Assembly: GCA_000153145.1 (NCBI GenBank)
Contig: CH672415.1
Location: 2,533,645-2,588,218, forward strand
Reading direction: 5' to 3'
Length of the DNA: 54,574 nucleotides
DNA from: a marine actinobacterium PHSC20C1
Lineage (GTDB): Bacteria > Actinomycetota > Actinomycetes > Actinomycetales > Microbacteriaceae
The position numbers and the translations under genes were made by a program. The notes below the pieces were generated by a model. It saw only the letters and a program-made list of their open reading frames with translations, made no database searches and was not told where the DNA came from. Positions 1-54,574 of this stretch are shown piece after piece. Within the stretch, counting starts at the first letter, position 1; each line of letters begins with the position of its first letter.

Positions 1-1431
1 GGCAGTCGAGACCCCAACGCTCAAGACAAGATCGCGTATTTGAGTGGGATCCTCAACCTCGATCAACCGCCGGTTGTGCGCTACTTCTCGTGGCTCGGTG
101 GTGTCGGTGCCTGTTTCATCGGCCGATGTGATCTTGGCATTTCGGTTGCTCGCGGCGAACAGCCCGTAATCGATGCCATCGGTGGTGCCCTCGGCTCCAC
201 TCTTCAACTTGTTCTCGCTGCCACGATCCTCGCGATCGTGATCGGCGTTGCTATCGGAATGACCACCGCGCTTCGCCAGTACAGCGGTTACGACTACGTC
301 GTTACATTCCTCACGTTTGTCTTCTATTCGCTCCCCATCTTCTGGGTAGCTGTGCTTCTCAAAGAGTTCGGCGCTATTCGCTTCAACGAGTTCTTGGGTG
401 ATCCCGTCATCCCGTGGTGGTCGATCCTTGCGATCGCCCTTGTGATGGGCTTCATAGCGTCGTCGGTTGTCGGTGGCGAGCTGCGAACTCGGGTTATTTC
501 CTTCTCAAGCGTCGCTGTCGGTATTGGCGGGTTGATTTTCCTGCTCGATGTCACTCGGTGGTTCGTGCAGCCATCGATCGGAATTATCGGTGTAGCGCTG
601 CTGACCTTCGCTACGGCCGCAATCGTCGTCTTCACTTCCACAGGATTCCAGCACCGTCGGGCGCTCATCGCCGTCGGTATTGTCGTCGCCCTGACCCTGG
701 GGCTCTGGTACCCGTTCCAGTTCCTGTTCTTCTATCTCAACTCGGCGTGGACAGTGCTACTGGTCACCGTACTAATGGGCGCGATCGGCGTCATCGTCGG
801 ACTACTCGTTGGCGGCGATGGAAAGGCTGTTGTTGCGCGAACCGCTGGAATTGTTGGTGGACTCACCGTCATCCCGCTCGTGCTCGACCAAATGTTCTTG
901 CGCTGGGACGAATACGTCGCACGCATCCCCCTCAGCAATGGCGTGATTGCGACGATCGGTGCATCGACGCCCGCCATTCGACGAGTGGATGACACGTGGT
1001 TGAACATGCTCGACTCGATGACCCATATGTTGCTTCCGACAATTGCGCTCATGATCATCTCGCTAGCGGCCTACACGCGGTACGCTCGCGCCAGCCTGCT
1101 CGACGTAATGAACCAGGACTACGTTCGCACCGCACGTGCCAAGGGTCTCGGTGAACGAACCGTCGTCATGCGCCACGCGTTCCGTAACGCCATGATCCCG
1201 ATCGCAACCATCATTGCGCTCGACTTCGGGGCGGTGATCGGTGGTGCCGTGATTACGGAAAGAGTCTTCGCCTGGCAAGCAATGGGCTCGCTCTTCAACG
1301 AGGGACTCAATCGAACAGACGTGAACCTCGTGATGGGCTTCTTCCTCGTCACCGGAATTCTTGCTGTTCTCTTCAACGTGTTCGCCGATCTTCTCTATTC
1401 GGCACTTGACCCCAGAATTCGGGTGAGCTGA
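1..1431 (+). CDS. Dipeptide/oligopeptide ABC transporter permease (DppB/OppB-like), 5' end cut off
   Basis: This is an inner-membrane permease of a peptide-type (or nickel/oligosaccharide-type) ABC importer. The reading frame is open from base 1, and its first residues match the DppB stretch just before the conserved LGLDQP region, so the true start lies outside the window. A TTG at 40 is therefore not the start. The C-terminal third holds the EAA-type loop that contacts the ATPase (QDYVRTARAKGL, then RHAFRNAMIP) and an LLPTIAL segment. Between the usual halves, at about 403-889, lies an extra hydrophobic stretch of about 160 residues with several likely membrane helices that ordinary DppB (about 310 residues) lacks. 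The second permease starts 2 bases after the stop. The solute-binding protein is presumably upstream. Substrate unknown. Confidence 0.9.
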   Translation, partial: GSRDPNAQDKIAYLSGILNLDQPPVVRYFSWLGGVGACFIGRCDLGISVARGEQPVIDAIGGALGSTLQLVLAATILAIVIGVAIGMTTALRQYSGYDYVVTFLTFVFYSLPIFWVAVLLKEFGAIRFNEFLGDPVIPWWSILAIALVMGFIASSVVGGELRTRVISFSSVAVGIGGLIFLLDVTRWFVQPSIGIIGVALLTFATAAIVVFTSTGFQHRRALIAVGIVVALTLGLWYPFQFLFFYLNSAWTVLLVTVLMGAIGVIVGLLVGGDGKAVVARTAGIVGGLTVIPLVLDQMFLRWDEYVARIPLSNGVIATIGASTPAIRRVDDTWLNMLDSMTHMLLPTIALMIISLAAYTRYARASLLDVMNQDYVRTARAKGLGERTVVMRHAFRNAMIPIATIIALDFGAVIGGAVITERVFAWQAMGSLFNEGLNRTDVNLVMGFFLVTGILAVLFNVFADLLYSALDPRIRVS

Positions 1432-1433
1432 TC

Positions 1434-2552
1434 ATGAGTGACAAGAATCCTGTAGCCGACGATCAGTCGGTCGGTCAAGAACTCAGCATTGAGCAGCGTG
1501 CAACGGTTGGCTTGAGCCAGGGCACAATCGTGCGCCGGCGCTTCCTTGCTCACCGTGGTGCCGTTGCATCGGTTTTCGTCTTGATCTTTCTGGTACTGCT
1601 GGCCTTTACTTCGGTTGGTACCGTCATCGGCGGCACGGGAAAGCTCGTGCCAGACGCAGACTCGACGCGGCTCATTATTGACGGTTTCCGTGTTCCCGGC
1701 TGGTGGACTTCCACCTGGTGGGAACGCTACGACATCGTTCTCCCCGGCGGCGCGCCCACCTTCACGCTGTGGCCCTTCAGCTTCGGGGACCATCCGTTCG
1801 GGCAAGACAACACCGGAAAAGACGTGTTTGCCCGTGTGATGCGCGGAATGCAGCAGTCGCTCAACGTCGTATTTATCGTCGGAATCATCTCGACGGTTAT
1901 TGGTGTTGTTCTCGGTGCGCTCGCCGGTTACTACCGCGGCTGGATCGACCAGCTCATCATGCGCATCACTGACGTCATCATCATCATCCCGCTGCTCGTA
2001 CTCGGTGCCGTTCTTGGCCGTACGATCGGTGGCGACGCGCTCCTGCTGGCCATCATGCTTGGCCTCATCGCCTGGACCGGTATGGCTCGACTAGTGCGAG
2101 CCGAGTTCCTGAGCTTGCGCGAACGAGAGTTCGTGGATGCCGCACGGGTAGCTGGCGCGAGCGACTTCCGAATAATCTTCCGCCACATCCTGCCCAACAC
2201 TGTCGGCGTGATTGTTGTCAGTGCGACCCTGCTCATGAGCGCTGTGATTCTGCTTGAAACCTCGCTGAGCTTCCTCGGCTTTGGCATCACAGATCCTGAT
2301 ATTTCGCTCGGTCAGATCATCAGCCAATACAACGAAGCTTTCAAAACGCGCCCGTGGTTGTTCTGGTGGCCAGGACTCTTCATCGTCATCATCGCGCTGT
2401 GCATCAACTTCATCGGAGACGGCCTTCGCGACGCTTTTGATCCCCGCCAGAAGCGGGTGCCTTCGCAAAATGGCATGGGCACGCAGGTCATCAACTTCTT
2501 CAAGAGTTACGTTCCCGGTGCACGCCCCGGTGACGGGACTTCCAACAAATGA
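1434..2552 (+). CDS. Dipeptide/oligopeptide ABC transporter permease (DppC/OppC-like)
   Basis: This 372-residue protein is the second permease of the importer and pairs with the preceding DppB-like subunit in the cytoplasmic membrane. It begins 2 bases after the upstream stop, so the two are co-transcribed and probably translationally coupled. An N-terminal cytoplasmic segment leads into a first membrane helix at about residues 40-60. An exported loop rich in Trp and Gly follows, ending in the OppC-type sequence HPFGQDNTGKDVFARV. The remaining helices and the EAA loop (EREFVDAARVAGASDFRIIFRHILPN) come next. It is somewhat longer than a typical OppC of about 300 residues, mainly through that first loop and a C-terminal tail. 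The substrate cannot be read from the permease. Confidence 0.92.
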   Translation: MSDKNPVADDQSVGQELSIEQRATVGLSQGTIVRRRFLAHRGAVASVFVLIFLVLLAFTSVGTVIGGTGKLVPDADSTRLIIDGFRVPGWWTSTWWERYDIVLPGGAPTFTLWPFSFGDHPFGQDNTGKDVFARVMRGMQQSLNVVFIVGIISTVIGVVLGALAGYYRGWIDQLIMRITDVIIIIPLLVLGAVLGRTIGGDALLLAIMLGLIAWTGMARLVRAEFLSLREREFVDAARVAGASDFRIIFRHILPNTVGVIVVSATLLMSAVILLETSLSFLGFGITDPDISLGQIISQYNEAFKTRPWLFWWPGLFIVIIALCINFIGDGLRDAFDPRQKRVPSQNGMGTQVINFFKSYVPGARPGDGTSNK

Positions 2553-2599
2553 GGGCGATGACGGCAGCGTCGACACGGCAGCCGGTTGAGAAGCGCGAC

Positions 2600-3232
2600 C
2601 TAGCTGATGGTGGTGAGCAGTATCGCGATGATCAGCGCGGCGACAGCTGCGATTGTGCGAAAGTGCCACGTGACGCGCAGCTTCGTGAACTCACTCGTAG
2701 CGGCATCCAAGTGCCCCTCGTCGCGCAATTGTTCCCAGTGACGGCGGATGATGTACGCGGCTTGACCGGAATCGGATGTGATCAGGTCGCCGGGTCGAAC
2801 CGTGCCAGCAAGGTAGCTCGATTCGGGCAGGTTCGCACCGTCCTGTCGCACCGCAGAGAAAACCGAGTGACGACCGGGGGCGGGAGCCGCCCATGCTGTG
2901 ACCGTGCCATGGGCAGTCTCGAGGGTGAGCGCGTATTTTGTGTCGATGCGACGGATCTCGGGCCATGCGATTTCAATCGTGCGAGTCACATTGCGCAGGG
3001 TCACGCCAGCGGAAGTCACGCGTACCTCGGGGCGCCAGAACATGGCCCACGTGAGCAGCGCTACAAGTCCGAAGACGGGTGCCACTTGCAGGACATCCAG
3101 CCATCGTCCTTGAATCGCCGTGATGACGAGCGCGGCGACGCAACCGGCAATGACAATGAGAGAAAGTACGCGCCCGAATCGCGAGTGCAGGGTGAAGTTT
3201 GGCGACACAGCACTATGTTCCCACGGGCGCAC
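2600..3232 (-). CDS. Membrane-anchored PH-domain protein (bacterial PH fold)
   Basis: A 210-residue protein encoded against the surrounding transporter genes. Two hydrophobic helices near residues 20-37 and 45-65 are followed by a beta-rich stretch (EVRVTSAGVTLRNVTRTIEIAWPEIRRI) typical of bacterial PH (bPH) domains. A last hydrophobic helix ends the protein. The start used is a GTG at 3232; an internal GTG at about 3193 is an alternative because neither has a clear ribosome-binding site. Bacterial PH domains are a structural family without one defined activity, so no function is claimed. The gene splits the peptide-transporter operon: permeases upstream and ATPase downstream both run on the other strand, so its transcript would be antisense to the ATPase leader. 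Confidence 0.75.
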   Translation of the reverse strand: MRPWEHSAVSPNFTLHSRFGRVLSLIVIAGCVAALVITAIQGRWLDVLQVAPVFGLVALLTWAMFWRPEVRVTSAGVTLRNVTRTIEIAWPEIRRIDTKYALTLETAHGTVTAWAAPAPGRHSVFSAVRQDGANLPESSYLAGTVRPGDLITSDSGQAAYIIRRHWEQLRDEGHLDAATSEFTKLRVTWHFRTIAAVAALIIAILLTTIS

Positions 3233-3261
3233 CGCATCCAGGGCGAAAGGCGAGACTCCTG

Positions 3262-3291
3262 ATGACTGAGACAGCTATGACTGAGACAGCA
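3262..3291 (+). repeat. Tandem 15-bp duplication containing two start codons
   Basis: Bases 3262-3276 and 3277-3291 are identical in 14 of 15 positions (ATGACTGAGACAGCW) and lie head to tail, encoding MTETA twice. The unit duplicates the start codon of the ATPase gene in frame, so translation could begin at either copy. Confidence 0.9.
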
Positions 3292-4935
3292 ACGAAGGCC
3301 CCCGCGATTGAGGTCACGAACCTCGGCGTCGAGTTTTGGGTCGAAGGTGAGTGGGTAACGGCCGCCAAGGATGTCAGCTACACGCTGCAGGGTGGCGAGG
3401 TGCTTGCGATTGTGGGCGAGTCCGGTTCGGGCAAAAGCACGAGCGCGATGGGGTTGCTTGGTTTGCTCCCCGAAAATGGGCGAATTTCGGGCAGCGTGAA
3501 GCTTGCTGGCGAAGAATTGGTTGGCGCATCGTTGCACCGACTGCGCCAATTGCGCGGTGCCGGTATCGCTGTGATCTTCCAAGAGCCGATGACTGCGCTC
3601 AACCCGGTCTACACGATTGGATTCCAAATCATTGAGGCGGTGCAAGTGCACCACCCGGGCATGCTGCGGGTGGATGCGCGCAAGCGAGCCCTCGAACTGC
3701 TCGCAATGGTCGAACTTCCTGACCCGCAAAAAGCTTTCGACTCGTACCCGCACCAGTTGTCTGGCGGCCAGCGCCAGCGCGCCATGATCGCTCAGTCAAT
3801 TTCGTGTGACCCGCGGGTACTGATCGCCGATGAGCCGACGACCGCGCTCGATGTGACCGTTCAGGCAGAAATTCTTGAGCTGTTGCACCACTTGCGCTCC
3901 AAGCTCGACAGCGCGATCATCCTGATTACCCACGACATGGGTGTGGTTGCTGACCTCGCCGATCGTGTCATGGTGATGAAAGATGGCGAAGTCGTCGAGA
4001 CCGGTACAACGGAGTCTCTGTTCGAGAAGGCAACGCATCCTTACACTCAGGCGCTCCTCGCTGCTGTTCCCCACTTGGGCTCGGCAGGGGAGGCATCTGC
4101 TTCGAAGGACAACCGCGAAGTAGTGCTCACGATGACGGGCGTCGCTATTGAATACCCCAAGCGGGGCAGGGTTCCGGCGTTCCGCGCCGCCGAAGACGTC
4201 AATCTCACGATTCGCCAGGGTGAGGTCTTAGGCCTAGTTGGGGAGTCTGGTTCAGGCAAGACCACCATCGGGCGTGCGGTCGTCGGATTGTTGCCCGCCG
4301 TCGAGGGGACCCTCGACATTGTCGGCACCAACATGGTTGGCATCAATAAGAACGATCTGCGTGCAGTTCGTCGTGACATCGGCATTGTGTTCCAAGATCC
4401 GGGCTCATCGCTGAATCCTCGGATGCCGATTGGCGAGAGCATCGGAGAGCCGCTTCGACTAGTTGGCGGTTTCAGCCGCAAAGATGAAGAAGCTCGAGTG
4501 AGTCTCCTGCTTGATCGGGTGCAACTTTCGGCCCACATGCGCAACCGTTACCCGCACGAATTGTCTGGCGGGCAGCGTCAGCGCGTTGGCATTGCTCGCG
4601 CTCTCGCTCTTAGCCCTAAGTTGCTTGTTGCTGATGAACCGACCTCGGCACTCGATGTGTCTGTTCAGGCGAAGGTTCTTGAGCTCTTTCAAGAGCTCCA
4701 GCGGGAGCTCGGATTTGCGTGCCTTTTCGTTTCGCACGACCTTGCTGTGATCGACGTTTTGGCTGATCGCATCGCTGTGATGCACCGGGGCAGAATCGTT
4801 GAGCAGGGCACACGCGATCAGGTGTTGCGCAGCCCGAAGGATCCTTACACTCAGCGACTCATCGCCGCTGTTCCCCTTCCTGACCCTGAGGAACAGCGCC
4901 GACGTCGCGCCGAACGCGAAGAGCTGGGTGCTTAG
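3262..4935 (+). CDS. ABC transporter ATP-binding protein, two fused ATPase domains (DppD-DppF-like)
   Basis: This protein powers the peptide-type importer encoded just upstream. Two complete ATPase cassettes are fused, as in many actinobacterial systems. The first has Walker A GESGSGKST, signature LSGGQRQR and Walker B DEPTTALD. The second has GESGSGKTT, LSGGQRQR and DEPTSALD. Each ends in the THPYTQALL/KDPYTQRLI tail typical of the DppD/DppF family. I start at the ATG at 3262 (558 residues) rather than the upstream TTG at 3199, because GAAAGG lies 11 bases before it and homology starts soon after. A second in-frame ATG at 3277 sits in a tandem duplication and is equally plausible. The PH-domain gene lies between it and the permeases, so it may have its own promoter. 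Confidence 0.93.
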   Translation: MTETAMTETATKAPAIEVTNLGVEFWVEGEWVTAAKDVSYTLQGGEVLAIVGESGSGKSTSAMGLLGLLPENGRISGSVKLAGEELVGASLHRLRQLRGAGIAVIFQEPMTALNPVYTIGFQIIEAVQVHHPGMLRVDARKRALELLAMVELPDPQKAFDSYPHQLSGGQRQRAMIAQSISCDPRVLIADEPTTALDVTVQAEILELLHHLRSKLDSAIILITHDMGVVADLADRVMVMKDGEVVETGTTESLFEKATHPYTQALLAAVPHLGSAGEASASKDNREVVLTMTGVAIEYPKRGRVPAFRAAEDVNLTIRQGEVLGLVGESGSGKTTIGRAVVGLLPAVEGTLDIVGTNMVGINKNDLRAVRRDIGIVFQDPGSSLNPRMPIGESIGEPLRLVGGFSRKDEEARVSLLLDRVQLSAHMRNRYPHELSGGQRQRVGIARALALSPKLLVADEPTSALDVSVQAKVLELFQELQRELGFACLFVSHDLAVIDVLADRIAVMHRGRIVEQGTRDQVLRSPKDPYTQRLIAAVPLPDPEEQRRRRAEREELGA

Positions 4936-4941
4936 CGCAGG

Positions 4942-6552
4942 CTAGGGCGCGCTGAGGGTTTCAGGTTGTTCGGTAATTGCTGGCACCTTCGCCTGTGGTG
5001 CCGGCGGTGATTCTGCCAGCGCCTTGATCTCGGTTGTGGTTAGCGGAATCCATGGTGTGCCGTCGGGATCTGAGGAGAACGCGGCAGGACTGTCACCTTG
5101 ATTCCACCATTTGGCTTCGTAGGGCACTCCGCTAAACAGCACGCGGTCGCCCTCGTCGTAGACGGTAGTGCCATCCCAACTCGGGTAGGTTCCGCTTGGC
5201 AGTGTTGGTACCTTGACGGGGGTTTCGCCCTCAAGCACGGGGCCGACTAGCGTCCACGGGGTTTCCCACGAGTTGAGCACGGGGTTGTCTGGCAGTTCAC
5301 CGCGCGTCCACCACTTTGCCTGATAGACGTTGCGGTGCCACACAATCTTTGTTCCCGCGAGATAGCTGGCGTCCTCTTGCCAGATTGCGTATGGACTCGT
5401 TTTGGGGTCGTCTACGAAGTCGGCAGGGTCAGATGGTTCTTCGGTTGTGATTGTCTTCGCCGAGCTGGCGACGTGTCCTTCGAAACCGTCAGCGAGAACA
5501 TCAGCAAAGAAAAGGTCGCCCTGGGCAACTCCGCTGCACGCATCAGATACCCGCTTGGTGTCGGCGTAGTTTGGCCCGCAGGTTGTGTCGCGATTGAGCG
5601 ACCACATCGACATACGTCCCGTGCCCTTTTCTAGTGCGAACGCGTTGAGCTTTGCAGCATCCTTCATCGTGAAGGTTTCAGCTTCGATGTCGTTCTGGCC
5701 GATCATCGGAGTTGCGCCGAGTTTGGTCCAAATGGTGGCGCTCGTGAGTTCGATCCCTGCTGTGTCGTACAGGATTCCCAGTTGACGGTGAGTTTCTTGC
5801 AGTGAACGAATGGATGCCGCACCGCTAGTTTCTCCATCAGCCAGACTCTGGCCGAAGTTCATCGTCATGATATTGACGCCAGCGAGGTCGACGCCTGCAT
5901 CAAGCATCTGCGTGACAGCGGTGGTTCCGTCTTCGGTGAGGCCAAAGGTTGCGGCAGGAAGGGTGAGCCACACGGCGAGGTCTTCTCCCGCATCGCGACG
6001 CTGCTGCTGCAATTGTGCGACCGCAGCGGCACGTCGTTCTCCGGCATCGGTATCGGTGAGGTTCTCGCCCTCGATATCGAGATCGATCGTGGTGGAGGCA
6101 TAGCGATCCAGCACCGAATTGTAGGCCTCGACTAGTTGGTCGTTGTCGGTGCAGACCGTGGCAAGTTCGTCATTAAGGAGGCCGCCAAACGAGACCGCGA
6201 CATCGCCACCCTGCTGTTGCAGTCGCGCAATGCGACGGTCGAGATCGAGGGAGATCGCTGCCTCATCCATTGTGTATGCGGTTCCCCACGTGGGAGTGCA
6301 GTTTTCATCTTTCGCGGCCACGATGAACGACAGCATGATCTCTTTGCCACTGTCTTTTGTGGCGGATTCGAATTCGTAGCTGGGTGTGGCGGTGACATCC
6401 ACGTAGGCGGCGAACCACGGGTCGGGAGCGGGAGCTGCTTGAGTGGATGCCCATGCTTGGTACGCGACGAGTCCGCCGGCGGCCACAGCAATGGCTACTA
6501 CCGCAGCCATCACTAGCCGCCAGAAGGAGAGTCTGTGGGTTGTGGAGCTCAT
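4942..6552 (-). CDS. Exported GH18-like (chitinase-family) protein with two C-terminal carbohydrate-binding modules
   Basis: A 536-residue predicted secreted or membrane-anchored glycoside hydrolase. A signal/anchor helix covers residues 12-36. The GH18-type barrel follows (about 45-360): SFGG at 121-124 matches the SxGG strand, DLDIE at 157-161 supplies the DxDxE catalytic end with E161 as probable acid/base, and MTMNF lies at 229-233. The first Asp of the usual DxxDxDxE is replaced by Ser/Thr. Two repeated modules at about 386-435 and 456-502, each with a YxAKWW motif, look like CBM5/12 chitin-binding units. Its start overlaps the stop of the glycosyltransferase gene by 4 bases, so the two are translationally coupled. 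Likely role: trimming or releasing the polysaccharide made by the synthase. Substrate inferred only. Confidence 0.82.
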   Translation of the reverse strand: MSSTTHRLSFWRLVMAAVVAIAVAAGGLVAYQAWASTQAAPAPDPWFAAYVDVTATPSYEFESATKDSGKEIMLSFIVAAKDENCTPTWGTAYTMDEAAISLDLDRRIARLQQQGGDVAVSFGGLLNDELATVCTDNDQLVEAYNSVLDRYASTTIDLDIEGENLTDTDAGERRAAAVAQLQQQRRDAGEDLAVWLTLPAATFGLTEDGTTAVTQMLDAGVDLAGVNIMTMNFGQSLADGETSGAASIRSLQETHRQLGILYDTAGIELTSATIWTKLGATPMIGQNDIEAETFTMKDAAKLNAFALEKGTGRMSMWSLNRDTTCGPNYADTKRVSDACSGVAQGDLFFADVLADGFEGHVASSAKTITTEEPSDPADFVDDPKTSPYAIWQEDASYLAGTKIVWHRNVYQAKWWTRGELPDNPVLNSWETPWTLVGPVLEGETPVKVPTLPSGTYPSWDGTTVYDEGDRVLFSGVPYEAKWWNQGDSPAAFSSDPDGTPWIPLTTTEIKALAESPPAPQAKVPAITEQPETLSAP

Positions 6553-8861
6553 GATCGAACCTCGCTTGCAGTTTCGGCTGGCTGCAGCATTTCAGCAAAG
6601 ACAATCGAGTCCCGGACTTTGGCGTGCACGCCGCTGTCATCGCCGTAGTAGAGGATCGCCCGCCAGTCGAGGTCGGTCGGTTCGGGAGTGGTGTCCGCTT
6701 TCTTCTTTTTTGGTTTGCGCTCGATGAAGAGCGGGCGGGTTACGCCCAACCAAATGTCGACAATGGTGTTCCAAATGCCGATGTAGGAGACGAGCGCGAG
6801 CCCAGCGAGGACCAGGTTGAACGCGGCGAACGCTGCGTTGCCCCAGTTGCTTGCGTTGAGGTCTCGCCAGAATGTGAACCCCGAGAAGGCGATAATCACG
6901 AGCGGTGCGAGGACGTACAACAATGGGGTTGAGGTGCGGTTTCGCACCTTGGGGGTGCGGGCGAATGGGATCTTCTTGCTCGTAATGGCCTGTTCGATCG
7001 ACTTGAGCACTCCGGCAAGGTTCACCGGGAGCAGAATCAAGTTGAAACCGTAGATGCGGAAGATGTCAGTGAACTTGTAACCGCTGTAGCGAAGATCGCT
7101 GCCCATGGCCAAGAAGTACGGTACCGCAGCGAGCAAAACTACGGGGCTGAGCAGCCTACTGTCGTAGGGGTAAGCCAGCAGGAATACGAGACCGAAGCTC
7201 GCCCACGTGATGGATGTCATGTAGTTGACGCGAAGGAAGAATTCGGTCCACGGTACTGTCTCGCCGCGGGCCCGTCGTTCTCGCATTTGGCGCATCAGCT
7301 TTGGCATGATCAGCAGCCCACCATTGGCCCACCGGCGACGCTGTACAACAAGCGAACCAAAGTCGGGCGGGGTCGCGCTGTAGCTCAAACGCTCGGGATA
7401 GTTGACCAGGGTCCAACCGTGGGCACCCAAGTCGATGCTCGACTCGGTGTCTTCGATTACGGTGCGGTCTTGAACGTACCGCTTGACGGTGAAGCCGCCC
7501 TCGGTTTCTGTCTCGACAATGTCGTCTAGGGCAGCTTTGCGGATGACCGCGTTGGCGCCAACCCAGAACGTCGCACCGTAGTACGACTTGCCCTGATGCA
7601 GGATGTGCTGGAGGTCGGTCGTGGCACCCGCGAGCCGTTCAATGCGAGTGCTCGCCCCGCGGAACGAGGAGTAGGGCGTCTGGGTGACGGCAACGCGTGA
7701 GTTATCGGCTTGCTCGAGGAGGTACACAAGTCGAAGGCAGTAGTCGCGCAATAGTAGTGAGTCGGCGTCGAGAGTCAGCAGGTAGCGCGAATCCGGGATA
7801 GCAAGATCTCCGGGCTCCGCGTGACTCACGGGGCGAAGCACCGTGCCGTACGGCGTCTCTTCTGGACGGTAGTTGCCGCCCATGAGGCCGATGTAGGCAT
7901 TGAGGTTCATGGCCTTGTTCGCTTCGTGCGACACCGAGGCGTAGAGCTTGCGCTCGAAGGTGGAGAGATCAGCGGTGAAGGTCCACGCTAGGCGGCGGTA
8001 CAGTTCTCGCATTCGAGCCGTTGGGGGAACCATGTGCTCGTCGAAGGCGGCACCGAGGGCATCAGCGGTGAGCTGCAGTTCTCCCGCGAGACCCTGCACT
8101 ACCTGAGTTACGAAAAATTCATCAACGTGGTCGACGCGTTTCTCGCCGGCAGCCATGTTCTCAAGCCACGTGGCTGCCCACTGGTAGTGCTCTGTCAGCT
8201 CCTCGAGCTCGAACAAGCCAACCGTGCGGTCGAGCTGCACGCGGCGCTCAAAGTCCGCAAGAGAGTGAGTGAAGCGTTCGCGAGGCGCAGCAAGATCACT
8301 CTGGATCTGCTCAGCGAGCATCCGAGACTCTGCGAGTTGAGCCGCAGCATCCGGGTCGGTGGGAAACGGCGGGTCGTCAAGCAAGAGCACGACACGCAAG
8401 GTCGGGTATTCCTGAAGGCAGGCCGACCACAGGGTGGCGCGTACGACATCCGGCTCTTCGCTGTAGCTGGGAACCAAGACGGTGATCTCGCCCTGGTTCT
8501 CGGCAAAGTGACGGTCGAGTTCTGCGCGCGGCACACGAGCGTGGGCACGGAACCGTTGATAGGCCCCGTGTCTCGCGATCAAGTACATGAGCGCAGAGAA
8601 CGTCAAGAAAGTCACGACGATCAGATACGAGATGGCTTCAGTCGTGAATCGAAAACTCTCAGTGCCGTTATTGATGAACTGACGCATGATCGTATAGATC
8701 ACATAGGTCAGCCAAAAAACAATCGTCGCAACGATCGCAAGGCGTGCGAGCGCGATCGTACGGTCACTAGGAGCAGGATGAACTGTGGGTAATGGTGTGA
8801 GGCGTGTTTCTGAGCCCCACTGGCGACGCCGGGCAGGCGCAACCGTAGAAATTTTGGGCAT
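6549..8861 (-). CDS. Membrane glycosyltransferase family 2, processive polysaccharide synthase-like
   Basis: A 770-residue membrane enzyme likely polymerising a sugar from a nucleotide donor and extruding it. Two N-terminal helices (about 36-58, 75-97) precede the GT-A domain: first Asp pair DDPP at 162-163, DAD at 365-367, the acceptor-site ED at 470-471 (VIEDTE) and QRRRW at 507-511. This is the D, DxD, TED, QxxRW set of cellulose, chitin and hyaluronan synthases. Several helices follow. The gap of about 200 residues between DDPP and DAD is helical and unusually long. I choose the ATG at 8861 because AAGGGGAC sits about 10 bases upstream; GTG 8927 lies inside an inverted repeat and looks like leader. 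The GH18-like gene overlaps its end. Confidence 0.85.
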   Translation of the reverse strand: MPKISTVAPARRRQWGSETRLTPLPTVHPAPSDRTIALARLAIVATIVFWLTYVIYTIMRQFINNGTESFRFTTEAISYLIVVTFLTFSALMYLIARHGAYQRFRAHARVPRAELDRHFAENQGEITVLVPSYSEEPDVVRATLWSACLQEYPTLRVVLLLDDPPFPTDPDAAAQLAESRMLAEQIQSDLAAPRERFTHSLADFERRVQLDRTVGLFELEELTEHYQWAATWLENMAAGEKRVDHVDEFFVTQVVQGLAGELQLTADALGAAFDEHMVPPTARMRELYRRLAWTFTADLSTFERKLYASVSHEANKAMNLNAYIGLMGGNYRPEETPYGTVLRPVSHAEPGDLAIPDSRYLLTLDADSLLLRDYCLRLVYLLEQADNSRVAVTQTPYSSFRGASTRIERLAGATTDLQHILHQGKSYYGATFWVGANAVIRKAALDDIVETETEGGFTVKRYVQDRTVIEDTESSIDLGAHGWTLVNYPERLSYSATPPDFGSLVVQRRRWANGGLLIMPKLMRQMRERRARGETVPWTEFFLRVNYMTSITWASFGLVFLLAYPYDSRLLSPVVLLAAVPYFLAMGSDLRYSGYKFTDIFRIYGFNLILLPVNLAGVLKSIEQAITSKKIPFARTPKVRNRTSTPLLYVLAPLVIIAFSGFTFWRDLNASNWGNAAFAAFNLVLAGLALVSYIGIWNTIVDIWLGVTRPLFIERKPKKKKADTTPEPTDLDWRAILYYGDDSGVHAKVRDSIVFAEMLQPAETASEVRS

Positions 8862-8878
8862 GTTGGTTGGGTCCCCTT

Positions 8879-9006
8879 GTGCAAGATCCGGCATCTTTCG
8901 GGTAGACGCCGGCGGGTGATCTTGCACCGCCCAGTATTTACACTGGGGGTTTCTTTAGCAAGAAAACACTACTACCCCAAGAATTGGTCTACCTGACAAA
9001 TCAGGT
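8879..9006. promoter_or_regulatory. Inverted-repeat cluster between polysaccharide synthase and monooxygenase genes
   Basis: Four perfect inverted repeats lie in this 128-bp divergent region. GTGCAAGATC at 8879-8888 pairs with GATCTTGCAC at 8918-8927. CCCAGT at 8930-8935 pairs with ACTGGG at 8942-8947. TTTCTT at 8950-8955 pairs with AAGAAA at 8960-8965. ACCTGA at 8991-8996 pairs with TCAGGT at 9001-9006. The first would form a leader hairpin just upstream of the synthase ribosome-binding site. The others look like protein-binding operators. No regulator is encoded next to them. Confidence 0.6.
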
Positions 9007-9060
9007 CTAGTAGGCTGCGGAAACGCCTTGAATAATGTTGTTCGCGCGGAGGAGAATCGG

Positions 9061-10419
9061 ATGCCGCACACCATCGCCATTATTGGTGCTGGCCCGTCTG
9101 GACTCGCTGCGGCGCGCGCTCTCGATAAGGCGGGCATCCGCTATGTCGGTTTTGAATCGGCTGACGATGTTGGCGGCCTCTGGAACATCGACAATCCTCG
9201 CAGCACGATGTATGAATCGGCCCACTTGATCTCGTCGCGAACGACGACTCAGTTTCGTGAATTGCCGATGAACACCACCGCCGATTATCCAGGCCACCGC
9301 GAACTCAAACGGTATTTTCGTGCGTTCAGCGATCGCTTCGATCTCGGCCAAAAGTTTCGGTTCAACACCACCGTTGAACGGCTTGAGCCGGCGGAGACCG
9401 GTGGCTGGACCGTGACGAGCCGCGCGAGCAGCAGCGTAAAAACCCACAGCGCAGATTCGGATTCCGATGGCGGCATGAATGGTGAGGTGACTCCCGTCAC
9501 AGAACACTTCGACAGCGTAATTCTGGCAAACGGAACGCTCGCGCACCCCAGCATCCCGACTTTCGCAGGCACGTTCTCTGGCGAGATCATCCACTCGAGT
9601 CAATACAAGAAGGCGAGCTCCTTCGCGGGCAAGCGGGTGCTTGTCGTTGGTGCAGGCAACAGCGGCTGCGATATTGCCGTGGATGCCGTCCATCACGCCG
9701 ACAGTATCGACTTGAGCGTGCGTCGCGGCTACTACTTTGTTCCTCGCTACCTGTTTGGCAAGCCTGCGGATACTCTCAATCAGGGACGCCCGCTTCCCGC
9801 TCGCCTCAAGCAGTTCGTCGACGCGCGCGTTCTGAAGGCGTTTACGGGAGACCCGGTGAAGTTCGGGTTCCCTCGCCCTGATTACCGAATCTATGAGTCG
9901 CATCCGATTGTGAATACTCTCGTGCTCGGTCACCTCGGGCAGGGAGATCTGCGGGTCGTCCCAGCACCTGAGCGTTTCGACGGCAACACGGTGTACTTCA
10001 CCGATGGCGCTGAAGCCGACTACGACCTGATTGTGTTGGCGACCGGTTACACGCTCGATTATCCATTCGTCGATCGCGAACACTTGAACTGGTCAGGGAT
10101 GGCGCCTGACCTTTACCTCAATATTTTTCCACCGAGCTTCAATGGCCTCTACGTCATGGGCATGATTGAGGCCAGCGGAATCGGCTGGCAGGGGCGGTAC
10201 GAGCAGGCGGAACTCCTAGCTTCGTATATATCCGCTCAAGAGAATGCTCCTCGCGCTGCCGCGCACTTTAGAGCGACTGCTGAGCAGCCATGGCCAGACC
10301 TCACCGGAGGTTACAAATATCTGGCGTTGGAACGGATGTCGTATTACGTCAATAAGGATGCTTACCGTCGCGCGATGCGCCGTGTCCGTGAGTCTCTCAC
10401 TCGAAAGGCCAACTCATGA
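9061..10419 (+). CDS. Flavin-containing monooxygenase (FMO-type, FAD/NADPH)
   Basis: A 452-residue cytoplasmic flavoprotein predicted to hydroxylate or N/S-oxidise a small substrate using FAD, NADPH and O2. The FAD-binding GAGPSG is at 9-14 and the NADPH-binding GAGNSG at 198-203. Between them the FMO fingerprint FxGxxxHxxxY is intact at 172-182 (Tyr at the end; Baeyer-Villiger enzymes have Trp there). A C-terminal LATGY motif is also present. The ATG at 9061 is chosen because GGAGGAG ends 6 bases before it; an upstream TTG at 9028 lacks support. Its stop overlaps the next start (ATGA), so it is coupled to a BASS-family transporter and an SDR enzyme. Substrate unknown. Confidence 0.9.
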   Translation: MPHTIAIIGAGPSGLAAARALDKAGIRYVGFESADDVGGLWNIDNPRSTMYESAHLISSRTTTQFRELPMNTTADYPGHRELKRYFRAFSDRFDLGQKFRFNTTVERLEPAETGGWTVTSRASSSVKTHSADSDSDGGMNGEVTPVTEHFDSVILANGTLAHPSIPTFAGTFSGEIIHSSQYKKASSFAGKRVLVVGAGNSGCDIAVDAVHHADSIDLSVRRGYYFVPRYLFGKPADTLNQGRPLPARLKQFVDARVLKAFTGDPVKFGFPRPDYRIYESHPIVNTLVLGHLGQGDLRVVPAPERFDGNTVYFTDGAEADYDLIVLATGYTLDYPFVDREHLNWSGMAPDLYLNIFPPSFNGLYVMGMIEASGIGWQGRYEQAELLASYISAQENAPRAAAHFRATAEQPWPDLTGGYKYLALERMSYYVNKDAYRRAMRRVRESLTRKANS

Positions 10420-11375
10420 CAATCGACGATGCCATCCTCAATTTCAGCCCAGGCTCGCTGATCGCGCTCAGTGTGGTGCTTGGCCTCATCATGTTTGGGA
10501 TCGCTCTCGATACCAGTATTGAAGATTTTCGGGCAGTGTTGAAGGCACCTCGGGCATTCGCGATTGCGCTTGTTGCACAGCTGGTTCTTCTGCCAGCAGT
10601 GACATTTGGGCTGACCCTTCTTCTGCAGGTTGGGCCGTCAATCGCACTCGGGATGATCTTGGTAGCGTGCTGCCCTCCCGGCAACATTTCGCAAGTGCTC
10701 ACGTACCGAGCTCGCGGCAACGTTGCTTTGTCGGTTTCGATGACGGCAGTAACCAATGTGGTCTACATCGTCATGTTGCCAGTCAACCTGTCGTTGTGGG
10801 GCGGTTGGCACCCCACGGCGTCGACGATTCTCGAGAGTGTGAGTCTCAACGGCTGGCAGATGTTGTTGGAGATCGTGTTGATCATTGGTCTGCCGTTTGC
10901 GGTGGGATTCGCGATCAAAAATCGCTGGCCAAGGTTTGCCAAAAAGGTACAGCCAACGGTCAAATGGGTGAGCCTGTTGGCACTGCTCGGGTTCATCATT
11001 GCGGCGCTCGCTGGCAACTTCCAGTTCTTTATCGCCTATGTCGGCGTCGTACTGCTGGCGGTCTTCCTTCATGATGCGGTTGCGCTCGGTCTCGGCTACG
11101 CGAGCGCGCGATTGGGTGGGCTCGCCCTCTATGAGGCAAAAGCGGTGACCTTCGAGGTTGGTATTCGCAATGCGGGCCTCGGGTTGGGGCTTGTCTTTGC
11201 CTTCTTCGGCGGCCTCGGCGGCATGGCTGTTGTTGCTGGCTGGTGGGGCATCTGGGACATTATTGCGGGACTTGCACTGGCAACTTGGTGGGGCCGCCGT
11301 AAGGCTCGGGACGCCAAGAGCGGTTCGGGGTCAGATTCCGGTGTGCCCGAGAATGATGCGGAGGCCGTCGCATGA
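10416..11375 (+). CDS. Bile acid:sodium symporter (BASS) family transporter
   Basis: A 319-residue polytopic membrane protein with about nine or ten hydrophobic helices. The stretch ACCPPGNISQVLTYRARGN and the later KAVTFEVGIRNAGLGLGL segment match the two broken-helix regions where sodium and substrate bind in BASS carriers. The family moves steroids, keto acids or other organic anions with sodium. The gene starts within the stop of the monooxygenase gene and ends over the start of the SDR gene (both ATGA overlaps). Transport and conversion of one compound is therefore the likely theme. The C-terminal tail is charged and cytoplasmic. Substrate and direction of transport cannot be told. Confidence 0.9.
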   Translation: MTIDDAILNFSPGSLIALSVVLGLIMFGIALDTSIEDFRAVLKAPRAFAIALVAQLVLLPAVTFGLTLLLQVGPSIALGMILVACCPPGNISQVLTYRARGNVALSVSMTAVTNVVYIVMLPVNLSLWGGWHPTASTILESVSLNGWQMLLEIVLIIGLPFAVGFAIKNRWPRFAKKVQPTVKWVSLLALLGFIIAALAGNFQFFIAYVGVVLLAVFLHDAVALGLGYASARLGGLALYEAKAVTFEVGIRNAGLGLGLVFAFFGGLGGMAVVAGWWGIWDIIAGLALATWWGRRKARDAKSGSGSDSGVPENDAEAVA

Positions 11376-12328
11376 CTCGAGTTCTCGTGACGGGTGGCAG
11401 CGGATTCTTGGGTACCTCTGTGGTTGCTGGGTTGGCTGCATCCGATTCGATTGACCTTGTTGTGAGTGCCGATATTCGTACGCCCGGCCCCGGGGTACGG
11501 CTGCCCGGTGTGCTTTATGAGCGACTGGATGTGACGGATGCCGCGGGGTTGCCCGATCTTCTTCGCCGCCACGGCATCGACACTGTCGTGCATTTGGCGT
11601 CGATTGTTAATCCGGGTGTGAAGACCACCGTGGCTCAGGAATTCGCCGTGGATGTTGAGGGCTCCCGCGCTGTGTTCGCAGCCTGTGTCGAGGCTGAGGT
11701 TTCGCGAGTTGTGGTCTCGTCGAGTGGGGCGGCCTACGGCTACCATCCTGAGAATGCGGAATGGATTAGCGAGAGTGATTCTTTGCGGGGCAACGATGAC
11801 TTTCCGTACGCGCGCCACAAGCGCATTGTTGAGGAGATGCTTACCGAACTGCGTATGACTGCCCCTCAACTGAGTCAAACGATTTTTCGAATTGGCACGA
11901 TCTTGGGGCCAGCGGTAGACAACCAGATCACGGCGCTGTGGGAGTCGCGGCGGGTGTTGAAGCTTGCCGGCGCAGAGAGTCCCTTTGTCTTTGTGTGGGT
12001 GGATGACGTCGTCGAAGTGATGGTGCGTGCCGCGAGCGGTGGGCCGGCCGGCATTTACAACGTGGCTGGCGATGGCAAGCTTCCCGTGAGTGAGATAGCT
12101 CATGCTCTTGGCAAGAAGCTTCTTGTGTTGCCGCCGTGGTTGTTTGCTGCGGCGCTGGGGGTGGGGCATGCATTGCGGCTGACTCCGCACAAGCCTGCTC
12201 AGGTCAATTTTTTGCGTTACCGCCCGGTGCTCGACAACACCGCTCTGAAGGAGTCTTTTGGCTTCACGCCAAGCAAGTCGAGCCGTGAGGCGTTCACCGC
12301 GTATCTTGAGGCGCGCGCTCTGCGTTAG
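11372..12328 (+). CDS. NAD-dependent epimerase/dehydratase (extended SDR)
   Basis: A 318-residue Rossmann-fold enzyme. The N-terminal TGGSGFLG is the NAD(P)-binding GxxGxxG of extended SDRs, SSSGAAYG supplies the active-site Ser region, and FPYARHK gives the YxxxK catalytic pair. The C-terminal half is variable and hydrophobic in part (near LPPWLFAAALGVGHALRLTP), as in members acting on lipophilic substrates. It resembles UDP-glucose epimerase-like and steroid/flavonoid-reductase-like proteins alike, so a precise reaction is not assigned. It is the last gene of the monooxygenase-transporter operon, starting at an ATGA overlap, and meets the convergent GNAT gene after 12 bases. Confidence 0.87.
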   Translation: MTRVLVTGGSGFLGTSVVAGLAASDSIDLVVSADIRTPGPGVRLPGVLYERLDVTDAAGLPDLLRRHGIDTVVHLASIVNPGVKTTVAQEFAVDVEGSRAVFAACVEAEVSRVVVSSSGAAYGYHPENAEWISESDSLRGNDDFPYARHKRIVEEMLTELRMTAPQLSQTIFRIGTILGPAVDNQITALWESRRVLKLAGAESPFVFVWVDDVVEVMVRAASGGPAGIYNVAGDGKLPVSEIAHALGKKLLVLPPWLFAAALGVGHALRLTPHKPAQVNFLRYRPVLDNTALKESFGFTPSKSSREAFTAYLEARALR

Positions 12329-12340
12329 GGGTTTCGTCGG

Positions 12341-13147
12341 TTATTGAGCGCTCGGCGATGTGCTTGGCGTCCAGAGGTATGGCGTTGTGGTCGTGATTTC
12401 CACAAATCCGCGACGAAGCAGGATGGGGCTGCTCTCGTCAGACGCATCCACCTGAAGGTATGGCACACCGCGGTCGTGGGCGCGCTGGGCCCGGGCGGCT
12501 GCGATTGCGCCGTAAATGCCTTTGCCTTCCCACTCCGGTGCAGTTGATCCGCCCCAGAGTCCGGCGAAGTCGCTGCCTGGCGTGAACTCGATGCGCGCTG
12601 CCGAGACGATGCGCCCTTGGGCTTCGGCGACGAAGAGGACTGTCTGGTCTGGCGCGGTGTCGAGCTGGGCTTCGAGATCGTCGACGAGCCAAGTGAAGTC
12701 GCCGCCCCACACTTCGGAGAGCATCGCGGCCATCCCGGCGATATCTTCGTGGTTTCGAGTTTCGCGGATCTCGATTCCTGGCGGTAGCGGACGCGCCGCG
12801 AGGAGTGTTGTGGTGTGCCCGACGAGTACGGCTTCGCGTTCTTGGGCGACGAAGCCGGCATGTTCGAGATGCTGCGGGATGCTGGAGGGCACGTCATGAG
12901 CTCGCGTTTTCCATTCCAGCGGTTCGCCTCGCGCTGCAAAGAAGTCACGATGTGTGGCAATGAGTGCGTCCAGCTCGGAGTCGCTGAGGTCGAGGTGCTG
13001 TGCGGTCTCGACGAAGCCTTCGGCTCGCCCCGTCACGCGCATCACTCCGTTTAACAGTTCGAAGGTGATGCCGGCGGGAGGATGCTCGGGCACGATCAGC
13101 CGTTGCTGTGCGTCGTACAGTGCCAGAAGTTCCGAGGGAGAGGTCAT
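12341..13147 (-). CDS. GNAT-family N-acetyltransferase
   Basis: A 268-residue protein with a GNAT acetyl-CoA domain in its C-terminal half. The core runs from about residue 140: VLFVAEAQGRIVSAARIEF is the beta4 strand region, PEWEGKGIYGAIAAARAQRAHDRG is the pyrophosphate-binding loop and helix, and YLQVDASDESSPILLRRGF is the end of the fold. The first 100 residues are a separate all-alpha/beta segment found in many actinobacterial GNATs. The acceptor is not predictable. The ATG at 13147 has no Shine-Dalgarno, but TATCGT ends 6 bases upstream, so the mRNA is probably leaderless. Confidence 0.85.
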   Translation of the reverse strand: MTSPSELLALYDAQQRLIVPEHPPAGITFELLNGVMRVTGRAEGFVETAQHLDLSDSELDALIATHRDFFAARGEPLEWKTRAHDVPSSIPQHLEHAGFVAQEREAVLVGHTTTLLAARPLPPGIEIRETRNHEDIAGMAAMLSEVWGGDFTWLVDDLEAQLDTAPDQTVLFVAEAQGRIVSAARIEFTPGSDFAGLWGGSTAPEWEGKGIYGAIAAARAQRAHDRGVPYLQVDASDESSPILLRRGFVEITTTTPYLWTPSTSPSAQ

Positions 13148-13153
13148 GGCTAC

Positions 13154-13159
13154 ACGATA
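13154..13159 (-). promoter_or_regulatory. -10 element of a leaderless promoter for the GNAT gene
   Basis: On the minus strand this reads TATCGT, with exactly 6 bases before the ATG at 13147. No ribosome-binding site is present. Confidence 0.55.
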
Positions 13160-13205
13160 GAGCGGCGCGAGTGCTGGAGCTACTGATGCGACTTGCGCGC
13201 CGAAT

Positions 13206-13215
13206 CTGTATACAG
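13206..13215. promoter_or_regulatory. Candidate GntR operator 1 upstream of the methylcitrate operon
   Basis: Perfect 10-bp palindrome CTGTATACAG. A second GTATAC palindrome lies 62 bp downstream (centre to centre), about six helical turns, so both lie on the same DNA face. It sits just upstream of the -35 element. Confidence 0.65.
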
Positions 13216-13232
13216 TTCACTCAGAATTTGGC

Positions 13233-13260
13233 TTGATTTCTCCTGAATCGAGCCTATACT
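13233..13260 (+). promoter_or_regulatory. Promoter of the gntR-prpDBC operon
   Basis: -35 TTGATT at 13233-13238, a 16-base spacer, and -10 TATACT at 13255-13260. The expected transcription start falls at or next to operator 2 (13268-13277), consistent with autorepression. Confidence 0.7.
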
Positions 13261-13267
13261 GAAGATC

Positions 13268-13277
13268 TTGTATACAA
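13268..13277. promoter_or_regulatory. Candidate GntR operator 2 at the transcription start
   Basis: Perfect 10-bp palindrome TTGTATACAA with the same GTATAC core as operator 1. It begins 8 bases after the -10 hexamer and so overlaps the likely transcription start. FadR/VanR-class GntR proteins commonly bind short palindromes of this kind. Confidence 0.68.
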
Positions 13278-13308
13278 AGCACGATGTCAGCAACCTTGGG
13301 AGGTGCGC

Positions 13309-13980
13309 TTGGCAACACCAATAAGGGCTAGCGAACGCGCGTACCTAGCACTGCGCGACGACATCGTCGAATGGCGTCTCGCCCCCGGCACCATTTTGGG
13401 TGAAGTTGAGCAGGCCGCACGACTCGGGGTGTCCCGCACCCCGCTGCGAGAAGCTCTCTCCCGACTGATGGCGGATGGGCTGGTGGCAAGCCAATCCGGT
13501 CGGGGACTTGTTGTCACTGATGTGTCGGTCGACAACATCCGCGAACTTTTTGATGTGCGCAAGGCGCTCGAAGTGAAGGCAGTTCGTCTGGCTGCTGAGC
13601 ACCACACCGGAACCACCTTTGCTGATCTCGAGCGCGAATTTGAGGCCGTACCTCAGCTTCTTGCGCTCGACGACCGAGACCGCAGCGCCTACTTCGATCT
13701 TGTGCGTCGTTTCGATGCTGCTGTCGATGCCGCCGTCAATAACGACTACCTCACTGTCGCCCTCAACTCGCTGCGCACGCACCTTGTTCGTGTGCGTCGC
13801 CTCGCAAAAGACAACCCCGAGCGACTGGCGGCTGCCGCTCGCGAACACCTTCTTGTTGTGCAGGCCATCGTCGCTCGCGACGCTGAGCTTGCCGCGCACG
13901 CTACCCACGTTCATCTCCACCACGCGCTTTCGAGCGCACTAGCCATGGCCGCAGATTCTCCGCTGCGCGCCGCCAATTGA
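13309..13980 (+). CDS. GntR-family regulator of the methylcitrate operon
   Basis: A 223-residue DNA-binding protein. An N-terminal winged helix covers about residues 8-70 ([18 protein letters not shown], then [15 protein letters not shown] as recognition helix and GLVVTDV as wing). It is followed by an all-helical FCD-type ligand domain with candidate metal/ligand residues late in the protein (HVHLHH). I place the start at TTG 13309 because GGGAGG ends 6 bases before it; the GTG at 13303 abuts that same site. It is the first gene of the prp operon and presumably senses a propionate or methylcitrate-cycle intermediate. Its own promoter is flanked by two GTATAC palindromes, suggesting autoregulation. 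Confidence 0.88.
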
Positions 13981-13991
13981 AAGGCTCCACT

Positions 13992-15485
13992 GTGAAAGAC
14001 CACGCCCTCCGCGTTTACCGCAGCGACGAAAACCTCGCTCGCGAAGACCAGCTCGCCCACAAGATTGCGGCGATCGCTGCCGAACAGCTTGAACCGACGG
14101 ATGCCGTGACCGACATGGTCATCAACCGTGTGATTGACAATGCTGCTGTTGCGACCGCATCCCTCACGCGTGCGCCGGTGGTTGCTGCTCGCGCGCAGGC
14201 TGAGCGCCACCCGTATACGCCAGGAGCCACCGTGTTTGGATCCGGCGAGCGCGTCAGCCCGGAGTGGGCGGCCTGGGCTAATGGTGTTGCTGTTCGCGAG
14301 CTCGACTATCACGACACGTTCTTGGCTGCTGACTATTCGCACCCCGGCGATAACATCCCGCCGATCTTGGCTGTTGCTCAGCACACGGGTCGCACGGGCG
14401 CCGACCTGCTTCGCGGTATCGTCACGGGCTACGAAATTCAGATCGACCTCGTGAAGGCTATTTGCTTGCACAAGCACAAGATTGACCACGTTGCCCACCT
14501 CGGCCCGAGCGCTGCCGCTGGCATCGGAACTCTCCTCGGTCTCGACACTGAAACAATCTTCCAGGCTGTCGGCCAGGCACTCCACACGACTACCGCAACA
14601 CGCCAGTCGCGCAAGGGTGAGATCTCCACGTGGAAGGCACACGCTCCCGCTTTCGCCGGCAAGATGGCCGTTGAAGCTGTTGACCGTGCGATGCGCGGCC
14701 AGACCAGCCCCACCCCGATTTACGAGGGCGAAGACGGCGTGATCGCGTGGATGCTCGACGGTCCAGACGCGCACTACGAGGTTCCGCTACCCGAGCTGGG
14801 GGAGCCGCGCACCGCGATCCTCGACTCGTACACGAAGGAGCACTCGGCCGAGTATCAGGCGCAGGCGTGGATCGACCTTGCCCGCAAGCTTGGGCGCGAG
14901 CATCCAGAACTTGTTGAAGAGAACATCAACCGCGTCGTGCTGCACACGAGCCACCACACTCACTACGTGATCGGCTCCGGCGCTAACGACCCGCAAAAGT
15001 ATGACCCCAACGCGAGCCGCGAGACGCTCGATCACTCTATTCCGTACATCTTTACTGTTGCTCTGCAAGATCAGGAATGGCACCACGTCAACAGCTATGC
15101 GCCCGAGCGCGCCAACCGCGCAGACACGGTTGCGCTGTGGAAGCGCGTTACGACTCAAGAAGATGCCGAGTGGACGCGTCGCTACCACTCGATCGACCCC
15201 GCCGAGAAAGCTTTCGGTGGTCGCGTCGAGATCGAAATGACCGACGGCAGCCGCATCGTGGAAGAGATCGCGGTTGCTGATGCGCATCCGCTCGGCGCTC
15301 GACCCTTCGCCCGCGCGCAGTACATCACCAAGTTCCGTACCCTCGCGGATGGCGTGCTTGCGAGCGACGAAATCGAACGCTTCTTGGCCGCAGCCGAACG
15401 ACTGCCCGAACTGTCGGCATCCGAACTGTCAGAGCTGACCGTTCGCGGCAACTTCCCCGCCACCACCGCTAAAGGAATCTTCTAA
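13992..15485 (+). CDS. prpD: 2-methylcitrate dehydratase (MmgE/PrpD family)
   Basis: The enzyme dehydrates 2-methylcitrate to 2-methyl-cis-aconitate in the methylcitrate cycle that oxidises propionyl-CoA to pyruvate. The protein (497 residues) has the PrpD landmarks: [26 protein letters not shown], the HPGDN motif, the [22 protein letters not shown] segment and the C-terminal [15 protein letters not shown] region. I use GTG 13992, which has GAAAGG 7 bases upstream; a TTG at 13977 overlapping the regulator stop is possible. Its stop overlaps the prpB start by one base (TAATG), so the pair is translationally coupled. The gene lies within the GntR-controlled operon. Confidence 0.93.
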
Positions 15486-16390
15486 TGCTGTATGCCCAAA
15501 CAGATCCAGCGACAAAGCGCGCCCAGTTCCGGGAGCGCCTCGCGAGCGGAGAACTGCTGCGCGTGCCCGGTGCTTTCAACCCACTGAGCGCTCGCCTCAT
15601 TCAAGACAAGGGCTTCGACGGCGTCTACATTTCGGGTGCTGTCATCAGCGCCGACCTCGGCCTGCCCGACATTGGCCTGACGACCCTCACCGAAGTTGCC
15701 GGTCGTTCGCAACAGATTTCGCGGATGACCGACCTGCCCAGTCTCGTCGACGCCGACACCGGTTTTGGCGAGCCCATGAATGTCGCTCGCACCGTGCAGA
15801 CTCTCGAAGATGCTGGCGTCTCTGGCCTCCACATCGAGGATCAGGTCAACCCGAAGCGCTGCGGACATCTCGACGGCAAAGCTGTTGTCGACACGGATAC
15901 CGCTCTCAAGCGCATCCGGGCTGCTGCTGACGCGCGTCGCGACCCGAACCTGCTGATCATGGCTCGCACCGACATCCGTGCCGTTGATGGTTTGGATGCC
16001 GCCATGGATCGCGCTAAGCAGCTTGTCGATGCGGGTGCTGACGCGATTTTCCCTGAAGCAATGAAGGATCTCGGCGAGTTCGAAGCGATGCGCAACGCGG
16101 TGGATGTTCCAATCCTCGCAAACATGACAGAGTTTGGTAAAAGCGAACTTTTCACGACAACGCAATTGAGCAATATCGGCGTAAACATTGTTATTTACCC
16201 CGTAACCCTGTTGCGTAGTGCAATGGGTGCTGCAGAGCGCACCCTCGATGCAATCAACGCCGACGGCACCCAGCAGTCTGTTGTGGGCGAAATGCAGACG
16301 AGGGCACGCCTGTATGAACTGCTTGACTATGAGAGCTACAACTCTTTTGATTCTTCCGTTTTCAACTTCACCCTCGATAGCCACTACTAA
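15485..16390 (+). CDS. prpB: 2-methylisocitrate lyase
   Basis: The enzyme cleaves 2-methylisocitrate to pyruvate and succinate, the last step of the methylcitrate cycle. The 301-residue length is usual for PrpB of the isocitrate lyase/PEP mutase superfamily. The active-site loop KRCGH is present, as are the metal/substrate DADTGFGEP motif and the IMARTDIRAVDGLDAAM segment. The ATG overlaps the prpD stop by one base. The next gene, prpC, begins 66 bases later. Confidence 0.95.
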   Translation: MLYAQTDPATKRAQFRERLASGELLRVPGAFNPLSARLIQDKGFDGVYISGAVISADLGLPDIGLTTLTEVAGRSQQISRMTDLPSLVDADTGFGEPMNVARTVQTLEDAGVSGLHIEDQVNPKRCGHLDGKAVVDTDTALKRIRAAADARRDPNLLIMARTDIRAVDGLDAAMDRAKQLVDAGADAIFPEAMKDLGEFEAMRNAVDVPILANMTEFGKSELFTTTQLSNIGVNIVIYPVTLLRSAMGAAERTLDAINADGTQQSVVGEMQTRARLYELLDYESYNSFDSSVFNFTLDSHY

Positions 16391-16456
16391 CTTCACACCC
16401 CCCCATGTACCACCACCTCTCACAACTTTGACTCGATACCACTACCGAGGAGCACC

Positions 16457-18482
<2,026 letters not shown>

Positions 18483-18503
18483 GTAGAGTAGCTCGCACGA
18501 AGA

Positions 18504-18547
18504 GAACCGGTATCTCCTCCCACTTAGGTGGAAGGGGATATCGGTTC
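18504..18547 (+). terminator. Strong hairpin after the aldo/keto reductase gene
   Basis: Arms at 18504-18523 and 18528-18547 form a 20-bp stem with one mismatch and two G-T wobbles around the tetraloop TTAG. No T-run follows, as is common for actinobacterial terminators. Confidence 0.7.
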
Positions 18548-18584
18548 CTGCATTGGTGGCTAGTAGCAACGAAGGCGAGATAGC

Positions 18585-19022
18585 GTGGGCAATCTAGGTG
18601 TCTACTCCAACCCCACCGAAGGATGGGCCTTTGTCCCTTTTCTCGGTATCGTTCTGGCTTTTGTGGTCATTGTCGTTGCTGTTCTTTACTGGATGGCGGG
18701 CCCACGCTTAAGGATCACAGCCACAGTGTTCACAATCGCGGCACTGGCAATTAGCGCGGGCAGCGTTCTTGGACTGGCTGCTGCTGCGACCTCGTTTGCG
18801 CAGCGGGATACCGCCTCATTTGTGAAGTACTCAATCGATATTCAGGTTTGGGCCGATCGCGAGTATGACGTCACGCTCACTCGCGACGACGTTGCGGACC
18901 TCGTCGATGGTCGTTCGGTGTCTGTGAAATCTAGGGGAGTCGCCGTGGACGTTCGTCTTCGCCCTGTTCCGAACAGCTCCAGCGTTTATTTTGTCCACCT
19001 CGGAGGCGCACCACTTCAATAG
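18585..19022 (+). CDS. Small membrane protein of unknown function
   Basis: A 145-residue protein I do not recognise. Two hydrophobic helices at about residues 17-42 and 46-67 are joined by a short positive turn (GPRLRIT). The C-terminal half is soluble and beta-rich, with DREYDVTLTRDDVADLVDGRSVSVKSRGVAVDVRLRP. The second helix is Ala/Gly-rich, so the C-terminal domain probably lies outside or at the membrane face. The GTG start at 18585 has AAGGCGA 6 bases upstream. It stands alone between a terminator hairpin and the convergent metallo-hydrolase gene. Confidence 0.7.
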   Translation: MGNLGVYSNPTEGWAFVPFLGIVLAFVVIVVAVLYWMAGPRLRITATVFTIAALAISAGSVLGLAAAATSFAQRDTASFVKYSIDIQVWADREYDVTLTRDDVADLVDGRSVSVKSRGVAVDVRLRPVPNSSSVYFVHLGGAPLQ

Positions 19023-19064
19023 CGGTGACGACGCTGAATTCCATCGCCTCGAGATTGGTGGGTA

Positions 19065-19835
19065 CTAGCCGCCCACCGGGGAGTGCTCAACGCTAACAGC
19101 GACGCCTGGCGGCGTATCCACGAGCAACCCCGTCCCCGCGAACGCAGCTTCGAGATCGGCACGGGTTTCGGTGAAGTGCTCCCACCCCTCGGTGTGGAGG
19201 CCGACCACATGGTCGACGCCCAAGATTCTGGCGGCTTCTGCGGCATCCGCTGATGTCAAGGTGAGAGGGCCGTTGACCGCGGAGATGCGGGCAGCACCCG
19301 CGAAGAGCACCGCAATGCTGGTGTCGGGGAAGCGGTCGGCGATTTGCTGCACCAGCGGCAGGGAGGCGTTGTCGCCGCTGACGTAGATGGTGGGTTCGCC
19401 CTCGGCTTGCAGCACGAAACCGGTGACCGGGCCAACAAGGGCTTCAGCACCGGGAGGGCCGTGCAGTGCGGGTACTGCTGTGACGGTGACAGCGCCGACC
19501 TCACGAGATTCCCAAGAGTCGAGACCGACAACACCTCCGCCGAAGAGGTCAGAGCCCGCCTTCATGGTGCTGATCGTCAGCACGCCGGTGGCCAAAAGTT
19601 CGAGTCCCTCATAGTCGAGGTTGTCTTCGTGTTCGTGGTGCGACAACAACACGAGGTCGACAGCGCCAACATCCGCCCGTCTCAACGCCGGACCCACCGT
19701 CTTGGTGAGCGGCACACCGCCCTCGTCGGGGTAAAGCTGCGGCGCATCAAAAGTGGGGTCAGTTACGATGCGCAATCCCGCATATTCGAGCAACGCAGTA
19801 GGGCCGCCAATGTAGGTCACGGTCAACTTCGACAT
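19065..19835 (-). CDS. Metallo-beta-lactamase-fold hydrolase (UlaG-like)
   Basis: A 256-residue MBL-fold protein. The metal motif region reads SHHEHEDN, in which the usual HxHxDH is HEHEDN: the last His is Asn, so metal site 2 may be altered. Later ligands are plausible in VSGDNAS and [10 protein letters not shown]. The N-terminal [24 protein letters not shown] resembles the UlaG/UPF0173 start, where such proteins cleave small cyclic or lactone substrates; no substrate is assigned. The ATG has no ribosome-binding site, and its -10 (TAGTCT) lies 6 bases upstream inside the divergent gene's start region. Confidence 0.82.
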
Positions 19836-19849
19836 ACTCTGAGACTATG
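19833..19849. promoter_or_regulatory. Overlapping divergent leaderless promoters in an 11-bp intergenic
   Basis: The 17-mer CATACTCTGAGACTATG contains the start codon of the minus-strand hydrolase (CAT, 19833-19835) and of the plus-strand DUF255 gene (ATG, 19847-19849). The plus -10, TACTCT (19835-19840), is 6 bases before the ATG. The minus -10, TAGTCT (19847-19842), is 6 bases before the other ATG. Each -10 shares one base with the opposite start codon. Confidence 0.7.
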
Positions 19850-21751
19850 CCCAATCGTCTGGAAACTGCTGCGAGCCCATACCTGAGATCACACGCCACC
19901 AACCCGGTGAACTGGTGGGAGTGGTCTGCCGAAGCTTTTGCCGAAGCGGAACGCCGAGATGTTCCCGTTCTGGTCTCCATCGGCTACTCCACGTGCCACT
20001 GGTGTCATGTGATGGCGCGCGAATCCTTCAGCGACCCCGTGCTGGCCGCCTACCTCAACGAGAACTTTGTGGCGATCAAAGTAGACCGTGAAGAACACGC
20101 CGAAGTGGACTCCACCTATCTGGCGGCGGCATCCGCCTTCACTCCCAACCTAGGCTGGCCGCTCAACGTGTTCGTCACGCCCGCGGGGCGAGCCTTCTTT
20201 GCCGGCACCTACTGGCCACCGACCGCGGTGGGGCAGCATCCGGCATTTCGGCAAGTGCTCGAATCAGTGACGGATGCGTGGCTCACCCGCCGCGAACAGG
20301 TCGAGACCAGCGGCAGCGCGATAGCTGAAGCGCTTGCCAGGAGCCGTGCCGTCGAGAGCGAACTCGTCACCGACTTTGCTGACGTGATCGATGCGCTCGC
20401 TGCCGCCGAAGACCTCGAGCATGGCGGATTCGGCGACGCCCCCAAATTTCCGGTGACGCCGGTGCTGCGGTTCCTTCTCGATCGCGGGGCTCGCACCGCG
20501 GAACACTCGCCAGAGGCAGCAGGCCTCGCCGATCGCACGCTGAAGGCGATGGCGGCATCCGCCCTGCGCGACCCGGTCGATGGCGGCTTCTTCCGCTACT
20601 CCACCCAGGCCGACTGGACTGACCCGCACTACGAACGCATGCTCTACGACAACGCCCAACTGCTTGCCGCGTATGCGCTCGCCGACTCGGCGGAGATCGC
20701 CACCGGCGTCGCCGACTTCTTGCGCGACAAACTGCTGCTGCCTTCAGGAGCATTCGCATCAGGTCTCGACTCCGAAAGCACCGTCGACGGCAAACGTGTC
20801 GAAGGCTTCTACTATTCGCTGGATGCCGCCAGCCGCGCCCGCGTCGAAGCCCCGCCCCGCGACGACAAGATCCTCACCGGCTGGAATGGTCTCGCCATCG
20901 AAGCTCTCGCTTTGGCTGGCGCCCGTCATGGCAACCCCGAGTGGATCGCGCTGGCCCGCGGTGCCGCTGACTTCCTGCTCGCCGAGCACGTGGGTGCCGG
21001 GAACTCGGCCGGCGACCCTGCGGGGGAGCGGCTCGTGCGCACCTCCATCGACGGCATCCTCTCCGACGCGGCAGCAACCCTCGAAGATAGTGGGATGCTC
21101 GCCCAGGGCCTGCTCGAACTCTCCATTGCCACCGGTGAAGTGCGCTACGCCCTCGCTGCCCGCAACCTCATCGACGGCGCGCTCGCAGCCGGAGCTGCGG
21201 GTTCGGCAAGCTCACCCTTCGGCCTCCCCGGCGGCACCGACTCCGTACTCGCCGCCCAAGGCCTCTCGACCGAAGCCGACATCAGCGACGGAGCCCACCC
21301 CAGCGGCCTCAGTGCCATGGCCGCCGCCGCCCACACCCTCTTCGCTCTCACCGGCGACGCCCAATACCGGGATGCCGCCGAGACTTCCATGAAACTGGTC
21401 GGCCAGCTCGCAGCCCAGCAACCGATCTCGTTCGGAACCGCCCTCACCCTCATGTCGGAGCTCGGTGCACCCCTGCGCCAGCTCGTCGTTGTGACGGCGG
21501 ATGAGGCGGGTGGCGGGGCTGCCGGCGGCCACGAGCTCACGAGTCTGGCCCGCAAGCTGCACCGCGCTGGAGGCATTGGTGTCGCAGTGTCGCAGGCTCA
21601 GGCGGACGCTTTTGCGGCATCCGGTTTCGAACTGTTTGCCGCTCGCGCCGCCACCGACGGCGCACCGACGGCGTACCTGTGCGAAGAGTTCGTGTGTCGA
21701 CTGCCGCTCACCGATGCGGCCGCGCTGACAGCGTTGCTTGCCTCAGCGTGA
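19847..21751 (+). CDS. DUF255 thioredoxin-fold protein (YyaL/spermatogenesis-associated 20 family)
   Basis: A 634-residue protein. The N-terminal third is a thioredoxin-like DUF255 domain (residues 1-165) with Sx[10 protein letters not shown] and the CHWC redox-type motif at 50-53. The remainder is an alpha/alpha-barrel-like region with [43 protein letters not shown] and [14 protein letters not shown], all family landmarks. The family is widespread but its activity is poorly defined, so none is assigned. It starts on a leaderless ATG shared with the divergent hydrolase promoter and overlaps the end of a convergent TetR gene by 9 bases. The coding sequence is dense in GGATGC/GCATCC words (eight counted). 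Confidence 0.9.
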
Positions 21752-22330
21752 GGAAGGAGCCGCCGACGCCAGAGCAGCGACTACCTGGAGAAGCTTTTCG
21801 GCGCTGAACTCTTCGGGGCGACGCACAACATCGATCGCGGCTCCCTGAATGAGAGCGATGAGTGTCGATCGGAACGCATCGGGGGCAAGGCCGTGCTCGT
21901 GAGCGAATCGGTTTGTGATCGGCTCCATGGTGTCGGCGTAGCGGCTCAGGCCGGTGTTGAGTTCGTCACGAAACTCCGTGCTCTGGCGGAAGAAGTAGAA
22001 CTGAAAAAGAAGATCGACGTCGTCGCGCTGAGTGTGCAGACCTTCCAGCTCAGTGGCCACCATATGAAACAGGGCGACGTCTGCTGGCAATTCGCTGCCG
22101 AAACCATTTTCGGGGCCGTCGAGAGTCGTCGAGAGTAGTCGCGCAAGCAGAGCGTGCAGGAGTCCGTCTTTGGATTCAAAGTAGAAGTAGATGAGGCCGT
22201 TCGAGAGGTCGGCTTCTGCGGCAACCGTGCGAGCCGAGACAGTTTCTAGCCCGCTACGGATTGCCACGGTTTTTGCGGCGGCGAGAATGTCGTCGCGCCG
22301 CTCGATCTCTGGTTTCTTTACTCCGACCAC
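21743..22330 (-). CDS. TetR-family transcriptional repressor
   Basis: A 195-residue repressor. The N-terminal HTH spans about residues 10-55 ([52 protein letters not shown]). The rest is the variable helical ligand domain. The GTG start at 22330 lacks a ribosome-binding site, but TAAGCT ends 6 bases upstream, pointing to a leaderless mRNA. A palindrome in the gap to the divergent SDR gene is the likely operator for both genes. The ligand is unknown but may relate to the SDR substrate. Confidence 0.9.
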
Positions 22331-22336
22331 GCTTCA

Positions 22337-22342
22337 AGCTTA
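22337..22342 (-). promoter_or_regulatory. -10 element of a leaderless promoter for the TetR gene
   Basis: Minus-strand TAAGCT, 6 bases before the GTG at 22330. The operator palindrome begins 14 bases further upstream. Confidence 0.55.
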
Positions 22343-22355
22343 GCTATTGCAATCT

Positions 22356-22373
22356 ATTGACCAAACGGTCAAT
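22356..22373. promoter_or_regulatory. Candidate TetR operator
   Basis: ATTGACC-AAAC-GGTCAAT, 7-bp perfect arms around a 4-base centre; flanking T and A extend it by one pair. It lies between the divergent TetR and SDR starts. TTGACC inside it can serve as the -35 of the SDR promoter, so binding would block it. Confidence 0.7.
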
Positions 22374-22415
22374 ATTGGTATTGCGGGTCCGCACTGCTGT
22401 TGAAGGAGAAGAAGA

Positions 22416-23213
22416 GTGACTCATCCTCTGAAGAATCAAACCGTTTTGATCACCGGCGGCGGAAGCGGCATCGGGCGACTTCTGGCCCTCGGCGCTGCGG
22501 AACGCGGAGCCAGGGTCGTGGTGTGGGATTTGTCGGCGGCCGCGGCCGAGAGCGTGTGTGAGGAGATCCTTGGCGCGGGACATCACGCCGAGGCGTTCAC
22601 CGTCGATGTGTCTGACCGGAATGCGGTCAACGCGGCCGCGAAGAAAACGGGGCAAGTGGATGTTCTGATCAACAATGCGGGAATCGTCACAGGCAAGAAC
22701 CTTCTTGATGCATCCGACGAGGCCATTGAGCGCACGATTCGGGTGAATACGCTTGCCCTGTTCTGGGTTACTCGCGCGTTCTTGGGCAATATGATCGCGA
22801 ACCGCCGCGGCACCGTAGTCACCATCTCCAGCGCCGCCGGACTTGTCGGAGTAGCTAAACAAACCGACTATTCCGCGAGCAAGTTTGCTGCTCTCGGGTT
22901 CGCCGAATCGCTCCGGGTAGAGCTATCGAAAGAAAACACCGGCGTCAACTCGCTGGTCGTGTGCCCGTACTTCGTCAGCACCGGAATGTTTGAGGGTGTG
23001 CAAACCAAATACCCTCTGCTGTTGCCCATCCTGACTCCCGAGTATGTAGTTCAGAAAACGCTGACAGCGATCGAGAAGGGCCGACACCAGTTGATCATGC
23101 CCCGGTTCGTAAATCTCTTATCGCCCGCCCGGGTGCTTCCGGTCCGCTGGTTCGACAAACTCATGAATCAGCTCGGTGTGAACAACACCATGGACCATTT
23201 CGTCGGGCGCTAG
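22416..23213 (+). CDS. Short-chain dehydrogenase/reductase (SDR)
   Basis: A 265-residue classical SDR. The cofactor motif TGGGSGIGR lies near residue 12, NNAG near 88, the catalytic Ser in ISSAAGLVG, and YSASK gives Tyr and Lys. The C-terminal part (LLLPILTPEYVVQKTLTAIEKGRHQLIMPRFVNLLSPARVLP) resembles the membrane-associated retinol dehydrogenase/epidermal SDR group, so a lipophilic substrate is plausible. The GTG start has GAAGGAG 8 bases upstream. It is divergent from a TetR repressor gene and probably its target. A stem-loop follows the stop. Confidence 0.9.
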   Translation: MTHPLKNQTVLITGGGSGIGRLLALGAAERGARVVVWDLSAAAAESVCEEILGAGHHAEAFTVDVSDRNAVNAAAKKTGQVDVLINNAGIVTGKNLLDASDEAIERTIRVNTLALFWVTRAFLGNMIANRRGTVVTISSAAGLVGVAKQTDYSASKFAALGFAESLRVELSKENTGVNSLVVCPYFVSTGMFEGVQTKYPLLLPILTPEYVVQKTLTAIEKGRHQLIMPRFVNLLSPARVLPVRWFDKLMNQLGVNNTMDHFVGR

Positions 23214-23245
23214 GGGTCGATCTGACGCAGCGCCGAATGAGAATT

Positions 23246-23286
23246 GGCGAGCCCAACTGTTGTTGAAAACAACAGCAGAGCTCGCC
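23246..23286. terminator. Bidirectional terminator-like stem-loop
   Basis: An inner stem CTGTTGTT/AACAACAG around GAA lies at 23257-23275, nested within outer arms GGCGAGC (23246-23252) and GCTCGCC (23280-23286). It sits between the convergent SDR and APC transporter genes. Confidence 0.7.
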
Positions 23287-23316
23287 GCATCCCGTAGATG
23301 AATCAATCGGGGTGAA

Positions 23317-24810
23317 TCAACCCTCGCGAAGCAGTGCGGCGATCTCCACCGCGTCGCCCTCCGGAATTGTTGAATTACGTCCCGGCCGAGCGATCATCAT
23401 GTAGATGCCGCCGGTGGCCAGCACAAGCGCGAGCCCTACCAGCACTATCCAGTCGGCGAGAAAGTCGCCGCTCGTGCCAGGCGTCGCCAGCAGGATCATC
23501 GCGATCACTCCATACGCGAGTGCCACAATGTTCACCAGCATTCCCCAAGCGCCAAGGCTGAACGGGCCCGCAGGCTTCCAGCCTTTGAGCCGCGCTAGCA
23601 GCGACGCGAAGACTACGGACTGGAACGCGAAGTAGATACCAAGAACCGCGAACGCCGTGATCTGGTTGAGCAACCCATCCTGCCCGACGTAGATCAGCAC
23701 ACAGATCAGGATCGGCACGATGCAGGCAACCAGAAGCGCGTTGCGCGGAACCTTCTTGGTGGATAGTTCTGAAAGCCACCGGTGACCGGGCATCATCTTG
23801 TCGCGGCCGAACGAGTACAGCAGGCGACTGCCGGCCGCCTGAAGGCTGAGCACACAGGAGAGGAACGCCGTGAGCGCAACGACGAGGAAGATCTTCGCTC
23901 CGACAGTGCCGAGGGATGCTTCCAAGATGCCGGCGATCGGGTCGGCATCTTCTCCGCTTACGATGCTCGCCAGATCTGGTGCCGCGAGGATGTAGCCAAG
24001 GAACGCGATCAGGCCCGAGAGACCACCGACGAGGATCGTCATGATCATCGCGCGGGGGATAGCTTTGGCCGGGTTGGATACCTCTTCTGCTACTTCGCCA
24101 CAGGCCTCAAAGCCGTAAAAGAGAAATAGCCCGGTCAGCGCCGCTCCGACGAACACCGGAAGGTAGCTGCCGTCGCCCTGGGTTCCGAACGTGTCGAACA
24201 ACACCGAGAAATCGTTCTTGCGCTCAAACAGGATCAGGAAGAGCCCTACCCCGATAACACCGATGAGCTCGGCAGCGAGACCGATCTTGGCAACCCGAGC
24301 TAGAGCTTTCGTGCCGCTCAGGTTAACAACGAGCGCGACGACGAGGAACGCGATTGCGAGGAAAAGGGTGAGCTCTTTTGTGGGCTGGAGACCGAGCAGA
24401 CTGGCAAGGAAGCTAGTGCCGTACTCAGCAACCGCAGTCACCGTGACGATGATGGCCCAGATGTACACCCATGCCGCAATCCACGCAAAGCGTGCGCTTG
24501 AGAGGCGCCGCACCCACGGATAAATACCGCCAGAGATTGGATACTGTGACACGACCTCGCCAAAGACCAGGGCCACCAAGAGTTGCCCGGTGCCGACGAT
24601 TACGAGCCAGAAGATCGAAGGCGGTCCGCCAAGCGAAATCCCGTAGGCGAAAAGAGAGTAAACGCCGACGAGCGGTGACAGGTAAGTAAAGCCGAGAGCG
24701 AAGGTGCCCCACAGAGACAGGGACCGGTTGAAGTTGCCGTCGTAGCCGAGCTTTTTCAGATGAGCATCGTCGTCGGATGAGGTGTTGCGCGGAGCGGAAT
24801 CTGTAGTCAT
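23317..24810 (-). CDS. APC-superfamily amino acid/amine permease
   Basis: A 497-residue cytoplasmic-membrane transporter with about 12 helices. The N-terminal SLWGTFALGFTYLSPLVGVYSLFAYGISLGGP carries the first broken helix of the APC fold, and QYPISGGIYPWVRRL is the conserved segment after helix 2. FYGFEACGEVAEEVSNPAKAIPRAM is the helix 6 region of the amino acid/polyamine type. GAAAGG stands about 6 bases before the ATG. It follows a FadR-type regulator and a Cache-domain protein on the same strand, separated from them by a hairpin, so it may be the uptake system for the compound they sense. Substrate not assigned. Confidence 0.92.
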   Translation of the reverse strand: MTTDSAPRNTSSDDDAHLKKLGYDGNFNRSLSLWGTFALGFTYLSPLVGVYSLFAYGISLGGPPSIFWLVIVGTGQLLVALVFGEVVSQYPISGGIYPWVRRLSSARFAWIAAWVYIWAIIVTVTAVAEYGTSFLASLLGLQPTKELTLFLAIAFLVVALVVNLSGTKALARVAKIGLAAELIGVIGVGLFLILFERKNDFSVLFDTFGTQGDGSYLPVFVGAALTGLFLFYGFEACGEVAEEVSNPAKAIPRAMIMTILVGGLSGLIAFLGYILAAPDLASIVSGEDADPIAGILEASLGTVGAKIFLVVALTAFLSCVLSLQAAGSRLLYSFGRDKMMPGHRWLSELSTKKVPRNALLVACIVPILICVLIYVGQDGLLNQITAFAVLGIYFAFQSVVFASLLARLKGWKPAGPFSLGAWGMLVNIVALAYGVIAMILLATPGTSGDFLADWIVLVGLALVLATGGIYMMIARPGRNSTIPEGDAVEIAALLREG

Positions 24811-24872
24811 GGCGACCTTTCAGGGTAGATTCTCCGTGCCCGCGGGAGGCCCTGAGCATCCTGAATTAGGCT

Positions 24873-24903
24873 GCCGTACCCCTCCGTTGGGGCGCGATAC
24901 GGC
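24873..24903 (-). terminator. Hairpin between the Cache-domain and APC permease genes
   Basis: GCCGTA at 24873-24878 pairs with TACGGC at 24898-24903, with an inner CCCC/GGGG pair. It could act as a partial terminator or mRNA-processing site setting different levels of the two products. Confidence 0.5.
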
Positions 24904-24949
24904 AATCTTATGGAGATAGATGTATCCCTGTCACGCGTTTTCTCAAAAT

Positions 24950-25711
24950 TTATCGAGGAGTGCCTTTTTTGCGCATGGCAACGCTGAACGGCCCCTCTGT
25001 GCATGCGACCGTGTTCCACTCGCGTTCCTTGGCTGTTTCGCTCAGGACCGAGCCCACCGGGAGGCTGGGATCTGTGGAGACTACGACGCGACCAGACTCG
25101 TTCAGCACTGCGGCATCCGCGGGGATGGCCAGCAGGGAAGGCATGACGGCTCGCTCGAAACTACGAACAAACACGTCAGCTCCCACTACCCCAAACATTT
25201 CCTCCACCCCGGTCTTGTCGGCGTCGACGAACACGGGCGCGGTGATCGTCAGGATGTAATCGCAGGTGCAGAGGTAGTCGACGTACGGCCCTGTCACGTG
25301 CGTCTGCTTCATCGATTGTGGCATCCGGTACCACTCAAGAGCGGAGAAGTCGCTGACATAGTCGGCGTACCTTCGCTCCGTGACATCCAGTCTCGTAGAT
25401 TGTGTAGTTTCAGCCAGCAACGGGTTCGCATCGATCGGACCGATCCACCATGCGAAGTGGAGGCTTCGACCAGAATCATCCCCAGCATCGCCGATGAACC
25501 CAGCGCCGATCAGGACGGAATCGGGCCGCTCGAGTGCGGGGATGGCGAACGCAGCAACCGCCTCATCGAGTTCGGCCCCGTGGAGTCGTCCATCAACAGA
25601 CTGGACACGTGACTGCCATTGGTCCAATTGCGTGAACACGTCTGCGAAGAACTCAGAAACAACCCCTGCGCACGCGGTTAGCTGCGCGGATGCGGTTGTC
25701 TCAGTTCTCAA
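24950..25711 (-). CDS. Soluble Cache (PDC)-domain protein without output domain
   Basis: A 253-residue protein. After a helical N-terminus (VVSEFFADVFTQLDQWQSR) come PDC/Cache-type strands (LIGAGFIGD..SLHFAWWI, then WYRMPQSMKQTHVTGPYVDYLCTCDYILTITAPVFVD, then GVVGADVFVRSFE). The D-Y-I-x-T-x-x-x-P-V segment is where dCache sensors contact amino acids or amines. There is no signal peptide, membrane helix, kinase, cyclase or HTH. I start at TTG 25711 because GAGG lies 8 bases upstream and the frame would overlap the regulator stop by only 11 bases; GTG 25720 is an alternative. The overlap means it is translated together with the FadR-type regulator. It may be a cytosolic ligand sensor. Confidence 0.7.
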   Translation of the reverse strand: MRTETTASAQLTACAGVVSEFFADVFTQLDQWQSRVQSVDGRLHGAELDEAVAAFAIPALERPDSVLIGAGFIGDAGDDSGRSLHFAWWIGPIDANPLLAETTQSTRLDVTERRYADYVSDFSALEWYRMPQSMKQTHVTGPYVDYLCTCDYILTITAPVFVDADKTGVEEMFGVVGADVFVRSFERAVMPSLLAIPADAAVLNESGRVVVSTDPSLPVGSVLSETAKEREWNTVACTEGPFSVAMRKKGTPR

Positions 25712-26519
25712 GGGGATCACCTCGATCGACTGCAGCCTTTGCCTCAAGAAGCTGGGCGAGGTGGTTAGAGAAGTGGTATTCAACCGCAGTCCTAGACCCG
25801 CGGGGATCTCGCGCCGTGAGCGCATCGACCACGCTCAGCTGATAGTTCGAGCACGTCGCGGTGGCAGTGTTCGGCTCGGCACTGTGAGCTGCCGCACCGC
25901 CTCCCGGCCCTCCTGCAATCGTGATGTCTGAGGCGTACCAGAGCAGCGGCCCGAATTCCGCCTGAAGCCGAATTTGATCCCGTACTAATCGCGCGGATTG
26001 GCTGAGCACCGCCAGTTGTATATGAAACGCGCCCTCTGCTCTTCCCACTGCCTGACCCGATTCCGGGAGTTCCGGGCCGACCAAGCGGCGAAGGTTGTCG
26101 ATGTCCGAATCCAGGATTCTGTCCGCAGCGTGCGCCGCGGCAGCAGCGGTGATCACCGAAAGGTACAGACCCATGTCTTGAAGATCCACGCGGGAGAGGC
26201 CGGCGAGACGGGCACGCAGGACTGCACCGTGCCGGGTATGCGGTGGCGTGACGAAGCTGCCGCCTTCGCGGCCTCTGCGGGTCTCAATGAGACCGTTCTC
26301 GCGCAGGATGCTGAGCCCTTCGCGGGCGGTCACAAGTGCGACTCCAAAGCGTTTGGCGAGCTGGGATTCGCTCGGAAGGCGCTCGCCTGGCACGAGCACC
26401 CCGAGCACGATGGCATCTGTCAGTCGTTGCACAACCTGCTCGACTCGGCCGCTGGCCGAGATTTGCGAGAACACCGCGGTACGAGCGGAGGGTGGGGCGC
26501 TTGATGACTTCGACACCAC
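25701..26519 (-). CDS. FadR/GntR-family transcriptional regulator
   Basis: A 272-residue regulator. The winged helix lies at about residues 25-95 (VVQRLTDAIVLGVLVPGERLPSESQLAKRFGVALVTAREGLSILRENGLIETRRGREGGSFV), and the C-terminal helical FCD-like domain follows. The start region reads GTG GTG after GGGAGAGGGCC; either codon (26519 or 26516) could be used. The stop lies inside the start of the Cache-domain gene, and the APC permease follows, giving a regulator-sensor-transporter order. No HxxxH cluster as clear as in the prp regulator is visible, so the ligand class is open. Upstream 26520-26702 holds the promoter region and no other gene. Confidence 0.88.
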   Translation of the reverse strand: MVSKSSSAPPSARTAVFSQISASGRVEQVVQRLTDAIVLGVLVPGERLPSESQLAKRFGVALVTAREGLSILRENGLIETRRGREGGSFVTPPHTRHGAVLRARLAGLSRVDLQDMGLYLSVITAAAAAHAADRILDSDIDNLRRLVGPELPESGQAVGRAEGAFHIQLAVLSQSARLVRDQIRLQAEFGPLLWYASDITIAGGPGGGAAAHSAEPNTATATCSNYQLSVVDALTARDPRGSRTAVEYHFSNHLAQLLEAKAAVDRGDPLEN

Positions 26520-26702
26520 GGCCCTCTCCCGTCGCCTGCAGGACTGTTCATGCAGCTAACCTGATCTGTAACTTTACCGTGTGGAGTCGGTGAACCCTTT
26601 TGCGGCTGACCGATTCTGTGCCGCTCAGCGTTCAGCTGGAGATTACCGCCCGCCTCAACCAAGTCGTGCCGCGAGCAATTAGTTCGGGCGCAGATCGAGA
26701 CC

Positions 26703-27047
26703 CTAAACCAGGCCCAGCGCCTGCCGTACGTGTACATATTGCGTGAGGAAGGCGCGCTCGTCGAGTCGTTTGCGGCGCATCCACGAGGTCACTTCGCTGT
26801 TGCTTTTGCTCGCATTGCAGGAGCCGCAGGCGGGCACAACGTTGCCGACGGTGTAGCTGCCGCCGCGAGAGATCGGCTGAACGCAGTCCTTCTGCAACAC
26901 AGTGTCGGTGGCGGTGCAATACGCACAACCACCCCATTCGCGTTTGAGCTCTTTCCACTGCTCGGCAGTGAGATCGTTGTCGGCGGCATCAACGCGACGT
27001 TTGCGGCGGCGTGCGGCGCGAGCGCGTCGAGTCTGAGCCACAGCCAT
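26703..27047 (-). CDS. HNH-type nuclease-like protein with Cys in place of the first His
   Basis: A 114-residue protein. A basic N-terminus (RRARAARRRKRR) precedes a treble-clef core: CxxC at 41-44 and CxxC at 74-77 would bind structural zinc, with KDCVQPISRGG and NVVPACGSCNASKS between and after. The normal HNH core reads D-H-[VI]-x-P-x-S-[RK]-G-G; here the catalytic His is Cys55. I believe a D-C variant recurs in actinobacteria, but could not check. The role could be DNA cleavage or only binding. The ATG has no ribosome-binding site, and TAACTT lies 6 bases upstream (leaderless). Confidence 0.8.
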   Translation of the reverse strand: MAVAQTRRARAARRRKRRVDAADNDLTAEQWKELKREWGGCAYCTATDTVLQKDCVQPISRGGSYTVGNVVPACGSCNASKSNSEVTSWMRRKRLDERAFLTQYVHVRQALGLV

Positions 27048-27053
27048 ACCGCT

Positions 27054-27059
27054 AAGTTA
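27054..27059 (-). promoter_or_regulatory. -10 element of a leaderless promoter for the HNH gene
   Basis: Minus-strand TAACTT, 6 bases before the ATG at 27047; no Shine-Dalgarno. Confidence 0.55.
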
Positions 27060-27115
27060 GTGCACCGCTGGTGCGCTGCGGCAGCGACTGGCGTGGGTTG
27101 GGCATCGATCGCTCG

Positions 27116-27688
27116 CTAGCGCCCAGCCCGACGCGACGAAATAACCCCGGTGTCGAAGCCCATCAGGTTGAGCCCGCCATTGAAGCGCGCGTGCTCGACC
27201 TTGAGACAGCGGTCCATGACAACGGTGAGCCCCTGCGATTCGGCTGAGACGGCGGCTTCTTCGTTCCAGATGCCGAGCTGCACCCAGACTGTCTTCGCGC
27301 CGATCGCAAGCACGTCTTCAATCACGGCGGGGATGTCGCTGGCCTTGCGGAAGACATCCACAATGTCGGGAACTTCGGGGAGTGACGCAAGGTCGGGATA
27401 GGCCTTCTGGCCCAGAATTGTGTCGGCGTTGGGGTTTACAAAGTACACGCGGTAGTCGGTCGACTGCAGCAAGTAGGTGCCCACGAAGTAGCTCGAGCGC
27501 GACGGGTTGGGAGAGGCCCCGACGATCGCGATTGACTTCGACTTGCGCAGGATCGCGGCACGCTTTTTGGCGTCTGGTCCCACCCAGGTGCGCTGCGATT
27601 TCAGCAGTTTGGCGAGCGGCGAGCTGGCGGGCAGATCGCACGTTAGCCCGTTGTTAAGCTGCGTGGTCTGCACTTCTTCGGTCGACAT
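27116..27688 (-). CDS. CoA-binding domain protein (YccU-like)
   Basis: A 190-residue cytoplasmic protein with one CoA-binding Rossmann domain. SIAIVGASPNPSRSSYFVGTYLL is the nucleotide-binding loop. YFVNPNADTILGQKAYPDLASLPEVPDIVDVFRKASDIP and KTVWVQLGIWNEEA are family landmarks, and VVMDRCLKVEH carries the conserved C-terminal DRC. Its biochemical role is unsettled. It starts 2 bases after the sulfhydrylase stop, so it is co-transcribed with metY, an arrangement I regard as common in actinobacteria but did not verify. Confidence 0.9.
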   Translation of the reverse strand: MSTEEVQTTQLNNGLTCDLPASSPLAKLLKSQRTWVGPDAKKRAAILRKSKSIAIVGASPNPSRSSYFVGTYLLQSTDYRVYFVNPNADTILGQKAYPDLASLPEVPDIVDVFRKASDIPAVIEDVLAIGAKTVWVQLGIWNEEAAVSAESQGLTVVMDRCLKVEHARFNGGLNLMGFDTGVISSRRAGR

Positions 27689-27690
27689 CC

Positions 27691-28995
27691 TTAGCCCTTC
27701 ACAGCGGCGGTCAACGCCTGGTCGAGGTCATCGATGATGTCCTCAGGGTCCTCGATGCCGACGCTGATGCGCACGACACCGGGCAGCACGCCGGCATCAA
27801 TGAGCTGCTGCTCGGTGAGCTGAGCGTGAGTCGTCGACGCCGGATGAATAACCAACGTCTTCGCGTCACCAATGTTCGCGAGGTGGCTGGCCAACTCGAC
27901 GCTCTCGATGAACTTCTGGCCGACAGGGCGACCGCCCTTGACCTCGAAGGAGAACACCGATCCGGCACCCTTGGGCAAATACTTCTGGGCCCGTTCGAAG
28001 TGCGGATGCCCGGGAAGCCCGGCCCAGTACACGGTCTCGATGCGCGGGTCGGCCTCAAGCCACTCCGCGACGATGCGTGCGTTGTCGACGTGGGCTTGCA
28101 TCCGGAAGGGAAGCGTCTCGACGCCGGTTGCCAGCAACCAGGCCGAGTGCGGCGAAAGCGCTGGACCGATGTCGCGCAGCTGCTCTGCGCGCAGACGAGT
28201 GAGGAAGGCATACTCGCCAAAATTTCCGCTCCAGTTGAGGCCGCCGTAGCTTGGCACCGCCTCGTCGAAGAGCGGGAAGCGATCGGTGGCCCAGTCGAAT
28301 CGACCGCTCTCCACGACAACACCGCCGAGGGTTGTGCCGGCACCGCCCAGAAACTTCGTTGCCGAGTGCGTGACGATATCCGCGCCCCACTCGATGGGCC
28401 GATTCAAGTACGGGGTTGCGACCGTCGAGTCGATGATGAGCGGCAGATTGTGGGCGTGGGCAACCTCGGCTAAACCCTCGATGTCGGCAATCTCGCCGGA
28501 GGGGTTCGCGATGGTTTCCGCAAAGATCAGCTTGGTCTTGTCCGTGATCGCGGCCGCATAGTCTGCAGGGTCGGAAGAGCGCACAAACGTGGTCTCGACG
28601 CCAAAACGGCGCAGCGTGACATCCAACTGAGTAATAGAGCCGCCATAAAGATTGGCGCTCGAGACAATGTGATCGCCAGCACCCGCAAGAGACGCGAAGG
28701 TGATGAACTGCGCGCTCAGTCCGCTGCCGGTAGCAACAGCGCCGAGACCACCCTCAAGAGACGCGACTCGTTCCTCAAAGCTGGCCACCGTCGGGTTAGC
28801 AAGCCGGGAATAGATGTTGCCGTATTTTTGCAGAGCGAAGCGGGCTGCGGCATCCGCCGTGTCATCAAAGACGTAGGCACTTGTTTGGTAAATCGGCAGG
28901 GCGCGAGAACCTGTTGCCGCATCAGGGATGTTTCCCGCGTGAATTGCGCGCGTGCGAAAACCATAGTTTCGGTCGGAACTGCCCTGATCAGTCAT
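27691..28995 (-). CDS. metY: O-acetylhomoserine aminocarboxypropyltransferase (sulfhydrylase)
   Basis: A 434-residue PLP enzyme of the Cys/Met metabolism family. It makes homocysteine from O-acetylhomoserine and sulfide in methionine biosynthesis. The N-terminal GFRTRAIHAGNIPD, the YSRLANPTV phosphate-binding site, DSTVATPYLNRPIEWGADIVTHSATKFLGG with the PLP Lys in SATKF, and the C-terminal HPASTTHAQLT all fit. The length above 420 residues favours MetY over MetB/MetC of about 380. The ATG has TAGCCT 6 bases upstream, so the mRNA may be leaderless, although GAGGTA could also act as a weak ribosome-binding site. A CoA-binding protein gene follows 2 bases downstream. Confidence 0.92.
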   Translation of the reverse strand: MTDQGSSDRNYGFRTRAIHAGNIPDAATGSRALPIYQTSAYVFDDTADAAARFALQKYGNIYSRLANPTVASFEERVASLEGGLGAVATGSGLSAQFITFASLAGAGDHIVSSANLYGGSITQLDVTLRRFGVETTFVRSSDPADYAAAITDKTKLIFAETIANPSGEIADIEGLAEVAHAHNLPLIIDSTVATPYLNRPIEWGADIVTHSATKFLGGAGTTLGGVVVESGRFDWATDRFPLFDEAVPSYGGLNWSGNFGEYAFLTRLRAEQLRDIGPALSPHSAWLLATGVETLPFRMQAHVDNARIVAEWLEADPRIETVYWAGLPGHPHFERAQKYLPKGAGSVFSFEVKGGRPVGQKFIESVELASHLANIGDAKTLVIHPASTTHAQLTEQQLIDAGVLPGVVRISVGIEDPEDIIDDLDQALTAAVKG

Positions 28996-29001
28996 TACCT
29001 C

Positions 29002-29007
29002 AGGCTA
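29002..29007 (-). promoter_or_regulatory. -10 element of the metY promoter
   Basis: Minus-strand TAGCCT, 6 bases before the ATG at 28995, in the 79-base gap after pmt. Confidence 0.45.
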
Positions 29008-29074
29008 CAGAAGCGGATGCCGGGTGAAGATTCATGACGTAACAGAACGCCACGAAAGGGCACCGCTAGACCTG

Positions 29075-30742
29075 CTAGACCCAGGTTGGCAACCACCAGC
29101 GCAACCGCAGCAGGTCGTAGTCGATGGTTTGGCCGGTCCACAGCGGCCAGAAAAATACACTGACCGCGATGGCGACAGCCACAAAGACTGCCACGACTCC
29201 GAGGCCGCTCGTGCGCCGATAGCGGTCGTCGTCTGCCCTTCCGGCGATCACCCCGAGCGCGGCCACGAGAGCCAAAATCAGGTACGGCTCGAACACGATC
29301 GAGTAGAACTGGAATACCGTGCGGTTCAAGTAGAGCAGCCACGGCAAGTAGCCGGCGGCGACGCCCATCAGGATGAAACCGGTCTGCCAGTGGCGATAGC
29401 GGACCAAGCGGTACACGAGGTAGAGCACCGCCGCGGTTGCAGCCCACCAAATAATCGGGTTGGCGATTCCTGAGATGGAGGCGCCACAGGCATCCGCGAG
29501 GCAGCCGCCGTCACCGCGGGCATAGCTTTCGTAGAACATGCTCGTCGGGCGGATCAGTAGCAGCCAGGTCAGTGGGTTCGCTTGATAGGGGTGGGGTCGA
29601 CTTTCGCCCACGTGGTAGCTGTACACGCTTGACTGAAAATGCCACAGGCTCTGGATGTCGAGCGGCACCCAACTGAAGACGTCCGTCCAGGCGTTACTGT
29701 CGGTTTCGGCCCACGAACGGTCGTAACCGTTATCGCTGAGGAACCAGCCGGCCCACGATGCTAAATACACGAGCAGGGCAATCGGCACGGTCAGCAAGAA
29801 GCTCACCGGGGCCTGCTTGAAGAGGGTGCCGGAGCCCCAGAAGGCCACGCCGGCGCGACGGCGAGCGAGGGCATCCACCACCAGGCTGTAGACAGCGAAC
29901 GCGGCCAAGAAGTAGAGACCGTTCCACTTGACGGCGGCGGCAGCGCCGAAGGCCACGGCGGCGAGCATGAGCCACGGTCGCCACCACAGTGCAGGACCCC
30001 ATTCGGTTGCTGCGCCGCGCGCGCCGCGGCGGTTGATCCACAGCGCTAACCGGGTGGCAGAATGCTCGCGATCAAGCAGCATCGCGCCCACCCCGAGCAG
30101 AGCGAACATCATCACAAAGTTGTCAAGCAACGCAACACGACTCATGACAATCGCATTGCCGTCGATTGCGAGCAGCAGGCCTGCCAGCGTCGCCAGCAGT
30201 GTGGAGCCGAACAGTTTCTTCGCGATCAGCATGAGCACAACAACAGCGAGAATGCCGACGATGGCCGTCGCGATGCGCCACCCGAAGGGATCTTCGCCTC
30301 CGCCGGGCAACATGCCCAACCCGATCAACCACTTGCCGAGCGGCGGATGCACCACAAAAGAGGGATCGTTCAAGAATATGTTGACGTGCCCACCGTTGAA
30401 TAACGCATCCGCTTCGGCTGGCCACTGCGCCTCGTAGCCACGATTCACGAGCGTCCAGGAATCCTTCACATAGAAGGTCTCGTCAAAAACGAGCGATGCC
30501 GGATGCCCGAGGCCAACCAGCCTCGTGAATGCTGCGATCAGCACCACGATCGCCGGCCCAGCCCAGCCGAGCCATCGCTGGGTCAGCGAGCTGCGCGAGG
30601 CCCACCATCGGTCGAGGCGCGAGCCGTCATGGCTATCGAGCGAGGTGGGGTAGTAGCCGGAGCCAGTGTCGTCGGTGGGGTAGGAATCAGCCGGGTCGTT
30701 CGACAGCAATTCGTCGAAGTCGCGGGGATTCGTCTGGCTCAC
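29075..30742 (-). CDS. pmt: Dolichyl/polyprenyl-phosphate-mannose:protein mannosyltransferase
   Basis: A 555-residue GT39 membrane enzyme that O-mannosylates exported proteins at the outer face of the membrane. After a soluble N-terminus come about ten helices. The first external loop carries the essential acidic pair in LVFDETFYVKDSW, followed by PLGKWLIGLG. The C-terminus ends in WWLPTWV. In many actinobacteria pmt lies divergently next to rsmI; here about 4.2 kb separates them. The GTG start at 30742 has TAGCAT 6 bases upstream and no ribosome-binding site. Confidence 0.92.
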   Translation of the reverse strand: MSQTNPRDFDELLSNDPADSYPTDDTGSGYYPTSLDSHDGSRLDRWWASRSSLTQRWLGWAGPAIVVLIAAFTRLVGLGHPASLVFDETFYVKDSWTLVNRGYEAQWPAEADALFNGGHVNIFLNDPSFVVHPPLGKWLIGLGMLPGGGEDPFGWRIATAIVGILAVVVLMLIAKKLFGSTLLATLAGLLLAIDGNAIVMSRVALLDNFVMMFALLGVGAMLLDREHSATRLALWINRRGARGAATEWGPALWWRPWLMLAAVAFGAAAAVKWNGLYFLAAFAVYSLVVDALARRRAGVAFWGSGTLFKQAPVSFLLTVPIALLVYLASWAGWFLSDNGYDRSWAETDSNAWTDVFSWVPLDIQSLWHFQSSVYSYHVGESRPHPYQANPLTWLLLIRPTSMFYESYARGDGGCLADACGASISGIANPIIWWAATAAVLYLVYRLVRYRHWQTGFILMGVAAGYLPWLLYLNRTVFQFYSIVFEPYLILALVAALGVIAGRADDDRYRRTSGLGVVAVFVAVAIAVSVFFWPLWTGQTIDYDLLRLRWWLPTWV

Positions 30743-30748
30743 CCCGTA

Positions 30749-30754
30749 ATGCTA
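30749..30754 (-). promoter_or_regulatory. -10 element of a leaderless promoter for pmt
   Basis: Minus-strand TAGCAT, 6 bases before the GTG at 30742; no Shine-Dalgarno. Confidence 0.55.
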
Positions 30755-30810
30755 CTGAGCGCAGCAGTTTCTTGCCGACCGGGGCGCAGTGAAATCCTGG
30801 GAGGGGTCAG

Positions 30811-31386
30811 CTATCGGGCGTTGTCTTGCTCGCCCCAGCGGCCGCTTGGGGTGCCAAACGACTGCCAAATCCATGCCACCGCAGTTTCGGCTGACGGTCG
30901 CGGATCCATGGCAAGCCAGGCTTCGATGATTCCGAAAGTTGCTCCGGTGATGCTTGCGCTCGCGATCTCAAGCGAAAGGCCCTCGAATGGTTGTGTGCCG
31001 TGGCTGACGATTCCATCGCGCACGATTAGGTTGAGCCGGGCCCGCAATCGTGACGCCACCAGTGCTGAGCCGCGAGGTCCAAGCGCGCTCGCATACACGG
31101 CCGCATTGGCGTCGATGTGGCTGAGGTAGCTCATGATGGCGGGTGGTGGCTCGGCGCTCGCCGGGTCGAGGTCGGCTAGCTGAACTCCCGCTTCGTCTGC
31201 GGCGGCCTCAATGGCGAACGCCAGCAAAGTTTCTTTGTCGGCATAGTGCTGGTAGAAACTGCTGCGATTCACTCCGGCGCGCTCAACAATGTCGCCGACG
31301 GTCACTTCGTCGAAGGGTCGTTCTTGAGTGAGAGCGAAGAGTGCCTGTTGCAGGCTTCGCCTAGTTCGTTCGACTCGAGCATCCAT
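30811..31386 (-). CDS. TetR-family regulator, divergent from an MMPL exporter
   Basis: A 191-residue regulator. The N-terminal HTH spans about residues 6-52 (TRRSLQQALFALTQERPFDEVTVGDIVERAGVNRSSFYQHYADKETLLAF). The C-terminal part fits a TetR ligand domain. The ATG at 31386 has no ribosome-binding site; CAGAAT, a weaker -10, ends 6 bases upstream. A 24-bp near-palindrome in the gap to the divergent MMPL gene is the probable operator, so this is most likely the local repressor of the exporter. Confidence 0.9.
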   Translation of the reverse strand: MDARVERTRRSLQQALFALTQERPFDEVTVGDIVERAGVNRSSFYQHYADKETLLAFAIEAAADEAGVQLADLDPASAEPPPAIMSYLSHIDANAAVYASALGPRGSALVASRLRARLNLIVRDGIVSHGTQPFEGLSLEIASASITGATFGIIEAWLAMDPRPSAETAVAWIWQSFGTPSGRWGEQDNAR

Positions 31387-31423
31387 TCGATGATTCTGGC
31401 AGACGGATGCCGAGAAGTTGTGA

Positions 31424-31447
31424 GTTTTCCGACAAGTGTTGGAAAAC
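31424..31447. promoter_or_regulatory. Candidate TetR operator upstream of the MMPL exporter
   Basis: 24-bp near-palindrome with perfect outer arms GTTTTCC (31424-31430) and GGAAAAC (31441-31447) and centre GACAAGTGTT; 10 of 12 half-site positions match. Confidence 0.7.
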
Positions 31448-31524
31448 GGGCATTCTCCGATTACGATTGGCGCAGGCCCGACGGAGTGCTCTTTTTCTTT
31501 TCCCTATGAGAGGTTTTCTTCGGC

Positions 31525-34044
31525 ATGGCTGAACTTCTGTACCGACTTGGCCGACTGTCGGCTCGCCGCGCCTGGCTCTTCATCGTGAGCTGGATCGCCG
31601 TTCTCGGCCTCGCGGTCGGCGGATTCGCCCTCTTCGGCGGCACCCTCTCCTCAACAATGTCGATCCCGGGAACCGAGACTGAGCGCGTCGCGTCCGAACT
31701 CACCGACCGCCTCGGCGACGTTGGTGGCATCTCCGCAACCGTCGTCTTCGCCTCAGAAAATGGCGACGCCCTCACCGCAGCCCAACAGAGTGACATTACG
31801 GATGCCCTCGCTGAGCTCACCGCCAACGACGACGTCAGCGAAGTCATCGACCCCTTCGAGACTGACGCCCAGCGCGAAGAACAAGCGCAACAGATCGTGG
31901 ACGGTCGCGAACAGATCGACGCCGGCAAGCAACAGCTCACCGACGGTCAAACGCAATTGGATGTCGGCGCGCAAGAACTCGAAGCCGGTCAGGCCCAACT
32001 GGATGCCGCGATTGCTCAGGCGAAAGAGGGCGGCTACTACGAAGCATCCGCCGCTCAGTTTGACGCACAGCAGGCCCAGCTCGATGCCGGTAAGGCCGAA
32101 CTCGCCGCTCAGCAGACTGCTCTCGACGAAAATGCGGCACAACTCGACGATCAAGAACAGCAACTGGGCTTCGGCGAGCGCCTTATGGATGCCGCCACCG
32201 ACATCAGCTTCGTCTCCGACGATGGAGCGACAGCTCTGGGACTCATCACCTTCGACAGCGAACTACTGGATCTCTCGGGAGAGACGAAGAGTGCGATTGC
32301 GACGCAACTCGACGGCATCCAGATTGACGGAGTGACGGTCGACTACTCGTCTGCCATCACGACCTCAACGGACGGCCTGCTGGGCATTGGCGAGATTATC
32401 GGTGTGCTCTTGGCCGGTGTTGTCTTGCTCGTACTCTTCCGTTCGTTCTTGCCAGCTGTATTGCCGATCGTCTCGTCGATCATCGGCGTTGGTGTGGGAG
32501 TCGCAGGCTCGCTCGCCTTCTCCGGTGTTGTCGACATGACCTCCGTCACGCCGATTCTGGGTGTGATGCTCGGCCTTGCGGTCGGAATCGACTACACGCT
32601 CTTCATCGTGCAGCGTCACCGCCGCCAACTCGCGGCAGGCATGGAGCTCCACGAATCGATCGGTCTCGCCAATGGCACCTCGGGCAACGCCGTGCTGTTC
32701 GCCGGGTCGACGGTTCTCGTAGCCCTTCTCGCTCTCAACGTCAGCGGAATCCCATTCTTGGGTGTCATGGGCACCGTGGCGGCAGTCTGCGTCCTTGTCT
32801 CCGTACTGATCGCCGTAAGTCTCACTCCCGCCCTGCTGGCATTGCTCGGTAAACGAGTGCTTTCTCGCAAGGCGCGAGCCAACATCGGTCACGAATCGCA
32901 CACCCTCCCACCCGCCCGTGCCATGCGCACGAGCCGCGCAATCGTCATGCTGATTGTGGCGACGCTCGGTCTGCTGATCGTTGCGATCCCAGCGCTCTCA
33001 ATGCGCTTGGGCCTGCCGGATGGTTCGTCAGAGCCCGCCGATTCGACGCAATACCGTTCGTACACGACTATCGCTGAAGAGTTCGGGGCGGGCCAGAACG
33101 GCGCGCTTCTTGTGACCGCGACCCTGCCCACCGCGGTGTCGGAAGACAGGGAACTCGAAACCCAGGCCGACCTTGCCGACCAGCTTCTCGCGGTCGATGG
33201 CGTAGTCGCTGTCGCTCCCATTGGTGTCTCGGACGACTCGGACTACTTCGCGTTCCAAGTCATCCCCGTCGATGGGCCGTCGAGTGAATCAACCGAAGCG
33301 CTTGTTCACGAACTGCGCGATAGCTCACCGTTAGCTGGTGGTATCGAGCTCGGCGTCGCTGGCTCGGCCAGTGGAAACATCGACATCTCCGAGAAACTGG
33401 CCGGAGTGCTGCCGCTCTACCTCGCGGTTGTCGTTGGCCTGTCGCTGATCATCCTGATTCTGGTGTTCCGTTCGCTGCTCGTACCCGTGATCGCCACCGC
33501 GGGTTACGTGCTTTCGTTGCTCGCCGCGTTCGGTGCCATGGTTGCCGTGTACCAGTGGGGCTGGCTAGGGGCCCTCTTCGGCGTCACTGACCCAGGTCCG
33601 CTGCTGAACTTCGCCCCAATCATCATCATGGGCGTGCTGTTCGGCCTTGCGATGGACTACCAACTGTTCCTCGTCTCGGGAATGCGGGAAGCTTTCATTC
33701 ACGGAGTTCCAGCCAAGGCTGCCGTTGTGAGCGGACTCCGCAGCGGTCGCGCTGTCGTCACCGCCGCTGCCATCATCATGATTGCCGTCTTCGGAGGCTT
33801 CATCTTCTCGCACCTCGCCATCGTTCGCCCGCTCGGTTTCGGCCTCGCCGTTGGTGTGCTCTTTGACGCCTTTGTCGTACGGATGATGTTGGTACCGTCG
33901 CTGATGCACCTGTTCGGCACGTCGGTGTGGTGGTTGCCTCGCTGGCTCGACCGCATCCTGCCCAGCGTGGACGTTGAAGGAGCCGCGCTCGAGCGCAGCC
34001 ACCCGATGCACGCGGCAGAGGCGAAGCAGAACAAAGAAAACTAG
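31525..34044 (+). CDS. MMPL/RND-superfamily exporter with heptad-repeat external loop
   Basis: An 839-residue membrane exporter with two copies of a helix plus five-helix bundle, typical of actinobacterial MMPL proteins. Conserved helix features include GLAVGIDYTLFIVQRHR and the second-half GLAMDYQLFLVSGMREAF, holding the Asp-Tyr pair of the proton relay. The first external loop (residues about 124-220) contains seven-residue repeats of the form [IL]-[DTE]-x-G-x-x-[QE] in two blocks, predicted to form a coiled coil. GAGAGG stands 11 bases before the ATG. It is divergent from a TetR gene and probably repressed by it. The substrate could be a lipid or drug and is unknown. Confidence 0.92.
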   Translation: MAELLYRLGRLSARRAWLFIVSWIAVLGLAVGGFALFGGTLSSTMSIPGTETERVASELTDRLGDVGGISATVVFASENGDALTAAQQSDITDALAELTANDDVSEVIDPFETDAQREEQAQQIVDGREQIDAGKQQLTDGQTQLDVGAQELEAGQAQLDAAIAQAKEGGYYEASAAQFDAQQAQLDAGKAELAAQQTALDENAAQLDDQEQQLGFGERLMDAATDISFVSDDGATALGLITFDSELLDLSGETKSAIATQLDGIQIDGVTVDYSSAITTSTDGLLGIGEIIGVLLAGVVLLVLFRSFLPAVLPIVSSIIGVGVGVAGSLAFSGVVDMTSVTPILGVMLGLAVGIDYTLFIVQRHRRQLAAGMELHESIGLANGTSGNAVLFAGSTVLVALLALNVSGIPFLGVMGTVAAVCVLVSVLIAVSLTPALLALLGKRVLSRKARANIGHESHTLPPARAMRTSRAIVMLIVATLGLLIVAIPALSMRLGLPDGSSEPADSTQYRSYTTIAEEFGAGQNGALLVTATLPTAVSEDRELETQADLADQLLAVDGVVAVAPIGVSDDSDYFAFQVIPVDGPSSESTEALVHELRDSSPLAGGIELGVAGSASGNIDISEKLAGVLPLYLAVVVGLSLIILILVFRSLLVPVIATAGYVLSLLAAFGAMVAVYQWGWLGALFGVTDPGPLLNFAPIIIMGVLFGLAMDYQLFLVSGMREAFIHGVPAKAAVVSGLRSGRAVVTAAAIIMIAVFGGFIFSHLAIVRPLGFGLAVGVLFDAFVVRMMLVPSLMHLFGTSVWWLPRWLDRILPSVDVEGAALERSHPMHAAEAKQNKEN

Positions 34045-34955
34045 AGCGGAGTTTCTTCTGGCAATAGTGCGTTAGGCCCAGCCCCCGGTGCGCCAGGGAT
34101 GCGGGATGCCGCCCGCACCGCGCCGATTGAGGCCACGATCACCAGGGCAATTCCGACACCCTGCACGAGGGTGATGCTTTGGCCGAGCACAAAGAATCCG
34201 GCACCGGTTGCAATGGCGGGCGCCAACGCCATGAGCACCGAGAATGCGGCAGCCGAGATGCGACGCAGCGCAATAAGTTCGAGGGCGTAGGGGATTGCCG
34301 ACGAGCAGATCGCTACGGCTAGTCCGCGCACCAGAATCGACGGCTCGAGCAACGTGCTTCCCGCCTGAGCAATGCCGAACGGGAGGCTGATGATTGCGCC
34401 AATCGCCATAGCGATGGCGAGGCCATCCAATCCGGCAAAGACCTGCCCGGTCTTGCGTGAGGCCAAAATGTAGCCGGCCCACGAGACAGCCGCGGCGAGA
34501 GCGAAAGCGACACCGATGGGGTCGAGTACGCCGACGCTGCCAAGTCCAAGCAGCGCAACACCCGCGAATGCTAGAACGGCCCACAGCCAGGCGCTTGCCC
34601 TCCGCGCAACGATGACCGAGAGCACGAGGGGGCCGAGCACCTCGATAGTGACGGCCGCGCCGAGGTCAACGCGCGAGATTGCCCCATAGAAGAGCATGTT
34701 CATTCCGCCGAGAGAGATTCCGAAGACCAACGCCATGAACCACGCACGTTTTGAGATGGCGCGAAGGTTCGGGCGGGCAATCGCGAGCAGAATGGCGGCT
34801 GAGAACACGAGTCGCAGCGACACCATTCCGGCGGGCCCGACTTCGGGAAACAAGAGAATTGCGACAGAGGCGCCGACGTCTTGAAAGATGAGCCCCAACA
34901 CCACGAGCATGACAGCACCGAGTGGTGTTCCCCTCAAGGGCGGCGGAGTCGACAT
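34041..34955 (-). CDS. EamA/RhaT-family drug-metabolite transporter
   Basis: A 304-residue protein with about ten hydrophobic helices arranged as two EamA repeats (first: ILLFPEVGPAGMVSLRLVFSAAILLAIARP; second: AISWAGYILASRKTG in the middle). Members export amino acids or other metabolites. Its last 4 bases overlap the convergent MMPL stop. The ATG start at 34955 has TAGTGT 6 bases upstream and no ribosome-binding site. It is divergent from rsmI with 40 bases between starts. Confidence 0.9.
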   Translation of the reverse strand: MSTPPPLRGTPLGAVMLVVLGLIFQDVGASVAILLFPEVGPAGMVSLRLVFSAAILLAIARPNLRAISKRAWFMALVFGISLGGMNMLFYGAISRVDLGAAVTIEVLGPLVLSVIVARRASAWLWAVLAFAGVALLGLGSVGVLDPIGVAFALAAAVSWAGYILASRKTGQVFAGLDGLAIAMAIGAIISLPFGIAQAGSTLLEPSILVRGLAVAICSSAIPYALELIALRRISAAAFSVLMALAPAIATGAGFFVLGQSITLVQGVGIALVIVASIGAVRAASRIPGAPGAGPNALLPEETPL

Positions 34956-34961
34956 AGTGCA

Positions 34962-34967
34962 ACACTA
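34962..34967 (-). promoter_or_regulatory. -10 element of a leaderless promoter for the EamA transporter
   Basis: Minus-strand TAGTGT, 6 bases before the ATG at 34955; no Shine-Dalgarno. Confidence 0.55.
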
Positions 34968-34995
34968 CGACCTAACTCGGTGGGAGAATGGCCGC

Positions 34996-35805
34996 GTGAT
35001 CATTCTCGCGGCGACCCCCATCGGCAACCTTGGCGATGCCTCCAAGCGACTCATCGAGGCGCTCACTAACGCCGAGGTAATCGCGAGTGAAGACACCAGA
35101 ACCACCGTGCACCTCATGCGTGCCCTCGGCATCGAGAACCGACCGCGACTGATCCCACTGCACGAGCACAACGAGTCAGAGAAGGCGGCCGAGATCGTAG
35201 AACTCGCCCGCGACGCCGACGTATTAGTGCTGAGCGACGCCGGGATGCCCGCCATCAGTGACCCCGGATTTCCTCTCGTTTCGGCGGCCGCCGCCGCAGG
35301 GGTCACGGTTACTGCTCTGCCAGGGCCGAGCGCTGTTCTCACCGCGCTCGCCGTCTCAGGTCTTCCCACTGACCGTTTCAGTTTCGAGGGTTTCCTGCCT
35401 CGCAAGGGACGTGTCGCCTACTTCCGCACTCTCGCTCGTGAAGAACGCACCATGGTTTTCTTCGAAAGCCCCAATCGTCTACCGGCAGCACTTGCCGACC
35501 TCGCGACGGCGCTCGGTGATGACCGCCGCGCTGTCGTCTGTCGCGAACTCACCAAGATGTATGAAGAAGTTGCCCGCGGAACCGCAGCCGAACTTGCCGC
35601 AAAGTTCAAGGACGGAGCTCGGGGTGAGATTTGTCTCGTCGTCGAGGGTGCTCCGCCCGCAACATCCGACCTTCCGACGGCCGTGAACTATGTACTTGCG
35701 CTTGTTGCCGATGGTGCGAGACTCAAGGAAGCGTCAACCGAGGTTGCCGAGCAGACTGGTCTGAGCAAGCGTGAACTCTATGAGGCAGCGCTGCGCTCGA
35801 AGTAG
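34996..35805 (+). CDS. rsmI: 16S rRNA (cytidine(1402)-2'-O)-methyltransferase
   Basis: A 269-residue SAM-dependent methylase that 2'-O-methylates C1402 in the 16S decoding centre. The N-terminal ILAATPIGNLGDAS, the ASEDTRTT motif, LSDAGMPAISDPG and the EGFLPRKG segment are RsmI hallmarks; the protein ends with the usual ELYEAAL helix. The GTG at 34996 is chosen because GGGAG lies 9 bases upstream and homology begins at the next residue; upstream in-frame starts would run through the EamA promoter. It normally neighbours pmt and metG in actinobacteria, and here both junctions carry inserted genes. Confidence 0.94.
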   Translation: MIILAATPIGNLGDASKRLIEALTNAEVIASEDTRTTVHLMRALGIENRPRLIPLHEHNESEKAAEIVELARDADVLVLSDAGMPAISDPGFPLVSAAAAAGVTVTALPGPSAVLTALAVSGLPTDRFSFEGFLPRKGRVAYFRTLAREERTMVFFESPNRLPAALADLATALGDDRRAVVCRELTKMYEEVARGTAAELAAKFKDGARGEICLVVEGAPPATSDLPTAVNYVLALVADGARLKEASTEVAEQTGLSKRELYEAALRSK

Positions 35806-35824
35806 CACAGCGAATCTTTGTCGC

Positions 35825-36277
35825 TTAGCGTGCGGTGGTTTCGCAGAGAACCTTCAGATCGTGGTGATCCTGAGTGAGTGCCTTCTTCATCACGCCGCGG
35901 AACAGCAAGGCCACAACGCTCATGAGTCTCGCTCCCAACGTCAGTGGAGTCCCCGTGAAGTTGTAGTCAACACGAGTGCCACCGTGACTGGGAGTGAACC
36001 TGTAGACGCTGCGGTAGTGAGTGCCGTTTGATTCCGCGTCGACGCTATAGGAAGCATCCTGTTCGTACGACGTCACCCACATCACTTCGGTGGCTTCCTT
36101 GCCAGCGAAAACGCGCGTTTCGCGCCACTTCGTACCGAGGCCCAGCTGTCCAGACCCCTCGAGCACTTCAAGTTTGAGGATGCCGCTGAGATTCTCAGCG
36201 GCGTTGTCGAGATCGCAAAACACCCTAAACACTCGCTCGACTGGCGCTTCAATATGAATAGCTTCGGTGATCTTCAT
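35825..36277 (-). CDS. SRPBCC (polyketide cyclase/START-like) family protein
   Basis: A 150-residue protein of the helix-grip fold. The start MKITEAIHIEAPVERVFRVFCDLDNAAENLSGI is the typical first strand and helix, and GTRVDYNFTGTPLTLGARLMSVVALLFRGVMKKALTQDHHDLK is the long C-terminal helix. Such proteins bind hydrophobic ligands; no specific role is assigned. I use the ATG at 36277, with GGGAG about 5 bases upstream; upstream in-frame sequence does not look like protein. It converges on rsmI with a 19-base gap. Confidence 0.85.
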   Translation of the reverse strand: MKITEAIHIEAPVERVFRVFCDLDNAAENLSGILKLEVLEGSGQLGLGTKWRETRVFAGKEATEVMWVTSYEQDASYSVDAESNGTHYRSVYRFTPSHGGTRVDYNFTGTPLTLGARLMSVVALLFRGVMKKALTQDHHDLKVLCETTAR

Positions 36278-36341
36278 TTCTTCTCCCGCTTCGGCGCGTA
36301 ATGGCAAGCTAGCACGGCCTTTCGCGCTCGCAAACGACGAT

Positions 36342-36398
36342 CGCCCGATCCGCAGCCCGGTCCAGCAGTCGAGCTGCGAGAGGGGTGCGGATCGGGCG
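36342..36398 (-). terminator. Terminator hairpin after the fructose operon
   Basis: A 13-bp perfect stem: CGCCCGATCCGCA at 36342-36354 pairs with TGCGGATCGGGCG at 36386-36398. It follows the fruA stop on the minus strand and precedes the SRPBCC gene. No T-run is evident. Confidence 0.75.
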
Positions 36399-36440
36399 AC
36401 TATGCCAGCCAGTGGTGGAGGCTTCCGCGGAGCCTGCTGC

Positions 36441-38450
36441 TTAGGCTGCGACCGGAACCTTCGCGGACTCCGGAACAACAGCACCATTGCCGCGCACGGT
36501 GAAGCGCTTGAGCGCAACCACGATTAGCGCAGTGACAACAGTTCCGGCAAGGATTGCCAGCAGGAACATCGGGAACGGGTTGATCGCGAAGAACACGAAG
36601 ATGCCGCCGTGAGGAGCTTGAGACGTGACGCCAGCCGCCATGATGATTCCACCAGTAACCGCGCTACCAATTGCGCTGGCAGGGATCACACGCAGCGGGT
36701 CGGCGGCAGCAAACGGAATGGCACCTTCAGAGATAAACGAAGCGCCGAGGAGCCACGCTGCCTTGCCGTTTTCCTTCTCGACGGGCGAGAACAGGCGACG
36801 AGCCAGAACCGTTGAGGCCAGGGCCATCGCGAGTGGTGCAACCATTCCCGAAGCCATAACGGCGGCCATGATCATCCATGGTCCCTGATTGTCGATCGCA
36901 CCGGCACCGAGGCCAGCAACCGCAAACGAGTAGGCAACCTTGTTGACGGGCCCACCCAGATCGAAGCCCATCATGGCTCCCAAGATCAGACCAAGAACGA
37001 CAGCGGATGCCCCGTTCAAGCCATTGAGGAAGTCGTTCAGTGCAACGGTGAGCGAAGCAATCGGTCCACCGAGGATCAGCACCATGAGGCCCGAAGCGAA
37101 GATCGACGCCAGCAGCGGGATCACAACAACGGGCATGAGGCCACGGAACCAGCTCGGTGTGCTGAGCGATCCCAACCAGTGAGCGGCGACACCGGCAAGA
37201 AGCCCACCGACGATACCGCCAAGGAACCCTGCACCCATGAGGCCGGCAACAGCACCGGCTGTGAAACCGGGGGCAATACCGGGGCGGTCAGCAATCGCAT
37301 AGGCGATGTAACCGGCCAAGGCAGGAACGAGGAAGCCCATCGATGCTGCACCGATTTTGAACGCAGCCGCGCCGAGGTAAGCAGCGACGCCACCATCAGG
37401 CAGGTTCCAGAGGCTGTTCTGAACGATGATGTCGCTTGCCGTATCGGTGATGAGGTATCCACCGAGCAAGAAACCAAGAGCGATGAGCAAACCGCCACCG
37501 GCAACGAACGGGATCATGTAGCTGACACCGGTGAGCAGTGCGCGCTTCACAGTCTGGCCCAAGTGCTCGTTCGAGGTGTCAACGCTTTCGCCGCTCGCAC
37601 CAGCAGAAACACGGGCAGCATTAGGATCGTTCGCTGCGGCGAGTGCTTCGGCGATCATCTCGTCTGGAGCGTCGATTCCACGCTTCACCGGCGACTGAAC
37701 GAGTGGCTTTCCCGCGAAACGGCCCTTGTCTCGAACATCCACATCAACAGCAAAGATGACAGCGGCTGCTGCAGCAATCACTGCAGGATCGAGCGGCTTA
37801 GCACCAGACGAACCTTGCGTCTCAACGTGGATGTCGACGCCAGCACGGTCAGCAGCGGCAACAAGTGAATCGGCCGCCATGTAGGTGTGAGCGATACCGG
37901 TGGGGCAGGCGGTGACAGCAACGATGCTCGGACGGGCGGCACCACCAGCGTGCTTGGGGTGGCCTGATGCGCTAGCGGTAGCGGGTGCGGCCTCCTCTTC
38001 TGGAGCGATCGCCTGCTCGACAAGAGCAACGATCTCTTCTCGGCTTCCTGCGGCACGAAGATCGGCAACGAATTCGGGCCGAACAAGCGAGCGGGCAAGA
38101 GCAGAGAGCAACGTGAGGTGCTCCTGGTTTGCACCAGCGGGCGCAGCGATCAAAAAGATGAGGTCGGCTGGAGCATCGGTGGCACCGAAGTCGACGGCGG
38201 GCGCGAGGCGAGCCATCACCAGAGTGGCTTCGGTAACCGCCTCAGAGCGGCAGTGAGGAATAGCGATACCGCCAGGAACTCCGGTATCGGTCTTCTGCTC
38301 GCGAGCCCAGGCGTCATCGAAGAGCGCCTCTGCATCGGTGGCGCGTCCCTGGGCGGCGACGAGATTCGCCAACGCTCGGATGACACCTGCGCGGTCGGTG
38401 CCGAGATCGGCATCCAACAACACGAGGTCGGGGGTTATGAGTTGCGACAT
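36441..38450 (-). CDS. fruA: Fructose-specific PTS enzyme IIABC
   Basis: A 669-residue membrane protein that imports fructose and phosphorylates it at C1. Domain order is IIA (1-150, phospho-His66 in GIAIPHCRSE), a linker, IIB (about 174-275, phospho-Cys182 in VTACPTGIAHTYMAA) and IIC (about 300-655, about nine helices with GGGLLIALGFLLGGYL and PHGGIFVF). EI and HPr are not in this window. AAGGAG stands 7 bases before the ATG, which lies 38 bases after fruK. It is the third gene of a DeoR regulator-fruK-fruA operon. Confidence 0.95.
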   Translation of the reverse strand: MSQLITPDLVLLDADLGTDRAGVIRALANLVAAQGRATDAEALFDDAWAREQKTDTGVPGGIAIPHCRSEAVTEATLVMARLAPAVDFGATDAPADLIFLIAAPAGANQEHLTLLSALARSLVRPEFVADLRAAGSREEIVALVEQAIAPEEEAAPATASASGHPKHAGGAARPSIVAVTACPTGIAHTYMAADSLVAAADRAGVDIHVETQGSSGAKPLDPAVIAAAAAVIFAVDVDVRDKGRFAGKPLVQSPVKRGIDAPDEMIAEALAAANDPNAARVSAGASGESVDTSNEHLGQTVKRALLTGVSYMIPFVAGGGLLIALGFLLGGYLITDTASDIIVQNSLWNLPDGGVAAYLGAAAFKIGAASMGFLVPALAGYIAYAIADRPGIAPGFTAGAVAGLMGAGFLGGIVGGLLAGVAAHWLGSLSTPSWFRGLMPVVVIPLLASIFASGLMVLILGGPIASLTVALNDFLNGLNGASAVVLGLILGAMMGFDLGGPVNKVAYSFAVAGLGAGAIDNQGPWMIMAAVMASGMVAPLAMALASTVLARRLFSPVEKENGKAAWLLGASFISEGAIPFAAADPLRVIPASAIGSAVTGGIIMAAGVTSQAPHGGIFVFFAINPFPMFLLAILAGTVVTALIVVALKRFTVRGNGAVVPESAKVPVAA

Positions 38451-38488
38451 TGCTTTCTCCTTGTGTTCAGCAGTGGTGGTGCTGAGGT

Positions 38489-39451
38489 TTAGTGACTACC
38501 CGGTCGGCTGAGCACGTGCACCTCAGCTGAGTCGGGGTCGGTCTGGTCAGTGGTCGGCATAGTGCTTCCGGGCAAAGATGCGGCGGCAGTGCCGTGGGCA
38601 ACCGCCTGCGCAAGGCGTCGCTCAGGTGCTGCGCCGCGTTGGTCAGCCAGCAGGTAGCCCGCGAGTGAAGCATCACCGGCGCCGACCGTACTTTTGGCTG
38701 TGACGGGTGGCATTGTCGCGCGCCACGTTTCGTCGGCAGTCACGAGGAGGGCTCCTCGGGATCCGAGAGTGGCTAACACTGCCCGGCATCCCTTCGAGAT
38801 GAGAGAGAGCGCAGCGGCGGCGGCAGCATCCGGATCATCTTCAAAAGTGTCTGGTAGTTCAGTGAGCTCGGCGAGTTCTTCAGCATTGGGCTTTATAAGG
38901 TCGACCCCAACACCAGATTGAATGAGCGCCTGCATCGGTGCACCAGAGGAGTCGACGGCAATCCGAGGTAGTGAACTATCACTTGCGGCGCGAATGGCCT
39001 GAACAACCCGAACGTAGAAATCATCGCTCAACCCTGGAGGCAAAGAACCGGCTAGGACGACCCACTCGGCTCGACGCGCATGCGACACCACGAGTGCGAT
39101 GAGGGCCGCGTCATCGTCAGCGCTGAGCTGAGGGCCAGGCTCATTGATTTTGGTTGTTGTGCCATCTGGCTCGGTGATCGTGACGTTTGAACGCACCCGC
39201 CCCGAAATGGGAAGGCCAGCAGTGGGAGTGTGTTCGGCCCGCAACGCAACAAGCATTGGGTCGGAAGCATCACCAGGAAGCACGGCGATGGTGTCCAAGC
39301 CGGAGGCAATCAGCGCCCGCGACACATTTACGCCCTTGCCGCCCGGCTGCTCACTGCTGGAAACGGAACGCTGAACTTCGCCGCGGTCGAGTGCGGCATC
39401 GAGTTCGATAGTGCGATCGAGGCTCGGGTTGGCGGTAACTGTGACGATCAT
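38489..39451 (-). CDS. fruK: 1-phosphofructokinase (PfkB family)
   Basis: A 320-residue sugar kinase that converts fructose 1-phosphate to fructose 1,6-bisphosphate, the step after FruA. It begins with IVTVTANPSLDRTIELD, carries QPGGKGVNVSRALIASG (sugar-binding GG region) and ends with the PfkB signature TVGAGDASLAGYLLA, whose Asp is the catalytic base. Its ATG overlaps the regulator stop by 4 bases (ATGA), so the regulator and kinase are translated together. Confidence 0.94.
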   Translation of the reverse strand: MIVTVTANPSLDRTIELDAALDRGEVQRSVSSSEQPGGKGVNVSRALIASGLDTIAVLPGDASDPMLVALRAEHTPTAGLPISGRVRSNVTITEPDGTTTKINEPGPQLSADDDAALIALVVSHARRAEWVVLAGSLPPGLSDDFYVRVVQAIRAASDSSLPRIAVDSSGAPMQALIQSGVGVDLIKPNAEELAELTELPDTFEDDPDAAAAAALSLISKGCRAVLATLGSRGALLVTADETWRATMPPVTAKSTVGAGDASLAGYLLADQRGAAPERRLAQAVAHGTAAASLPGSTMPTTDQTDPDSAEVHVLSRPGSH

Positions 39452-40236
39452 GCGATCACCGTTTCGACATCCGCGCGTTCGAGGGCGAGCGTGAGCTCAG
39501 TGTCGGGGGACTGGTCAGTGATAAGGGTGTCGACGTCAGAGAGCGATGCAAAACTCATGAGAGTTTCGATGCCAAGTTTTGAGTGATCAACAAGCGCGAT
39601 TGCTCGGCGTGAGCCTCGAGTCAGCGCACTCTTGACGGCGGCTTCGTCGGAGTCTGGAGTGCTGAAGCCGAAGTCGGCGTGAACGCCATTGGCACCGAGA
39701 AAAGAGATATCGGGGCGGATGCCGGACAGTTGGTCGAGGGTCGTCGCACCAACGGCGGCACCTGTTAGCCCGCGCAGCCGCCCGCCAATGATTTGAACGT
39801 CGATGTGAGGGTTTTCGCTCACGATTGACGCGATCGAGATTGAATGTGTAATCACTGTCAGTGTGCCGTCGGATGCTTCGGGCTTCCATTCGAGCAGGTG
39901 CTGAGCAAATCGGCTGGTCGTGGTGCCAGAGTCGATGCTGATTGCGCCTGTGAAGTTGGACGGAATGAGCGCCATCGCGGCTCGCGCAATGCGTTCCTTA
40001 GCATCCGAGTTTCGATCGGTGCGTTGGGCGACGCTTTCTTCAATGCGGCTAATGCGTGCTGCCGAGACCGCACCTCCGTGAACACGGCGCAGCACCCCCC
40101 GGGCTTCGAGCTGGTCGAGGTCTCGGCGCACGGTTTCGCTTGACACATCAAACGTGCGGGCGAGTTCGATTACGGCGACGCGGCCGGCTTCAGCAAGTTG
40201 TCCCTCAATGTGCTGTTGCCGTTCCTCTGCGTACAT
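39448..40236 (-). CDS. DeoR-family regulator of the fructose operon
   Basis: A 262-residue repressor. The N-terminal HTH covers residues 1-55 (ERQQHIEGQLAEAGRVAVIELARTFDVSSETVRRDLDQLEARGVLRRVHGGA, the DeoR signature). The C-terminal sugar-phosphate sensor has SIDSGTTTSRFA and ISFLGANGVHADFGFSTPD. I use the ATG at 40236, with AAGGAG 8 bases upstream; longer in-frame starts would cross the promoter. The effector is likely fructose 1-phosphate or fructose 1,6-bisphosphate by analogy with other FruR proteins. It is the first gene of the operon. Confidence 0.9.
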   Translation of the reverse strand: MYAEERQQHIEGQLAEAGRVAVIELARTFDVSSETVRRDLDQLEARGVLRRVHGGAVSAARISRIEESVAQRTDRNSDAKERIARAAMALIPSNFTGAISIDSGTTTSRFAQHLLEWKPEASDGTLTVITHSISIASIVSENPHIDVQIIGGRLRGLTGAAVGATTLDQLSGIRPDISFLGANGVHADFGFSTPDSDEAAVKSALTRGSRRAIALVDHSKLGIETLMSFASLSDVDTLITDQSPDTELTLALERADVETVIA

Positions 40237-40285
40237 TCCGTAATCTCCTTTGATTTCGTTCCCGCACTGAATCTGCGTGTCTGTG

Positions 40286-40338
40286 AGAGTACGCCGGTAG
40301 AAGCAAATATGCAACACAAATAAAGAAAAAACCACAAA
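40286..40338 (-). promoter_or_regulatory. Promoter and candidate operators of the fructose operon
   Basis: On the minus strand -35 TTGCAT (40309-40314) and -10 TACTCT (40286-40291) are 17 bases apart. Two direct TTTGTG repeats lie just upstream (40315-40320 and 40333-40338; 18 bp apart) in an AT-rich stretch, candidate DeoR-family binding sites. Confidence 0.6.
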
Positions 40339-40430
40339 CTCCCACATCGTGGGGGCGCGGCATCCAGCCCCGCATCGTCGGCAGCGGGCTCTGGCGTATC
40401 CGCTCGGCGTAATAGGGAGACACAGACGAA

Positions 40431-40436
40431 TACAAT
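40431..40436 (+). promoter_or_regulatory. -10 element of a leaderless promoter for metG
   Basis: TACAAT ends 6 bases before the ATG at 40443. The intervening GAAGGC is too close to the start to act as a ribosome-binding site. Confidence 0.6.
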
Positions 40437-40442
40437 GAAGGC

Positions 40443-42023
40443 ATGTCTGCCGGCGACTCCTTCTACATTGCGACGCCCATCTTCTATGTGAACGACGTTC
40501 CCCACATCGGGCATGCGTACACCGAGGTGGCCGCCGACGTTCTTGCACGCTGGCACCGGCAGCGGGGTGAAGATGCCTGGCTGCTCACGGGAACCGACGA
40601 GCACGGCCAGAAGATTCTGCGCACCGCCGTCGCCAACAACACCACTCCCCAAGAATGGGCCGACCGACTCGTCGCCGACTCCTGGCAGCCGTTGCTCGAA
40701 ACCATCGACATCGCCAACGACGACTTCATTCGCACGACCGATGAGCGTCACGAAAAAGCCGTAGCCACGTTCTTGCAGCGCCTCTACGACGACGGCCACA
40801 TCTACGCCGGCGAGTACGAGGGTTACTACTGCGTTGGTTGCGAAGAGTACAAGCAGCTCGATGATCTTGTCACTGCCCCGGATGGCGAATACAAGGGACA
40901 ACTCGTCTGCGCGATCCACTCGCGCCCCGTCGAGGTTCTCAAAGAGAAGAACTACTTCTTCCGCATGAGCGACTTTGGTCAGAAACTGCTCGACCTCTAC
41001 GAAAGCCAGCCCGACTTCGTGCAGCCAGCGAGCGTGCGCAACGAGATCGTGCAGTTCGTCAAGCAGGGCCTAGACGACCTCTCCATTTCACGCTCGAGCT
41101 TCGACTGGGGCGTCAAGGTTCCGTGGGATGAAACCCACGTCGTGTACGTCTGGTTCGACGCTCTGCTCAACTACGTCAGCGCCATCGGGTACGGCGTCGA
41201 CGAGGAGCAGTTCGCCAAGCGCTGGCCTGCCGTGCAACTCGTCGGAAAAGACATCGCCCGCTTCCACGCCGTTATCTGGCCCGCAATGCTCATGGCCGCG
41301 GGCCTCCCCGTTCCGCGTGCAGTATTCGGGCACGGCTGGTTGCTCGTCGGCGGTGAAAAGATGTCGAAATCGAAGCTGACCGGTATCGCGCCAAGCCAGA
41401 TCACTGACACCTTCGGTTCCGACGCATTCCGCTACTACTTCATGAGCGCCATCACCTTCGGTCAAGACGGATCGTTTAGCTGGGAAGACCTGAGCGCGCG
41501 CTACCAGTCAGAACTGGCCAACGGCTTCGGCAACCTGGCCTCCCGCGTTATCGCGATGGTGAATAAGTACTTCGATGGTGAGATCCCGACGCTCGGTGAG
41601 CTGACGGCATCCGACGAAGCGATCATTGCTACCCAGAAGCGTGCGACCGAGGATTCGAACGCGTTCATCGACACGTTTGCGATCAACGAAGCGCTGGCAT
41701 CGGTGTGGCAACTCGTCGACGAACTCAACGGGTACATCACCGAGCAAGAGCCGTGGGCGCTGTCGAAAGACCCCGCCAACCGCGAACGCCTCGGCACCGT
41801 GCTGGCCACGACCGTCAACGGTTTGGGTACGCTCGCCATCCTGCTGTCGCCCGTGCTACCCAAAGCAACCGAGCGCCTCTGGAGCGCGATCGGTGGCGTT
41901 GGGGTGCTTCGAGAGCAGCGTATTGACGACGCGCAGACTTGGCAGAGCACTGGTCGCGTGACGGCGCTCGAAGCTTCCCTATTCCCTCGCATCGAAGTGG
42001 ATGCCGAGAGCGGCACGGCGTGA
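40443..42023 (+). CDS. metG: Methionyl-tRNA synthetase
   Basis: A 526-residue class I synthetase charging tRNA-Met. The HIGH motif lies in VPHIGHAYTE near residue 20, the KMSKS in GEKMSKSKL near 306, and a CxxC metal knuckle in YYCVGCEEYK. The length matches the short actinobacterial form without the C-terminal EMAP-like domain. It is the first gene of the metG-tatD-rsmA operon; tatD starts within its stop codon (GTGA). Confidence 0.96.
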   Translation: MSAGDSFYIATPIFYVNDVPHIGHAYTEVAADVLARWHRQRGEDAWLLTGTDEHGQKILRTAVANNTTPQEWADRLVADSWQPLLETIDIANDDFIRTTDERHEKAVATFLQRLYDDGHIYAGEYEGYYCVGCEEYKQLDDLVTAPDGEYKGQLVCAIHSRPVEVLKEKNYFFRMSDFGQKLLDLYESQPDFVQPASVRNEIVQFVKQGLDDLSISRSSFDWGVKVPWDETHVVYVWFDALLNYVSAIGYGVDEEQFAKRWPAVQLVGKDIARFHAVIWPAMLMAAGLPVPRAVFGHGWLLVGGEKMSKSKLTGIAPSQITDTFGSDAFRYYFMSAITFGQDGSFSWEDLSARYQSELANGFGNLASRVIAMVNKYFDGEIPTLGELTASDEAIIATQKRATEDSNAFIDTFAINEALASVWQLVDELNGYITEQEPWALSKDPANRERLGTVLATTVNGLGTLAILLSPVLPKATERLWSAIGGVGVLREQRIDDAQTWQSTGRVTALEASLFPRIEVDAESGTA

Positions 42024-42943
42024 CCGAACCGTTCATCAGACAGCGTCACCGCAGCGCCGAAGAGAAAGCCTCCGAAAAGCTGCAGTATCCACCGCTGCCC
42101 GAACCCCTTGAGGGTGTTGTCTACGACAATCACACGCACCTCGAGATTGCCGACGGCGGGCCAGATAACCAACTCGACTATCACGAACACTTGGCGCGGG
42201 CAGCCTCGGTCGGCGTTCGAGGTGTCGTGCAGGTCGGCACGGATGTCGCTACAAGTCGTTGGTCGGCACAGCTTGCCGCCACGAATCCGCGCGTTCTCGC
42301 CGCGGTAGCAATTCACCCCAACGATGCGCCAGAACTCGAAGCGGCAGGGCAGTTGGATGCGGCGCTCGCCGCTATCGACGAACTCGCCGCGCTTCCTCGA
42401 GTGCGCGCGGTCGGCGAAACCGGTCTCGACTTTTTCCGCACCGATGACGAGGGTCGCCCGGCGCAGTTCCGTTCCTTTGAAGAGCACATTGCGATTGCCA
42501 AGCGGCACGGCCTTGCGCTGCAGATTCACGATCGCGATGCCCACGACGACGTCATCGAGACCCTCCTGCGGGTCGGGGCGCCTGAACGCACCGTCTTCCA
42601 CTGCTTCTCGGGCGACGCGGCAATGGCCCGCATTGCTGCCGATCACGGCTGGTATTTGTCGTTCGCTGGCACGGTCACCTTCAAGAATGCGGCCACCCTG
42701 CGCGAGGCTCTTTCGGTGATCGATCGCGACCACATTTTGGTCGAAACCGATGCGCCCTACCTCACGCCTCATCCGCTGCGGGGCCGCCCGAATGCTCCCT
42801 ACCTGATGCCGCACACGGTGCGGGCAATGGCGGCGCATCTTGAAATCAGCGAACTCGAACTTTCGACGCAGCTCGCCGCCACCACCGAGGCCGTGTATGG
42901 CTCGTGGGACACCGAACTTCCAGAGAACGCAGGCACTCGATGA
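42020..42943 (+). CDS. TatD-family metal-dependent DNase/hydrolase
   Basis: A 307-residue TIM-barrel hydrolase. Metal ligands are visible: DNHTHLE near the start, GETGLDFFR in the middle, LQIHDRDA, HCFSGD, and the C-terminal VETDAPYLTPHPLRGRPN. TatD proteins have 3'-5' exonuclease/DNase activity. I use the GTG at 42020 that overlaps the metG stop (GTGA), which fits translational coupling. Its stop overlaps the rsmA start. Many actinobacteria have an rpf gene between tatD and rsmA; none is present here. Confidence 0.92.
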   Translation: MTEPFIRQRHRSAEEKASEKLQYPPLPEPLEGVVYDNHTHLEIADGGPDNQLDYHEHLARAASVGVRGVVQVGTDVATSRWSAQLAATNPRVLAAVAIHPNDAPELEAAGQLDAALAAIDELAALPRVRAVGETGLDFFRTDDEGRPAQFRSFEEHIAIAKRHGLALQIHDRDAHDDVIETLLRVGAPERTVFHCFSGDAAMARIAADHGWYLSFAGTVTFKNAATLREALSVIDRDHILVETDAPYLTPHPLRGRPNAPYLMPHTVRAMAAHLEISELELSTQLAATTEAVYGSWDTELPENAGTR

Positions 42944-43770
42944 GCACACTGCTTGGCCCCGCTGAGATCCGCGATCTCGCTGATCTGCTCGGAATCCAGC
43001 CCACAAAGAAGCTGGGCCAAAACTTTGTCATTGATCCAAACACGGTGCGCCGCATTGTGAAGGCCGCGCACGTTGTTTCTGGCGAAACGGTGGTCGAGGT
43101 TGGGCCAGGGCTGGGATCGCTCACGCTGGGGTTGCTCGAGACCGGGGCATCCGTTGTCGCGGTTGAGATCGACAAGCGGCTCGCAGCTCAATTGCCGCTC
43201 ACTGTCAGTCAGATGCAGCCGGATGCTCAGCTCACGGTCATCACTGACGACGCGTTGCGCGTCACCGAGCTTCCTGACGACCCTCGTGTGTTCGTTGCGA
43301 ATCTGCCCTACAACGTGTCGGTTCCGGTTCTGTTGCACTTCTTGGAACACTTCGATTCGCTCGACCGCGGTCTCGTTATGGTGCAGGCCGAAGTGGGCAA
43401 TCGTGTCGCTGCGGGACCCGGCAGCAAGGTTTATGGCTCGCCAAGCATCAAGGCGGCGTGGTACGGCGAGTTCTCGACTGCTGGCCTCGTGAGTCGACAG
43501 GTATTCTGGCCAGTTCCCAACGTCGACTCGGTGCTTGTGCGTTTTGAACGCCGAGAGCAGCCCGGCACGGTCGAAGAACGCAAGGCGACATTTGCACTCG
43601 TGGATGCCGCGTTCCAGCAGCGTCGCAAAATGTTGCGCCAGTCACTCTCGAGTGTGCTTGGCAACTCAACGGCCGCATCCGAACGGCTCATTGCGGCGGG
43701 TGTCGCACCGACGGCCCGTGGCGAGGAGCTCACGGTGCACGATTTCCTTGCAATTGCACGCGCTGCTTAG
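42940..43770 (+). CDS. rsmA: 16S rRNA (adenine(1518)/(1519)-N6)-dimethyltransferase
   Basis: A 276-residue KsgA-type methylase that dimethylates two adjacent adenines near the 3' end of 16S rRNA. The SAM site is VEVGPGLGSLTLGLLETG, the catalytic motif is VANLPYNVSVP, and the N-terminal KKLGQNFVIDPNTV is characteristic. The ATG overlaps the tatD stop (ATGA). A promoter for the downstream leader lies inside its last codons. Confidence 0.95.
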   Translation: MSTLLGPAEIRDLADLLGIQPTKKLGQNFVIDPNTVRRIVKAAHVVSGETVVEVGPGLGSLTLGLLETGASVVAVEIDKRLAAQLPLTVSQMQPDAQLTVITDDALRVTELPDDPRVFVANLPYNVSVPVLLHFLEHFDSLDRGLVMVQAEVGNRVAAGPGSKVYGSPSIKAAWYGEFSTAGLVSRQVFWPVPNVDSVLVRFERREQPGTVEERKATFALVDAAFQQRRKMLRQSLSSVLGNSTAASERLIAAGVAPTARGEELTVHDFLAIARAA

Positions 43771-43777
43771 CTAAAAT
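43748..43777 (+). promoter_or_regulatory. Promoter of the small ORF-RIO kinase unit, inside the rsmA 3' end
   Basis: -35 TTGCAA (43748-43753), an 18-base spacer, and -10 TAAAAT (43772-43777), the last overlapping the region just after the rsmA stop. The start would be near 43784, leaving a leader of about 70 bases before the small ORF. Confidence 0.55.
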
Positions 43778-43788
43778 CCTGACACCGT

Positions 43789-43806
43789 GCTGCGTTCACA
43801 CGCAGC
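43789..43806 (+). promoter_or_regulatory. Leader hairpin at the predicted 5' end of the small ORF-RIO mRNA
   Basis: GCTGCGT-TCAC-ACGCAGC: a 7-bp perfect stem with a tetraloop, directly after the predicted transcription start. It could instead serve as the rsmA terminator. Confidence 0.5.
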
Positions 43807-43856
43807 GTGCGGATTGTTCAGAAGTGGGGCCTTGGGCCCGAAGGGAGGGGAAAGCA

Positions 43857-43913
43857 ATGACTGTTCTTGTCGAGTCTTCATTCGACCCCTCACTCATTGA
43901 GGTCGCTGCGTAA
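43857..43913 (+). CDS. 18-codon ORF with strong ribosome-binding site (possible leader peptide)
   Basis: The ORF encodes MTVLVESSFDPSLIEVAA and ends in TAA. Its start is preceded by AGGGAGGGG (43842-43850), the strongest Shine-Dalgarno I noticed in the window, with about 7 bases of spacing. It lies 36 bases before the RIO kinase start on the same strand. The peptide is acidic and has no run of one amino acid, so a classic amino-acid attenuator is not evident. It may couple or gate translation of the kinase, or be a real small protein. It is not recognised from known families. Confidence 0.55.
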   Translation: MTVLVESSFDPSLIEVAA

Positions 43914-43949
43914 TACATCTGTGGTGGCCTCCGTTCTGGAGAATCACTT

Positions 43950-44783
43950 ATGTCACTCAGTGACGATGTTTTTTCGCAGTCTGTTTTATCGTTTTCGTCG
44001 GCGACTCCCGGCGAAGATCAGCGTTGGTCTACTTGGCCGTCGATCATTCCGTCCCTGAGGGGGCCGCGGCCTTGGCCATCGTGGATGGTCACTTCGGCTG
44101 GCGCGATCGATACTGAGTTGGGCGTACTCAAATCGGGTAAAGAGGCTGATGTCTTTCTGATCGAGCGCGCGGTTCCGGGTGCCGAGTCCGTGCGGTTGGC
44201 GGCAAAGCGCTATCGCGGCACTGAAACGAGTGACTTTCATCGTTCGTCGCAATACACCGAGGGCCGACGCACCCGTCGCTCGAGAGACAGCCGGGCGCTT
44301 CAGAAGAAGTCTGCCTACGGCCGCGCACTGTCGGCGGGCCTGTGGGCGTCTGCTGAATTCAGTGCGTTGAGTGAGCTTCATACGCTTGGTGCACCGGTGC
44401 CTTATCCGGTGCAGGTCGATAACACCGAGCTGGTGATGGAGTTCATCGGCGACGGCCGAGAAGCGGCTCCTCGCCTTGCAAGCATTCGCGCTGATGCTGC
44501 TGAGCTTGCTGATCTGTGGCACCAGGTGGTCGCCCTGATGCGTATCTTCGCTCGTGCCGGATATACGCATGGCGATCTATCGCCATACAACTTGCTCGTA
44601 CATCATGGCCGCGTGGTGGTAATCGACGTGCCTCAAATTGTGGATATCGTCAGCAACCCGAGCGGTGTCGAGTTGGTTGAACGTGACTGCCTCAACGTGT
44701 GTTCGTGGTTTCAGCGGCACGGCGTTGAATGTGATCCTCAGGAGCTTGTGGGGGAGCTGATCGCCGAAGCGTTCGGAAGCTAA
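43950..44783 (+). CDS. RIO-type atypical serine protein kinase
   Basis: A 277-residue kinase of the RIO1-like group. The P-loop region is GVLKSGKEADVFL (59-70), the ATP Lys is probably K86 in AAKRY, the catalytic loop is HGDLSPYNLL with D209 and N214, and the metal site is IDVPQ with D226. Archaeal and eukaryotic RIO1 act in small-subunit rRNA maturation; bacterial roles are poorly known. The location directly after rsmA, another 16S maturation gene, is suggestive. The ATG has GGAG 8 bases upstream, and CTCC at 43929-43932 could pair with that GGAG. The 18-codon ORF precedes it. Confidence 0.9.
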   Translation: MSLSDDVFSQSVLSFSSATPGEDQRWSTWPSIIPSLRGPRPWPSWMVTSAGAIDTELGVLKSGKEADVFLIERAVPGAESVRLAAKRYRGTETSDFHRSSQYTEGRRTRRSRDSRALQKKSAYGRALSAGLWASAEFSALSELHTLGAPVPYPVQVDNTELVMEFIGDGREAAPRLASIRADAAELADLWHQVVALMRIFARAGYTHGDLSPYNLLVHHGRVVVIDVPQIVDIVSNPSGVELVERDCLNVCSWFQRHGVECDPQELVGELIAEAFGS

Positions 44784-44786
44784 CAA

Positions 44787-44812
44787 TCTCGCCCGGGTGC
44801 TGTGTAGCGAGA
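44787..44812 (+). terminator. Stem-loop after the RIO kinase gene
   Basis: TCTCGC (44787-44792) pairs with GCGAGA (44807-44812) around a GC-rich 14-base loop, just after the kinase stop. There is no T-run. Confidence 0.45.
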
Positions 44813-44823
44813 GCTCCCGGGGG

Positions 44824-44829
44824 TAGGTT
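44824..44829 (+). promoter_or_regulatory. -10 element of a leaderless promoter for the DUF4287-like gene
   Basis: TAGGTT, 6 bases before the ATG at 44836; no Shine-Dalgarno in the gap. Confidence 0.55.
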
Positions 44830-44835
44830 GTCTAC

Positions 44836-45063
44836 ATGTCGGAAGCCAAGAACAGCACTCCCAGTGACCGTGACGTCCTTGACGGCACCGGCCGTCATCC
44901 CGACGAATGGTTTGCTTTCTTGGATATTGCGGGGGCATCGAAGTGGCAACATCCGCAAATTGTGGGTTGGTTTGCCACCAACGCAGATCACTTGAGTAAC
45001 GATTGGGCGGAGTCTCTCGCCGTGCGTTATGAGGCGGCACGCGGAATGACGGTTTCCGAGTAG
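44836..45063 (+). CDS. Small DUF4287-like protein
   Basis: A 75-residue acidic protein. The core HPDEWFAFLDIAGASKWQHPQIVGWFATNADHLSNDWAESLAVRYEAARGM resembles the DUF4287 pattern (Trp-Phe, helix, second helix, W-x-x-x-x-x-V-x-Y-E-x-A-R-G). These stand-alone helical domains have no settled function. It is expressed from its own leaderless start (TAGGTT 6 bases upstream) between the RIO kinase and ispE. The assignment to DUF4287 is from memory of the pattern. Confidence 0.72.
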   Translation: MSEAKNSTPSDRDVLDGTGRHPDEWFAFLDIAGASKWQHPQIVGWFATNADHLSNDWAESLAVRYEAARGMTVSE

Positions 45064-45149
45064 CGTTCGCTCGGCTTTCCGGCCGACAACATCGCTCAGC
45101 GGCGAGGGATTTCGGCTGGTACGCGCACAGACAGGTACGCCGCACAAGG

Positions 45150-45155
45150 TAAGTT
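45150..45155 (+). promoter_or_regulatory. -10 element of a leaderless promoter for ispE
   Basis: TAAGTT, 6 bases before the ATG at 45162; no Shine-Dalgarno in the gap. Confidence 0.55.
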
Positions 45156-45161
45156 TGGTTC

Positions 45162-46100
45162 ATGACTACCGTCTCGGCAGCCTCCTCAATGGTTCACACT
45201 CGTGCCCCGGGCAAAATCAATGTCTTCCTCAAAGTGGGCTCGCTGCTTGACGATGGTTACCACGACGTTGCGATCGCCTATCAGGCGGTCTCGTTGTATG
45301 AAGACGTGCGCGCATTTCATGCCGACGACTTCTCGGTCTCTGTTTCAGGAACGGTCAATCTCTCTCGAGTGCCCACTGACGCGTCAAATATTGCGATCAA
45401 GGCTGCCCGCTTGCTTGCGCGTCGCACCGGCTACCGCGGTGGCGTTCGACTCGAGATTGAGAAGCACGTTCCGGTCACCGGCGGAATGGGTGGCGGATCA
45501 GCGGATGCCGCAGCAACACTTCTTGCCTGTGACGCCTTGTGGGGCACAGCGATCTCTCGCGAAGAAATGATCAACCTAGCTGCGGAACTTGGCGCCGACG
45601 TGCCGTTCTCTCTCACCGGGGGAACAGCAATCGGAACAGGTCGTGGCGACCAGCTCAGCCCAGCTCTTGCCAAGGGCCAGTTTCAGTGGGTGTTGGCGCT
45701 CTCAGACTCCGGGCTTTCAACCCCGGAGGTCTACGAAGAACTCGACCTTCACCGCCAGCGTCACTCTCAGGACATATTCCCGGCACAGGTAGCACCGATG
45801 GTTGATGCGGATGTCTTGCAGGCATTGCGTGCAGGCGATCCCCACATGCTTGCCGAAAGCCTCCACAATGACCTTCAAGCTCCTGCCCTCCACATGGAAC
45901 CGTCGCTGGCCGCAGTCATCGAACTTGGTGAGAAAAATGGTGCGCTCGCGGGCATTGTTTCGGGCTCTGGCCCAACGGTTGCCTTCCTTGCAGCAGACCT
46001 CGACTCGGCCCTAGAACTGCAAATTGCGCTGAGCGCGGCCCAAATGAATGTGGTGCGGGCAACAGGCCCGGTGCACGGAGCGCGAATCATCACCGACTAA
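45162..46100 (+). CDS. ispE: 4-diphosphocytidyl-2-C-methyl-D-erythritol kinase
   Basis: A 312-residue GHMP kinase of the MEP isoprenoid pathway, phosphorylating CDP-ME at its 2-hydroxyl. The N-terminal [12 protein letters not shown], the ATP motif [16 protein letters not shown] and the C-terminal [14 protein letters not shown] are the three GHMP motifs. It is leaderless (TAAGTT 6 bases before the ATG); a second in-frame ATG lies at codon 10. The ABC-F gene follows after 19 bases. This is its usual actinobacterial place near rsmA. Confidence 0.95.
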
Positions 46101-46106
46101 CCCGGC

Positions 46107-46112
46107 TAGGCT
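46107..46112 (+). promoter_or_regulatory. Candidate -10 for the ABC-F gene
   Basis: TAGGCT, 7 bases before the ATG at 46120; no Shine-Dalgarno. The gene could also be read through from ispE, 19 bases upstream. Confidence 0.4.
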
Positions 46113-46119
46113 TGCGAGA

Positions 46120-47961
46120 ATGGCACACCTTCTTGGCGCTGAGTCCCTCCACCTCGAATTTCCGACCCGTGTAATCTTCGACAAGGTCACGATCGGTCTT
46201 GACGAGGGCGACCGCATTGGAATTGTCGGTCGCAACGGTGACGGTAAGACGACTCTCATGCGCATGCTCTCCGGCAGGCTCGACCCCGACGAGGGGCGAG
46301 TGACGCGACGCAATGGCGTGACCCTCGGAATGCTCGATCAGGCCGATGAGCTTGACGGCACCAAGACGGTGCATGAGACGGTCATCGGCGATATCGATGA
46401 GCATGTGTGGGCCGGCGACCCCAAGGTTCGCGACGTTATTGCTGGTCTCGCCGCAGACATCCCGTGGGAGGCCAAAGTCGGCGACCTTTCGGGTGGTCAA
46501 CGTCGCCGTGTTGCACTTGCGACTCTGTTGATTGGTGACTGGGACGTCATCTTCTTGGATGAACCAACTAACCACCTCGACGTCGAAGGTATCTCTTGGC
46601 TTGCCGGTCACCTCAAGCGCCGTTGGGCCACCAACTCGGGCGGATTGCTCGTCGTCACTCACGACCGGTGGTTCCTTGACGAAATTTGTACCGCCACGTG
46701 GGAGGTGCACGATCGACTGATCGAGCCATTCGAGGGTGGCTATGCTGCCTACATTCTGCAGCGAGTCGAGCGTGACCGCATGGCGGCCGCGTCAGAGTCG
46801 AAGCGTCAAAACTTGATGCGCAAAGAGCTCGCATGGTTGCGCCGCGGTGCTCCTGCGCGAACGACTAAGCCGAAGTTCCGCATTGATGCGGCTAACGATT
46901 TGATCGAGAACGAGCCGCCAGCGCGTGACAGCGTGTCGCTGTCATCGATGGCGATGCAACGCCTAGGCAAGGATGTTGTTGACCTCGAGGGTGTCACCGT
47001 CACCTATCCCGTGATTGATCCGGCTACCGGTGTGGCCGGCGAGAAGACCGTGCTGAATGACATCACGTGGCGCATCGCGCCCGGCGAACGAACAGGCATC
47101 CTGGGCGTTAACGGCGCGGGAAAATCGACGCTGTTGTCGCTTGTTGCCGGCAGCCTGAACCCCACTAGTGGTCGGGTGAAGCGCGGAAAAACGATCAAGG
47201 TTGCCACACTTACACAGCAGCTTGCTGAGCTTGAAGACATCTGGAACGAGCGCGTCAGCACTGTCATCGGTCGCCATAAGAGCACCTATGTCACTGGCGG
47301 CAAGGAGATGACTCCGACGCAGATGCTCGAACGCGTTGGGTTTACGAGCGCGCAGCTCTCGACTCCGGTGAAGGACCTTTCGGGTGGACAGAAACGTCGA
47401 CTCCAGCTATTGCTTATTTTGCTCTCAGAACCCAACGTCTTGATTCTGGATGAGCCAACTAACGACCTCGATACCGACATGCTCGCGGCGATAGAGGACC
47501 TGCTAGACACGTTCCCCGGCACGCTATTGGTAGTGAGTCACGATAGGTACCTCATCGAGCGCGTGACTGACCAGCAGTACGCAGTCATGGAAGGCGGCTT
47601 CCGCCACCTACCTCGCGGTGTTGACCAGTATCTTGAGCTGCGGATGAAGCAACTCAAGGGGTCTTCGGGCAATTCGGCTGGTGCCGCTGCTGGCGCGCCC
47701 GACGCCACCACGGCAAAGCCAAAGCCGTCGTCATCTTTGACCGGTGCTGAACTGCGAACTTCGCAAAAGGAGCACGCGGCCGCTGGGCGAAAGATTGCCA
47801 AACTGCAGGGCCAGATCGCCGAACTACACCAGCGAATGGCTACCCACGACCAGTCAGATTTTGCTGGACTCGGCGCTCTCGTCGGCGAACAGCAAGCGGT
47901 ACAAGAGGCGCTCGACACCGTCGAGACGCGCTGGCTCGAACTCGACGAACTACTGGCGTAG
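46120..47961 (+). CDS. ABC-F family ATPase
   Basis: A 613-residue soluble ATPase with two ABC cassettes and no membrane segments. The first has GRNGDGKTT, LSGGQRRR and DEPTNHLD; the second has GVNGAGKST, LSGGQKRR and DEPTNDLD. Between them is the P-site tRNA-interaction linker (ELAWLRRGAPARTTKPKFR). The C-terminus after a low-complexity spacer is a coiled coil (SQKEHAAAGRKIAKLQGQIAELHQRM) as in Uup. ABC-F proteins act on ribosomes; Uup-like roles are probable, and drug protection cannot be excluded. The ATG at 46120 begins the conserved sequence; an upstream start would overlap ispE. Confidence 0.92.
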   Translation: MAHLLGAESLHLEFPTRVIFDKVTIGLDEGDRIGIVGRNGDGKTTLMRMLSGRLDPDEGRVTRRNGVTLGMLDQADELDGTKTVHETVIGDIDEHVWAGDPKVRDVIAGLAADIPWEAKVGDLSGGQRRRVALATLLIGDWDVIFLDEPTNHLDVEGISWLAGHLKRRWATNSGGLLVVTHDRWFLDEICTATWEVHDRLIEPFEGGYAAYILQRVERDRMAAASESKRQNLMRKELAWLRRGAPARTTKPKFRIDAANDLIENEPPARDSVSLSSMAMQRLGKDVVDLEGVTVTYPVIDPATGVAGEKTVLNDITWRIAPGERTGILGVNGAGKSTLLSLVAGSLNPTSGRVKRGKTIKVATLTQQLAELEDIWNERVSTVIGRHKSTYVTGGKEMTPTQMLERVGFTSAQLSTPVKDLSGGQKRRLQLLLILLSEPNVLILDEPTNDLDTDMLAAIEDLLDTFPGTLLVVSHDRYLIERVTDQQYAVMEGGFRHLPRGVDQYLELRMKQLKGSSGNSAGAAAGAPDATTAKPKPSSSLTGAELRTSQKEHAAAGRKIAKLQGQIAELHQRMATHDQSDFAGLGALVGEQQAVQEALDTVETRWLELDELLA

Positions 47962-48022
47962 TAGCGCAGAGTAGCAACTAGAGCAGGCCAGAGCTGGCGC
48001 TGTTCGCTGGGGGAATTGCGTC

Positions 48023-49114
48023 TTAGCCGAGCGCAGCGACGCCAGCCGCGCGGGCAATCTCGACGGCGCCGAGGGACAACAGCGCGATCGCGGCCCACGA
48101 AATAAGGGCAACCGCGAGCGAGCGACCACCGGTGCGAACGAGGTTGCCCAATCGAATGGACGCGCCAAGTCCGAAGAGTGCCATGCCCAGTACGAGCTCT
48201 TGGGCATATCCGGCGATATCAAGAAAGCCGACGGGCAGCGGCACAAAAGTTCGAACCAGCACAGCAACGAGGAATCCGACGACAAAGAGGGGCAAGAGAG
48301 CGGGACGCTGTGCAGCACCGCGGTCTGCGATGAGTGAACCGGCATCCGCGGTATCCGCAGCATCCGCAGCCGCCGTGGACTTGCGGTCGCTGTGGGCAAC
48401 AACGACCCCGGCAAGGGCGACCATGGGGGCAAGCATCGCTACTCGAGTGAGCTTCACCACAACGGCAATTGCTAGAGCGGTTGCTCCCGCGATCTGGGCC
48501 GTCGCGACCACCTGGCCGACATCGTGCACACTCGCACCCACCCACATCCCGAACTCTGCAGTGTCGAGACCGAGGATCGGACGCAGGGCAGGCAAAAGGG
48601 CGATTGCAAGAGTTCCGCACAGGGTAACGAGAGCGATTGGTGTTGCGGTGTCAGAGTCCTTAGCGCGAGTGACACCTGCCATCGCGCCGATGGCTGAAGC
48701 ACCACAGATTGAAAATCCTGCAGCGATCAGCAACGGCTGCTGCCCGGGCAGCCGCATCAGGCGTCCGAGGCCCCACGTGAGAAAGAAGGTGATGACGACA
48801 ATCACCACGATCATTCCGAGCACTAGCCAGCCGAGTTCGGCGATGTTTACCAGGCTCAACTTGAAGCCCAACAAGACAACACCGATCCGCAACAGACGGC
48901 GGGAGGCAATCGCGAGCCCCGGCTTCACTGAGGCGCGCAGTGAGTCGCGCAATGGAAGGGCCGAAAATAGGATGCCCAACACAACGCACGCCGTCAGCGT
49001 GGGAATCGCGGGCACCACAAAACTAATCAGAATCGCAAGACCAAAAGCTCCGAGCGCGAGAGCCAAGCCGGGGGAGTTGCGTCGCAGGGCAGCGCTGGCG
49101 TCTGCCCTATTCAC
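48023..49114 (-). CDS. YeiH/UPF0324-family putative sulfate exporter
   Basis: A 363-residue membrane protein with about ten helices. LGILFSALPLRDSLRASVKPGLAIASRRLLRIGVVLLGFKLSL is the first conserved block, ICGASAIGAMAGV the second, and MWVGASVHDVGQVVATAQIAG the third, all typical of the family. The transported ion has been suggested to be sulfate or similar, but this is weakly supported. A GTG start overlaps the stop of the MarR gene by 8 bases, so it is translationally coupled to its regulator. Confidence 0.9.
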   Translation of the reverse strand: MNRADASAALRRNSPGLALALGAFGLAILISFVVPAIPTLTACVVLGILFSALPLRDSLRASVKPGLAIASRRLLRIGVVLLGFKLSLVNIAELGWLVLGMIVVIVVITFFLTWGLGRLMRLPGQQPLLIAAGFSICGASAIGAMAGVTRAKDSDTATPIALVTLCGTLAIALLPALRPILGLDTAEFGMWVGASVHDVGQVVATAQIAGATALAIAVVVKLTRVAMLAPMVALAGVVVAHSDRKSTAAADAADTADAGSLIADRGAAQRPALLPLFVVGFLVAVLVRTFVPLPVGFLDIAGYAQELVLGMALFGLGASIRLGNLVRTGGRSLAVALISWAAIALLSLGAVEIARAAGVAALG

Positions 49115-49598
49115 CGTCGAGGCTCAATTTTCTGAGCAGCGAGCTCAGTCGTTCTTGTTCGCTCGCCGACATCCGGGCCAACAACTTGGTCTCAGCGTGC
49201 ACGAGCGAAGTAATTGCACCATCGACGCCTTCGCGACCTGTCGCCGTCATCACAACGATTACGCCGCGCCCATCGTTAGGGTCGGTGCGACGCTCCACAA
49301 GATGACGAGACACCATCCGGTCGATGCGATTAGTCATCGTGCCACTCGACACCATCGTCTGCTGAACGAGAGCAGTCGGACTCAGCTGATACGGAGCTCC
49401 AGCCTTGCGCAGGGCCGAGAGCACATCGAATTCCCACGGCTCCAGACCAGAAACCGCGAAGGCCACCTTGCGGGCGCGTTCCAAATGTTTAGCCAAACGG
49501 CCGACACGACTAAGAACATGCAGTGGCGCAAAGTCGAGATCGGGCCGCTCACGCGACCACGCTTCGACAATTCGGTCGACTTCGTCGCGTTGGGGCAT
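49107..49598 (-). CDS. MarR-family regulator
   Basis: A 163-residue winged-helix regulator. The DNA-binding part is LEPWEFDVLSALRKAGAPYQLSPTALVQQTMVSSGTMTNRIDRMVSRHLVERRTDPNDGRGVIVVMTATG, including the DxRG wing of MarR proteins. It overlaps the start of the exporter gene, so it most likely controls that gene. The ATG has no ribosome-binding site, and GATAAT ends 6 bases upstream. The tRNA-Gln gene lies about 150 bases away on the other strand. Confidence 0.92.
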   Translation of the reverse strand: MPQRDEVDRIVEAWSRERPDLDFAPLHVLSRVGRLAKHLERARKVAFAVSGLEPWEFDVLSALRKAGAPYQLSPTALVQQTMVSSGTMTNRIDRMVSRHLVERRTDPNDGRGVIVVMTATGREGVDGAITSLVHAETKLLARMSASEQERLSSLLRKLSLDGE

Positions 49599-49604
49599 CC
49601 GGTT

Positions 49605-49610
49605 ATTATC
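49605..49610 (-). promoter_or_regulatory. -10 element of a leaderless promoter for the MarR-exporter operon
   Basis: Minus-strand GATAAT, 6 bases before the ATG at 49598; no Shine-Dalgarno. Confidence 0.5.
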
Positions 49611-49746
49611 TCAGTTTCGACAGCCCAATGTGCGCGCTTACGGGCTCCAGACGCCAGCAAAATCGTGTGTGAAAGCTCCGAATCAGGCTAGTTGGACGAC
49701 ACAGCCCCAATGATCTGGCAGAATTGATGAGTGCCTTCGGGTGCGG

Positions 49747-49818
49747 TCCGCTTTGGTGTAATGGCAGCACGGCAGCCTTTGGAGCTGTCCAGTCTAGGTT
49801 CGAATCCTAGAGGCGGAG
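49747..49818 (+). tRNA. tRNA-Gln (anticodon TTG)
   Basis: The 72-base cloverleaf has acceptor arms TCCGCTT (49747-49753) and AGGCGGA (49811-49817) with discriminator G. The anticodon loop is CTTTGGA with anticodon TTG. The T arm is CTAGG-TTCGAAT-CCTAG. CCA is not encoded. It sits just upstream of glmU, which makes UDP-GlcNAc from glucosamine 1-phosphate. Confidence 0.96.
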
Positions 49819-49875
49819 CTTTTCCCCAGTCTCAGCGACTTCTCATGCTGCGTATTGGGCGTCTCTCATTCAGGG

Positions 49876-49881
49876 CACAAT
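49876..49881 (+). promoter_or_regulatory. Candidate -10 for glmU
   Basis: CACAAT, 6 bases before the ATG at 49888. It deviates from TANNNT at the first base but keeps the leaderless spacing. Confidence 0.4.
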
Positions 49882-49887
49882 AGCTTT

Positions 49888-51324
49888 ATGACCGAACACA
49901 AACTCGCCGTCATTGTTCTCGCTGCGGGCCAAGGCACACGCATGAAGTCTGCCAAGCCCAAAGTTTTGCACCGCCTAGCCGGTCGCGAACTTATAGGGCA
50001 CGTCGTGGCTGTTGCGCGCGAACTGAACCCTGACCACGTGATCGCTGTAGTGCGACACCAGCGGGACGAAGTTGTGGCAACGCTTTCTGAGCTCATGCCC
50101 GACATCCTTATTGTTGACCAGGATGACATTCCCGGCACCGGTCGTGCCGTAGAAGTTGCGGTTGATTCGCTTCCCGCCGACTTCGACGGGGATGTCGTGG
50201 TCGTCAGCGGTGATGTTCCGCTTCTTGACTCCGCAACGCTCGCATCGCTACTCGCACAGCACCGCGCTCAGTCAGCTGCCGCCACTGTGCTCTCCGCGAT
50301 CCTCGATGACGCCACAGGTTACGGCCGAGTGGTACGCGGAGCCGACGGTGGGCTCGACCGTATCGTCGAGCAAAAAGATGCAACAGCCGAAGAAATTGCG
50401 ATCACTGAAATCAACTCGGGCACCTACGTATTCCGAGTTGGACCGCTTCGTGAGCAGCTCGTTCGCATCACCACAGACAATGCACAGGCAGAAAAATACA
50501 TCACGGATGTCGTTGGACTACTGCGGGGAGTCGGAGCCATCGTTTCTGCGATGCCCGTCACCGCCGGATGGATGGTCGCCGGCGTCAACGACCGCGTGCA
50601 GCTTGCAGAAGCAGCTCGCCGCATGAACGAACTCATCGTGCAGAAATGGCAGCGCGCCGGCGTCACAATCGAAGACCCGGCAACCACGTGGATCGACGCA
50701 GACGTCACCCTCAACCCCGATGTTGAGATCCTGCCCGGCACCCAACTTAAGGGTGCGACACTCGTGGAATCCGGCGCAATCATTGGGCCAGACACCACTC
50801 TTGTCGATTGCGAAGTCGGCGCTGGCGCAATCGTTAAACGCACTGACGCAACACTCAGTGTGATCGGTGCCGGGGCATCCGTCGGACCGTTTGCGTACCT
50901 GCGTCCCAATACCAAGCTGGGTGCCGATGGCAAGATTGGTGCCTTCGTGGAAACCAAAAACTCCACCATCGGCGTGGGCAGTAAAGTGCCGCACTTGAGC
51001 TACGTTGGCGACACCGAAGTTGGTGAACATTCCAACATCGGCGCTGGCACCATCACAGCAAATTACGACGGAGTGAACAAGAACCGAACGGTAGTTGGCT
51101 CGCACGTGCGCACCGGGTCACACAACGTGTTCGTCGCTCCGGTTAGAATTGCTGACGGAGCGTATACCGGAGCCGGGTCGGTCATCCGAAAAGATGTACC
51201 GGCGGGCGCTTTGGGCATAAATGTTGCTCCGCAGCGCAACATCAGTGGCTGGGTTGAAACCAATCGAGCGGGAACTGCAGCGGCTCAGGCAGCCGAAGCA
51301 GCAACTGACGATTCTCAAGCCTGA
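49888..51324 (+). CDS. glmU: Bifunctional UDP-N-acetylglucosamine pyrophosphorylase / glucosamine-1-phosphate N-acetyltransferase
   Basis: A 478-residue enzyme making UDP-GlcNAc for peptidoglycan and other polymers. The N-terminal half is the uridylyltransferase (LAAGQGTRMKSAKPKVLH, then DIPGTGRAVEVA). The C-terminal half is a left-handed beta-helix acetyltransferase (VGPFAYLRPNTKLG, then NSTIGVGSKVPHLSYVGDTEVGEHSNIGAGTITANYDG). A short disordered Ala-rich tail ends it. I use the ATG at 49888, since homology begins there and a longer frame has no support. prs follows 41 bases downstream, the standard pairing. Confidence 0.96.
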   Translation: MTEHKLAVIVLAAGQGTRMKSAKPKVLHRLAGRELIGHVVAVARELNPDHVIAVVRHQRDEVVATLSELMPDILIVDQDDIPGTGRAVEVAVDSLPADFDGDVVVVSGDVPLLDSATLASLLAQHRAQSAAATVLSAILDDATGYGRVVRGADGGLDRIVEQKDATAEEIAITEINSGTYVFRVGPLREQLVRITTDNAQAEKYITDVVGLLRGVGAIVSAMPVTAGWMVAGVNDRVQLAEAARRMNELIVQKWQRAGVTIEDPATTWIDADVTLNPDVEILPGTQLKGATLVESGAIIGPDTTLVDCEVGAGAIVKRTDATLSVIGAGASVGPFAYLRPNTKLGADGKIGAFVETKNSTIGVGSKVPHLSYVGDTEVGEHSNIGAGTITANYDGVNKNRTVVGSHVRTGSHNVFVAPVRIADGAYTGAGSVIRKDVPAGALGINVAPQRNISGWVETNRAGTAAAQAAEAATDDSQA

Positions 51325-51365
51325 CCGAGGAACGCCGTAACCGCGGCAGAGAGCGAGTCCCCCAC

Positions 51366-52343
51366 GTGGCCAGCATCAAGATTTCCGGTCAGAAGCGACT
51401 CGTGCTTGTCTCCGGGCGGGCACACCCCCAGCTTGCGATCGACATTGCGAACGAACTCGAAAGCGACCTCGTCCCCACCGACGCGCGCACGTTCGCGAAT
51501 GGTGAAATCTATGCCCGCTACGACGAGAGTGTTCGAGGATGCGACGCCTTCGTCATCCAATCGCACACTGAGCCCATCAACGAATGGCTCATGGAGCAAC
51601 TGATCATGGTGGATGCCCTCAAGCGGGCCTCTGCGAAGCGCATCACTGTTGTCTCGCCTTTCTATCCTTACGCCCGTCAAGACAAGAAGGGTCGTGGCCG
51701 CGAACCAATTAGCGCCCGCCTTATTGCTGACCTATACAAGGCTGCCGGTGCCGACCGCATCATGAGCGTCGACCTCCACGCCGCCCAAATTCAGGGCTTC
51801 TTCGACGGCCCCGTCGACCATCTCTTCGCAATGCCCGTCTTGCTCGAGCACTTCCGCAAGCAGCTTGACCCGTCAACCCTCACCGTTGTGAGCCCAGACA
51901 TGGGTCGTGTACGCGTTGCCGATATTTGGAGCGACAAGCTCGGCGCCCCGCTTGCGATCATTCACAAGCGTCGCGACCCTCTCGTGCCCAACCAGGTCAC
52001 CGTTCACGACATTGTTGGTGACGTCGATGGCCGCGTCTGCTTGATCGTCGATGACATGATCGACACCGGCGGAACCATCGTCAAGGCAGCGGAAGCGCTC
52101 AAGCGTGCCGGTGCGCTCAAGGTTGTTGTGGCTGCGACTCACGCGATCTTCTCAGATCCAGCACCCACGATCTTGCAGAGCGACTTCATCGATTCCGTTG
52201 TTGTCACTGACACCCTGCCGATTCCCGAGCACAAGCGTTTTCCGACGCTCACGATTCTGCCAATCGCGCCGCTTCTGGCTCGCGCAATCCACGAAGTGTT
52301 CGACGACGGTTCGGTTACATCGATGTTCGACGGTGCGGCCTAA
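51366..52343 (+). CDS. prs: Ribose-phosphate pyrophosphokinase
   Basis: A 325-residue enzyme converting ribose 5-phosphate and ATP to PRPP for nucleotides, His and Trp. Conserved parts are VSGRAHPQLAIDIANEL, the ATP/Mg region SPFYPYARQDKKGRGREPISARLIADL, VSPDMGRVRVADIW and the PRPP-binding CLIVDDMIDTGGTIVKAAEALK. The GTG at 51366 (VASIKISG) has no clear Shine-Dalgarno. It is co-directional with glmU. Confidence 0.96.
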   Translation: MASIKISGQKRLVLVSGRAHPQLAIDIANELESDLVPTDARTFANGEIYARYDESVRGCDAFVIQSHTEPINEWLMEQLIMVDALKRASAKRITVVSPFYPYARQDKKGRGREPISARLIADLYKAAGADRIMSVDLHAAQIQGFFDGPVDHLFAMPVLLEHFRKQLDPSTLTVVSPDMGRVRVADIWSDKLGAPLAIIHKRRDPLVPNQVTVHDIVGDVDGRVCLIVDDMIDTGGTIVKAAEALKRAGALKVVVAATHAIFSDPAPTILQSDFIDSVVVTDTLPIPEHKRFPTLTILPIAPLLARAIHEVFDDGSVTSMFDGAA

Positions 52344-52396
52344 GCCCTCACACTGTCGATTCTGTGCGCTCGGTTTTTGAGCGCGCGACACAGGCA

Positions 52397-52402
52397 TACA
52401 GT
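52397..52402 (+). promoter_or_regulatory. -10 element of a leaderless promoter for the acyl-CoA ligase
   Basis: TACAGT, 6 bases before the ATG at 52409; the gap TAAGGC offers no properly spaced Shine-Dalgarno. Confidence 0.55.
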
Positions 52403-52408
52403 TAAGGC

Positions 52409-54112
52409 ATGACTGTGTTGTCCGATCGCCCCTGGCTCGCAAACTACGCCGACGGCGTACCTGACGAGATCCCGTTGCCCGAAGGATCGCTCTACGATCT
52501 GGTTGCGGCATCCATCGCTGAATACCCGCGCAGCGTAGCGCTTGAGTTCTTTGGCAGAGAGACCACGTACGCCGAACTCGGGGAGCAGATTGATCGTGCG
52601 GCCGAGGGGCTTCGCCTCCTCGGAGTGCAAAAGGGCGACAGGGTCGCGCTCGTGCTTCCCAACTGCCCGCAGCACATTGTCGCGTTCTATGCGGTGTTGC
52701 GTTTGGGCGCGATTGTCGTTGAACACAATCCGCTCTACACACCGCGTGAGCTTCGTCACCAGTTTGAGGACCATGCGGCACGCGTCGTTATCGCTTGGAA
52801 TAACGTCGTCGCTACACTGCAAGATTTTCCTGCGGATGTTGCGGTGGAGACCATCATCTCTGTCGATGTCACCCGGTCCATGCCTGTTGTCACGCGGGCG
52901 CTGTTGAGATTGCCGATCGCAAAGGCCCGCGAGTCCCGCACGGCACTCACCACGAACGTGCGCGGCACGATCATCTGGGAAGACTTGCTGAAGTCCGCAC
53001 CGATTGATGCCCACATCGTGAAACCCGAGGCGAAAGATCTCGCGCTTATTCAGTACACGAGCGGCACTACGGGCAGCCCCAAGGGCGCGATGCTCTCGCA
53101 CCTTAACCTCTCGACTAACGCAGCGCAGGCCCGCGCGTGGGTGCCGACGGTACCGCGCGGTACCGCCGTCGTCTATGCGGTACTTCCGATGTTCCATGCC
53201 TACGGACTTACGCTGTGTCTGACGTTCGCGATGAGCATGGGGGCCAGACTCGTCCTGTTCCCCAAGTTTGACCCTGATCTCGTTCTTGCCGTGATCAAGA
53301 AGCGCCCCGCAACGTTCTTGCCAGCGGTGCCGCCAATCTATGAGCGGCTCACCGTCTCCGCGGATGCTGCGGGTGTTTCATTGAAGGGCATTGAGATCGC
53401 CATTTCCGGAGCGATGCCACTCTCGGCCACTGTTGTCGAGCCGTGGGAGGAACGCACCGGAGGAACCCTCGTTGAGGGCTACGGCCTGTCAGAAACGAGC
53501 CCTGTTCTCATAGCCAACCCTGTTGGGCCATCGCGCCGAGCAGGAACCGTCGGACTGCCGCTACCCAATACAGAGATCCGGGTCGTCGACCCCGAGAACC
53601 CGTCAGTGGATCGCGAACCTGGCGAGGAAGGGGAGCTCATCGTGCGCGGCCCCCAAGTATTCTCCGGATACTGGGGTAAGCCAGAAGAGACCGCCGAGGT
53701 CTTTGTGCCGACTGCGGATGACGGCAACGACTGGTTCCGTACCGGTGACATCGTCTCGGTCGACGTTGACGGTTTTGTCAGCGTTGTTGACCGCATCAAG
53801 GAACTCATCATTACTGGCGGCTTCAACGTTGCGCCGAGTGAGGTCGAGGAAGCCCTGCGGCAGCATGCCTCCATTGCGGATGCTGCCGTCGTTGGGCTAC
53901 CAGACGATCACAGTGGCGAGATTGTTGTCGCTGCAGTCGTGCTTGCGGAGGGCGCAACTCTCGACGAAACAACCGTCCGAGACTTTGTACGCGCGAACCT
54001 TGCGGCCTACAAGGTGCCGAAGAGCGTTGTCAGCGTAGACGAGTTGCCCAAGTCGCTCATCGGTAAAGTACTGCGTCGACAGGTGCGAGAACAGCTGATC
54101 GCGGAGCGCTAG
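52409..54112 (+). CDS. Long-chain fatty acyl-CoA ligase/AMP-dependent synthetase
   Basis: A 567-residue adenylating enzyme that activates a carboxylic acid with ATP and transfers it to CoA. The P-loop is YTSGTTGSPKGAML, then LVEGYGLSETSP (adenylate-binding), WFRTGDIVSVD, and the C-terminal GGFNVAPSEVEEAL and LPKSLIGKVLRRQ with the catalytic Lys. Chain-length preference is not predictable, but the motifs favour medium or long fatty acids. A similar ligase sits at this place in the mycobacterial rsmA-ispE-prs-glmU region, so it may be part of the conserved block. The ATG is leaderless. Confidence 0.93.
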   Translation: MTVLSDRPWLANYADGVPDEIPLPEGSLYDLVAASIAEYPRSVALEFFGRETTYAELGEQIDRAAEGLRLLGVQKGDRVALVLPNCPQHIVAFYAVLRLGAIVVEHNPLYTPRELRHQFEDHAARVVIAWNNVVATLQDFPADVAVETIISVDVTRSMPVVTRALLRLPIAKARESRTALTTNVRGTIIWEDLLKSAPIDAHIVKPEAKDLALIQYTSGTTGSPKGAMLSHLNLSTNAAQARAWVPTVPRGTAVVYAVLPMFHAYGLTLCLTFAMSMGARLVLFPKFDPDLVLAVIKKRPATFLPAVPPIYERLTVSADAAGVSLKGIEIAISGAMPLSATVVEPWEERTGGTLVEGYGLSETSPVLIANPVGPSRRAGTVGLPLPNTEIRVVDPENPSVDREPGEEGELIVRGPQVFSGYWGKPEETAEVFVPTADDGNDWFRTGDIVSVDVDGFVSVVDRIKELIITGGFNVAPSEVEEALRQHASIADAAVVGLPDDHSGEIVVAAVVLAEGATLDETTVRDFVRANLAAYKVPKSVVSVDELPKSLIGKVLRRQVREQLIAER

Positions 54113-54128
54113 GCTGCGCCGAAGCTAT

Positions 54129-54500
54129 CTAGGTGTTGTCTGCCGGGCTTGTCGGGATAACCGCGGGCCCGGGGATGAGCCCCAGCGAGCGCAATAGGGT
54201 CTCGTTGCCGTTGAATGCGATGGCGTAGCATTTCCAGCCAGGTTCGCCCTGCCCGAAAAGCTCAAAACGGATGTCGAATGACACCGCCTGAGGCGCGAGA
54301 TACTCGGTGTAGATGCTGCAGGTGCGAGTAGCGGTGCTGTTTGCGGTGCCTGCGGCAGACACGATGCCGGGAACGACGAGGCCAATAAGCCCGAGTACGA
54401 CAACTACGCGCATCACCCAGACGAAAGTTCGTGAGCGCAACGGACGTTCCCCGTGGGGCTCATAGCCAGAAAGTTCTGGGTTGTCTTCGTATTCACTCAT
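54129..54500 (-). CDS. Small single-pass membrane protein of unknown function
   Basis: A 123-residue protein I do not recognise. A charged N-terminal tail (MSEYEDNPELSGYEPHGERPLRSR) leads into one hydrophobic helix (about 28-50) that could be a signal anchor. The remaining 70 residues look exported, with two Cys (TRTCSIYTEY and GWKCYAI) that could form a disulfide, ending in a Pro-rich tail. It converges on the acyl-CoA ligase gene with a 16-base gap. Nothing further can be supported in 54501-54574. Confidence 0.65.
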   Translation of the reverse strand: MSEYEDNPELSGYEPHGERPLRSRTFVWVMRVVVVLGLIGLVVPGIVSAAGTANSTATRTCSIYTEYLAPQAVSFDIRFELFGQGEPGWKCYAIAFNGNETLLRSLGLIPGPAVIPTSPADNT

Positions 54501-54574
54501 CGTGCCCCCATTGTGTCACTGCACGATGTGGGCGTGGGCGTGGGGTTGCTCAGGGAAAATCTATGGCGGTGGAC

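Follow-up and report, generated by a model that had tools for sequence, protein, structure and literature searches.

The metallo-hydrolase and DUF255 genes of the marine actinobacterium PHSC20C1 point away from each other, and both of their start codons lie within 17 bp. From which promoters could two such genes be transcribed, and is the arrangement more than an accident of a single locus? We analyzed this junction in a window of 54,574 nucleotides (the whole stretch of DNA that was studied, from contig CH672415.1) and compared it with related genomes. A preliminary description of the same DNA had proposed two leaderless genes with interlocked -10 elements, mutually exclusive expression, and a design that was not known before.

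Two start codons and two predicted -10 elements in 17 bp

Direct reading of positions 19833-19849 confirmed the junction CATACTCTGAGACTATG as the preliminary description had given it, with both start codons, two -10 hexamers at 6 bases from their own starts, and an overlap of one base on each side (Table 1). On each strand, TANNNT is followed by 6 bases and then by its own ATG, and a single base is common to each hexamer and the opposite start codon. The two hexamers are 1 bp apart and do not overlap each other. The claim of a near-palindrome also held, as 14 of the 17 positions match the reverse complement of the 17-mer. The opposed -10 elements are mirror copies of TANNNT, and each predicted transcription start coincides with the first base of the opposite hexamer, with a spacing of 12 bp between the two predicted starts as derived from the -10 positions.

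Table 1. Genes and predicted promoter elements at the divergent junction (positions counted from the first base of the window).
Feature	Position	Strand	Remarks
Beta-lactamase-superfamily metal-dependent hydrolase, 256 aa	19065..19835	-	PF12706 3.6e-14, PF13483 1.6e-9
DUF255 / Thioredox_DsbH protein, 634 aa	19847..21751	+	PF03190 1.1e-64
17-bp junction CATACTCTGAGACTATG	19833..19849	.	both start codons and both -10 hexamers; read directly
Predicted -10 TACTCT, DUF255 gene	19835..19840	+	first base within opposite start codon
Predicted -10 TAGTCT (minus-strand reading), metallo-hydrolase gene	19842..19847	-	first base within opposite start codon
DUF255 start codon ATG and predicted transcription start 19847	19847..19849	+	5' end predicted
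Metallo-hydrolase start codon ATG and predicted transcription start 19835	19833..19835	-	5' end predicted

The DUF255 frame has an in-frame stop at -48, with no alternative start between this stop and the ATG, and its next possible start codon lies 20 codons downstream. In the hydrolase frame, the stop TAG at -12 forms the first three bases (the first half) of the gene's own -10, and there is no earlier start; TTG and GTG, 3 and 5 codons downstream of the ATG, are alternative starts by sequence alone. None of five kinds of SD-like tetramers occurs at -20 to -4 on either strand of the junction. The best match to TTGACA at the junction agrees in 3 of 6 bases, which leaves no good -35. Both genes have the features by which leaderless genes are recognized, TANNNT about 12 bp before the start codon and no SD.

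The hydrolase scores below the cut-off of model NF001911. DUF255 relatives were found in 80 of 120 Microbacteriaceae genomes (E 1e-30), and at 41 loci in the genome contigs searched. On the far side of the hydrolase gene, and tail to tail with it, lies a 145-aa ORF on the plus strand (18585-19022) without a Pfam or NCBIfam match. On the far side of the DUF255 gene, a TetR-type regulator gene (PF00440) on the minus strand (21743-22330) and the DUF255 ORF overlap by 9 bp at their 3' ends.

Chance expectation and leaderless genes in the genome

At this GC content, the probability of finding both TANNNT elements in a given CAT-N11-ATG is about 0.0016 (about 0.16% of cases). When the window was shuffled 100 times, the pattern CATANNCTNAGNNTATG never appeared, with up to one mismatch allowed. 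CATANNNTNANNNTATG occurs at 2 places in the 2.77 Mb genome, versus 1 for the reversed control, and both places are divergent gene starts, namely those of DUF255/hydrolase and of pabB/pabC. The second place (G000:C1:878379-878395, or 1501-1517 of locus L001) separates genes that match chorismate-binding enzyme / anthranilate synthase component I and class IV aminotransferase, respectively; from these matches and general knowledge, we take them to be pabB and pabC.

Leaderless genes were counted in the window and 20 spread stretches (454,574 bp in total, 366 genes by a simple codon model). TANNNT ended exactly 6 bases before a candidate ATG or GTG in 70 of the 366 genes and 7 bases before it in 19; each of the other spacings from 0 to 29 was found in 1-14 genes. 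Together with the conservation and recurrence of the arrangement reported below, the peak at 6 bases supports the proposal of two probably leaderless genes with interlocked -10 elements. Among 57 divergent neighbours in the sample, 9 are readable as doubly leaderless. A gap of 11 was found in 2 of these 9, the window pair and pabB/pabC, a biased fraction because the already known pabB/pabC place fell in one of the stretches.

Recurrence across Microbacteriaceae

The preliminary description had suggested a search for similar junctions in related genomes. Among 120 Microbacteriaceae genomes, the 17-bp form (6-base spacers) gave 69 matches in 52 genomes versus 16 for the reversed control, and the 18-bp form (7-base spacers) gave 66 matches in 57 genomes versus 23 (all four totals summed by hand from tables). 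Both forms together thus gave 135 matches versus 39 for a reversed control that retains no start codons, and these counts overstate independence and fit, because the genomes are related and the scripts choose among in-frame starts. For three other spacings together, 30 matches were found versus 46 in the control (same genomes, by subtraction), so the excess is spacing-specific (Fisher p ~1.5e-8).

Sequences were fetched for 30 of the 69 matches of the 17-bp form and for 30 of the 66 matches of the 18-bp form. ORFs of at least 50 aa led away from both ATGs in 19/30 and 25/30 of these loci, respectively (11 and 5 being non-divergent by this measure), compared with 14 of 136 CAT-N11/12-ATG sites without the double -10, all taken from the PHSC20C1 genome alone. 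All but a few of the divergent pairs were assigned an identity. The recurring ones are pabB/pabC, map with a small gene, upp with a deaminase gene, and DUF255/metallo-hydrolase (in other genera too). The small gene opposite map (methionine aminopeptidase, M24) has no Pfam match, and the deaminase gene paired with upp is presumably tadA. Once among the fetched loci, and in another genus, DUF255 is paired in the same 11-bp geometry with the gene for polyphosphate kinase 2 (PPK2; L200 and L253). The layout therefore recurs at unrelated gene pairs.

Homologous DUF255 junctions

Starting from 106 loci, those without an N-terminal DUF255 match were dropped, and L003-L007, which are identical to the window junction over the 17 bp, were left out. 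A divergent hydrolase or PPK2 gene was found within 500 bp at 25 loci (two of them, L026 and L249, identical in the compared stretch). In 24 of these 25, each strand has TANNNT upstream of an in-frame start at a distance of 6 or 7 bases, a number favoured by scripts that accept any fitting in-frame start (here and in the pabB/pabC set below). The intergenic gap in the 24 dual loci is 11 (11 loci), 12 (2), 22 (7), or 35, 48, 57 and 82 (1 each); the distance between each -10 and its start is kept on both strands while the gap varies. Three loci (L008, L014 and L015) have the geometry of the window junction and differ from it only in the NNN of the plus-strand -10. In the gap-22 class, one TA is common to both -10 elements, and one of the two starts is GTG in all 7 loci.

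These data bear on the possibility that only one promoter is in use at the window junction, and that the mirror-image element results from base composition and from the bases that ATG and TANNNT have in common. The TA of each hexamer is indeed half-supplied by a start codon, with only an A and a T per side needed beyond it. Moreover, the 25th locus (L011) has a degenerate CAGACT at the DUF255 -10 position; the loss of one -10 at a homologous junction is what the preliminary description had named as speaking against its own reading. However, the other 24 junctions keep both elements, even at gaps of 22 bp or more, where the elements and the start codons have no bases in common, and the excess over controls is specific to the two fitting spacings. 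We consider use of a single promoter unlikely.

The DUF255 upstream regions were also compared regardless of the partner gene, using 35 of the 41 loci (6 with a match that does not begin at the start codon were omitted) and merging L003-L007 with the window, which left 31 rows. TANNNT begins at -12 in 17/31, at -13 in 3/31 and at -11 in 1/31, and only 1 more match was found elsewhere from -40 to -6. Many DUF255 genes have no divergent hydrolase or PPK2 partner, and their own TANNNT is often kept.

This locked position weighs against transcripts with leaders, which would start inside the opposite coding sequence and be translated with the help of weak SD-like purines near the ATG. The DUF255 homologues often have purines at -6 to -3 (G at -6 in 24/31), a position too near the ATG for SD pairing. 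Yet TANNNT is confined to -11 to -13 in the 21 of 31 regions that have it there and is almost absent elsewhere, and translation led by an SD was rejected for the junction itself, as it has no SD-like tetramer on either strand. Leaders on these genes are, in our view, very unlikely.

Junctions of pabB/pabC and map

The stronger pabC matches among the 113 of 120 genomes with any match define 70 pabB/pabC loci, of which 65 were counted (L192 is without a pabC match, and L167, L180, L185 and L187 are without a pabB match). The double signature is present in 48 of the 65 and absent in 17. The gap in the dual loci is 11/12 in 37 cases, 17/18 in 8, and longer in 3. In the 17/18 class, both -10 elements have one heptamer TANNNTA in common in 8/8 loci (TAGCCTA in 6), and both starts are GTG in 5/8. 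In the 11/12 class, ATG starts are no independent evidence, because they are forced by the geometry. Gaps of 13-16 were not found among the doubly signed loci of the DUF255 and pabB/pabC sets. Gap class changed at least 6 times on the DUF255 tree (11 and 12 taken as one class) and at least 10 times among three classes on the pabC tree; the direction of these changes is not fixed in either tree, and well-supported branches force only some of them.

For map, 30 of the 93 genomes with a map match were sampled (L256-L285). TANNNT is found at -13 in 28/30 loci and at -12 in 2/30. In 23/30 loci, T(-1)A(+1) at the map start forms the -12/-11 end of an opposing -10, and this core is absent in 7/30. 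Among the 23 core loci, 11 begin with CATA and 12 are without an adjacent CAT for the opposite small gene. In 10 of these 12 loci, CTCC or CCTCC was found, the SD complement for the opposite gene; the interlocked core can thus be kept even when one gene has apparently acquired a leader.

The varying gaps leave little of the idea that a regulator of the two genes binds the near-palindrome as its operator: 14 of its 17 positions are palindromic and a TetR-type gene is nearby (21743-22330), but the half-sites lack a fixed spacing among homologous junctions (gaps 11, 12 and 22, or 11, 12, 17 and 18) while their distance to the start stays at 6 or 7, and the same layout is found at unrelated gene pairs, so that we set this reading aside as extremely improbable.

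The pattern outside the family

A class-wide search covered 246 genomes, 12 of them from Microbacteriaceae. In the 234 others, 104 matches were counted by hand versus 61 in the control. ORFs of at least 50 aa were present on both sides in 5 of the 25 loci examined outside Microbacteriaceae, and no recurring gene pair was apparent by eye among these 5. Over all 28 examined loci (25 from the class-wide search and 3 from a phylum-wide search), 8 had such ORFs on both sides, and 3 of the 8 belong to Microbacteriaceae (L289 and L290, both map pairs, and L291). In the phylum-wide search itself (246 genomes), many genomes with high counts had equally high controls, and no conclusion was drawn from it for this reason. 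Given the weak excess and the lack of a recurring pair outside Microbacteriaceae, the double-signature layout may be a speciality of this family, or the pattern may fit other families less well.

Comparison with known promoters

Bidirectional promoters of bacteria were reportedly first described in 2021 by Warman, Grainger and colleagues. In later accounts, their opposed transcription starts are 7-25 bp apart (PMC10268837), with spacings of 18 (most often), 10 and 23 bp being common in E. coli (PMC12825309, PMC10268837) and small variations around these classes allowed (PMC12825309). As far as these accounts go, the junction resembles such promoters in its opposed -10 elements in pseudo-symmetric DNA, in that a transcription start may fall within the opposite -10, and in that one binding event blocks the other (PMC12825309, PMC10268837). 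Unlike in the common classes, the predicted spacing in the fused form is 12 or 13 bp; the 12 bp predicted for the window junction is none of 18, 10 or 23, and might count as a variant of the 10-bp class, given the small variations allowed (PMC12825309). Homologous junctions do reach 18/19 bp (pabB/pabC gaps 17/18) and 23 bp (DUF255/hydrolase gap 22). A further difference from the bidirectional promoters portrayed there is that the predicted promoter includes the two start codons and would yield two leaderless mRNAs.

Leaderless genes of actinobacteria have TANNNT about 12 bp before the start codon, no SD and no -35 consensus (PMC3160421, PMC3898074). The junction is like them in the placement of TANNNT and in the absence of SD and -35, and unlike the genes described there in that a divergent pair of them has bases in common. 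Closely juxtaposed divergent promoters are reported for M. tuberculosis, where prpD/Rv1129c is a divergent pair with both mRNAs leaderless; the available sections on these cases make no mention of bases shared by a start codon and the opposite -10 (PMC3160421, PMC3898074).

Divergent genes with overlapping core promoters are also known from lysG/lysE of M. tuberculosis (PMC5648196) and from the EcoRV and CfrBI restriction-modification systems (PMC5333194). The lysG/lysE intergenic region has 108 bp and one additional leaderless lysE start (PMC5648196), and, by the authors' statement, the C transcript of EcoRV is not leaderless (PMC5333194). Unlike the 17-bp junction, these systems are regulator-controlled (PMC5648196, PMC5333194).

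Among the papers listed in a full-text literature search, none was seen to describe the start-codon-fused, doubly leaderless form, which is weak evidence of absence, as most subscription papers lie outside the scope of such a search. The claim of a design not previously described may be kept for this form; it does not extend to bidirectional promoters as such, which are described with spacings of 18, 10 and 23 bp.

Proposed mechanism and implications

Together, the observations point with high probability to CATACTCTGAGACTATG being a bidirectional sigma-A-type promoter that incorporates the start codon of a leaderless gene on either side. RNA polymerase with the main sigma factor (sigma-A type) would bind in either orientation. 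Transcription directed by each TANNNT would initiate six (or seven) bases further downstream, at the A of the corresponding ATG, giving two mRNAs with AUG at their 5' ends. At each start codon, the first base pair would double as position -12 of the opposite -10, which is why the 11/12 spacing would need ATG on both sides. For a transcription bubble from about -11 to +2, the open complexes would extend over 19836-19848 and 19834-19846. Since both orientations would melt nearly the same bases, one binding event likely excludes the other at that instant.

Such exclusion per binding event differs from the mutually exclusive expression that had been proposed, for which we found no support as stated. 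At ordinary initiation rates, both genes would be expressed, in a linked ratio. The two enzymes encoded by pabB and pabC belong to one pathway, and their joint supply is needed. For five E. coli bidirectional promoters, one study reports basal initiation so low that neither direction influenced the other, with repression of the partner appearing on activation (PMC12825309). Linked expression is the better guess than mutually exclusive states, given this low basal activity and the recurrence of the layout at a one-pathway pair, and it is the putative selected function.

A wider proposal, to which we give an even chance, is that Microbacteriaceae keep a distinct class of bidirectional promoters in which transcription starts are 12/13 bp apart and the start codons themselves are promoter DNA. 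Selection would maintain this class at pabB/pabC, map, upp/deaminase and DUF255/hydrolase to tie the outputs of each pair, and over evolution it would change to the 18- or 23-bp class by discrete steps.

In the junction, leaderless mRNAs and bidirectional promoters, both well established, would come together in a single very compact element whose bases would specify where two proteins and their two transcripts begin. These pairs of genes also occur in related species with gaps of 11/12, 17/18 and 22 bp or longer, a natural series for studying the way in which two polymerases share one -10 region. For Microbacteriaceae, the data also suggest a rule for the annotation of starts based on CATANNNTN(1-2)ANNNTATG, which often indicates the two start codons of divergent genes.
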